A stretch of 33,147 nt of DNA, from positions 1-33,147 of the forward strand of contig WRJS01000032.1 of the NCBI GenBank assembly GCA_009778475.1, given 5' to 3'. The DNA comes from Kiritimatiellota bacterium (GTDB taxonomy: Bacteria; Verrucomicrobiota; Kiritimatiellia; RFP12; UBA1067). Below are positions 1 to 33,147 of the stretch, piece by piece. The translations under genes and the position numbers were made by a program. Positions within the stretch are counted from its first letter, which is position 1; the number at the start of each line of letters is the position of its first letter. The notes under the pieces are model-generated. The model did no database searches and was not told where the DNA came from. It worked only from the letters and a program-made list of their open reading frames with translations.

Positions 1-120
1 CCCCCGGGGGGGGGGGGGCGGCGGGGCGCGGGGGGGTTTCCCCCCCCCGCCCCCCCAGCACCCCCTGCGCCCCCAAGCCCCCCACCCCCCCGCCGTAGTC
101 CCGCTGTCCTGTAGTCCCGC
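1..120. other. Low-complexity G/C edge of the window
   Basis: The first ~100 bases are almost only runs of C and G, followed by a short doublet of the GTAGTCCCGC type. No reading frame or family is recognisable. This composition is typical of a contig end or a poorly resolved repeat, and part of it may be an assembly artefact. Confidence 0.5.
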
Positions 121-129
121 AATTCTGAA

Positions 130-161
130 TTGCAAGGCGGAAGCCTTGCGCTCCCGGCAAT
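130..161 (+). repeat. GGAA-loop palindrome, AAGGC subtype
   Basis: Stem GCAAGGC (132-138), loop GGAA (139-142), stem GCCTTGC (143-149), followed by the family tail GCTCCCGGCAATTCC. It is the same unit as the four copies at 3234-3376, but both stem arms carry A/T where those have G/C, so pairing is kept by two-sided change. Confidence 0.85.
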
Positions 162-173
162 TCCTCATCGCCG

Positions 174-231
174 CATTCCTCATCCCTCATCCCTCATTTC
201 TCATCCCTCATTCCTAATTCCTAATTCATTT
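174..231. repeat. Heptanucleotide tract (CATCCCT/AATTCCT type)
   Basis: Degenerate 7-bp units run directly up to the next start codon: CATCCCT, CATCCCT, CATTTCT, CATCCCT, CATTCCT, AATTCCT, AATTCAT. The tract fills the position where a ribosome binding site would be expected, and no Shine-Dalgarno sequence is visible there. Confidence 0.8.
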
Positions 232-234
232 TTT

Positions 235-609
235 ATGTCCCACAAAAAAAGATGGTTCGACCTCGCGGACGCGGAAGCGTCCGCGCTGTTGGCGGCGCTT
301 CCCGCGCCCCTGCGCGAAAGGCTCTCCGGCGTTTCCGTCACCCTCGCCCCCTACCCCACCGCAAGCGACATTACCGAAGACGGCGACGAAGAAGACCTGC
401 TCGGGCTCTTCATTGGCGCGGCGCTCGGCGAGGAAATCGCCGACGGCGAACCCTCCCCCGAAATCCGCCTCTTCATCGAGAACATCCTCCACGAAACCGA
501 CGGCAACGAGACCGCCTTCCGCCGCGAGGTCCGCACCACCCTCCTGCACGAGATCGGCCATTACCTCGGCCTCGACGAAGACAGCCTCGAACTGCGCGGC
601 TTGGCATGA
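235..609 (+). CDS. Small zincin-like metallopeptidase family protein (PF06262-type)
   Basis: A 124-aa soluble protein with no signal peptide. The zinc-binding motif HEIGHYLGLDEDSLE lies at residues 105-119 near the C-terminus: H105 and H109 are ligands, E106 is the catalytic base, and D114 fits the HExxHxxGxxD pattern. Motif position and size match the short metallopeptidase family once called DUF1025, whose substrates are mostly unknown. I chose ATG 235 because the frame upstream only translates repeat DNA. No Shine-Dalgarno is seen; a heptad tract abuts the start. Bases 264-285 form a perfect 9-bp palindrome with a GGAA loop, coding for LADAEASA, which may be an absorbed repeat. The gene is convergent with the GGGtGRT gene across a strong terminator hairpin. 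Family assignment is good, function unknown. Confidence 0.85.
   Translation: MSHKKRWFDLADAEASALLAALPAPLRERLSGVSVTLAPYPTASDITEDGDEEDLLGLFIGAALGEEIADGEPSPEIRLFIENILHETDGNETAFRREVRTTLLHEIGHYLGLDEDSLELRGLA
264..285 (+). repeat. In-frame GGAA-loop palindrome in the metallopeptidase gene
   Basis: CGCGGACGC (264-272), loop GGAA (273-276), GCGTCCGCG (277-285): a perfect 9-bp stem. It has the same loop as the intergenic palindromes but lacks their tail, so membership of that family is uncertain. Confidence 0.5.
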
Positions 610-680
610 TTGCCGGGAGCGCAAGGCTTCCGCCTTGTAATGTTGACGATGCAGGGCGGAAGCCCTGCGCTCCCGGCATT
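610..680. repeat. Two GGAA/TTCC-loop palindromes head to head; rest of the spacer to 808 is empty
   Basis: Copy 1, minus orientation: GCAAGGC 621-627, loop TTCC, GCCTTGT 632-638. Copy 2, plus orientation: GCAGGGC 651-657, loop GGAA, GCCCTGC 662-668. Both have the CTCCCGGCA-type tail. They follow the metallopeptidase stop directly. I see no gene or site between 681 and 808. Confidence 0.85.
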
Positions 681-808
681 TGCGCTCTCGGCATTTGTTG
701 GTCTGGGATTCCTCGTCCCCGCAAGTATCCTGACCAACGCCTGCCTTGGCGGTCGGGCTTCTGGCGGCGTTCTGGGTCAGGAAAAAAATCGGGGTGATCC
801 GGTAACCC

Positions 809-845
809 AAAATGCAGGGGGCGAAACTTTCGCCCCCTGCATTTT
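809..845. terminator. Bidirectional terminator hairpin between convergent genes
   Basis: A perfect 18-bp inverted repeat (809-826 and 828-845) has a single-base loop. The stem starts with AAAA and ends with TTTT, so either strand gives a GC-rich hairpin followed by a short U run. It lies between the plus-strand metallopeptidase and the minus-strand GGGtGRT gene, as expected for a shared terminator. Confidence 0.8.
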
Positions 846-846
846 A

Positions 847-915
847 ACCACTAGCCACTGATCACTAGCCACTAGCCACTAACCACTAGCCACTGATCAC
901 TGGCCACTAATCACT
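847..915. repeat. Heptanucleotide tract (CACTAGC type) overlapping the GGGtGRT stop
   Basis: About nine 7-bp units with core CACT: CACTAGC, CACTGAT, CACTAGC, CACTAGC, CACTAAC, CACTAGC, CACTGAT, CACTGGC, CACTAAT. CTAG and TGATCA carry a stop codon on both strands. The TGA stop of the minus-strand GGGtGRT gene (911-913) lies inside the tract. Confidence 0.85.
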
Positions 916-1912
916 TCTTGCAGCACTCCTCGATGGACACGGCGACCGCGACGGTCGCGCCGACCATCGGGTTGTTGCCCATGCCGAGGAAGCCCATCAT
1001 CTCGACGTGCGCGGGCACGGAGGACGACCCCGCGAACTGCGCGTCGGAGTGCATCCGCCCCATGGTGTCGGTCATGCCGTAGGAGGCGGGGCCGGCGGCC
1101 ATGTTGTCGGGGTGCAGGGTGCGGCCCGTGCCGCCGCCGGACGCGACGGAGAAGTACCGCTTGCCTTTCTCGACGCACTCTTTCTTGTACGTCCCCGCGA
1201 CGGGGTGCTGGAAGCGCGTGGGGTTGGTGGAGTTGCCCGTGATGGACACGTCAACGCCCTCGAGCCACATGACCGCGACGCCCTCGCGCACGTCGTCCGC
1301 GCCGTAGCAGCGCACGGTCGCGCGCGGGCCCTTGGAGAACGCGGTCTTTTTCGTGACCTTGACCTTGCCCGTGGCGTAGTTGAACGCGGTCTCGCAGTGG
1401 GTGAAGCCGTTGATGCGGCTGATGATATAGGCCGCGTCCTTGCCCAGCCCGTTGAGGATGACCTGCAGCGGGGCCTTGCGGACCTTGTTGGCCTTCATCG
1501 CGATGCCGATCGCGCCCTCGGCGGCGGCGAACGACTCGTGCCCCGCGAGGAAGCAGAAGCACTTCGTCTCCTCGCGCAGCAGCATGGCGGCGAGGTTGCC
1601 GTGGCCGATGCCGACGCTGCGGTCGTCCGCCACGGAGCCGGGGATGCAGAACGCCTGCAAGCCCTCGCCGATGGCCTCGGCGGCGTCGGCGGCTTTCTTG
1701 CAGCCTTTCTTCAGCGCGATGGCCGCGCCCAGCACATACGCCCACTTCGCGTTCTCGAAGCAGATGTTCTGGATGGACGTGCAGATGTCGTAGGGGTCGA
1801 AGCCCTTGTCCTGGCAGAGCTTGCGCGCGGCCTGGAGGTCGGCGATGCCGTATTTCTTGCAGGCCGCGTTGACCTGCTTGATGCGGCGTGAGTAACTTTC
1901 AAAGAGAGCCAT
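911..1912 (-). CDS. GGGtGRT protein
   Basis: A 333-aa protein of the family named after its signature, here GGGTGRT at residues 259-265 followed by LHPDN. It is a soluble, Cys-containing protein with no transmembrane segment. The family is of unknown biochemical function and is found mainly in anaerobes, often beside a NifU-like scaffold, as here. Start ATG 1912; an AGGA sits 9 nt upstream and is itself formed by a variant heptad of the preceding tract. It is the third gene of the run scaffold - DUF3795 - GGGtGRT, with spacings of 12 and 32 nt, so co-transcription is likely. The association suggests a role with metal clusters or redox chemistry, but that is inference. The stop codon is provided by the CACT heptad tract. 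Confidence 0.92.
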   Translation of the reverse strand: MALFESYSRRIKQVNAACKKYGIADLQAARKLCQDKGFDPYDICTSIQNICFENAKWAYVLGAAIALKKGCKKAADAAEAIGEGLQAFCIPGSVADDRSVGIGHGNLAAMLLREETKCFCFLAGHESFAAAEGAIGIAMKANKVRKAPLQVILNGLGKDAAYIISRINGFTHCETAFNYATGKVKVTKKTAFSKGPRATVRCYGADDVREGVAVMWLEGVDVSITGNSTNPTRFQHPVAGTYKKECVEKGKRYFSVASGGGTGRTLHPDNMAAGPASYGMTDTMGRMHSDAQFAGSSSVPAHVEMMGFLGMGNNPMVGATVAVAVSIEECCKK

Positions 1913-1915
1913 AAG

Positions 1916-1952
1916 ATTAGTTCCTAGTTTTTAGTTTCTAGTTTCTAGTTTT
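1916..1952. repeat. Heptanucleotide tract (TAGTTTC type) between DUF3795 and GGGtGRT
   Basis: Units TAGTTCC, TAGTTTT, TAGTTTC, TAGTTTC, TAGTTTT. Read on the minus strand it contains the TAG stop of the DUF3795 gene (1945-1947) and the AGGA upstream of the GGGtGRT start. CTAG gives TAG on both strands, and the 7-nt step rotates it through the frames. Confidence 0.85.
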
Positions 1953-2277
1953 GAGACAGGTTTTTCGCCGCGCAGGGAACCTGAGCGATGAAGTCGTTGA
2001 TGGTCTTGCACGCCTTGAAGTCCGCGCACGCGCCGCAGTCGGCGACGCCTTTCCCGGAGGCGCACTTGCGAATCTCGCATTGAGAGCAGTACCCCATCCT
2101 CACGCCGCCCTCTTTGCAGGAGGAGCAGTTGATCATCTCGGGCGTGAAGTTGAAGTTGAACTTCACCGTCCACTCGGCGGCGGTCTTTTCCCGCAACGCC
2201 TGATCATCACTCTTCATGGCGAGGTACGCACCGCACTGGGCGCAATCCAAACCGCAATAGGCAATTAACTTTTCCAT
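1945..2277 (-). CDS. DUF3795 Cys-rich protein
   Basis: A 110-aa Cys-rich protein. The N-terminal motif CGLDCAQCGAY is typical of the DUF3795 family (PF12675). Further clusters read NCSSC, GYCSQC, KCASG and DCGAC, so there are enough paired cysteines for one or two zinc sites or an Fe-S site. No signal peptide or membrane segment. The function of the family is not established. The gene lies 12 nt after the NifU-like scaffold and 32 nt before GGGtGRT on the same strand. This makes a metal- or cluster-linked role plausible, though unproven. The last codons (SQN and the stop) are read from the TAGTTTC heptad tract, so the original C-terminus may have been replaced. Confidence 0.85.
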   Translation of the reverse strand: MEKLIAYCGLDCAQCGAYLAMKSDDQALREKTAAEWTVKFNFNFTPEMINCSSCKEGGVRMGYCSQCEIRKCASGKGVADCGACADFKACKTINDFIAQVPCAAKNLSQN

Positions 2278-2289
2278 GCCGTCCCCTTA

Positions 2290-3003
2290 CTACTCGTGCC
2301 GCGGGTCGATGAACCTCACCGCGCCGTCCTCCGCCTTGAAGCGGCCGTAGGTGGCGGTGCATTTCGCAAGGGCCTCGTTCGCGTCCGCGCCCTTCTTGAC
2401 CTGCTCGAGGAACTGCCCGAGGCGGATGAACTCGTAGCCGATAACCTCGTCGTTCTTGTCCAGCGCGAGGCGCTTGATGTAGCCCTCCGCCATCTCCAGA
2501 TAGCGCACACCCTTCTGCGCCGTGCTGTACATCGTGCCGACCTGCGAGCGCAGGCCCTTGCCCAAGTCCTCCAGCCCCGCGCCGATGGGCAGGCCGCCCT
2601 CGGAGAACGCGGACTGCGTGCGGCCGTAGGCGATCTGCAAAAACAACTCGCGCATGGCCGTGTTGATCGCGTCGCACACGAGGTCCGTGTTCATGGCCTC
2701 CAAGACAGTCTTGCCCGGCAGCACCTCCGCCGCCATCGCCGCCGAGTGCGTCATGCCCGAGCACCCGATGGTCTCGACCAGCGCCTCCTGAATCACGCCA
2801 TCCTTGACATTGAGCGTCAGCTTACACGCCCCCTGCTGCGGCGCGCACCAGCCCACGCCGTGCGTCAGGCCGGAAATATCCTTGACCTCCTTCACCTGCA
2901 CCCACTTGCCTTCTTCCGGCACCGGTGCCGGCCCGTGCGCCGCGCCCTTCTTGACGCAACACATCTGCTCGACCTCATGCGAGCACTGATACGGACAACT
3001 CAT
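2290..3003 (-). CDS. NifU/IscU-like Fe-S cluster assembly scaffold protein
   Basis: A 237-aa protein with a NifU N-terminal-like domain at about residues 40-160. C53 and C60 lie in WCAPQQGAC, and C81 in ETIGCSGMTHSAAMAAE followed by LPGKTVLEAMN; this layout fits IscU/NifU proteins, which hold a transient cluster on Cys ligands. An extra N-terminal stretch carries C3, C7 and the pair C15-C16. It is longer than IscU (about 130 aa) and the C-terminal ~75 residues are not a recognised NifU domain. Start ATG 3003 has a strong GGAGGT 6 nt upstream. It is the first gene of the operon with DUF3795 and GGGtGRT and lies just behind a sigma70-like promoter. Scaffold function is inferred from the family. 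Confidence 0.85.
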   Translation of the reverse strand: MSCPYQCSHEVEQMCCVKKGAAHGPAPVPEEGKWVQVKEVKDISGLTHGVGWCAPQQGACKLTLNVKDGVIQEALVETIGCSGMTHSAAMAAEVLPGKTVLEAMNTDLVCDAINTAMRELFLQIAYGRTQSAFSEGGLPIGAGLEDLGKGLRSQVGTMYSTAQKGVRYLEMAEGYIKRLALDKNDEVIGYEFIRLGQFLEQVKKGADANEALAKCTATYGRFKAEDGAVRFIDPRHE

Positions 3004-3035
3004 GAATTACCTCCAATGGTTTTGGAAAGCGCATA

Positions 3036-3064
3036 ATTATACACCAATGCCCTCAGGAATACAA
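3036..3064 (-). promoter_or_regulatory. Sigma70-like promoter of the scaffold-DUF3795-GGGtGRT operon
   Basis: On the minus strand: -35 TTGTAT (3059-3064), 17-nt spacer, perfect -10 TATAAT (3036-3041). The expected start of transcription is near 3029, giving a leader of about 26 nt that contains the GGAGGT ribosome binding site. Confidence 0.75.
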
Positions 3065-3120
3065 CCCCGAAGAAACGCGAGACAGGGATTCGCGGAGAGA
3101 TAGCAGTTTAAGTTGATAAT

Positions 3121-3224
3121 GAGGAGACAGGGAGGGGGCGGAGGGGATGAAGGAGATGGAGGGGATAAAGGGGACGAAGGGGACGGAGGTGTTTCTCTTT
3201 TCCTCTTGGTCCCCTTCGTCCCCT
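3121..3224. repeat. G-rich 9-bp minisatellite with inverted C-rich arm
   Basis: Degenerate repeats built on GGGGACGAA fill 3121-3190. The arm AGGGGACGAAGGGGAC (3169-3184) pairs perfectly with GTCCCCTTCGTCCCCT (3209-3224) across a 24-nt loop. The same construction occurs at 8615-8718. Several GGGG runs 5 nt apart could form a G-quadruplex. Confidence 0.75.
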
Positions 3225-3233
3225 GATTCCTCA

Positions 3234-3376
3234 TTGCAGGGCGGAAGCCCTGCGTTCCCGGCAATTCCTAATTGCAGGGCGGAAGCCCTGCGTTCCCGGC
3301 AATTCCTAATTGCAGGGCGGAAGCCCTGCGTTCCCGGCAACTCCTAATTGCAGGGCGGAAGCCCTGCGCTCCCGGG
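3234..3376 (+). repeat. Four tandem 38-bp GGAA-loop palindromes
   Basis: Copies begin at 3234, 3272, 3310 and 3348, an exact 38-bp period. Each holds GCAGGGCGGAAGCCCTGC (7-bp stem, GGAA loop), then GTTCCCGGCAATTCCTAA; the fourth has GCTCCC and a shortened tail. There are no unique spacers. They lie between the scaffold promoter and the end of the beta-helix gene, where stacked hairpins could stop transcription of the latter. Confidence 0.9.
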
Positions 3377-3382
3377 GGGGGC

Positions 3383-6300
3383 TCAGTCCGCTATGGCCTT
3401 GACCTTGAAGAAGGCTTTGCCGGTGGCGGGGAACTTGGCGGTGAGGACGCGCATGGCGTAGTCGGCCTCGCGGGAGACGCCGGGATGCTCGCCTTCGGGG
3501 CATTCCTCCCAGTCGCCTAGCACGAGGTCGCCGCGGACATAGACGGTGTATTTCGCGCGGGCGTAGCGCACGCGCTCGGGTAGCCATGAGAGCAGCACGT
3601 CGCCGCCGGGTTCAACCGCGATGGCGTCCACGTACACCCAGTGCCAGCCGTCCTCTTCCTCCTCCTCTTCCTCTTCCCATTGGGCGTACACGCGGCGCGC
3701 GGAGCCGTCGAAGGGGGTGTCGCCCGTGACGGGGATGCCGCTGCCGTCCATCGCGGTGTTCCATCCGGTGAAGGTCCAGCCGGGCCCTCGGTCGGGGTTC
3801 GTGGCGGGCAGCACGTAGCACCCGTCGGCGGCGGGGATGATCTCCCATGCGACGAGGGTGTCGTCGGCGTGGTACAGGTAGATCACGTCGTCGCCTTCCT
3901 TGTCGAGCCACAGCGCGTAGAGGGTGCCGCCGTTGGGCTGGTCCCAGACGTTGGCGCCGGTGCCGTCGGCGTGGTAGTAGAGTTTCCCGAGGGCGTTGGT
4001 GTACCCGGCGAATACGAGCAGGGGGTCCATCGCGACGGGCGGCACGATGGTCGGCATCGTGAAGCCGTACAGGGCTTCGACGATGAGGGTGGGCGCGGGC
4101 GTGTTCATGGTGAGCGTGTTGGGCTCGAGGATGACGGTGAACCGGTCTGCCGCCACCCACTGCGCGTACACGACGTGCGCGGACTCGGCCTCGATGAACT
4201 CCGTGTTTTCATCAATGGCGTTGCCCTCGGCGTCGGCCCAGCCGTCAAACCAGTACCCGGGGCGTGCGGGCGTGACCTCGGGCAGGACGTAGTAGCCGGT
4301 GGAGACGGTTTCCTGCATCGTGGGGGTGCCGCCGTTGCCGTTGTAGATGACGTTGTGGGTGGAGACCCAGACGGCGTACACGTTGAGCGTGGAGGTCGCG
4401 GGGATGAAGGGGGTCTTGCCCGTGACCCACTCGCCCTTGCCGTTGGGCGAGGTGTTCCATCCGGCGAAGGCGTACCCTAGGCGCTCCATGTCGTCCTCGG
4501 GCAGCACATAGAACCAGTCTTCGGGCGTGACGAGGCGGTGTTCGCTCGTGCCGTCGTTCCAGTGGAACGTCACGCCGTCGAAGAACTCGTAGGCGCCGAT
4601 GTCCACGGTCAGGTCGTAGATGCGCGGGTGTCCCGCAAGGTCGGCGCCGTTCCACGACGCTGGCACATACGCGTTGTTCCCGGCGTTGATGCAGTGCGAC
4701 AGCGCCCCGAGTTTGAAATTCCCGTTTGCCGCGTCCACGAACAGCGGGTCGGCGCTGCGGTTGCCGTTGCCGAGCCTCGGTGTCGGCGTGCTGCAGTAAA
4801 ACATGCGGCTGAGGGTGATGTCGATCCAGTCGGGGTTGTTGGCGTTGACGACGGCGCGGGTGTTGCCCCACATAATCGTGTTGTAGTGGGTGCCGGAACG
4901 CACGGCGGCACCGGCCGTCCCCGAGGCGGTGGAGTGGTTCAGCGTGAAGGTGCAGTTGCGCGTGATCCGTCCCGCGCTGGTGTACAGCCCTGCGCCCCGA
5001 TCCGCCTTGTTGCCGTGAACGAGGCACTGCTCCATGGCGGCGTAGTACGCCCCGCCGCCATAGCGCGGCGTGGTGTTCGAATACACCAGGCAGTGCGCCA
5101 GCGTGCCGTAATGCGCCCCGCCCCCGTTGTAGTTCCCCGACACCGTGTTGGCATAGACACGGCAATGCTCCAGCGTGCTGTAGTTCGCCCCGCCCCCGGC
5201 GTTCAGCGACGTGTTCGCGTAAATCTTCGAGTGCGACACCTTGCCGAAGTTCACGCCGCCGCCGCGGTTGCCCGTCGCCCTGTTGTTGTGAATCTCCGAG
5301 CGCGTCACCACGACGGGGTTCGCCGCGCTGTTCGCGTATGCGCCGCCGCCCGCGTAGGAGGCCGTGTTGTGGGCGATGACGCACTCGTCCACGACGCTGT
5401 ACGCCACGCCGCCGCCAAAGCGCGCCGAGTTGTTCGTGATGACGCAGCCTATCACCGTGCCGCCATAGACCCCGCCGCCGTAGCTCGTGGGGTTCGCCGT
5501 TCCCGGCGCCGTCCCGCCCCGCAGCGTGAAGCCGACGAGCTTCGTCTGGTTCTGCCTCGGCGCCATGGCCAGCGTGGCGCAACGGTTCGTCGATGTGCCG
5601 GCCACGATGGTGTCCTCCGGCCCGTTCAAACTGCGGATCGTGATGTCCCGGTTCGACGTCTTGAACGCCGCATACACCCCGTTGCTCACGATGACCGTCC
5701 CGTAGGAGCTCACCGCATCCACGCCGCCTTGAATCGTCTTCTTCGCCGTCTCCCAGCTTGCCCCGTCCCACGCGTCGTTGCCGAAACCCTGCGCGACATA
5801 GACCGCCCGCTTCGGCACCCCGTACTCGAACGCCCCGATGTCCACGACCTCGCCACCGCCGCCATTGATGATGCGGAAATTCCCCGCAAGGTCAACCCCG
5901 TCCCAGCCCGCCAAGAGCGGGGTGATGAGCACATTGAACCCCTTGTCGATACACGGCGAAGCGCCCTGCAACTGGAAATTCCCGCCCGCCTCGTTCACGA
6001 ACCTCGGATCCTCGTTCCCCGGCAACAGCGCATTGACGCTGGTGGATCCCTGCGGCGCCGTCGTGTAGCAGAAATTCATCGCGGTGCCGTTGTGGTTCAC
6101 ATTCCCCGTGCCGCCCCCGGCACGCGTGTTCCCCCAGATCAGCGAGTTGTTGTGCGTGCCGCCCGACACGCCAACCCCCGCCGTCCCCGTCCCCGTGCAC
6201 CGGTTGCCGACAATCGTGCAATTGTACGACACCCCCCCGAACGTGCCGCTCCCGCCGGCCGCCCCGTTCACCTCCACCACATTGCCCTGCACCAGGCACT

Positions 6301-7252
6301 GCTCCAGCTGCGCGGTATGCGAGCCGCCGCCCGCTGTCCCCGCCGTGTTGCGGATCAGCCTGCACAAGACCGCCGTGCCCGTCCACACGCCGCCGCCATT
6401 CGTGCCAGCCCTGTTCCCCACGACATCGCACCGCTCCAGGTTCCCCCACTTCGCGCCGCCCCCCTGCGCCGTCGCACGGTTCTCCGAAATCGTGCATCCC
6501 CTCACGGCAAGCCGCCCCGTGGCGTTGTTCAGCCCCGAGACCCCGCCGCCATCCAAGGCCACGTTCTGCGAAATCACGCACCCCTCCACCACGTTGCCGC
6601 TCCCGTAAGCCCCGCCGCCAAACGCCGGCGAGACATTCCCCGACACCGTGCATCCCGAAAGGTCGCAGTAAAACGCGCCCCCCCCGTGCCCCGCGTTCAC
6701 CGCCCCCGTCGCCCTGTTATCGGAGACGACGCAGTTAATCAACTCGCCATACGCCGCGCCGCCCCCCGCCGTCGCGCGATTCCCCGCGATGACGCAGTCC
6801 GTCAGCGTGCCGCCATACGAGCCGCCGCCCTGCCCCGCCTTCGCCGTGGCGCCCCCCGCCACCACGCCGTTCATCAGCGTGAACCCCACCAGCTGGACAT
6901 CGCGGCTTGTGCTTGTCCCCATGTCCGCGCAACGGGCGCCGCCCGCGCCGTCAATGAACGTCACCGCCGCGCCGCCCGTGCTCTCGATCGTCAACTCCCG
7001 GTTCGCCACCGCAAACGGCGCATACTTCCCCGGCAGCACCACGATCGAGTCATCCTCGCCCGTGAGCGCACGGATCGCATCCTGAATCTCCGTGAACGGC
7101 GCCTCCTCGCTCCCGTCCGACGGCCCCGCCGCCCCATCATAACCCTTATCCACATAGAGTTGGGCTTTCGCCCCTATCGCGCTTCCAAGCGCAAGATAGC
7201 CTGTCAAAACGGTTTTCCGCAAAGACAGCGACATGAACTTCTGTTTTCTCAT
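3383..7252 (-). CDS. Secreted beta-helix repeat protein with C-terminal InlB-type repeats
   Basis: A 1289-aa surface or secreted protein. The N-terminus has a basic start, a hydrophobic stretch and an AKA-Q boundary, consistent with a signal peptide. Two homologous right-handed beta-helix blocks follow (about 30-480 and 485-890), each opening with YVxxGxG/A and a list of stacked GGG-A-Y / C-V-I-x-N-N-A turns of the polymorphic-outer-membrane-protein type. Each ends with DPxFV, GNF, LxxxSxCIxxG and DIGAxE. Then come about four InlB B-repeats (AGWNTSPNG, YAQWVA, TGWNTAMDG), an acidic run of eight Glu, and a ~70-residue beta-rich tail. No transmembrane barrel or known sorting signal is visible. 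ATG 7252 has AAGGA close upstream; ATG 7234 is an alternative. A role in adhesion or glycan binding is inferred only. Confidence 0.88.
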   Translation of the reverse strand: MRKQKFMSLSLRKTVLTGYLALGSAIGAKAQLYVDKGYDGAAGPSDGSEEAPFTEIQDAIRALTGEDDSIVVLPGKYAPFAVANRELTIESTGGAAVTFIDGAGGARCADMGTSTSRDVQLVGFTLMNGVVAGGATAKAGQGGGSYGGTLTDCVIAGNRATAGGGAAYGELINCVVSDNRATGAVNAGHGGGAFYCDLSGCTVSGNVSPAFGGGAYGSGNVVEGCVISQNVALDGGGVSGLNNATGRLAVRGCTISENRATAQGGGAKWGNLERCDVVGNRAGTNGGGVWTGTAVLCRLIRNTAGTAGGGSHTAQLEQCLVQGNVVEVNGAAGGSGTFGGVSYNCTIVGNRCTGTGTAGVGVSGGTHNNSLIWGNTRAGGGTGNVNHNGTAMNFCYTTAPQGSTSVNALLPGNEDPRFVNEAGGNFQLQGASPCIDKGFNVLITPLLAGWDGVDLAGNFRIINGGGGEVVDIGAFEYGVPKRAVYVAQGFGNDAWDGASWETAKKTIQGGVDAVSSYGTVIVSNGVYAAFKTSNRDITIRSLNGPEDTIVAGTSTNRCATLAMAPRQNQTKLVGFTLRGGTAPGTANPTSYGGGVYGGTVIGCVITNNSARFGGGVAYSVVDECVIAHNTASYAGGGAYANSAANPVVVTRSEIHNNRATGNRGGGVNFGKVSHSKIYANTSLNAGGGANYSTLEHCRVYANTVSGNYNGGGAHYGTLAHCLVYSNTTPRYGGGAYYAAMEQCLVHGNKADRGAGLYTSAGRITRNCTFTLNHSTASGTAGAAVRSGTHYNTIMWGNTRAVVNANNPDWIDITLSRMFYCSTPTPRLGNGNRSADPLFVDAANGNFKLGALSHCINAGNNAYVPASWNGADLAGHPRIYDLTVDIGAYEFFDGVTFHWNDGTSEHRLVTPEDWFYVLPEDDMERLGYAFAGWNTSPNGKGEWVTGKTPFIPATSTLNVYAVWVSTHNVIYNGNGGTPTMQETVSTGYYVLPEVTPARPGYWFDGWADAEGNAIDENTEFIEAESAHVVYAQWVAADRFTVILEPNTLTMNTPAPTLIVEALYGFTMPTIVPPVAMDPLLVFAGYTNALGKLYYHADGTGANVWDQPNGGTLYALWLDKEGDDVIYLYHADDTLVAWEIIPAADGCYVLPATNPDRGPGWTFTGWNTAMDGSGIPVTGDTPFDGSARRVYAQWEEEEEEEEDGWHWVYVDAIAVEPGGDVLLSWLPERVRYARAKYTVYVRGDLVLGDWEECPEGEHPGVSREADYAMRVLTAKFPATGKAFFKVKAIAD

Positions 7253-7309
7253 TTTTCCTTCTCCGTATTGTTAATTGGAGTTAATACAGTTCTGGAAACA
7301 ATTCGGCAT

Positions 7310-7338
7310 ATAATAAGGTATCGCATTTTATTTGTCAA
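7310..7338 (-). promoter_or_regulatory. Sigma70-like promoter of the beta-helix gene
   Basis: Minus strand: -35 TTGACA (7333-7338), 17-nt spacer, -10 TATTAT (7310-7315). The predicted transcript begins near 7303, about 50 nt before ATG 7252. The region is AT-rich against a GC-rich background, which supports a true promoter. Confidence 0.8.
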
Positions 7339-7408
7339 CACCTTTTTATTAAATTTATTTTGCCGCGCTGGAAGGTGGGGCAATCTTTTTTACGTATTTA
7401 GCGTGGTT

Positions 7409-7460
7409 TGCGGCTAAAACGGCCTTGGGTCGTGCGGTTTTAGGACAGGCCTAATGGGCT
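7409..7460 (+). repeat. Copy 1 of a dispersed ~50-bp element
   Basis: This stretch aligns with 26684-26735 at about 39 of 50 positions without gaps. The common core includes TGCGGTTT, AGGACAG and TAATG. Both copies lie in gene-free DNA upstream of a promoter. No coding potential is visible in either. Confidence 0.6.
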
Positions 7461-7471
7461 GATTTCCCGGG

Positions 7472-8551
7472 TCATTGCCTCTGAGGCGCCAGCCCGCGGA
7501 AAACGGGGTCGGGGCCGGAGACGTCGCCGCACGACACGTGCGCGGCCTCGCGGCAGCCGCCGTCGCAGGTGATGCCGATGTGCCTGCACCCTTCGCAGCC
7601 GCTGGGCAGCCAGTCCTTGCGGACGAACTGCTGCCAATAGGGGTGGTCTTTCAGTTGCTCGTAGTCGCGCCAGTGCGCCAAGTCGATGGGCGAGTGGTTG
7701 CACACGCGCAACTGCCCCGAGGGGCTTACGACGAAGAAATCCGATGCCGCCGAACAGCGCGTCCCGACCTTGATGTGCGTGAAGCGTTCGGGGTCAACCA
7801 AACAGCGCGGATATTCCGTGCCGATGTGCCCCTTGCGGTTCGCCTTCGCCAGCACCGCCTCGGCGATTTCGGGAATCTGGCGGATCTGCTCCACGCTCAA
7901 CTCCAGGTCGCGGTTCGCCAGCCCGCGCCCGCCGGGCATGAAGCGGTTGAGCAGGATTTGGCTCGCGCCCGCAATCAGCGCCATCGCGATGGTCTCGTAA
8001 AGCTCATGGAAGTTGCGGCGCGTCACGGTGATGCCCGCCGTCGTCGTGATGCCCATTGCGCTCGCCTTGCGGAAGATGTGCAGCACGTTCTCCACGGGCT
8101 GGTTGCCCCGCGTGTGTTCCCCGAAGGTCTCCACGCCGGGGAGGCTGACGCTCAGCGCGATGTTGAGGTCGCGGCACATCTCCAAGATTTCGTCGGTCAC
8201 CGCCTTCCCGTTCGAGAGCAGGTAGAGGCTGGGCGGCGCGTCCTGCTGTTTCAGCGCGCCGCCGACGGTCTCGATGTGGTGCGCCGTGAGGCGGGCGGTG
8301 AAGGCGATGAGTTCCAGCAACCCCTTTTTCAAAAGCGGCTCGCCGCCCGTGAAGCAGAAGCTCGTGACCCCCGCGCGGGCGAACGTCTCGACCAACTCCT
8401 TCCACTCGCTGACAGGCATCTCTTCTGGAGGGCGAGCGTCCCCGCGAGCCATGTCGAACCACGGGCATGAGCAAAACAAACACGCATGGTTACACGCCCA
8501 CGTCATTTCAAGGACGGCGGTCGCGGGGAGTATGGAGAGGGCTGGGAGCAT
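7472..8551 (-). CDS. Radical SAM/SPASM domain protein
   Basis: A 359-aa enzyme. The radical SAM cluster motif CNHACLFC (C20, C24, C27) follows a typical first strand ending in LEMTWAC. FTGGEPLL fits the SAM-binding GGE motif. The C-terminal SPASM region has well-spaced cysteines (GTRCSA, RVCNHSP, CEGC, TCDGGC, SCG), enough for auxiliary Fe-S clusters. SPASM enzymes often modify peptides or proteins, but the substrate here is unknown. The gene upstream on the same strand encodes an exported Cys protein (180 nt away), a possible partner. Bases 8424-8450 are an in-frame palindromic repeat coding for ARGDARPPE, inserted right after the cluster motif. No clear Shine-Dalgarno precedes ATG 8551; a heptad tract lies there instead. 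Confidence 0.88.
   Translation of the reverse strand: MLPALSILPATAVLEMTWACNHACLFCSCPWFDMARGDARPPEEMPVSEWKELVETFARAGVTSFCFTGGEPLLKKGLLELIAFTARLTAHHIETVGGALKQQDAPPSLYLLSNGKAVTDEILEMCRDLNIALSVSLPGVETFGEHTRGNQPVENVLHIFRKASAMGITTTAGITVTRRNFHELYETIAMALIAGASQILLNRFMPGGRGLANRDLELSVEQIRQIPEIAEAVLAKANRKGHIGTEYPRCLVDPERFTHIKVGTRCSAASDFFVVSPSGQLRVCNHSPIDLAHWRDYEQLKDHPYWQQFVRKDWLPSGCEGCRHIGITCDGGCREAAHVSCGDVSGPDPVFRGLAPQRQ
8424..8450 (-). repeat. In-frame GAGGGCGAGCG-type repeat in the radical SAM gene
   Basis: The plus strand reads GGAGGGCGAGCG, TCCC, CGCGAGCC, an imperfect palindrome. The same sequence occurs twice inside the UbiA gene (17900-17971), and a version forms the ends of the 19583-19681 element. 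Here it codes for ARGDARPPE, between the CxxxCxxC motif and the next helix. Confidence 0.8.
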
Positions 8552-8558
8552 TGGGGGA

Positions 8559-8606
8559 AGTTTCTAGTTTTTAGTTTCTAGTTGCTAGTTGCTAGTTTCT
8601 AGTTGC
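8559..8606. repeat. Heptanucleotide tract (TAGTTTC type) before the radical SAM gene
   Basis: Units TAGTTTT, TAGTTTC, TAGTTGC, TAGTTGC, TAGTTTC, TAGTTGC. It is the same type as 1916-1952 and begins less than 10 nt from the radical SAM start codon. Confidence 0.85.
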
Positions 8607-8614
8607 GATTCATT

Positions 8615-8718
8615 AGGGGACGTAGGGGACGTAGGGGACGAAGGGGACATAGGGGACGAAGGGGACTGCCAACAACACCTTCGTCCCCTACGTCCCTTTG
8701 GTCTCCTGTGTCCCCTCA
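8615..8718. repeat. Six 9-bp G-rich units and an inverted C-rich arm
   Basis: AGGGGACGT-like units repeat six times from 8615 to 8666, each with a GGGG run and 5-nt linkers. From 8676 the units return in reverse complement (CTTCGTCCC, CTACGTCCC and so on). The locus can fold as a long hairpin, or as a G-quadruplex facing an i-motif strand. It is a sister of 3121-3224. Confidence 0.8.
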
Positions 8719-8730
8719 ACAAAAGCCTTT

Positions 8731-9300
8731 TCATTTTTTTGCCTCGCCTCTCTCCATCCCCAAGATTTTGCGGATGCGGGGAAGCTCGGGCTTGAGGGGG
8801 TGGGTGCTACCCTGACCGCCTTCCCAAATGTCCTTCCGTTCAAGGAACGCGACGATCTTGTTCAAATCGTAAACTTCCAGTTCCGTGCGGATCATGCGGT
8901 TACCCACCGTGACGAGGATGCGGAAGTTTATATCCTCCGTGGTCTTGTCCTTACGGCATTGGCTACAACAATCCGTCTCGTCCAACGCGGCGTCCAGCCC
9001 GAGTTCCTTGATGCGCTTCATCTTTTGGCGGTAGCCTTCCAAATCACGATAGATGCGCCACGCCGTTTCCCGTTTCGCATGGAGCGTCTTGGCCTTGCAC
9101 AATGGACACGTGTATTCAATGCGTTCAAGAGGGGCTGCCATCCTATAGCACATCGCCGCTGGGCTTAGCTTCGAGGTGACCGGGTTCTTGGCGGTCTCCT
9201 CCAGCATCTGGTTCAGCTGCTCGCGCGTCAGATCCGCCGCCGACAACACCCCCGTACCCGTGACACCCAACGCAATCAAAGCCTGTTTCGATAATTTCAT
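8731..9300 (-). CDS. Exported Cys-motif protein of unknown function upstream of the radical SAM gene
   Basis: 189 aa from ATG 9300. The N-terminus MKLSKQALIALGVTGTGVLS with a following AADL boundary looks like a signal peptide. The body has two Cys pairs, YTCPLCKAKT and DCCSQCRKD, plus a lone Cys in AAMCYRM. The pairs fit a zinc ribbon or a redox or cluster site outside the cytoplasm. The remainder is charged and helical. I do not recognise the family. The upstream ATG at 9324 is rejected because a good promoter -10 lies between it and ATG 9300. The radical SAM/SPASM gene follows on the same strand after a 180-nt spacer holding a heptad tract and a minisatellite, so joint function is possible but not shown. 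Confidence 0.75.
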   Translation of the reverse strand: MKLSKQALIALGVTGTGVLSAADLTREQLNQMLEETAKNPVTSKLSPAAMCYRMAAPLERIEYTCPLCKAKTLHAKRETAWRIYRDLEGYRQKMKRIKELGLDAALDETDCCSQCRKDKTTEDINFRILVTVGNRMIRTELEVYDLNKIVAFLERKDIWEGGQGSTHPLKPELPRIRKILGMERGEAKK

Positions 9301-9308
9301 GATGACAG

Positions 9309-9338
9309 ATTGTACCCTCCGCACTGCGGCATTGTCAA
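9309..9338 (-). promoter_or_regulatory. Sigma70-like promoter giving a leaderless or near-leaderless mRNA
   Basis: Minus strand: -35 TTGACA (9333-9338), 18-nt spacer, -10 TACAAT (9309-9314). Only 8 nt separate the -10 from ATG 9300, so transcription should begin at or within a few bases of the start codon. A GGAGGG that could pass for a ribosome binding site falls in the promoter spacer and would not be in the RNA. Confidence 0.7.
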
Positions 9339-9434
9339 TCCCGCAAACCAGAAAAGTTTAGAGGCGCGGGGGGATGTCTGTTTGTCATGGTGATTGTTCC
9401 GTTATACGGGTTCATCCCGTTTTCCTGCAACGCC

Positions 9435-10130
9435 TTAATCGGGGAGGATGCGCACGCCGGGGTAGATGCGGTCCTCGGCGCGGCGCCAGCCGTTGGTCCA
9501 TTCGGTGCCGGGATCGAAACGCCCGGGGTCGGGCTTCAGGTCGTCGGGAGTGCCGGGCTGGCGGTCAGGACCGCAGGAGAAGAGCGTGGGCAACTCCCCC
9601 TCTTTCGTGGGCGGCGCATAAACATAGGGGGTGTCCCAGATGTCGGAGAGCAAGTGGCTGATGTAGGGGCCGTTCCAGCCGGGGGCCTGATCGGCACCGG
9701 GGTCGCGCACGAGCGCGGCCAGGCCGAGCGCGGCGGAGGGGTAGGCGCCGGTGTGGAAGCGGTAGCGGCCGAGGGCCTCGGCCAGTACGTCGAGGTTGCG
9801 GAGCGTGCGCAGCTGCGGGGAGGTGCTGTTTCGCTTCCGCTCCACGGCTTCGTCGGTGGTGGAGAGCAGCCAGAGCCCAATCAGGCCGAGAACAAAAACC
9901 AGCCCGATGTAGAACCTCTTGTTCTTGAACATGGAGGGCTGGATGATGATTTGCAGCGCCTCTTTTTTCTGCTCGGCCTCTTTCCAGATGCGCTCGATGG
10001 TGCGGCGGCGCAACGCGCGCTGGCTGTGCTCGCGCATTTTCGGCACGACCATCATCTTGCCGCATGACGGGCAGTGGGGTTGAGGGTCGTCCTCGACGAG
10101 GGTCTTGCAGTAGGGGCAGCGGTAGCGCAT
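9435..10130 (-). CDS. Zinc-ribbon membrane protein with GspG-like (T2SS pseudopilin) C-terminal domain
   Basis: 231 aa in three parts. The N-terminal zinc ribbon has CPYC (C5, C8) and CPSC (C20, C23). After a basic linker comes one transmembrane segment (about 71-90, YIGLVFVLGLIGLWLL). The extracytoplasmic part, from about residue 105, resembles the C-terminal domain of the major type II secretion pseudopilin: a helix LRNLDVLAEALGRYRFHTGAYPS, then LGLAALV, GWNGPYI, DIWDTPYVY and the calcium-loop-like CGPDRQPGTPDD. True GspG has a prepilin peptidase site before the membrane helix, and none is seen here, so this is probably not a functional pilin but a membrane-anchored relative. It starts at ATG 10130, 59 nt after hisI on the same strand. 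Function unknown. Confidence 0.78.
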   Translation of the reverse strand: MRYRCPYCKTLVEDDPQPHCPSCGKMMVVPKMREHSQRALRRRTIERIWKEAEQKKEALQIIIQPSMFKNKRFYIGLVFVLGLIGLWLLSTTDEAVERKRNSTSPQLRTLRNLDVLAEALGRYRFHTGAYPSAALGLAALVRDPGADQAPGWNGPYISHLLSDIWDTPYVYAPPTKEGELPTLFSCGPDRQPGTPDDLKPDPGRFDPGTEWTNGWRRAEDRIYPGVRILPD

Positions 10131-10148
10131 GGGAATTAGAGATTAGGA

Positions 10149-10182
10149 ATCGCCGGGAGCGCAAGGCTTCCGGCCCATTCCT
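10149..10182 (-). repeat. Decayed GGAA/TTCC-loop palindrome
   Basis: The family tail GCCGGGAGC, the stem arm GCAAGGC (10161-10167) and the loop TTCC are intact. The second arm has become GGCCCAT and no longer pairs. It sits between hisI and the zinc-ribbon gene. Confidence 0.7.
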
Positions 10183-10189
10183 AATTTCA

Positions 10190-10603
10190 TCAGGGGTCGA
10201 GGTTGGTCAGTGCGAGGGTGTCCATGTCGATGCGGCGGTAGTAGCAGTTGCGCGGCTCGCCGTTGCGGTTCTTGGTGTGGCAGATGGCGCCGCGCCTGGG
10301 GCGCACGATGTAGAGCAGGGAGTTCTGCTCGCAGTTGACGCGCGCCTCGAGCAGGTCGAACGTCTCGCCGGAGGTCTTGCCCTTTTCCCACAGCACGTTG
10401 CGCGAGGTGCTCCACAACACGAGCGTGCGGTCCGCAAACGCTTTGCGCATCGCGACCTCATTGGTGTAGGCGACGAGGATGACCTCCCGCGTGTCCGCAT
10501 GTTGCACCGCGACCGGGATGGCGTCCTTGCAGGTTTCAGCGATTTTCGCGATTTTCGCGAAATCCAGCGTCAATGCGTTTCCCTCTTCCAGTTCTGAACT
10601 CAT
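10190..10603 (-). CDS. hisI: Phosphoribosyl-AMP cyclohydrolase (HisI)
   Basis: 137 aa, the size of a stand-alone HisI, which opens the purine ring of phosphoribosyl-AMP in the third step of histidine synthesis. Visible family marks are VAYTNEVAMRKAF, LWSTSRNVLWEKGKTSGE, RVNCEQNSLLY and ICHTKN...NCYYRR. The three cysteines expected to bind zinc are present (C91, C108, C120). The usual Mg-binding D-x-D-x-D is N90-C-E92-Q-N94, a variant I believe occurs in a subset of bacteria, so metal use may differ. ATG 10603 has AAAGGAG 7 nt upstream. No other his gene is in the window; it stands alone ahead of the zinc-ribbon gene. Confidence 0.88.
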   Translation of the reverse strand: MSSELEEGNALTLDFAKIAKIAETCKDAIPVAVQHADTREVILVAYTNEVAMRKAFADRTLVLWSTSRNVLWEKGKTSGETFDLLEARVNCEQNSLLYIVRPRRGAICHTKNRNGEPRNCYYRRIDMDTLALTNLDP

Positions 10604-10681
10604 GATGGCTCCTTTCTCGTTGGGTTGAAATCAATCTGTTGCGGCACCGCTAAACACGCGCCACGCTGATTTGCGCCGGAT

Positions 10682-10738
10682 GCCCGTTGAGGTCGCAGGG
10701 GGGGGGGGGCGAGGGTGTCGGCGAATTGCAGTGCCGTC
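10682..10738 (-). pseudogene. Decayed copy of the ileS 3' end
   Basis: CCGTTGAGGTCGCAGGGGGG and the following CGAGGGTGTCGGCGAA match the 3' end of ileS at 11569-11610. The sequence then jumps to the match of 11646-11664 (GTCGGCGAATTGC), consistent with a ~45-bp deletion between two GTCGGCGAA repeats. A run of 12 G replaces a shorter run. No open frame is kept. The rest of 10604-10790 shows no gene. Confidence 0.7.
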
Positions 10739-10790
10739 GCCCACAGGGATGGGCACTGAACATGATGGAAAGTGTATTGCGTTGCCATAT

Positions 10791-11174
10791 TCACCACACA
10801 CAAGGAACGCCATATTTGCGGATGTTCTCATCGGATGTCACCAACGCCATGCCTTCGGCAATGGCCGTCGCCAGAAGCAACCGGTCAAACGGGTCTTTAT
10901 GGTAATCCGGTAGTGTTGGCAGGCGCAACAGGTATTCCCGCTCAACAGGCAACGTGAAGAAACCATTGCCATCGATCATCTTAAAAAACTCAGGCAGCCC
11001 TCCATCGACGTGAAGTTTCTGTGTCCCGATTTTGATGGCGACTTCCCATGCCGATGCAATGCTGACATATTTTTTGGCGTTCACGTTCAAGACTGCTTTT
11101 CGCGCCTTGTCCGACAGGAGGGAAGAGTTCTCCGCCACCCATAGGACAACATGGGTGTCCAGCAGATATTTCAT
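10791..11174 (-). CDS. vapC: PIN-domain toxin of a type II toxin-antitoxin system
   Basis: 127 aa, the typical size of a single-domain PIN ribonuclease. Acidic residues of the metal site are D6 (LLDTH), E44 (AWEVAIK), D97 (DPFDRLLLATA) and D115 (TSDENI). The overall pattern resembles the Sll0205-like PIN group. It starts at ATG 11174, overlapping the antitoxin stop by 4 bases (ATGA), so translation is coupled. Such toxins usually cut tRNA or rRNA, but the target here is unknown. The gene ends 52 nt from the decayed ileS 3' copy, so the whole module sits between two copies of the ileS tail. Confidence 0.9.
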   Translation of the reverse strand: MKYLLDTHVVLWVAENSSLLSDKARKAVLNVNAKKYVSIASAWEVAIKIGTQKLHVDGGLPEFFKMIDGNGFFTLPVEREYLLRLPTLPDYHKDPFDRLLLATAIAEGMALVTSDENIRKYGVPCVW

Positions 11175-11428
11175 TCCGCATACCCCGCAAACTCTTCCAT
11201 GGGTTCGTTGAAGTCTTCCGCCATAGAAATTTTACCTTCCCACCCGCCGAGTTTCGCGCGTTTACGGGACGGCTTGGATATTTCAAACGGAATCGCCTTC
11301 CGGTACACAACCTGATTCAGGAACACGTTAATCGCGGTGGACATATCCAGCCCCAAGTCTGCCAAGACTGCTTGAGCCTTAGCCTTCAGTTTACCGTCCG
11401 CGCGGACGTTGATATTGGTCGTCGCCAT
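11171..11428 (-). CDS. RelB/DinJ-type antitoxin paired with a PIN toxin
   Basis: 85 aa. The first half, MATTNINVRADGKLKAKA to LGLDMSTAINVFL, is the ribbon-helix-helix DNA-binding fold of the RelB/DinJ family. The tail WEGKISMAEDFNEPMEEF resembles the toxin-binding ends seen in antitoxins of Sll0205-like PIN toxins. RelB/DinJ proteins usually partner RelE/YafQ-type toxins, so this looks like a recombined module. ATG 11428 has AAAGGA 9 nt upstream; the longer frame from 11470 would run through the promoter -10 and is rejected. Autoregulation through the palindrome in the promoter spacer is likely. Confidence 0.85.
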   Translation of the reverse strand: MATTNINVRADGKLKAKAQAVLADLGLDMSTAINVFLNQVVYRKAIPFEISKPSRKRAKLGGWEGKISMAEDFNEPMEEFAGYAE

Positions 11429-11460
11429 GAAAACAATTCCTTTCTCGATAAGCGGGCAAC

Positions 11461-11489
11461 ACATTATCACGTTGTGCGCACGATGTCAA
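11461..11489 (-). promoter_or_regulatory. Toxin-antitoxin promoter with a palindromic operator
   Basis: Minus strand: -35 TTGACA (11484-11489), 17-nt spacer, -10 TAATGT (11461-11466). The spacer holds the perfect palindrome GTGCGCAC (11474-11481), a natural site for a ribbon-helix-helix dimer to block polymerase. The promoter lies between the ileS stop and the antitoxin start. Confidence 0.75.
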
Positions 11490-11523
11490 TATTGCGGAGA
11501 CGACTTTCATCCCATGCCTTCTT

Positions 11524-14500
11524 TCATGTTGCTTTATGGCTCGCCTCAACATGAATGGCGGTGGCGTGTCCGTTGAGGTCGCAGGGGGGGGCGTCGAGGG
11601 TGTCGGCGAAGGTGAGTTGTTCGCAGAGGGTCTCGGTTTTGATGTAGTCGGCGAATTGCGTGACGGCGGCCTGCACGTCCGCATCGCCCGCAACGGTGAT
11701 AGCGATGCGCTGGGTGACCTCGAAGTCGGCTTCTTTGCGGAGGTTCTGCACTCGGCTGACAAACTCTCTCGCCAAGCCTTCCTGCACGAGCGCGGGCGTG
11801 AGCGCGGTGTCGAGGGCGACGATGATCTCGCCTTCCGCCGCGACGACCATGCCTTGCTTGGGGGTGCGCTGGATGATGACTTCGCGCATCGACACTTCGA
11901 CCGCGCCGACGGCGATGGTGCCGCCGCTCATCAGCGTCTGAATCTGCGGGGCGCTGAATTGCGTGACGGCGGCGGCGACGGTTTTCATGTTCGCGCCGCA
12001 CTTGGGTCCGAGCGCTTTGTAGTCGGCTTTCAGGGTGACGTCCGCGAGCGCGGTCTCGTCGGAGCCGTAGGCGATGGCTTTGACGTTGAGTTCGTCTTTG
12101 ATTAAATCCTCGTCGTCGGCGAACGCCGCGACGATGTCCGCGTTGGCGGAGACGATGTGGAGTCTGGCGAGGGGCTGGCGCACTTTGAGGTCGTTCTCGA
12201 CGCGGAGTTGGCGCCCCATCTTGACGGCGGTCTGCACGAGCGCCATGCGGCGTTCGAGCGCTTCGTCACGCGCCGATGCGTCGGCGGTGGGGAAGTCGCA
12301 GAGGTGCACGGAGTCGGGCATGGATGCGCCGCGCAGGTTGCGGTAGATGGTCTCGCTGATGAAGGGGGTGAAGGGCGCGGCGACTTTGCTGAGTTGCACC
12401 AGCACGTAGCGCAGGGTGCGGTAGGCGTGGGTCTTGTCGTCGTCGTTCTGCGATTTCCAGAAGCGGCGGCGCGAGCGGCGGATGTACCAGTTGGTCAAAT
12501 CCTCGACGAACACCACGAAGGGGCGCACGGAGCGCTGGAGGTCGTAGCCGTCCATGGCGTCGGTGACTTCGGCGATGAGGGTCTCCAGCGAGGAGACGAT
12601 CCAGCGGTCGAGGACGTTGGGGCTGTCGGGCGTGGCGACCTCCGGCTCGTGGAAGCCGTCCACGTTGGCGTAGGTGACGAAGAAACTGTAGGCGTTCCAC
12701 CAGGGGATGAGCAGGTCGCGCAGGATCTGCTTCACGCCCGCCTCGGAGAAGCGCAGGTTCTCGGCGCGGACGACGGGGGAGTAGATCATGTAGAGGCGGA
12801 GCGCGTCCGCGCCGTAGGCGTCGAGGATGTGCGTGGGGTCGGGGTAGTTCTTCAGGCGCTTGGACATCTTCTTGCCGTCCTCCGCCAGCACCAGCCCGTT
12901 GACCACGACGTTGCGGAAGGGCGAGCGGTCGAAGAGGCACGTGCCGAGTACCATCAGCGTGTAGAACCAGCCGCGTGTCTGGTCGAGCCCTTCGGCGATG
13001 AAGTCGGCGGGCGCGGGCGCGTCGCCCTTGCCCATGTGGTGCACCTGCGCATACGGCATCGCGCCGGACTCGAACCAGCAGTCCAGCACCTCGGGCGTGC
13101 GGCGGTAGGTCTTGCCGTCGCGGCGGATGACAATCTCATCGACGAAATGCTTGTGCAGGTCGGTGACCTTCTCGCCGCTCAACGCCTCGAGTTCCGCCAC
13201 GGAGCCGACGCAGATCGTGTCGCCCGCGTCCGCCTCGTTGACCCACACGGGGATGCACGAGCCCCAGAAGCGGTTGCGGGAGATGTTCCAGTCGCGCGCC
13301 TCCTTGAGCCAGTTGCCGAAACGCTTGTCGCCCACATACGACGGCATCCAGCGCACCGTGTCGTTGTTCGCGGCGAGGCGTTCGTGCAAGTCCTCCACGC
13401 GCACATACCATGCCTCGATGGCGCGATAGACGAGCGGCGTGTCCGTGCGGTCGCAGAACGGGTAACTGTGCACGATCGTCGCCTGATGGACGAGCCGCCC
13501 CTCCTGCTTCAGGCGCTTGATGATGTCCTTGTCGCAGTCCTTGCAGAACCGCCCCGCGTACTCGGGAACCTGCGCCGTGAAATTGCACGACGCATCCAGC
13601 GGGTCGGCGATGACCGTGATGCCGTTCTCCTTGCACACGCGGAAATCGTCCTCGCCGTAAGCGGGCGCGAGATGCACCAGCCCCGTGCCGTCGCCCGTGC
13701 TGACGAACGCATCATTCAGCACGCGAAAGCAATTCGCGGAATCCGCGAAATACGGGAACAGCGGCTCATACGTCCAGCCCGCCAAATCCGCGCCCTTCAT
13801 CCTCGCGACGACCTGCCCCTCCTCGATTTTCTTGAACACGGCAGGGACGCGCTCCTCCGCCAGCACATACACATCCTCGCCGTCCTTCACGGCGACGTAA
13901 TCAATCTCCGCCCCCGCGCAGACGGCGAGGTTGCCCGGCAACGTCCACGGCGTGGTCGTCCAAAGCAGGAGGTAGAGGTTTTCGGCGGCAGGGACACCGC
14001 CGTTACTTTGCGACACCCGCACCCGCACCGTCACCGCAGGGTCTTGCACATCCTTGTAATTGCTGCCCGCCTCGAAGTTCGAGAGCGGCGTGGAGAGTTT
14101 CCAACTGTACGGCATGATGCGGTACGACTTGTACACGCGCCCCTGCTCCCACAGTTGCTTGAACACCCACCACACGCTCTCCATGAAATCGGGATCCATG
14201 GTCTTGTAGTCATTATCGAAGTCCACCCAGCGCCCCATGCGCGTCACGGTCTTGCGCCACTCATCGACATAGCGCAACACCATCGAGCGGCACTGCTCGT
14301 TGAACGCGCCGATGCCCAGCGCCCTGATTTCGGGGACACCGCTCACGCCCAACGCCTCCTGCGCCAACGCCTCGATCGGCAGCCCGTGACAGTCCCAGCC
14401 GAAACGCCGCTCCACACGGCAGCCCCTCATCGTCTGATAGCGCGGCACGATGTCCTTGATCGTACCCGCCAGCAAGTGACCGTAATGCGGCAGCCCCGTC

Positions 14501-14649
14501 GCGAAAGGCGGGCCATCGTAAAACACGTAATCGCGCTTGCCCGCGTTTTTGTCGAGGCTCCTCTGAAACGTCCCGTGCGCGTCCCAAAACGCCAGCACGT
14601 CCCGCTCCATCTGCGGGAAATCCGTCTTGTTCGATACTGCTTGAAACAT
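11524..14649 (-). CDS. ileS: Isoleucyl-tRNA synthetase, eukaryote-like (type 2)
   Basis: 1041 aa, full length for IleRS, which charges tRNA-Ile and edits valine. The class I signature is PHYGH (54-58) within GPPFATGLPHYGHLLAGTI; GWDCHGLPIE follows. The editing domain carries WTTTPWTLPGNLA. The second signature KMSKR lies near residue 595. This wording is typical of the type 2 or eukaryote-like IleRS, known to be less sensitive to mupirocin, rather than the common bacterial type. ATG 14649 has AAAAAGGA upstream. It lies 36 nt after dctM and may be read from the same transcript. Bases near 13984-14003 (coding SNGGVPAAEN) may be a decayed palindrome insertion. A copy of its 3' end lies beyond the toxin-antitoxin module. 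Confidence 0.95.
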   Translation of the reverse strand: MFQAVSNKTDFPQMERDVLAFWDAHGTFQRSLDKNAGKRDYVFYDGPPFATGLPHYGHLLAGTIKDIVPRYQTMRGCRVERRFGWDCHGLPIEALAQEALGVSGVPEIRALGIGAFNEQCRSMVLRYVDEWRKTVTRMGRWVDFDNDYKTMDPDFMESVWWVFKQLWEQGRVYKSYRIMPYSWKLSTPLSNFEAGSNYKDVQDPAVTVRVRVSQSNGGVPAAENLYLLLWTTTPWTLPGNLAVCAGAEIDYVAVKDGEDVYVLAEERVPAVFKKIEEGQVVARMKGADLAGWTYEPLFPYFADSANCFRVLNDAFVSTGDGTGLVHLAPAYGEDDFRVCKENGITVIADPLDASCNFTAQVPEYAGRFCKDCDKDIIKRLKQEGRLVHQATIVHSYPFCDRTDTPLVYRAIEAWYVRVEDLHERLAANNDTVRWMPSYVGDKRFGNWLKEARDWNISRNRFWGSCIPVWVNEADAGDTICVGSVAELEALSGEKVTDLHKHFVDEIVIRRDGKTYRRTPEVLDCWFESGAMPYAQVHHMGKGDAPAPADFIAEGLDQTRGWFYTLMVLGTCLFDRSPFRNVVVNGLVLAEDGKKMSKRLKNYPDPTHILDAYGADALRLYMIYSPVVRAENLRFSEAGVKQILRDLLIPWWNAYSFFVTYANVDGFHEPEVATPDSPNVLDRWIVSSLETLIAEVTDAMDGYDLQRSVRPFVVFVEDLTNWYIRRSRRRFWKSQNDDDKTHAYRTLRYVLVQLSKVAAPFTPFISETIYRNLRGASMPDSVHLCDFPTADASARDEALERRMALVQTAVKMGRQLRVENDLKVRQPLARLHIVSANADIVAAFADDEDLIKDELNVKAIAYGSDETALADVTLKADYKALGPKCGANMKTVAAAVTQFSAPQIQTLMSGGTIAVGAVEVSMREVIIQRTPKQGMVVAAEGEIIVALDTALTPALVQEGLAREFVSRVQNLRKEADFEVTQRIAITVAGDADVQAAVTQFADYIKTETLCEQLTFADTLDAPPCDLNGHATAIHVEASHKAT

Positions 14650-14685
14650 GATAATCCTTTTTTAGCAAAGCCTTGCGCCCGCCCG

Positions 14686-15996
14686 TCACTTCGTATGCTT
14701 CATCATCTCCGGCAGCCACGTGGAGAGGAACGGCAGGTAGGTGATGAGCATCAGCGCGACAATCATCGCGAGGACAAAGGGCAGGGACTTCCATGTGACG
14801 TTCGCGATGGTCGTCCTGCCCACGCCGCAACCGACCACGAGGCAGGTCCCCGCGGGCGGCGTGCTGACGCCGATGCAGAGGTTCGCGATCATGATGATGC
14901 CGAAGTGGACATCCGAGATGCCGAGTTCGCGCACCACGGGCAGCAGGATCGGCGCGAAAATCAGCAGCGCGGGCGTCAGGTCCATGAACACCCCGACGGC
15001 CAGCAGCAGCAGGTTGATGATGAGCAGGATCATGTACTTGTTGCTGGAAAGCCCCATCAGCGCGGAGGAGACCGTCTGGGGGATGTTCGCAACGGTCATG
15101 ATCCACGCCAGCGCGCTCGACGCGCCGATCAGCAGCATCACGACCGATGTCGTCAGCGCCGACTGCAGGAAGATGCCCGGAACATCCCGCAGCGGGATCT
15201 CGCGGTAGAAGACGACGGTCAGCAGGAACGCGTAGGCGACGGACACGGCCGCGGCCTCCGTCGCGGTGAAGAGGCCGGAGAGGATGCCGCCGATAATCAG
15301 CACGACCAGCAGGAGGCTCGGCACCGCCTGCACGCAGACGTGCCACGCGTCAACCCGCGCCGCCGCCCCGTCGGGCGCCGCCGCCGCCGTCCCGTAGCCG
15401 TTGCGGACGCAGAGGATGCTCGCCATCAGCATGATGCACGCGCCCACCAGTATCCCCGGGAGGATGCCCGCCATGAACAGCGCAGCAATCGAGACGGACC
15501 CTGCCGTGACCGAATAGACGATCATCGCGTTCGACGGCGGGATCAGCAGCCCCGTCGTCGCCGCCGTCACCGTGAGGGCCACGTTGAAGTCCCGCTTGTA
15601 CCCCTTGCGGTTCATCTCCGGGATCATGAACCCGCCGATGGACGACACCGCCGCCACCGCGGACCCCGAGATCGAGCCGAACAGCATGCACGTGAGCGTG
15701 TTGACGTACGCCAGCCCGCCCGGCAGCCGCCCCACCAGCAGCGCCGCGAAATCAATCAGCCGCCGCGCCAGCCCGCCGCGCCCCATCAGGAAACCCGAGA
15801 TGATGAAGAACGGGATCGCGAGCAGCGGGAAACTGTCCACCCCGTTCGCCATGCGCTGCGCCACCATGTACCCCGGGTCGCTACCGTTCGCGAGGATCGC
15901 CAGCAGCGAGGCCACCGCGATCGCCACGACCACCGGCGCGTTCATCACCAGCAGGGCGACAAAAGACACCGCCAAAACAAGCACGATACTGATCAT
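14686..15996 (-). CDS. dctM: TRAP transporter large permease (DctM)
   Basis: 436 aa, the usual size. It is a polytopic membrane protein with about 12 hydrophobic segments. Family marks include the start MISIVLVLAVSFVALL, PVVVAIAVAS, the FFIISGFLMGRGGLARRLIDF region, GSISGSAVAAVSSIGGFMIPEM and TPPAGTCLVVGCGVG. DctM carries the Na+-coupled transport path and works with DctQ and the periplasmic binding protein DctP encoded just upstream; the spacing to dctQ is 3 nt. TRAP systems import organic acids, sialic acid, ectoine or sugars acids; the cargo cannot be told from sequence here. Confidence 0.95.
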   Translation of the reverse strand: MISIVLVLAVSFVALLVMNAPVVVAIAVASLLAILANGSDPGYMVAQRMANGVDSFPLLAIPFFIISGFLMGRGGLARRLIDFAALLVGRLPGGLAYVNTLTCMLFGSISGSAVAAVSSIGGFMIPEMNRKGYKRDFNVALTVTAATTGLLIPPSNAMIVYSVTAGSVSIAALFMAGILPGILVGACIMLMASILCVRNGYGTAAAAPDGAAARVDAWHVCVQAVPSLLLVVLIIGGILSGLFTATEAAAVSVAYAFLLTVVFYREIPLRDVPGIFLQSALTTSVVMLLIGASSALAWIMTVANIPQTVSSALMGLSSNKYMILLIINLLLLAVGVFMDLTPALLIFAPILLPVVRELGISDVHFGIIMIANLCIGVSTPPAGTCLVVGCGVGRTTIANVTWKSLPFVLAMIVALMLITYLPFLSTWLPEMMKHTK

Positions 15997-15999
15997 GGG

Positions 16000-16512
16000 C
16001 TAGCCCTCCGACTGCGTTTGCGCGCCGACCCGTTCGGCCGGCGTGCGGATGATGGCGGCGAGGTTCTCAAGCGAGAACAGCAGGATGAAAAACCCGGCGA
16101 TCGGTATCGCCGCATAGACGCCCCCCTTTGTCAGCCACGGCATCGTCGGCAGCCGCTGCGCCCACTGCCCCTGCGCCAGCGCCGTGCCGCCGACGACCAG
16201 CACGACCGCCGCGAACACCGCCGTCACGCACTGCACGAGGATGGCCAGCGCCTTGCGCGCGTCCGGGTGCATCTTGCTGACGAAGAAATCCACCCCCAGG
16301 TGCGCCTTGCGCTCGAACGCCAGCGCCCCGCCCAGCATGGAGATCCACACGAGCAGCACCCGCGCGAGCTCGTCCGTGTAGATCGCCTGACCCCAGAACG
16401 TGCGCGTCACGATGCCCCACAGCACGTTAAGCGTAATCGCCACGACCATCGCGACGAGCGCCCACTCCAACAGGCGGATCGCCCCGCCCCGCACCAGCCG
16501 ATACACGCCCAT
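16000..16512 (-). CDS. dctQ: TRAP transporter small permease (DctQ)
   Basis: 170 aa with four hydrophobic segments, as expected for DctQ. The marks LLVWISMLGGALAFERKAHLGVDFF and MPWLTKGGVYAAIPIAG are typical. I chose ATG 16512, which shares one base with the dctP stop (TGATG) and has AGGAGGTGA upstream; a GTG one codon earlier is possible. It sits between dctP and dctM in the standard order and forms the permease complex with DctM. Confidence 0.93.
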   Translation of the reverse strand: MGVYRLVRGGAIRLLEWALVAMVVAITLNVLWGIVTRTFWGQAIYTDELARVLLVWISMLGGALAFERKAHLGVDFFVSKMHPDARKALAILVQCVTAVFAAVVLVVGGTALAQGQWAQRLPTMPWLTKGGVYAAIPIAGFFILLFSLENLAAIIRTPAERVGAQTQSEG

Positions 16513-17525
16513 CACTTCACCTCCTGGATCGCGTCATAGAGCCCCTTCAGGCCCTGATACTCCTTCTGCGACGGGAAGTCCGCGCACGCCTTGCGGAACC
16601 CCTCGATATCCGGCTCGATGATCTCCACGCCCTGCTCCTTGACCGACGCGATGCACCGCGCCGTCTCCTCCCGCCACAACTCGCGCTGGAACGCCTCCGA
16701 CTCCTTCGCCGCCTGACGCAGCGCCTTCTGGATGTCCGCCGGCAGCCCCTCCCAGATCTTGGTGCTGACGATGACCATGTCCGGGATGCGCTGATGCCCC
16801 GAGAGGGTGAAATACTTGCACACCTCGAAATGGCGGCTCGTCACGAACGACGGCCAATTGTTCTCCGCCGCGTCCACGGTCCCCTGCTCCAGCGCCGTGT
16901 ACAGCTCCCCCCAGCTGATCGGCGTCGCGCTCCCCTTCATCATCGCGATCATGTCCATGGCCGTGCGGCTGTTCATCACGCGGATCTTCATCCCCGCCAC
17001 GTCCGCGACGGAGCGGATGGGCTTCTTCTTCGAATAGAAATTGCGGTCCCCCGAATCATAATAGCACAGCCCCAGGAACCGGCTCGCCGTCCCCAGCGCC
17101 AACATGCGCTCCCCGATGTCCCCGTTCAGGACATTCCAGAAATGCGCCTCGTCGCGGAACGCGAACGGGATGCCGAACACCATCATCTCCGGGATGAACG
17201 CCTCCAGCGCGGCCGTCGAGACCTTCGTCATCGCCAGCTCGCCCCGCTGCACCTGCTCCAGGCTCTCGATCTCATTCCCGAGGACCCCCCCCGGATAAAT
17301 GTCGATGGTCGCCCGCCCGCCCGTCAGCTGCTCCAGCCGCTCCTTCATGTGCAGCATCCCCTGATGCACCGGGTGCTGCTCCGCCAGCCCATGCCCCAGC
17401 TTCAGCACGGTCTGGCCCGCCGCGCCCGAAACCGCCTTCGGCCTGATCACCAGCGCCCCCAGCAGGCACGCCCCCAGCAGCCCCGTCAGAAGCCCCGCCA
17501 CAAACATTGAACCCGACTTTCCCAT
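16512..17525 (-). CDS. dctP: TRAP transporter periplasmic substrate-binding protein (DctP)
   Basis: 337 aa from ATG 17525, which has AAAGGAGA 8 nt upstream; the frame extends to 17549 but without support. The first ~35 residues form a signal peptide or membrane anchor (MFVAGLLTGLLGACLLGALV). DctP marks are LGHGLAEQHPVHQG, DIYPGGVLGNE, RVMNSRTAMDMI with the Arg that usually grips the substrate carboxylate, and GELYTALEQGTVDAAENNW. It delivers cargo to DctQM. It follows the UbiA-type gene by 33 nt, with part of a heptad tract in between. The conserved Arg hints at an acidic substrate. Confidence 0.93.
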   Translation of the reverse strand: MGKSGSMFVAGLLTGLLGACLLGALVIRPKAVSGAAGQTVLKLGHGLAEQHPVHQGMLHMKERLEQLTGGRATIDIYPGGVLGNEIESLEQVQRGELAMTKVSTAALEAFIPEMMVFGIPFAFRDEAHFWNVLNGDIGERMLALGTASRFLGLCYYDSGDRNFYSKKKPIRSVADVAGMKIRVMNSRTAMDMIAMMKGSATPISWGELYTALEQGTVDAAENNWPSFVTSRHFEVCKYFTLSGHQRIPDMVIVSTKIWEGLPADIQKALRQAAKESEAFQRELWREETARCIASVKEQGVEIIEPDIEGFRKACADFPSQKEYQGLKGLYDAIQEVK

Positions 17526-17539
17526 ACCCTCTCTCCTTT

Positions 17540-17580
17540 CATCCCTCATTCCTAATTCCTAATTTCTAACTCCTAATTCC
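17540..17580. repeat. Heptanucleotide tract (ATTCCTA type) at the UbiA stop
   Basis: Units CATCCCT, CATTCCT, AATTCCT, AATTTCT, AACTCCT, AATTCC. Read on the minus strand it codes for the last residues ELGVRN and the TAG stop (17559-17561) of the prenyltransferase, then continues to the dctP ribosome binding site. It is the same type as 174-231. Confidence 0.85.
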
Positions 17581-18728
17581 AAAAAGATCGCCAGCACCGT
17601 CAGCGCATAGCCGATGACCGTGACGATGAGCGTCCTGTCCGTCAGCATCACCTTCTCCGGCCGCCCGCCGCCCTCATGCTGGTACACCAGCGTCAGGTAA
17701 CGGAAAATGCCGAACAGCACGAACGGCACCGTCAGCCCCAGGCGGTCCGTCCCGAACCGCTGCACCGTCTCCGGCGCGAGCGTGTAGATGGCGTAGCACA
17801 CCACCGTCGCACCCGCCGTGATCGCGATCTGCACATCCAGTTGCAGACGGTCATACCCCGCCAGCGCCGCCCGGTGCAAAGGCGGCGCGCCCCCCTCCCC
17901 TCTGGCGGGCGAGCGTCCCCGCGAGCCGTCCCCTTCCTCTCTGGAGGGCGAGCGTCCCCGCGAGCCGCCCCCCTCCCCGTCATCCTCCAACAACACCTTC
18001 TCATGCCGCCGCTTGCACAGCGCCAAGAACAACGCCAGCAAAAACGTGCACAGCAGCAGCCACGGCGAGATGCGCACCGACACCGCCGCCGCGCCCGCCA
18101 CCGCCCGCAGCACAAACCCGAACGCGATCACAAACACATCCACATACGCCACGCGCTTCAGCGCGAACGTGTACAGCACCTGCATCACCACATACGCCCC
18201 CGCGACCCACGCGAACGCGCCCGGCAGGAACACCGCCGCCGCCGCCGCCAGCGCCAGCAGCCCCGCCGCCAGCGCCGCCGCCACAGCCACCGAAATCTCC
18301 CCCGCCGCCAACGGCCGCAGCCGCTTCACGGGATGCACCCTGTCCGCCTCCACGTCGCGCACATCATTGAGTTGATACACCGCGCTCGACACACAGCAGA
18401 AACAGAACACCGCCAGCGCCACGCACGCCACCGGCCAGACCCCCCGCACATGCTCCTGCTGGCTCGGGTCCCGCCACGCAAAGAAAAACGCCGCCGCCAC
18501 AATCCCGTTCTTCAGCCACTGCGCCGGACGCAACGCCCGCAAGGCGGCACGGGCATTCCTGCCCGTGGACCCCGCCCGGCCGCGCAAGGTGGCACGGGCA
18601 TTCCCGCCCGTGGGCTCCGCCCGGCCGCGCAAGGTGGCACGGGCATTCCTGCCCGTGGGCTCCGCCCGGCCGCGCCCGGCATCATTACCGTGCTGAAACT
18701 CCCTGTTGCGAGACCGGGGCTTGCTCAC
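17559..18728 (-). CDS. UbiA-family prenyltransferase, decaprenyl-phosphate phosphoribosyltransferase-like
   Basis: 389 aa from GTG 18728, which overlaps the upstream glycosyltransferase stop (GCGTGAGC). The family core begins only near residue 64 with LRPAQWLKN. The metal/diphosphate motif is NDVRDVEADRVHPVKRLRP (about 121-139). VDVFVIAFGFVLRAVAGA and the CKRRHE loop are typical of the group that joins phosphoribose to polyprenyl phosphate. About eight hydrophobic segments follow. It is longer than the usual ~300 aa because of repeats: three 45-bp palindromic units near the N-terminus and two GAGGGCGAGCG units in the cytoplasmic loop after CKRRHE. The C-terminus is set by a heptad tract. With the DPM-type gene it suggests lipid-linked sugar donors for cell-surface glycans. 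Activity with the inserts is untested. Confidence 0.82.
   Translation of the reverse strand: MSKPRSRNREFQHGNDAGRGRAEPTGRNARATLRGRAEPTGGNARATLRGRAGSTGRNARAALRALRPAQWLKNGIVAAAFFFAWRDPSQQEHVRGVWPVACVALAVFCFCCVSSAVYQLNDVRDVEADRVHPVKRLRPLAAGEISVAVAAALAAGLLALAAAAAVFLPGAFAWVAGAYVVMQVLYTFALKRVAYVDVFVIAFGFVLRAVAGAAAVSVRISPWLLLCTFLLALFLALCKRRHEKVLLEDDGEGGGSRGRSPSREEGDGSRGRSPARGEGGAPPLHRAALAGYDRLQLDVQIAITAGATVVCYAIYTLAPETVQRFGTDRLGLTVPFVLFGIFRYLTLVYQHEGGGRPEKVMLTDRTLIVTVIGYALTVLAIFLELGVRN
17900..17971 (-). repeat. Two in-frame GAGGGCGAGCG-type repeats in the UbiA gene
   Basis: Two near-identical units, each GCGAGCGTCCCCGCGAGCC with a CTCTGG(A/C)GG lead, lie about 38 bp apart. They code for GSRGRSPSREE and GSRGRSPARGE in the loop after CKRRHE. 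The same unit is found in the radical SAM gene and at 19583-19681. Confidence 0.85.
18539..18673 (-). repeat. Three in-frame 45-bp palindromic repeats in the UbiA gene
   Basis: Copies start at 18539, 18584 and 18629. Each holds CACGGGCA, TTCC (or TCCC-like in copy 2), TGCCCGTG, an 8-bp stem with the same 4-base loop as the GCAGGGC family. A 45-bp unit is 15 codons, so the frame is kept; the protein reads GRAEPTGRNARATLR-like three times before the enzyme core. Confidence 0.9.
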
Positions 18729-19471
18729 GCCTTGCCCCCCGCATCTTTCCGCACACGCGGCGAGCGCCTGAACCCGCACCGCGCCCACAGTTTCAGCACC
18801 ATCACGACCGCCTCCCGCGCGATGCCGGAGCTCATCTTCGACTGCCCCGCGCGGCGGTCCTCAAACATGATCGGGACCTCGGTGATCGCGAACCCCTTCA
18901 TCCACGCCGCGTGCGTCATCTCGATCTGGAACGAGTACCCGCTCGACGCGATCTTGTCAAGGTCGATGGCCTCCAGCACCTCGCGGCGGAAGCACTTGAA
19001 CCCGCCCGTCGGGTCATTGACCGGCATCCCCGTGATGAGTTTCACATACTTCGCCGCGCCCGTCGAGAGCAGCAGGCGGCCCATCGGCCAGTTCATCACG
19101 CGGATGCCGCCGATGTAGCGCGACCCCAGGACCAGGTCCGCCTCCCGCGCCGCCGCCAGCAGCGACGGCAGCGCCTTCGGGTCATGCGAGAAATCGCAGT
19201 CCATCTCGCAGATCAAGTCATAGCCGTGCGCCAGCGCCCACTTGAACCCCGCGATGTAGGCGCGGCCAAGCCCCTCCTTCTTGTCACGGTGCATCACGGA
19301 CACGCGCGGCTCACGCGACGCGATCTCATCCAGCAACTGCCCCGTGCCGTCGGGCGAGTTGTCGTCCGCGAACAAAATGTTCGCGGACGGCACCTCCGCA
19401 AGCACCGCCTCCGCCATCGCCGCCACATTCTCCCGCTCATCGTATGTCGGTATAACAATCAACGCCTTCAT
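18725..19471 (-). CDS. Polyprenol monophosphomannose synthase-like GT2 glycosyltransferase
   Basis: 248 aa from ATG 19471, a soluble GT-A fold protein like DPM1. MKALIVIPTYDERENV begins the fold. DDNSPDGTG and EMDCDFSHDP hold the acidic residues for nucleotide-sugar and metal, and DPTGGFKCFRREVLEAIDL is a strong DPM-type mark. This family moves mannose (or a related sugar) from the GDP- or UDP-donor to polyprenyl phosphate on the cytoplasmic side. Only a single catalytic domain is present, with no GtrA-like membrane part. The stop overlaps the GTG start of the prenyltransferase, so the two are translationally coupled and probably feed the same lipid-linked sugar pathway. The longer frame to 19528 is rejected because it would cross the likely promoter. 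Confidence 0.88.
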   Translation of the reverse strand: MKALIVIPTYDERENVAAMAEAVLAEVPSANILFADDNSPDGTGQLLDEIASREPRVSVMHRDKKEGLGRAYIAGFKWALAHGYDLICEMDCDFSHDPKALPSLLAAAREADLVLGSRYIGGIRVMNWPMGRLLLSTGAAKYVKLITGMPVNDPTGGFKCFRREVLEAIDLDKIASSGYSFQIEMTHAAWMKGFAITEVPIMFEDRRAGQSKMSSGIAREAVVMVLKLWARCGFRRSPRVRKDAGGKA

Positions 19472-19499
19472 GTCTCGCAACCGTCCCGTAGAAAATAGA

Positions 19500-19528
19500 A
19501 CGATACCACATTCCCCAGCGGGTTTCAA
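19500..19528 (-). promoter_or_regulatory. Possible promoter of the glycosyltransferase-UbiA-TRAP-ileS run
   Basis: Minus strand: -35 TTGAAA (19523-19528), 17-nt spacer, -10 TATCGT (19500-19505), about 30 nt before ATG 19471. The -10 is weak, but it is the only plausible promoter upstream of the run. Confidence 0.45.
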
Positions 19529-19582
19529 ATGAAATTAAGGCTATCGTCATTTAAATTGATGTTGTCGCATCTATGGCGTGAT

Positions 19583-19712
19583 ATGGAGGGCGAGGCAGGG
19601 GACCCCATTGGCGCGGCGTGCGGCCAATGGGGCAGGAAACCGCAATGTGCCTGACGGCTCGCGAGGACGCTCGCCCTCCATGTGCCGGGAGCGCAGGGCT
19701 TCCGCCCTGCAA
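19583..19712. repeat. Composite palindromic element (99 bp) plus a GGAA/TTCC-loop palindrome
   Basis: ATGGAGGGCGAG (19583-19594) and its exact complement (19670-19681) bound the element. Inside are a 10-bp stem CCCCATTGGC / GCCAATGGGG (19603-19632) and a GGCTCGCG..CGCTCGCC unit (19655-19677). A standard GCAGGGC-TTCC-GCCCTGC palindrome follows at 19693-19710. It lies between the glycosyltransferase promoter and the end of the giant repeat protein. No gene is seen. Confidence 0.75.
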
Positions 19713-19737
19713 CGTGAAATCTGTATTTTACGGGACA

Positions 19738-22700
19738 CTAGCGCAAGAGGAGGAGAGTGCCGCCTTCCTTGGTGAGCCAGATCTCGTTGCCGCGTTTCAC
19801 GGCCTTGTACTTGGAAGGGAAGCCGTCGAGGGTGGGCAGGGCGGTGATGCCGCCAGCCGCTTGGGCGATGACGTAGGCCTTGGCCGTTGGCTCGGTCTCG
19901 GTGGCGGGGACGATGGTGACGCCGCTCATGTCGAGGGGGCCGTCGGAGATGAGGCAGTCGCTGGCGGCGCCGTCGATGGTGAGGCGGTAGGTGATGCCTT
20001 GCCCGAGGGTGACGCCCGAAAGGGTGAGGGCGCCGGTGTGCGCGTCCCCGGCGGGGCTGAGGACGGTGTTGAAGAGGGTGCCGTTGGAGACGGTGCCTTC
20101 GCCGGTGATCTCGCCGATGGCGTGGGCGCTGATGTTGAGGTCCAGCACGGCGCCGGGGGCGAGGTTGACGCGGGCGGTGTCGAGGAGTTCTTCCTTGTCG
20201 ATGGCGTCGTTGAGCGTGCAGGAGAGGAGGTAGCCGTTGCCGGGGTCTTGGAGGATCTCGTAGTTCGAGAACACGCCTTCGTCGCGGCCTTGGTAGTCAA
20301 CGAGGAAGGAGACGTCCTTGGTGGGCCAGCCCCACCTGTCCCTGCCGGTGGTGTCGGGGTCGGGGACGATGTTGCCGCCCGCGCCGCCGCCGCCCTGGCC
20401 GAGGCGGAGCTCGAACTTGTGCGGGCCGGGGGTGAGGGTGATGGTCCCGAAGGTGGGGGTGTCCCAGCTGTTGTCGGCGAGGACCTCCGCCTTGTCGTCC
20501 CAGTCGAGGGTGTAGGGGGTACGGTCGATCCAGAGGCGGACGTTGTCGTCGAAGTTCTCGGCGAACGTCCATGTGACGCTGGCGTCGGTGCGGTTCCAGA
20601 TGTAGCCCCAGTAGATGTAGGTGGTGTTGGTGGACCAGAACTTGTCGTTGATGTACTCGTTCTCGCCGCAGAAGCCGTTGGCGGCGGTGGTGGTGAGTTC
20701 GATGGCGAAGACGTCGTTGGTGGGGTCGCCGGTCCAGTTGGCGGCGCCGGGGGCGCAGCCTTCCCAGAGGCCCGCGATGGGGTTGTTCTGGAGGAGGAGG
20801 GTGCCTTCGAGGACGTTGACGACGGGGCAGCCGGGGTCTTCGGGCTCTTCCTCTTCTTCGGAGGGCGTCCAGTCGAGGTCGGTGGTGAGGAGGGCGCCGG
20901 TGCCGTCGTCCTCGAGGAGGATGAAGACGTTGGGGTCTTCCGAGCCGGTGTTGTCGGGGTCGTAGGTGAGGCCGCCGAGGCCGCTGTGGGGACCGACGCT
21001 GCCGGTGCCGTCGCCGAAGCGCACCTCGAAGGTGTGGGCGCCGGGTTCGATGAGGGTGGCGGCGAAGGTGGGGTCCTGCTTGTTGGTGCGGGCCTCGGCG
21101 ATGAGGGTGCCGTCGATCCAGAGGGCGATGTCGTCGTCGAAGAGGAGGCGCCAGTTCCATGTGACGGCCTGCTCGCCGCGGTTCCAGAGGATGCCCTTGT
21201 AGATCCACGTGTGGTTGTTGCCTGCCCACATCCCGTTGGCGAAGGTGCCGTTGCCTTCGATGTGGCCATTGGCGGCGCGGGTGGTGAGTTGGCGGCTGAT
21301 GTAGATGCCGTCGTCGGTGTCGTTCCAGTTCTGGTAGATGACGTATTCGCTGAGGCCGGGGCCGGAGACGGGCTCGAAGGGCGAGGGGTAGCCATCGGGA
21401 AGGTCGATGCTGAAGAGCGAGCCGTCGCCGGGGTCTTCGAGTATCTGGAAGTCGGTGAGGTCGAGGAGGTTGCCGTCAAGGACGGTTGGCTCGGCGCCGG
21501 AGTAGTCCACCAGCAGGCCGGACATGGGACCGTTGGCGGGCAGCACGGCGCGGTCTTTGGGGCCGGGGCCGACATCGCCCGTGCCGTCGCCGAAGCGGGC
21601 CTCGAAGAGGTGCGGGCCGGGGGTGAGGGTGTGGATCGCCCATGCGTCCGAACCGTTGCCCGCCCGTATCAGTTGCTTGCCGTCGATGACGAGGTTCATG
21701 TTGTCGTCCATACGGCCGAAGAAGGTCCAGGTGACGTCCTCGTCGCTGTTGTTCCAGAGGTAGCCGGTGTAGCACCAGGTGTGGTAGTTGCCGTTCCAGA
21801 GCCCTCCGGCGTAGATGGTGTTGGAGTCCTGCACGCCGCCGTTGGCGGCGCGGGTGGTGCGCTGGATGCCGTCCTTGGGGGGAGTGGTGACCTGATCCCA
21901 CCCCTCGCGGATCATGCCTTCCCACAGGCCGGGGGTGAGGGGGCGCGGGGGGCGGCTCGCGGGGCCGAGGGTGACGGGGGCGGTGAGGGTGAACACGCCG
22001 GGGCCGGTCTTGGTGAGGGCGCCCGCGGCGATGCCGCCGTTGACGATGCTGCCGGAGGTGACGGTGACGTTGCCGTTGGAGAGGGTGCCGCCGCTGAGGT
22101 CGAGGATGCCGCCGGTGACGGTGACCTCGGTGTAGGGGGAGAGCACTTGGGGGTCGCGCAGGCGGAGGATGCCTTCGCGGACTTCGGTGACGCCCATGTA
22201 GGTGTTGTCGGCGTTGAGGGTGAGGCGCCCTTCGCCGAGCTTGAGCAGGCCGCCGGAGGCGACGGGGCCGATGGCGACGGGACCGAGCGTGGCGGCGGTG
22301 AAGTACCCGCCGTTGATGAGCGTGACCGTGGGCGGGGTGGTGTAGCCCTGCCCGGGGGAGGTGACCTCGATGTGGGTGAGGACGCCGCTCGCGATGTCCA
22401 CGTGCGCGAAGGCGGTCGCGCCCCTGCCGCCGCCGCCCTCGATGCGCACGAAGGGCGAGCCGAGGTAGCCCGCGCCGCCGTCGGCGACGGGTATGGCGGT
22501 GATGCCGAAGCCTTCGGGCGCGCGCAGGGGGGTACCGACGGCCTTGCTCTTGCCCATGTCGGGGATGTCGATGACGGCGCCGCGCTCGTAGAGGGTGACC
22601 TCGGGATAGACACCGTTGTGCGGGGTGGTGCCGAAGAGCGGGGGGTCGGCGTTGACGGCGTGGAAGGTGCCGCCGTTCCAGTTGACGTAGGCTTGGCTTT

Positions 22701-25700
22701 CGCGGTCGGCGCGGTAGATGCGGTTGGCGAACACGTCGCCGCCGTTGAGGTTGAGGAAGGCCTTCATGTCGCCGCCGCGGGCGCCGAGGTCGATGGGGCC
22801 GGTGACGGTGACTTCCGCGCTGCCCGCGACGGTGAGTTCGGCGTAGCCGCCGTTGCCGTTGTTGTTGCCGCCGTTCTCGCCGAGGGGGAAGGTGCCCGCG
22901 TGGAAGAACGTGCCGCCCGACGTATAGACCACGCCCTGCCCTGCGCGGCTGATGCCGAAGGGGCCGCCGTACTCGCTGGTGAAGGCGAACGCGCCGCCCG
23001 TCTGGCGGAGGAAGCCGTAGCCGTTGACGTTGTTGCCGAGCTGGAAGTAGCCCTTGTTGGTGAACGCGCCGCCGTCGAGCTGGTAGTAGCCGTAGCCGTT
23101 CAGGCCGATGGCGCCGTCGTTGCTGTGGCCGCCGGTGTTGAGCATGGTGCCGCCGGTCTGATAGACTGCGCCGACGGAGCCGTTGAGGTTGCCGACGATG
23201 AGGCGGCCGCTGATCATCGCGTCGTCCGCGATGCGCAGCACGCCGCGCCCGGACTCGCCGATGGAGACGACGGGCTGTCCGCCCTGCTGGTAGCCCCTGT
23301 CGAAGGTGGTGAGCGCGGCGTCGCCGCTGAGGTTGAGTTGCGCGAGGGGGTCGGCGAGCAAGGAGCTGATGCCGACGGTGATGTTCTCCTCGTTCAGGTA
23401 GCGGGGCATCACGGGGATGTCGAGCGTGCCGCCATAGACGGTGATGGGGCCGTGGGCGTCGGCGCGGCCGGAGAGGGTGAGGGTGTTGGGGCCGAACTTG
23501 CGGATGCCGATCTGCGGGAAGGGATCGGATATCTCCACGTCCTCGTAGGCGGTGTCCAGGCCGATGGAGGCGGTGGGGGAGGTGAATACGGGCGGGACGT
23601 TGTTGAGCAGGGCGTCGATCTGGCCGAGGTCGAAGCCGGGCTGCGTGACGAGGGTTTGACCGTAGCCGACGCGCAGGGCAAGGGTGCCGCGGCCGCTGAC
23701 CGTGACGTCCGTGTCCCAGCCGGGGAGGGAGCCGGGGTCGAGGGCGTAGAGGACGCCGTTCTGGATGTCCGCGCCGCCCGTCCACGTGTTGTTCGTGCCG
23801 AGCAGGTAGGTCACGCCACGGTCGCCGCCGCCCGCCTTGACGAGCGGGCCGTTGCCGGAGATGACGCCGGTGTAGGTGTCGCTGGTGGTGCCTTCGGTGC
23901 TGAAGGTCGCGCGGCCTTTGAGGGTGACGGGGCCCGCCCATGTGTTGATGGTGCCCATGCCGTACCCGGCGCGGGTGTTGACGCGCCCGCCGTCGAACAC
24001 GGTCAGCCACCAGTTGATGGGGTTGTTCACGTTGTAGTAGTCGAAGAACGCGCCGTCGCGGACCTCCACGTTGTTGTTCAGGCCGCCGGAGAGGGTGGTG
24101 CCGACCTCGAGGGTGAAGCCGCCTTCGGTGATGTCGATGAAGGCGGAGTCCTGGTCGTTCGTGACGATCACGGCGGTGAAGCCGAACATGTCGCTGCCCT
24201 TCTTGGTGATGCCGTGGCCGTTGAGGTTGAGGTACGCCTGCCCGCCGGAGTTGCGCACGTCGAGGCGCTTGGGCGTATAGACCGTGAGGTCGTCGAGGAG
24301 CGTCAGGAAGCGGATGGCGTTGAACTGGCTGTTGGGGCCGGTGTTGCGGAGCGCGCCCAGCCCGTCGGGGCCCGCGCCTCGGGCATGGATCTCCTGCCCG
24401 TTGAGTTGGAGGTCCTGGTCGGCCCCGTTGCCGATGAAGTTGATCGCGCCGGCGCCCTCGACGATGACGGGGGAGGCCGGGGTCTTCGCGCCGAAGGTGT
24501 CGTTGTGGATGATGTCGATGATGCCTTCCTGTATGGTGGTGATGCCGCTGTAGGTGTTCGCGACGTTCGGCATGAAAAGCGTGCCGAAGCCGTTCTTGAT
24601 GAGACCGCCGCCGCCGCTGATGCCGCCCTCGGGCCACTCCAAGCCCTGAGAGTTGCCCACGAACACCGTGAGGTCGCCCTCGCCGATCGCCGTGCCGCCC
24701 GTGTGCGTGACCGGGCCCGCCAGCACCACGCCGCCCGGGCCGGTCTTGTCGAGTCGCACGGGGTCTGCGCCGCTGTCGCCGATGGCCGCGTTGACCGTAA
24801 GGCGCGAGCCGCCGGGCGCGTTCGCGTTCGAGAGGTACAGGCGGTTGCCCACCGCGAGGTCGGGGAGGAGGAAACCGTCGCCGTAGATGTCGCCGAGCAC
24901 GAGAGCGCCGCCGCCGGGCAGGATGCGCACGATCGGCGTGGCGAGCGTGCGATTGCCAAACACGACGGTCGCGGACGCGGGGTACTCGTGCTGCAACGCC
25001 ATAAGCCCCGTGGGGTCGTCCACGAGCCAGACGCCGCCGGACGTGCCAGCCGAGTTGATGCGCGCGATGGTGTTCACGTTGTTGGTGATGGGCGACGGGC
25101 CCCGCGCGGAGAGATCCTGATAGTCGAAGTTGGCGGCGTGGACGCCGAGGACGGAATCATACGCCGCGAAGGCGAACCCGTTGTTGACCGTCGCCCACGG
25201 GCCGATGAGGCCGTCGGGCTGGTCGTCGATGAAAATCTTGAGGGTGCCGCCGAGGTCACTGCCCATGAAGTTGATCGAGCCGGAGACGTTCGCGAGCGAG
25301 CCGATGTGGAGCGTCGCCGACGACGTGCCGGGGATGAAGCCGAGGGTGGACGAGCCGCTGGCCACCTGCACCGCGCCGATGGTGTCCGAGGTGTTGAAGC
25401 GCAGGATGCCGCCGGCCATCTGCACCAGCGACGCCGCGCCGAGCGAGCCGCCCGGCATGACGTCCAGCGGGCCGCCCGGCTCGACCACCGTGCGCCCCGT
25501 GTGGGTGCAGGCGGAGGAGACGACGAGTTTGCCCGCGCCGCGCCTGTAGAGCCAGAGCGGTGCCGTGCCGCCGTTGGAGAAGGTGCCCGCGATGTCAACC
25601 GCCGCCGCCGCGTCAACGATATCGATGATGAGCGCGTGCTCATTGTTCGCGCCCGAGCGGAGCGGCCCCGTGAACGTGAGCGTCCCCGTCCCCGCATGCT

Positions 25701-26403
25701 CGACGGTGGCGTCCGCCCCGGCGTTTGCCTCCTGCGAGATGATGATGTCCGTCGTCGTCGTCCCGCCCGTGTAGCGCAGGAAACTCGGCGCGGTCCTGAA
25801 CTTGTAGATGTCCGCCATGCCCAGCGGCTGCGGCACGCCCGTGTTGATGAGCGTCGCGACCGAGATGCCCCCGCCCGCCGTGATGAGCGAGCAGCCCTCG
25901 AAATCATTGCCCGTGTTGCCGAGGACGATCACCCCGCCCGTGCCGTTATGCTCGAAACCGAATTCACCCGTGATTTTCACGTCGATGGTCAGGGTCTTGC
26001 CGGGGTAGGCCTGATTGTCCGCCCAGTTCTCTCCGCCGCCCGTGCTGAACGTCAGCGTCCCGAGGCCATCGATGAGCGCATCCTCCTCCGCACGGATGGT
26101 CAGCGCGCCCGAGTTGCTGAAATGCAGGTTCGCACCCGAATCCACGGTCAGCGTCGTGCCGAGCGGGTTACGGAAATAGACCGTCCTGATCTCCGCGCTC
26201 GCGCCCACCCGCACAACCGACGGCGCGGAATCCGCTGGGAAAATCGCATTGTCACCATTCCCCGTCGGCGCAATATCATTCTCCCAGTTCTGCGGGTTAC
26301 TCCACAAATCATCCTGCCCCGCACCCGTCCACGTGCAATCCACGGCGGACACCGCCGAGGCCATCATCCCGATCAGAAAAGAAACAAACAACATCGTTCT
26401 CAT
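19738..26403 (-). CDS. Giant secreted protein with autotransporter-type repeats and three PA14-like domains
   Basis: 2221 aa from ATG 26403, which has GAAGGAG 5 nt upstream; a GTG two codons earlier lies too close to it. A signal peptide (MLFVSFLIGMMASAVSA) is followed by CTWTGAGQDDLWSNPQNWEND, a common opening of this type. Much of the chain is autotransporter-associated beta-strand repeats (for example LIKNGFGTLFMPNVANTYSG, LLKLGEGRLTLNADNTYMG), forming a long beta-solenoid. From about residue 1490 come three PA14-like lectin domains with the shared pattern GLWEG, TTRAANG, WNGNYHTW, TWTFF.DD, LTPGPHLFEARFGDG, separated by acidic linkers. The C-terminus shows no 12-strand autotransporter barrel, no anchor motif and no PEP-CTERM. 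It is probably surface-bound or secreted, perhaps a glycan-binding protein; this is inference. Confidence 0.88.
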   Translation of the reverse strand: MRTMLFVSFLIGMMASAVSAVDCTWTGAGQDDLWSNPQNWENDIAPTGNGDNAIFPADSAPSVVRVGASAEIRTVYFRNPLGTTLTVDSGANLHFSNSGALTIRAEEDALIDGLGTLTFSTGGGENWADNQAYPGKTLTIDVKITGEFGFEHNGTGGVIVLGNTGNDFEGCSLITAGGGISVATLINTGVPQPLGMADIYKFRTAPSFLRYTGGTTTTDIIISQEANAGADATVEHAGTGTLTFTGPLRSGANNEHALIIDIVDAAAAVDIAGTFSNGGTAPLWLYRRGAGKLVVSSACTHTGRTVVEPGGPLDVMPGGSLGAASLVQMAGGILRFNTSDTIGAVQVASGSSTLGFIPGTSSATLHIGSLANVSGSINFMGSDLGGTLKIFIDDQPDGLIGPWATVNNGFAFAAYDSVLGVHAANFDYQDLSARGPSPITNNVNTIARINSAGTSGGVWLVDDPTGLMALQHEYPASATVVFGNRTLATPIVRILPGGGALVLGDIYGDGFLLPDLAVGNRLYLSNANAPGGSRLTVNAAIGDSGADPVRLDKTGPGGVVLAGPVTHTGGTAIGEGDLTVFVGNSQGLEWPEGGISGGGGLIKNGFGTLFMPNVANTYSGITTIQEGIIDIIHNDTFGAKTPASPVIVEGAGAINFIGNGADQDLQLNGQEIHARGAGPDGLGALRNTGPNSQFNAIRFLTLLDDLTVYTPKRLDVRNSGGQAYLNLNGHGITKKGSDMFGFTAVIVTNDQDSAFIDITEGGFTLEVGTTLSGGLNNNVEVRDGAFFDYYNVNNPINWWLTVFDGGRVNTRAGYGMGTINTWAGPVTLKGRATFSTEGTTSDTYTGVISGNGPLVKAGGGDRGVTYLLGTNNTWTGGADIQNGVLYALDPGSLPGWDTDVTVSGRGTLALRVGYGQTLVTQPGFDLGQIDALLNNVPPVFTSPTASIGLDTAYEDVEISDPFPQIGIRKFGPNTLTLSGRADAHGPITVYGGTLDIPVMPRYLNEENITVGISSLLADPLAQLNLSGDAALTTFDRGYQQGGQPVVSIGESGRGVLRIADDAMISGRLIVGNLNGSVGAVYQTGGTMLNTGGHSNDGAIGLNGYGYYQLDGGAFTNKGYFQLGNNVNGYGFLRQTGGAFAFTSEYGGPFGISRAGQGVVYTSGGTFFHAGTFPLGENGGNNNGNGGYAELTVAGSAEVTVTGPIDLGARGGDMKAFLNLNGGDVFANRIYRADRESQAYVNWNGGTFHAVNADPPLFGTTPHNGVYPEVTLYERGAVIDIPDMGKSKAVGTPLRAPEGFGITAIPVADGGAGYLGSPFVRIEGGGGRGATAFAHVDIASGVLTHIEVTSPGQGYTTPPTVTLINGGYFTAATLGPVAIGPVASGGLLKLGEGRLTLNADNTYMGVTEVREGILRLRDPQVLSPYTEVTVTGGILDLSGGTLSNGNVTVTSGSIVNGGIAAGALTKTGPGVFTLTAPVTLGPASRPPRPLTPGLWEGMIREGWDQVTTPPKDGIQRTTRAANGGVQDSNTIYAGGLWNGNYHTWCYTGYLWNNSDEDVTWTFFGRMDDNMNLVIDGKQLIRAGNGSDAWAIHTLTPGPHLFEARFGDGTGDVGPGPKDRAVLPANGPMSGLLVDYSGAEPTVLDGNLLDLTDFQILEDPGDGSLFSIDLPDGYPSPFEPVSGPGLSEYVIYQNWNDTDDGIYISRQLTTRAANGHIEGNGTFANGMWAGNNHTWIYKGILWNRGEQAVTWNWRLLFDDDIALWIDGTLIAEARTNKQDPTFAATLIEPGAHTFEVRFGDGTGSVGPHSGLGGLTYDPDNTGSEDPNVFILLEDDGTGALLTTDLDWTPSEEEEEPEDPGCPVVNVLEGTLLLQNNPIAGLWEGCAPGAANWTGDPTNDVFAIELTTTAANGFCGENEYINDKFWSTNTTYIYWGYIWNRTDASVTWTFAENFDDNVRLWIDRTPYTLDWDDKAEVLADNSWDTPTFGTITLTPGPHKFELRLGQGGGGAGGNIVPDPDTTGRDRWGWPTKDVSFLVDYQGRDEGVFSNYEILQDPGNGYLLSCTLNDAIDKEELLDTARVNLAPGAVLDLNISAHAIGEITGEGTVSNGTLFNTVLSPAGDAHTGALTLSGVTLGQGITYRLTIDGAASDCLISDGPLDMSGVTIVPATETEPTAKAYVIAQAAGGITALPTLDGFPSKYKAVKRGNEIWLTKEGGTLLLLR

Positions 26404-26447
26404 ACGCACTCCTTCAAAGATAAACCAAACCCCAATTTTGAGATTAA

Positions 26448-26476
26448 AGCATAGCGAAAAAGACGAGCGCCGTCAA
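26448..26476 (-). promoter_or_regulatory. Sigma70-like promoter of the giant secreted protein
   Basis: Minus strand: -35 TTGACG (26471-26476), 17-nt spacer, -10 TATGCT (26448-26453). The predicted leader is about 38 nt and contains the GAAGGAG site. Confidence 0.7.
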
Positions 26477-26574
26477 GCCCCAAAGCGAAGTTTTTTTCTG
26501 GGAAAAAGGTGGCTCGGGCTGTATGCGCCCCTTCAGGGGAATTCCTGCCCGCCGCCCCCGTTGACGCATTTAAT

Positions 26575-26643
26575 GTAGAGACGGATGATTATCCGTCTCC
26601 GCAGGGCAATGACACGTGGAGACGGATAATCATCCGTCTCTAC
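26575..26643. repeat. 26-bp perfect inverted repeat built of two smaller palindromes
   Basis: Arms 26575-26600 and 26618-26643 are exact reverse complements with a 17-nt spacer. Each arm itself contains GACGGAT, a 4-base loop (GATT or AATC) and ATCCGTC. It lies in the gene-free stretch 26477-26788, which otherwise holds the shared ~50-bp element and a terminator-like hairpin. Confidence 0.9.
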
Positions 26644-26683
26644 TTTATTGGGGTGTAAACCTTTTTCGCGTGTTTCGCGCGTT

Positions 26684-26735
26684 TCGCGGTTAACACGGTC
26701 TTGAATCTTGCGGTTTCAGGACAGTTTTAATGAAC
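26684..26735 (+). repeat. Copy 2 of the dispersed ~50-bp element
   Basis: About 78 % identical to 7409-7460 without gaps; the core TGCGGTTTCAGGACAG and TAATG are shared. It is preceded by a CGCGTTTCGCG-like simple repeat (26665-26690). It ends at the terminator-like hairpin ahead of the EIIA-fusion promoter. Confidence 0.6.
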
Positions 26736-26760
26736 CACCCCCTTCTTGGGTCGGTTCATT
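26729..26760 (+). terminator. Terminator-like hairpin upstream of the EIIA-fusion promoter
   Basis: AATGAACC-ACCC (26729-26740) pairs with GGGT-GGTTCATT (26748-26760, one bulged C), with loop CCTTCTT, followed by a few T. A 12-bp stem at the edge of an intergenic region could stop plus-strand read-through. No gene upstream on that strand needs it, so its role is unclear. Confidence 0.45.
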
Positions 26761-26788
26761 TTGATTGCGGAATTTTCTGAGAAACATC

Positions 26789-26818
26789 TTGACGAGGGGA
26801 TGGATTTTGAAGTATAGT
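26789..26818 (+). promoter_or_regulatory. Sigma70-like promoter of the EIIA fusion and GT4 genes
   Basis: -35 TTGACG (26789-26794), 18-nt spacer, -10 TATAGT (26813-26818). The expected leader to ATG 26885 is about 60 nt. Confidence 0.75.
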
Positions 26819-26884
26819 ATGTTCCATAAAAACGGAACAGTGTTTGCCGTCAGGCCTAACCGGACACTGTACGAGAGAGGTTGT

Positions 26885-27724
26885 ATGCAAAGTTTGATCA
26901 ATCATTTGAACCAGTTGCAGGAGTTGCTGCTCATCCGCGATGAACATCGCACAGCCGGCGATGGCCGTCACATGGATCGTCTGAACGATTCGATTGACCA
27001 ACTCACAGACCGGCTCCCGCAGGATCTCAAGTCCCTTTACCAACGCCTGTACAAGAAGGACCACATCGTGATGGCGCCCATGCACAACGGCTGTTGCGCC
27101 ATCTGCGGGATGCGCTTGCCCATCAGCCAGGTGCAGGCGGTACGGCTGTGCAAGCAGATTCAGAACTGCCCGAGTTGCGCGCGTGTCTTGTACGAGGAGA
27201 GCGACGCGCCCGTCCGCCTCGGCGGTTCATCTAGCCGCACGGAGCCGCGCAAGTCCGGCGTCTCGCGGTTCTCCGCCGAGAGCCTGATGATCACGGACCT
27301 TGAGGCCACCACTGCGGCAGGCGCGATCGAGGCGCTGGCCAAGGTCATGGAGGAGAAGGGCTTCGTGTCGGGCGCGGACAAGCTTATCCAGTCGGCGATG
27401 GAGCGCGAGGCCGTCCTCAGCACGGCGATGGAGAACGGGCTGGCCTTCCCGCACGTGCGCGGCGTGGAGGGCGGCGGCCTGACCCTCGCGCTGGGCATCT
27501 CCAAGCGCGGCATCCAGTGGGACGATTCGGGTGCGACGGTCACCAGCCACATCATCTTCTTCATCACCATCCCCACGGCGGTGAGCGCGTTTTACCTCCG
27601 CCTCATGTCCGGCCTGACCGAGACCTTCCTGAAAGAGCAGAACCGAGAGGCCCTGCTGGCGGCTGAGACACCGGAGCAGCTCTGGAAGGCGCTCACGAAG
27701 GCCACGCGCTACGCCATCAAGTGA
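26885..27724 (+). CDS. Zinc ribbon-PTS EIIA (fructose/nitrogen type) fusion protein
   Basis: 279 aa from ATG 26885, with GAGAGG upstream. The longer frame from 26765 is rejected because it runs through the promoter. Residues 1-60 are a charged helical hairpin. A C4 zinc ribbon follows with CAIC (C71, C74) and CPSC (C95, C98), like CdsZ/zf-RING_7 proteins. After a Ser/Arg-rich linker, residues ~132-279 form a type 2 EIIA domain, with the phospho-accepting His in GLAFPHVRG (H190) and SHIIFFITIPTAVSAFYLRLMSGL. PtsN-like EIIA proteins are phosphorylated by HPr-type partners and regulate targets by binding. No other PTS gene is present, so a regulatory role is likelier than sugar uptake. It is followed 13 nt later by the GT4 gene. 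Confidence 0.85.
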   Translation: MQSLINHLNQLQELLLIRDEHRTAGDGRHMDRLNDSIDQLTDRLPQDLKSLYQRLYKKDHIVMAPMHNGCCAICGMRLPISQVQAVRLCKQIQNCPSCARVLYEESDAPVRLGGSSSRTEPRKSGVSRFSAESLMITDLEATTAAGAIEALAKVMEEKGFVSGADKLIQSAMEREAVLSTAMENGLAFPHVRGVEGGGLTLALGISKRGIQWDDSGATVTSHIIFFITIPTAVSAFYLRLMSGLTETFLKEQNREALLAAETPEQLWKALTKATRYAIK

Positions 27725-27737
27725 CGCGGGAGAGGAT

Positions 27738-28856
27738 ATGCCGGCATCCCCCCAAAAGCCTGCCGTCCTGCATGTCCTTGAAGCCTTGGAGGGCGGCACG
27801 CTCCGCCATGTGCGCGAGCTGCTGCCCGAACTCGCCGCAAGGGGCTACCGCGTCGCGCTCGCCGCCTCGCCCCGCCGCAACCCGGCGCTTGCACGCGACA
27901 TCGCCCGCGCATTCGCGGCGTGCGGCATCGCGTTCCATGAGTTGCCCATGCGCCGCGCCATCTCGCCGCTCTCAGACCTCCTCAACGCCGTGCGCCTCTC
28001 GCGCCTCATCCAGACGCTCCGCCCGGACATTATCCATACGCACAGCTCCAAGGCCGGTTTCCTCGGCCGCCTCGCGGCCGCGGCGCGGGGGGTTCCCGTC
28101 GTCCACACGCCCCATGCCTTCCCGTTCCTGATGGAAGGCGCGCGCGCCACGAAAAGCCTCTACCGCTTCCTCGAGCGCCTTGTCCAGCCGAAGACCGCCG
28201 CGCTGGTCGCGCTCTCGCACGAGGAGGTCCTTGCGGCGCGCGCCCTCGGCTTCCCTGACGAACGAATCCACCGCATCCCCAACGGCACGAGCTACCCGCC
28301 CCTCCCCGAGCCACCGACCGCGCCGCGGCAGGGCATCGGGTTCTTCGGAAGGCTGAGCCGGCAGAAAGGCGCGGATATCCTGCTCAACGCGGTTGCCGGT
28401 TCGGGCATCGAGGCCTGCCTCCACGGGCGGGGCGAGGAAGAGGCCGCACTGCGCCGCCAATGCCAACGCCTCGGCATCTCCCCCCGCGTCCGCTTCATGG
28501 GCGAGTGTGCGCAGGACGAGGTCGTGGCGCGTATGCGCGGATATGCGGCCGTGGCCGTGCCTTCGCGCTGGGAGGGATGCCCGTATGTGGTGCTGGATGC
28601 CTTCGCGGCAGGGGTCCCCGTCATCGCGGCCCATGTCGGCGGCATCCCCGACCTCATCCAAGACGGCGTCAACGGCGTGCTGTTCCCAGTGGGCAATGCC
28701 GCCGCGCTGACCCGCGCCATCACGGCGCTCCTGCGCAACCCGCCGCACGGCCTTGCCGCCGCCGCCCACGCGACCCTCGCCGCCCACACCCTCGCCGCCA
28801 TGGCCGACAAACTCGAAGTGGCCTATGAAGGCGTATTGCGCCCCGGCAGCCAATAG
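27738..28856 (+). CDS. GT4-family glycosyltransferase
   Basis: 372 aa, GT-B fold. The N-terminal domain opens with VLHVLEALEGGTLRHVRELL, the usual GG loop, and has PDIIHTHSSKAGFLGRLAA and VVHTPHAFPF. The C-terminal domain shows IGFFGRLSRQKGADILLNAV and the sugar-nucleotide motif PSRWEGCPYVVLDAFAAGVP, where the usual second Glu is Asp. No membrane segment. It likely adds a hexose to a polysaccharide or lipid-linked intermediate using a UDP or GDP donor; the acceptor is unknown. GGGAGAGG precedes ATG 27738, 13 nt after the EIIA-fusion stop, so the two probably share a transcript. Confidence 0.9.
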   Translation: MPASPQKPAVLHVLEALEGGTLRHVRELLPELAARGYRVALAASPRRNPALARDIARAFAACGIAFHELPMRRAISPLSDLLNAVRLSRLIQTLRPDIIHTHSSKAGFLGRLAAAARGVPVVHTPHAFPFLMEGARATKSLYRFLERLVQPKTAALVALSHEEVLAARALGFPDERIHRIPNGTSYPPLPEPPTAPRQGIGFFGRLSRQKGADILLNAVAGSGIEACLHGRGEEEAALRRQCQRLGISPRVRFMGECAQDEVVARMRGYAAVAVPSRWEGCPYVVLDAFAAGVPVIAAHVGGIPDLIQDGVNGVLFPVGNAAALTRAITALLRNPPHGLAAAAHATLAAHTLAAMADKLEVAYEGVLRPGSQ

Positions 28857-29045
28857 CCCGTGTAACGCCCGCCACGCGGGCAACACCGCTTGCTTTCATG
28901 TGGTGCTTGCGAGCAGGTATAGTCATCTAACCTTGCGTTGTCATGCAATGCCCCAAAAGATCGGGAACCTCGTCGTTGTGTTATGGAGTGCGGCGGACGC
29001 AAGATCGCACGGGCGATGGTCGATTGACTTGACGTTGCGGTATGC
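28857..29045. other. Intergenic stretch with a small hairpin, nothing else seen
   Basis: GCCCGC-CAC-GCGGGC at 28867-28881 is a 6-bp hairpin 10 nt after the GT4 stop. Without a T run it would be a weak terminator. No gene, repeat family or clear promoter was seen in the remainder. Confidence 0.4.
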
Positions 29046-29264
29046 TTACTCGGCGGCCGACATCCTTGCGGAAGCATAATACCGCTCGTTGAAATCGGCG
29101 AGGAAGTCATAGAGGTTGTTGACGTAATCGTCTTCGCCGTGACCGTTTTCAAGCAGCTTTTCGTAGAGCAAGTCCACGCCGCCGAGGACGTAGGAGTCGA
29201 AAAGCAGTTCATCCGCCTCCGCCTCTGGCGTTAAATATGCGGGGCAAATATTTCCCGAGGAGGT
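29046..29264 (-). pseudogene. Start-less ORF remnant downstream of DUF499
   Basis: A 72-codon open frame between an upstream TAG (29265-29267) and a TAA (29046-29048) has protein-like composition: PEAEADELLFDSYVLGGVDL, then LLYEKLLENGHGEDDYV, NNLYDFLADFNERYY. It has no ATG, GTG or TTG before the conserved-looking part. It begins 28 nt after the DUF499 stop on the same strand. I do not recognise the family. The simplest reading is the C-terminal remnant of a further gene of the DUF499/methylase cassette, but that is inference. Confidence 0.5.
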
Positions 29265-29292
29265 CTAATGATGACACTTGTTCTTTTCGCTT

Positions 29293-32200
29293 CTATTCTT
29301 CAAACCCTGAGTCCTTGACCCGCATCGTCCGGCAGTTTTCAGAAATTGTACGCACAGTCTGCTGCGTGAACCCGTCAGCGGATTCAGCCTCAACTTCGAT
29401 GGAGACCTTCACCTGTGCGCCATCGACGGAAGTCAGGTGTTGGATTATCTCTTCTACATACTTTTGCACGTCACGGTTAATCCGCGTGGTGTCCAAGTCG
29501 GCGGACATAAAAAACCGTCTGTTTTTGGGCGTTGTGCCCGTCGATACAGACGCTTCGTGATCAGTTAAAGACATAGCGTTTTTTTCTGCCGGTGGAGTAT
29601 ATGCGGATGTTCTGCCTTCGTCGCTCGCTCCTGCGGGTACAGACGAACCGCTCCCCATTCTTGCTTCCGCTTCCGCTCGGCGTCTTTGCTCTTCTTCGTT
29701 AAGCTGCTTAATCGCAACATCGACTTTTACTAAATACCCCGACCGTTCGACCAGTCCAATAAACTGATTAAACTTCAAATCGATGTAGCGCGAGCCGTCA
29801 AAGCCGGATGCAATGGCGAAATATTCCGTAGCGTTCACGCCCGTTTGGATTGCATCATGCAGCACGTTTTCGCTTGCTAATCGCGGGAGGTAGCAATATG
29901 TGCAGAGATACTCCCAGAGTTTCTTTATGGCAATATTATCGCCTTCGCGCCACAAAACATTGTCCAGTTCCATCCGAAGCAAAGCCGGAGCCCACTGCGT
30001 TATGATTGCCTCGTTTTGAAGCATCTTCTTTGCGGCTTTTGTGATTATGCTATCGTTGCCGCCACTAATACGGATAGCATCCCAGACAATGGTTTTCATG
30101 TCAGCGTTCTTGTCAATATACGGGACGAGAAGCCAGCAGTACGCTTCCTTGACCCTCGCGTCAACTGTTTCGTTGGCGCGGCGAAGGTTATTATCGGTTT
30201 CCCGGTTTTGCGCGGCATCGAGGTTCAAATCCTCGCTGTCATCCTTGATAGATTTCCAAGCGTTATAAAGCCGTACCGCTTGCTGTAGCGAAAACACCAA
30301 GTCTTGGTCGGGAGCAATAAAAGCAAGCATATTCCGATATATACGGGGTGTGTTTCCGCGATTATTCAACGTGTCGGCAACCGCAGCCATTGCCTTGTTG
30401 TTTGGGTTGGTCGCCTTGTATTCGTCGGAAGGACGCAGGATGACCAAACGAGCGGTTTGCTCGTCAGGCACGTCGAGGGATGAAGCGGGGCAAATATGAA
30501 TACCCGCAAACGGCTGCTCTTTCCGAAGTCCGCGAAGGCGCGTTTCAATTTCATACTCCACATCAGAAGCCGATACTTGTGTGGCACGGTCTTCCACCGT
30601 TTTGCGGAGCGTCGGGCGGGTATCATACCAGAAACGGTCGCTGGAAGGATTGGTGTAAAGGTAGGCGAGCGAAGATGTCAGCGTGTTCAAAGCGTCGTTA
30701 AAGTTGGCGATGTTCTCGCCGGGTTGAATCACGCCGAGGCGAATGCGTGATGCTTCAATACCGCGCACATTCTGGTCGCGCACCGTAGGCGCGGAACCGA
30801 GCATTACCGTTCGCGCCACACGGCGAGCCGCTAGCTTACCGCCGTAACGCGGATTTGACTGGTCTTTTTGGAACGGGATAGAATTCCTGCCGTCAACCTC
30901 ACGGTCAACGAGCGCATTCCACCCTTCGGAAAGATGCCGCGTCAATTCATCTCGCACGTTCGGCACGTCAAGCGGTATCGAGCCGGGCATAATCATAAGC
31001 CCCGCATCATTGCCCATCCAAAGTTCATGGATGACCGCCGCCATCAGGCGCAGCACACCGCGCGTCCTTTGGAAACGCTCCAATGTCGCCCAGTCCTCAT
31101 ACAGGCGGTCGAACACTTCTGGATGGATCGGATAACACGAAACCATGCGTTCCATATATTCAACCTCGCGGGATTCCAACGGGAAGTCGCTCTGGTTTTC
31201 GTTATACATTTGGCTGAACTTAGAACAGACCGCATCACGACCATCGGGATTCTTGCAGTCGAGGAACAAACGGCGGCGTACCACCTCAAAGCCCTCGTTT
31301 GCCGCGACGGGCTTCCATATCGACTCCATGCGCCCGAAAGTATGCTCTATCGTCTCAAGCGCGATTTTCCCTGCGTCGCCGCCGATTTCAATGTCTGATT
31401 CGGGGATTGACGCGACAACAAGGCTGTTCTTGCTCGCTCTTGCCGCTTCGGTCACTTCTTGTATAAAAGAGATGAAGTTATCAAACGTCCCTGCCGGAAG
31501 ACCGTTTACGCCATAAATCTTCTTGGCGTATGCGACCAGTTCATCCATCAGGATGAGGCATGGCGCGGCGGCGTCAAATAGGTTTTTCAACGCCTCCGAA
31601 CCGGGCGACACGCCCTTCTTGTCCGATTCTTTTACATACTCATATAAATTCGGGTTTTCTGCCGACTCCGCAAGCTGCGCCGCCATCTCGCCCCAAAGGG
31701 TATTGATGGTAATACCGGGCATATTGTTCGGGCGCTTACTCTTTGTGGGGTCAAGGGCTGTGCCGACCAGAACGGCTACGTTGGCTTTCGGCAACGTCGT
31801 TATGTCTGCCCGCTGAAGCACAGGTTTAATGTTCGGAATCTTGTCCACCGAAACCCTGCCGCGCATCATGTGGTAGAGCGCGAGCATACTATGGGTCTTG
31901 CCGCCGCCGAATGCCGTCTTTAACTGAATAACAGGCTCGCCGTCCTTGTTGGAAATGCGGCGAAGCGACTGCACCAACAGTCCCGTCATGCCCTCGGTGA
32001 CGAAAGTACGGGCAAAGAACTCCACGGGGTCGCGGTACTCCATCGCCCCTTCGCCCCTCGCCACTTGCGCGAGGTCGGCTGCAAACTCTGCTTTTTTGTA
32101 TCGCCCCTGCGCCACATCGGGGTGCGGCTGCATGACTTCACGCCAATGGAGCGCGGGCGTCCCGCCCGCATTAATTTCTTTTAATGCGGACGGGACGTCC

Positions 32201-32631
32201 GCGGTCCATGTGGAGCCTTCGGCGGAACCGTAACGGGATGTGCGGAGCAAGCCGCGAATCTCTTCCGCACCTTCGGGGTCAATCTGCTCTGATAACCGCG
32301 ACATGGTATCGAGCGCGCGCCATGTGTCGTCGGCGGAAAAATCCTCGCCACCGAGATGCGCAAGTTTTTCACTTACGCCGACCAGTTCCTTCGCCCATGT
32401 TCTATGGTCAATGGACAGCTTCTTGCGAAAAACCTTCTGCCAGTGCAAATCAAACAAAAGGAGGCAGTTATGGACCGCGGACGTCTCGTGGACCGCGGAC
32501 GTCTCGTCCGCATTATTATAAACGGACGGGACGTCCGCGCTCCATGATTCCAGTTCACGGGCGATGTAGGGTCTCATTGACCTAAGCAGAACCCGAAACC
32601 CCTGTGAAATTTGCGTGTGATGATTAGCCAT
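29293..32631 (-). CDS. DUF499-family P-loop ATPase
   Basis: 1112 aa from ATG 32631, with GGGAGGT 8 nt upstream; the frame extends two codons to a TTG. Walker A is AFGGGKTHSMLALYHMM (GGGKTH is typical of DUF499) and Walker B is CLILMDELVAY. The C-terminal part is rich in charged helices and beta strands. DUF499 ATPases occur next to DUF1156 DNA methylases in multigene defence cassettes, and the gene 15 nt upstream fits that methylase; restriction or phage defence is therefore likely but indirect. Two palindromic elements are inserted in frame: one near residues 29-55 (ending in SAVHETSAVHN) and one near residues 141-163 (WTADVPSALKEINAGGTPAL). Both lie before the ATPase core. A remnant ORF follows instead of further full-length genes. 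Confidence 0.88.
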   Translation of the reverse strand: MANHHTQISQGFRVLLRSMRPYIARELESWSADVPSVYNNADETSAVHETSAVHNCLLLFDLHWQKVFRKKLSIDHRTWAKELVGVSEKLAHLGGEDFSADDTWRALDTMSRLSEQIDPEGAEEIRGLLRTSRYGSAEGSTWTADVPSALKEINAGGTPALHWREVMQPHPDVAQGRYKKAEFAADLAQVARGEGAMEYRDPVEFFARTFVTEGMTGLLVQSLRRISNKDGEPVIQLKTAFGGGKTHSMLALYHMMRGRVSVDKIPNIKPVLQRADITTLPKANVAVLVGTALDPTKSKRPNNMPGITINTLWGEMAAQLAESAENPNLYEYVKESDKKGVSPGSEALKNLFDAAAPCLILMDELVAYAKKIYGVNGLPAGTFDNFISFIQEVTEAARASKNSLVVASIPESDIEIGGDAGKIALETIEHTFGRMESIWKPVAANEGFEVVRRRLFLDCKNPDGRDAVCSKFSQMYNENQSDFPLESREVEYMERMVSCYPIHPEVFDRLYEDWATLERFQRTRGVLRLMAAVIHELWMGNDAGLMIMPGSIPLDVPNVRDELTRHLSEGWNALVDREVDGRNSIPFQKDQSNPRYGGKLAARRVARTVMLGSAPTVRDQNVRGIEASRIRLGVIQPGENIANFNDALNTLTSSLAYLYTNPSSDRFWYDTRPTLRKTVEDRATQVSASDVEYEIETRLRGLRKEQPFAGIHICPASSLDVPDEQTARLVILRPSDEYKATNPNNKAMAAVADTLNNRGNTPRIYRNMLAFIAPDQDLVFSLQQAVRLYNAWKSIKDDSEDLNLDAAQNRETDNNLRRANETVDARVKEAYCWLLVPYIDKNADMKTIVWDAIRISGGNDSIITKAAKKMLQNEAIITQWAPALLRMELDNVLWREGDNIAIKKLWEYLCTYCYLPRLASENVLHDAIQTGVNATEYFAIASGFDGSRYIDLKFNQFIGLVERSGYLVKVDVAIKQLNEEEQRRRAEAEARMGSGSSVPAGASDEGRTSAYTPPAEKNAMSLTDHEASVSTGTTPKNRRFFMSADLDTTRINRDVQKYVEEIIQHLTSVDGAQVKVSIEVEAESADGFTQQTVRTISENCRTMRVKDSGFEE
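32146..32209 (-). repeat. In-frame composite palindrome in the DUF499 gene (distal)
   Basis: Arms 32146-32174 and 32181-32209 are near-complementary around TTTCTT. Each arm is itself a hairpin: GCGGGC-GTCCC-GCCCGC on the left, GCGGAC-GGGAC-GTCCGC on the right. The arms differ at only three of 29 positions, and two of these are the paired change that keeps each hairpin intact. No stop is introduced. Confidence 0.88.
32470..32545 (-). repeat. In-frame composite palindrome in the DUF499 gene (proximal)
   Basis: The element begins ATGGACCGCGGACGTC and ends GACGTCCGCGCTCCAT. Its left unit GTGGACCGCGGACGTCTC is partly duplicated. It codes for the stretch from SWSADVPS to ETSAVHETSAVHN near the DUF499 N-terminus. 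Confidence 0.85.
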
Positions 32632-32646
32632 GACCAATACCTCCCG

Positions 32647-33147
32647 TTAATCGTTCATTGTCTCAAACATCGTCATCTGTTTTGCGTTTCTTCGCTGCGC
32701 TTGCAACTCGGCGGCTTTCGCCTGAACATCCGGCCAAGCAATGACGAGCGAATTGTACGCATAAGCCTCCTGCGCCCACCCTTTGCGCTCGGCGATGGTG
32801 AACAGCCGATACGCGAGAGCCTTTGCGTGCTCGGGTTCGGACGTGAATATTTCGGCGATAATCTCCGCAACGCCGACCACGCCGCCTTTTTCCAGCGCAC
32901 AGGTAAGCCGCTGCGTGAGAAGCCAGATGTTATGGAGCGCGGGCGTCCCGCCCGCATTAGATGCGGGCGTCCCATCCGCATTAGATGTGGGCGTCCCGCC
33001 CGCATTAGATGTGGGCGTCCCATCCGCATTAGATGCGGGCGGGACGCCCGCGCTCCATAATAGACGCACGACACCTTTTTCCGCATACAGGATGCCCATG
33101 TTTCTCAATTTCTCCACCGATGTATTCTTTGCCCGCGCCAACACGTC
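32647..33147 (-). CDS. DUF1156-type DNA methylase, C-terminal part (runs off the window)
   Basis: The last 166 codons of a larger gene are open at the right edge. The C-terminus LAYRLFTIAERKGWAQEAYA, then YNSLVIAWPDV, resembles the end of DUF1156-containing adenine-specific DNA methylases, large proteins normally encoded beside DUF499 ATPases. The catalytic domain is outside the window, so the assignment rests on this tail and the neighbour. The stop is 15 nt before the DUF499 start, an operon-like spacing. A 131-bp repeat element (32930-33060) lies in frame and adds about 43 residues of the form SNADGTPT/SNAGGTPA between VVRLL and IWLLTQRL, a position where uninterrupted relatives should read straight through. 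Confidence 0.68.
   Translation of the reverse strand, partial: DVLARAKNTSVEKLRNMGILYAEKGVVRLLWSAGVPPASNADGTPTSNAGGTPTSNADGTPASNAGGTPALHNIWLLTQRLTCALEKGGVVGVAEIIAEIFTSEPEHAKALAYRLFTIAERKGWAQEAYAYNSLVIAWPDVQAKAAELQAQRRNAKQMTMFETMND
32930..33060 (-). repeat. 131-bp mini-element with 28-bp terminal inverted repeats and four 24-bp units, in frame in the methylase gene
   Basis: Ends 32930-32957 and 33033-33060 are exact 28-bp reverse complements, beginning TTATGGAGCGC. Between them four 24-bp units start at 32939, 32963, 32987 and 33011 (GCGGGCGTCCCGCCCG, then CATTAGAT, and variants). Twenty-four is a multiple of three, and no stop arises in the methylase frame. Confidence 0.9.

Follow-up and report, generated by a model that had tools for sequence, protein, structure and literature searches.

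Five in-frame elements of one REP family lie in the three genes of an Hma defense operon of a Kiritimatiellota bacterium, and they were probably spread through this likely horizontally acquired operon by the RAYT transposase whose domain is found within hmaA. DNA that is probably of selfish origin is now predicted to be translated within the Hma defense proteins. The window, by which we mean the whole stretch of 33,147 nucleotides analyzed, is the entire contig C32 of a 3.97-Mb genome, and when hmaB is joined over the 123-bp overlap with contig C19 it encodes a DUF1156 methylase of 932 aa (Table 1). PADLOC models name all three genes as HmaA (helicase), HmaB (methylase), and HmaC (HEPN-DUF499 ATPase), and the three stand in one operon whose order follows from the contig overlap. 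Hma is described as a DUF499-centered, BREX-related defense system in which the HmaA helicase, the HmaB N6-methyltransferase, and the HmaC HEPN-DUF499 ATPase form a single operon (outlined in PMC12839542); the present operon agrees with that description, but here REP-encoded peptide has taken the place of loops in each of the proteins, and the HEPN motif is altered. The G+C content is 52% in hmaA, 50% in hmaB, 54% in hmaC, and 45% in the RAYT part, compared with 65% in the first 29 kb of the window. Because values of 45–54% contrast with 65% for the host, the operon is likely foreign and horizontally acquired.

Table 1. Features of the Hma operon and its REP elements; positions lacking a contig name are those of the window
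Feature	Position	Strand	Length	Description
hmaC	29293..32637	-		HEPN_Swt1 + DUF499 AAA+ ATPase; HmaC model E=0
HmaC-2	32146..32209	-	64 bp	dimer resembling a REPIN; ~30 native residues of the linker missing; in frame
HmaC HEPN motif	32356..32379	-		GVSEKLAH: R89S, N90E
HmaC-1	32470..32545	-	76 bp	18-bp tandem duplication; in frame; ~41 native HEPN residues missing
hmaB 3' part	32647..33147	-		DUF1156 adenine methylase; HmaB model 1.1e-22; 5' part on contig C19
REP array in hmaB	32930..33060	-		in frame; encodes WSAGVPPASNADGTPTSNAGGTPTSNADGTPASNAGGTPALH
Element proper of hmaB array	32932-33058		127 bp	ATGGAGC...GCTCCAT; TT/AA lengthen the inverted ends to 28 bp
Sequence common to C32 and the C19 end	33025..33147	.	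123 bp	beyond it, the rest of hmaB, then hmaA
RAYT unit in hmaA	C19:35620-36318		699 bp	REPs on both sides of the RAYT domain
C-terminal array near hmaA 3' end	C19:38196-38340		145 bp	in frame

The block in hmaB had been described in a sequence-only reading as a palindromic mini-element that was inserted into the methylase gene, kept its frame, and was tolerated as protein. The 28-bp terminal inverted repeats noted there are indeed perfect (32930-32957 and 33033-33060), the 24-bp units are four in number as claimed (first positions, 32941, 32965, 32989, and 33013), and the minus-strand frame stays open across the block, which is read as 42 residues (HmaB 797-838, WSAGVPP...TPALH) between conserved HmaB blocks on both sides. 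When folded as DNA, the 131-nt block lies 11.7 SD below dinucleotide shuffles, none of 200 of which equaled it. The estimate of about 43 added residues was close as to the 42 encoded, but it does not describe a pure addition because about 13 native loop residues are gone and the net gain is 30 (932 aa versus 902 aa in the closest relative, P0122). Similarly, the comparison with related methylases that had been proposed as a check found the block absent from relatives, as expected of an insertion, but with a native loop replaced where a clean insertion had been foreseen. Tolerance of an inserted palindrome as protein is supported both by these relatives and by the presence of the same REP on the flanks of the transposase domain of the operon, but the element does not stand alone: it is a RAYT-associated REP array, one of five elements in the operon.

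An ordinary low-complexity linker, lengthened by tandem duplications in the absence of any mobile element, might account for the 24-bp tandem units of the hmaB copy and would resemble the repeat-rich linker that P0288 HmaC has at the HmaC-2 position. An equivalent long loop in all relatives, which had been named as the mark of such a linker, was not found, given that 118 of the 119 listed HmaB relatives fill 14 or fewer of the 42 inserted columns and that the sole exception, P0125, fills 33 of them with unrelated sequence. The block is thus absent from listed relatives, and the ATGGASC...GSTCCAT ends that are common to five unrelated sites and to the surroundings of the transposase contradict the explanation, which was rejected as having next to no probability.

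Units of the form ATGGA[G/C]C...G[C/G]TCCAT occur at five sites across the joined operon, one in HmaB, two in HmaC, and two in HmaA, and each is read in frame. The tandem steps within the elements are 24, 30, and 18 bp, each divisible by three, and the REP subtypes are mixed among the five, which means that these are no fresh copies of one parent. All five open with ATGGA[G/C]C and lack the unpaired GTAG or GYRG-type end tag of the GTAG superfamily, while the CGTC superfamily, defined by the end tag CGTC and no association with a transposase gene, differs from the operon REPs in that CGTC is here internal to the hairpin and a RAYT stands between the repeats. Membership in either superfamily was therefore rejected on the tag, and because that tag is neither GTAG nor CGTC the elements are classed, by their sequence, as a RAYT-associated REP family outside both. 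The 64-bp HmaC-2 consists of two inverted REPs with a short spacer that form one unit, which corresponds to the REPINs reportedly introduced by Bertels and Rainey in 2011, but the operon elements differ from REPINs in lying in coding sequence and in having expanded to arrays in hmaB and hmaA.

The larger element of HmaA is a complete unit, with REPs at C19:35620-35675 and 36234-36318 around a RAYT domain whose key residues are kept. This domain comprises HmaA residues 511-696 and is read through in frame just ahead of the second helicase lobe, with KLIIFTEH immediately after the insertion. It scores 80.9 bits against NCBIfam REP_Tyr_transpos (NF047646; cut-off, 80) and matches Pfam Y1_Tnp (PF01797), and TnpAREP (4er8) is both its only PDB sequence match at E≤0.001 (1.3e-6) and the best fold match of its model. 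The HUH residues H104 and H106 and the conserved Tyr, Y164, which we take to be the catalytic tyrosine, are invariant in eight aligned RAYTs, so that the combination typical of a RAYT/REPtron, i.e., a Y1 transposase with HUH and tyrosine between flanking REPs, is present. In a structure model of HmaA 470-885, the RAYT part mostly reaches pLDDT values of 70-87, whereas the helicase part is poor, and no inter-domain geometry is therefore claimed. HmaA is 1,439 aa long, compared with 1,148-1,215 aa in 119 listed relatives (the best 119 of 7,998 scored), and these relatives fill a median of 12 and a maximum of 41 of the 233 inserted columns at the RAYT unit and at most 7 of the 50 columns at the C-terminal array. 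P0040, a 1,215-aa HmaA relative, has a different inverted-repeat-like peptide (GARTSCPH...GQDVRAPS) at residues ~490-540, in the same loop as the RAYT, and this insert, seen as protein, suggests that the loop may be a recurrent landing site.

Judging from the alignments, the elements replace variable loops, with the loss of ~7–41 native residues, and are not clean insertions. HmaA has lost ~7 residues on the right side of the RAYT unit and 7 from its C-terminal loop, HmaB has lost 13, and HmaC, measured against the 85%-identical relative P0241, has lost ~41 (HmaC-1) and ~30 (HmaC-2). The four transposase-free elements, of 64, 76, 127, and 145 bp, are all 3n+1 in length, so a simple insertion would shift the frame and the surviving copies needed a compensating loss. 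These loops are variable anyway, as other inserts in P0124, P0125, and P0040 indicate. The HmaC relative P0288 carries tandem proline-rich repeats in the linker that HmaC-2 replaced.

The Hma core enzymes look maintained in sequence, with HmaA and HmaB conserved to the same degree as their relatives apart from the inserts. HmaB deviates at 4 of 398 conserved columns (median of relatives, 4) and HmaA at 10 of 727 (median, 6), two of the latter (residues 533 and 583) being alignment artefacts inside the RAYT insert. In HmaC, 21 of 591 conserved columns deviate, mostly in the HEPN part (median, 6; 4 of 120 relatives deviate as strongly). Its HEPN motif reads S-E-x3-H, and because S-E stands where 115 of the 120 listed HmaC relatives have R-N (R-N-x3-H), the HEPN RNase is probably inactive; HEPN belongs to this HmaC subfamily and is no defining feature of the Hma system. 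On account of the 21 deviations in HmaC and the missing Arg-Asn of HEPN, part of the operon may be decaying. A structure model of the HmaC N-terminus (mean pLDDT, 61) was left aside.

We think it improbable that the elements are kept for a function, either as flexible segments of the proteins or as hairpins that attenuate or stabilize the polycistronic mRNA. Such a role would suit the very stable hairpins, the proline- and glycine-rich linker peptides, and the occurrence of elements in each gene, and roles of REP RNA are discussed in PMC3733652 (seen in part), but the sites and reading frames differ, the listed relatives manage without the elements, and the loops concerned are variable anyway, with other inserts in the three relatives named above.

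HmaB differs from P0122 at only 2 positions in residues 1-778 and then at 26 of the 112 residues outside the insert, and this fall in identity from 99.7% to 77% occurs near window position 33114, inside the 123-bp contig overlap. The junction, which is present in both contigs, is a product of recombination, strain mixing, or assembly, and the comparison of HmaB with P0122 as filled and empty sites is confounded by recombination or assembly. A filled/empty site pair at high identity over both flanks was not found among the relatives, P0122 being the closest. An assembly artefact, in which reads from several strains or genomes were joined at repeats, would be in line with this drop and with the end of C32 only 87 bp beyond the array, where 123 bp are common with the C19 end. 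It is nevertheless very improbable as an explanation of the elements because four of them (the RAYT unit and C-terminal array of HmaA and the two in HmaC) lie inside contigs and join in-frame conserved flanks, and because the hmaA-hmaB-hmaC order runs on over the contig join.

A whole-genome search for the repeat, which the sequence-only reading had recommended, placed all close matches in the Hma operon: 12 of 12 BLAST matches lie on C19 or C32 within it, as do all 10 copies of an exact REP 19-mer. A loose pattern gave 16 matches, 13 of them in the operon; of the strays, those on C62 and C188 have another common flank, and that on C42 has mismatches at 4 of 20 positions. A genome-wide REP family of the host was rejected because the exact and BLAST matches are confined to the operon, and the 19-mer was absent from 160 other genomes of the host order, many of them incomplete. 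Two other RAYTs of the host are 41% identical to the HmaA RAYT and are flanked by other repeats. The host's own REP family, TGCAGGGCGGAAGCCCTGCGCTCCCGGCA, is found at window positions 611-681 and 3235-3375, and its type also flanks a RAYT on contig C30 (L213). A second host RAYT, on contig C147 (L218) at ~5164-5685 (minus strand), is joined via its own REPs to a lipoprotein-like frame that by eye belongs to the M28-peptidase family; the joint open frame has 575 residues and may be two genes. Further repeats of other families, with 39-bp and 45-bp steps, are located in a UbiA gene (17559-18788; repeats at 17888-17965 and 18538-18675) and a radical SAM gene (7472-8551; repeat at 8411-8449), and these look like further in-frame palindromic inserts.

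Elsewhere, the REP pattern was found in at least 119 stretches of named species genomes, with a bias to few MAGs: among the matches listed, a single Cand. Obscuribacterales MAG accounts for 43 stretches, two Verrucomicrobiales MAGs contribute 25 and 15, four 'Accumulibacter' MAGs together contribute 13, and others make up the remaining 23. The same flanking REP accompanies five RAYTs, 47–55% identical to the HmaA RAYT, from four MAGs that represent three lineages (Verrucomicrobiales Pc512 and Gx481, Obscuribacterales, and 'Accumulibacter' Im510), and four RAYTs with other REPs are 41–48% identical; RAYT identity separates REP types imperfectly, since one of the latter reaches 48%. Of the five units with the same REP, four (L204, L205, L207, and L212) have a RAYT frame that itself extends across the 3' REP, and this facilitates the in-frame landing of a whole unit. 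No RAYT match was obtained in 6 of the 15 genomes or records searched, among them two REP-bearing 'Accumulibacter' MAGs, which are incomplete genomes, and viral contig L158 has the REP pattern with no RAYT found on it.

The at least 119 loci contain 157 REP clusters, of which 124 were scorable with our own codon score as the in-frame classifier, the 33 near locus edges being excluded from the rates. Among the matches listed, clusters in frame number 0 of 57 in Obscuribacterales, 0 of 13 in 'Accumulibacter', 14 of 22 and 9 of 11 in the two Verrucomicrobiales MAGs, and 1 of 21 in the others, while random positions fall in genes at rates of 35–63% by group. With 35% and 42% expected at random in Obscuribacterales and 'Accumulibacter', the REP avoids genes in these two groups. 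Many independent in-frame insertions in the two Verrucomicrobiales MAGs (JAISBF and JAISDC, loci L039-L157) were rejected because their 23 clusters fall in one paralogous gene family and are counted as few events; they occupy the same place in large paralogues, autotransporter-like by eye, and represent one insertion copied along with the gene family. The remaining in-frame case is a helicase, RecQ-like by eye, in Planctomycetota MAG JAGQRI010000214 (L104:3-1727, minus strand), where the REP copy, as with the unit in HmaA, seems to precede the second helicase lobe immediately. REP-like peptide words were absent from 120 HmaC relatives, and in 238 HmaA and HmaB relatives they were limited to two in P0040 and to a single short word in P0174 and another in P0228, these last two being attributable to chance.

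One alternative, which we consider possible although rather unlikely, is that the operon gathered its elements in a REP-rich donor through the action of other RAYTs and was then imported passively, with the HmaA RAYT as a passenger and no local multiplication. The mixture of REP subtypes, the abundance of the REP in other lineages (the at least 119 stretches), and the foreign G+C of the operon are consistent with such an import, as is a REP-bearing 'Accumulibacter' MAG whose HmaA belongs to the same subfamily, with identities of 88.5% over 487 columns and 96.5% over 115 columns; this HmaA has no insert at the RAYT site, and its frame stops after 620 residues. Against it, REPs avoid genes in the two REP-rich groups, so that five elements in one three-gene operon represent a high density, and a donor operon bearing the elements was not found, the HmaA-like matches (E≤1e-60) in 3 of 12 genomes being free of the REP at up to 5 mismatches.

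The preferred explanation, local spread by the RAYT within hmaA, is supported by the REP that is common to all five sites and the surroundings of the RAYT, by the relatives that have no elements, by the kept HUH motif and tyrosine, by the confinement of close REP matches to the operon, by its foreign G+C, and by the published Marinomonas precedent described below. The RAYT would nick single-stranded REP hairpins, and after a REPtron had landed in hmaA, REP copies might have multiplied nearby within the operon. The survivors would be only those with frame-keeping net lengths in variable loops, where the stop-poor, GC-rich repeats could be read as flexible Gly/Ala/Pro/Ser/Thr linkers, and the tandem units might later have grown in multiples of 3 bp (24, 30, and 18). 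The mobility and local copying of the operon REPs are inferred from sequence comparison, and clean single-strand transposition does not predict the loss of 7–41 native residues. The 3n+1 lengths, the mixed REP subtypes, the imperfect match of RAYT identity to REP type, the genomes searched that gave no RAYT match, the tag other than GTAG, and the deviations of HmaC also count against this explanation. A bolder proposal, about which we are doubtful, is that the unit is a gene-dwelling RAYT-REP element, stop-free throughout and with a translated domain, and that the helicase is an active transposase that rewrites the variable loops of neighboring genes by insertion-coupled deletion. If true, the whole unit would live in a host gene without splicing, unlike an intein, and the transposase would be expressed with the operon.

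In-frame palindromes tolerated inside proteins are known from Rickettsia, whose palindromic elements of ~150 bp form ten families (PMC10969869, seen in part and citing Ogata 2000, 2002), but this precedent, the one named in the sequence-only reading, does not stop at that genus. Intragenic REPs occur in several species, among which Opitutus terrae (Verrucomicrobia) has the highest number of the GTAG type, and the intragenic arrays of Thauera and R. conorii span 43-82 residues (Di Nocera 2013, PMC3733652, seen in part). Those GTAG/CGTC REPs resemble the operon elements in being short in-frame palindromes that form dimers and arrays, are in many cases located in DNA-processing proteins, and are also found in a PVC bacterium, O. 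terrae; they differ in the tag, here ATGGA[G/C]C, and in the in-gene RAYT unit, undescribed in the portion of PMC3733652 consulted. RAYT/TnpAREP REPtrons likewise have a Y1/HUH transposase between inverted REPs (Nunvar 2010, PMC2817692; PMC8266576; both seen in part), but here the whole unit is continuous with the host reading frame and the tags differ, and in Marinomonas REPs were multiplied or concentrated near a newly arrived REPtron (PMC8266576, 2021). Among the titles and abstract beginnings of the open-access literature searched, none was found to report a RAYT or REPtron embedded in the reading frame of a different gene. In-gene REPs are thus already known, and the whole in-frame REPtron seems to be the new part relative to the literature searched.

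The mechanisms of REP dissemination are called poorly understood in the abstract of PMC8266576, and an operon in which a transposase and its repeats share three genes, exact copies having been found nowhere else in the genome, bears on how REPs spread. It offers a limited number of events for which relatives reveal the native sequences and in which the surviving outcome is loop replacement over simple insertion, and the predicted helicase-transposase fusion is directly testable. These findings suggest that defense genes can absorb selfish DNA in frame, which would be a route to new linkers and domains.
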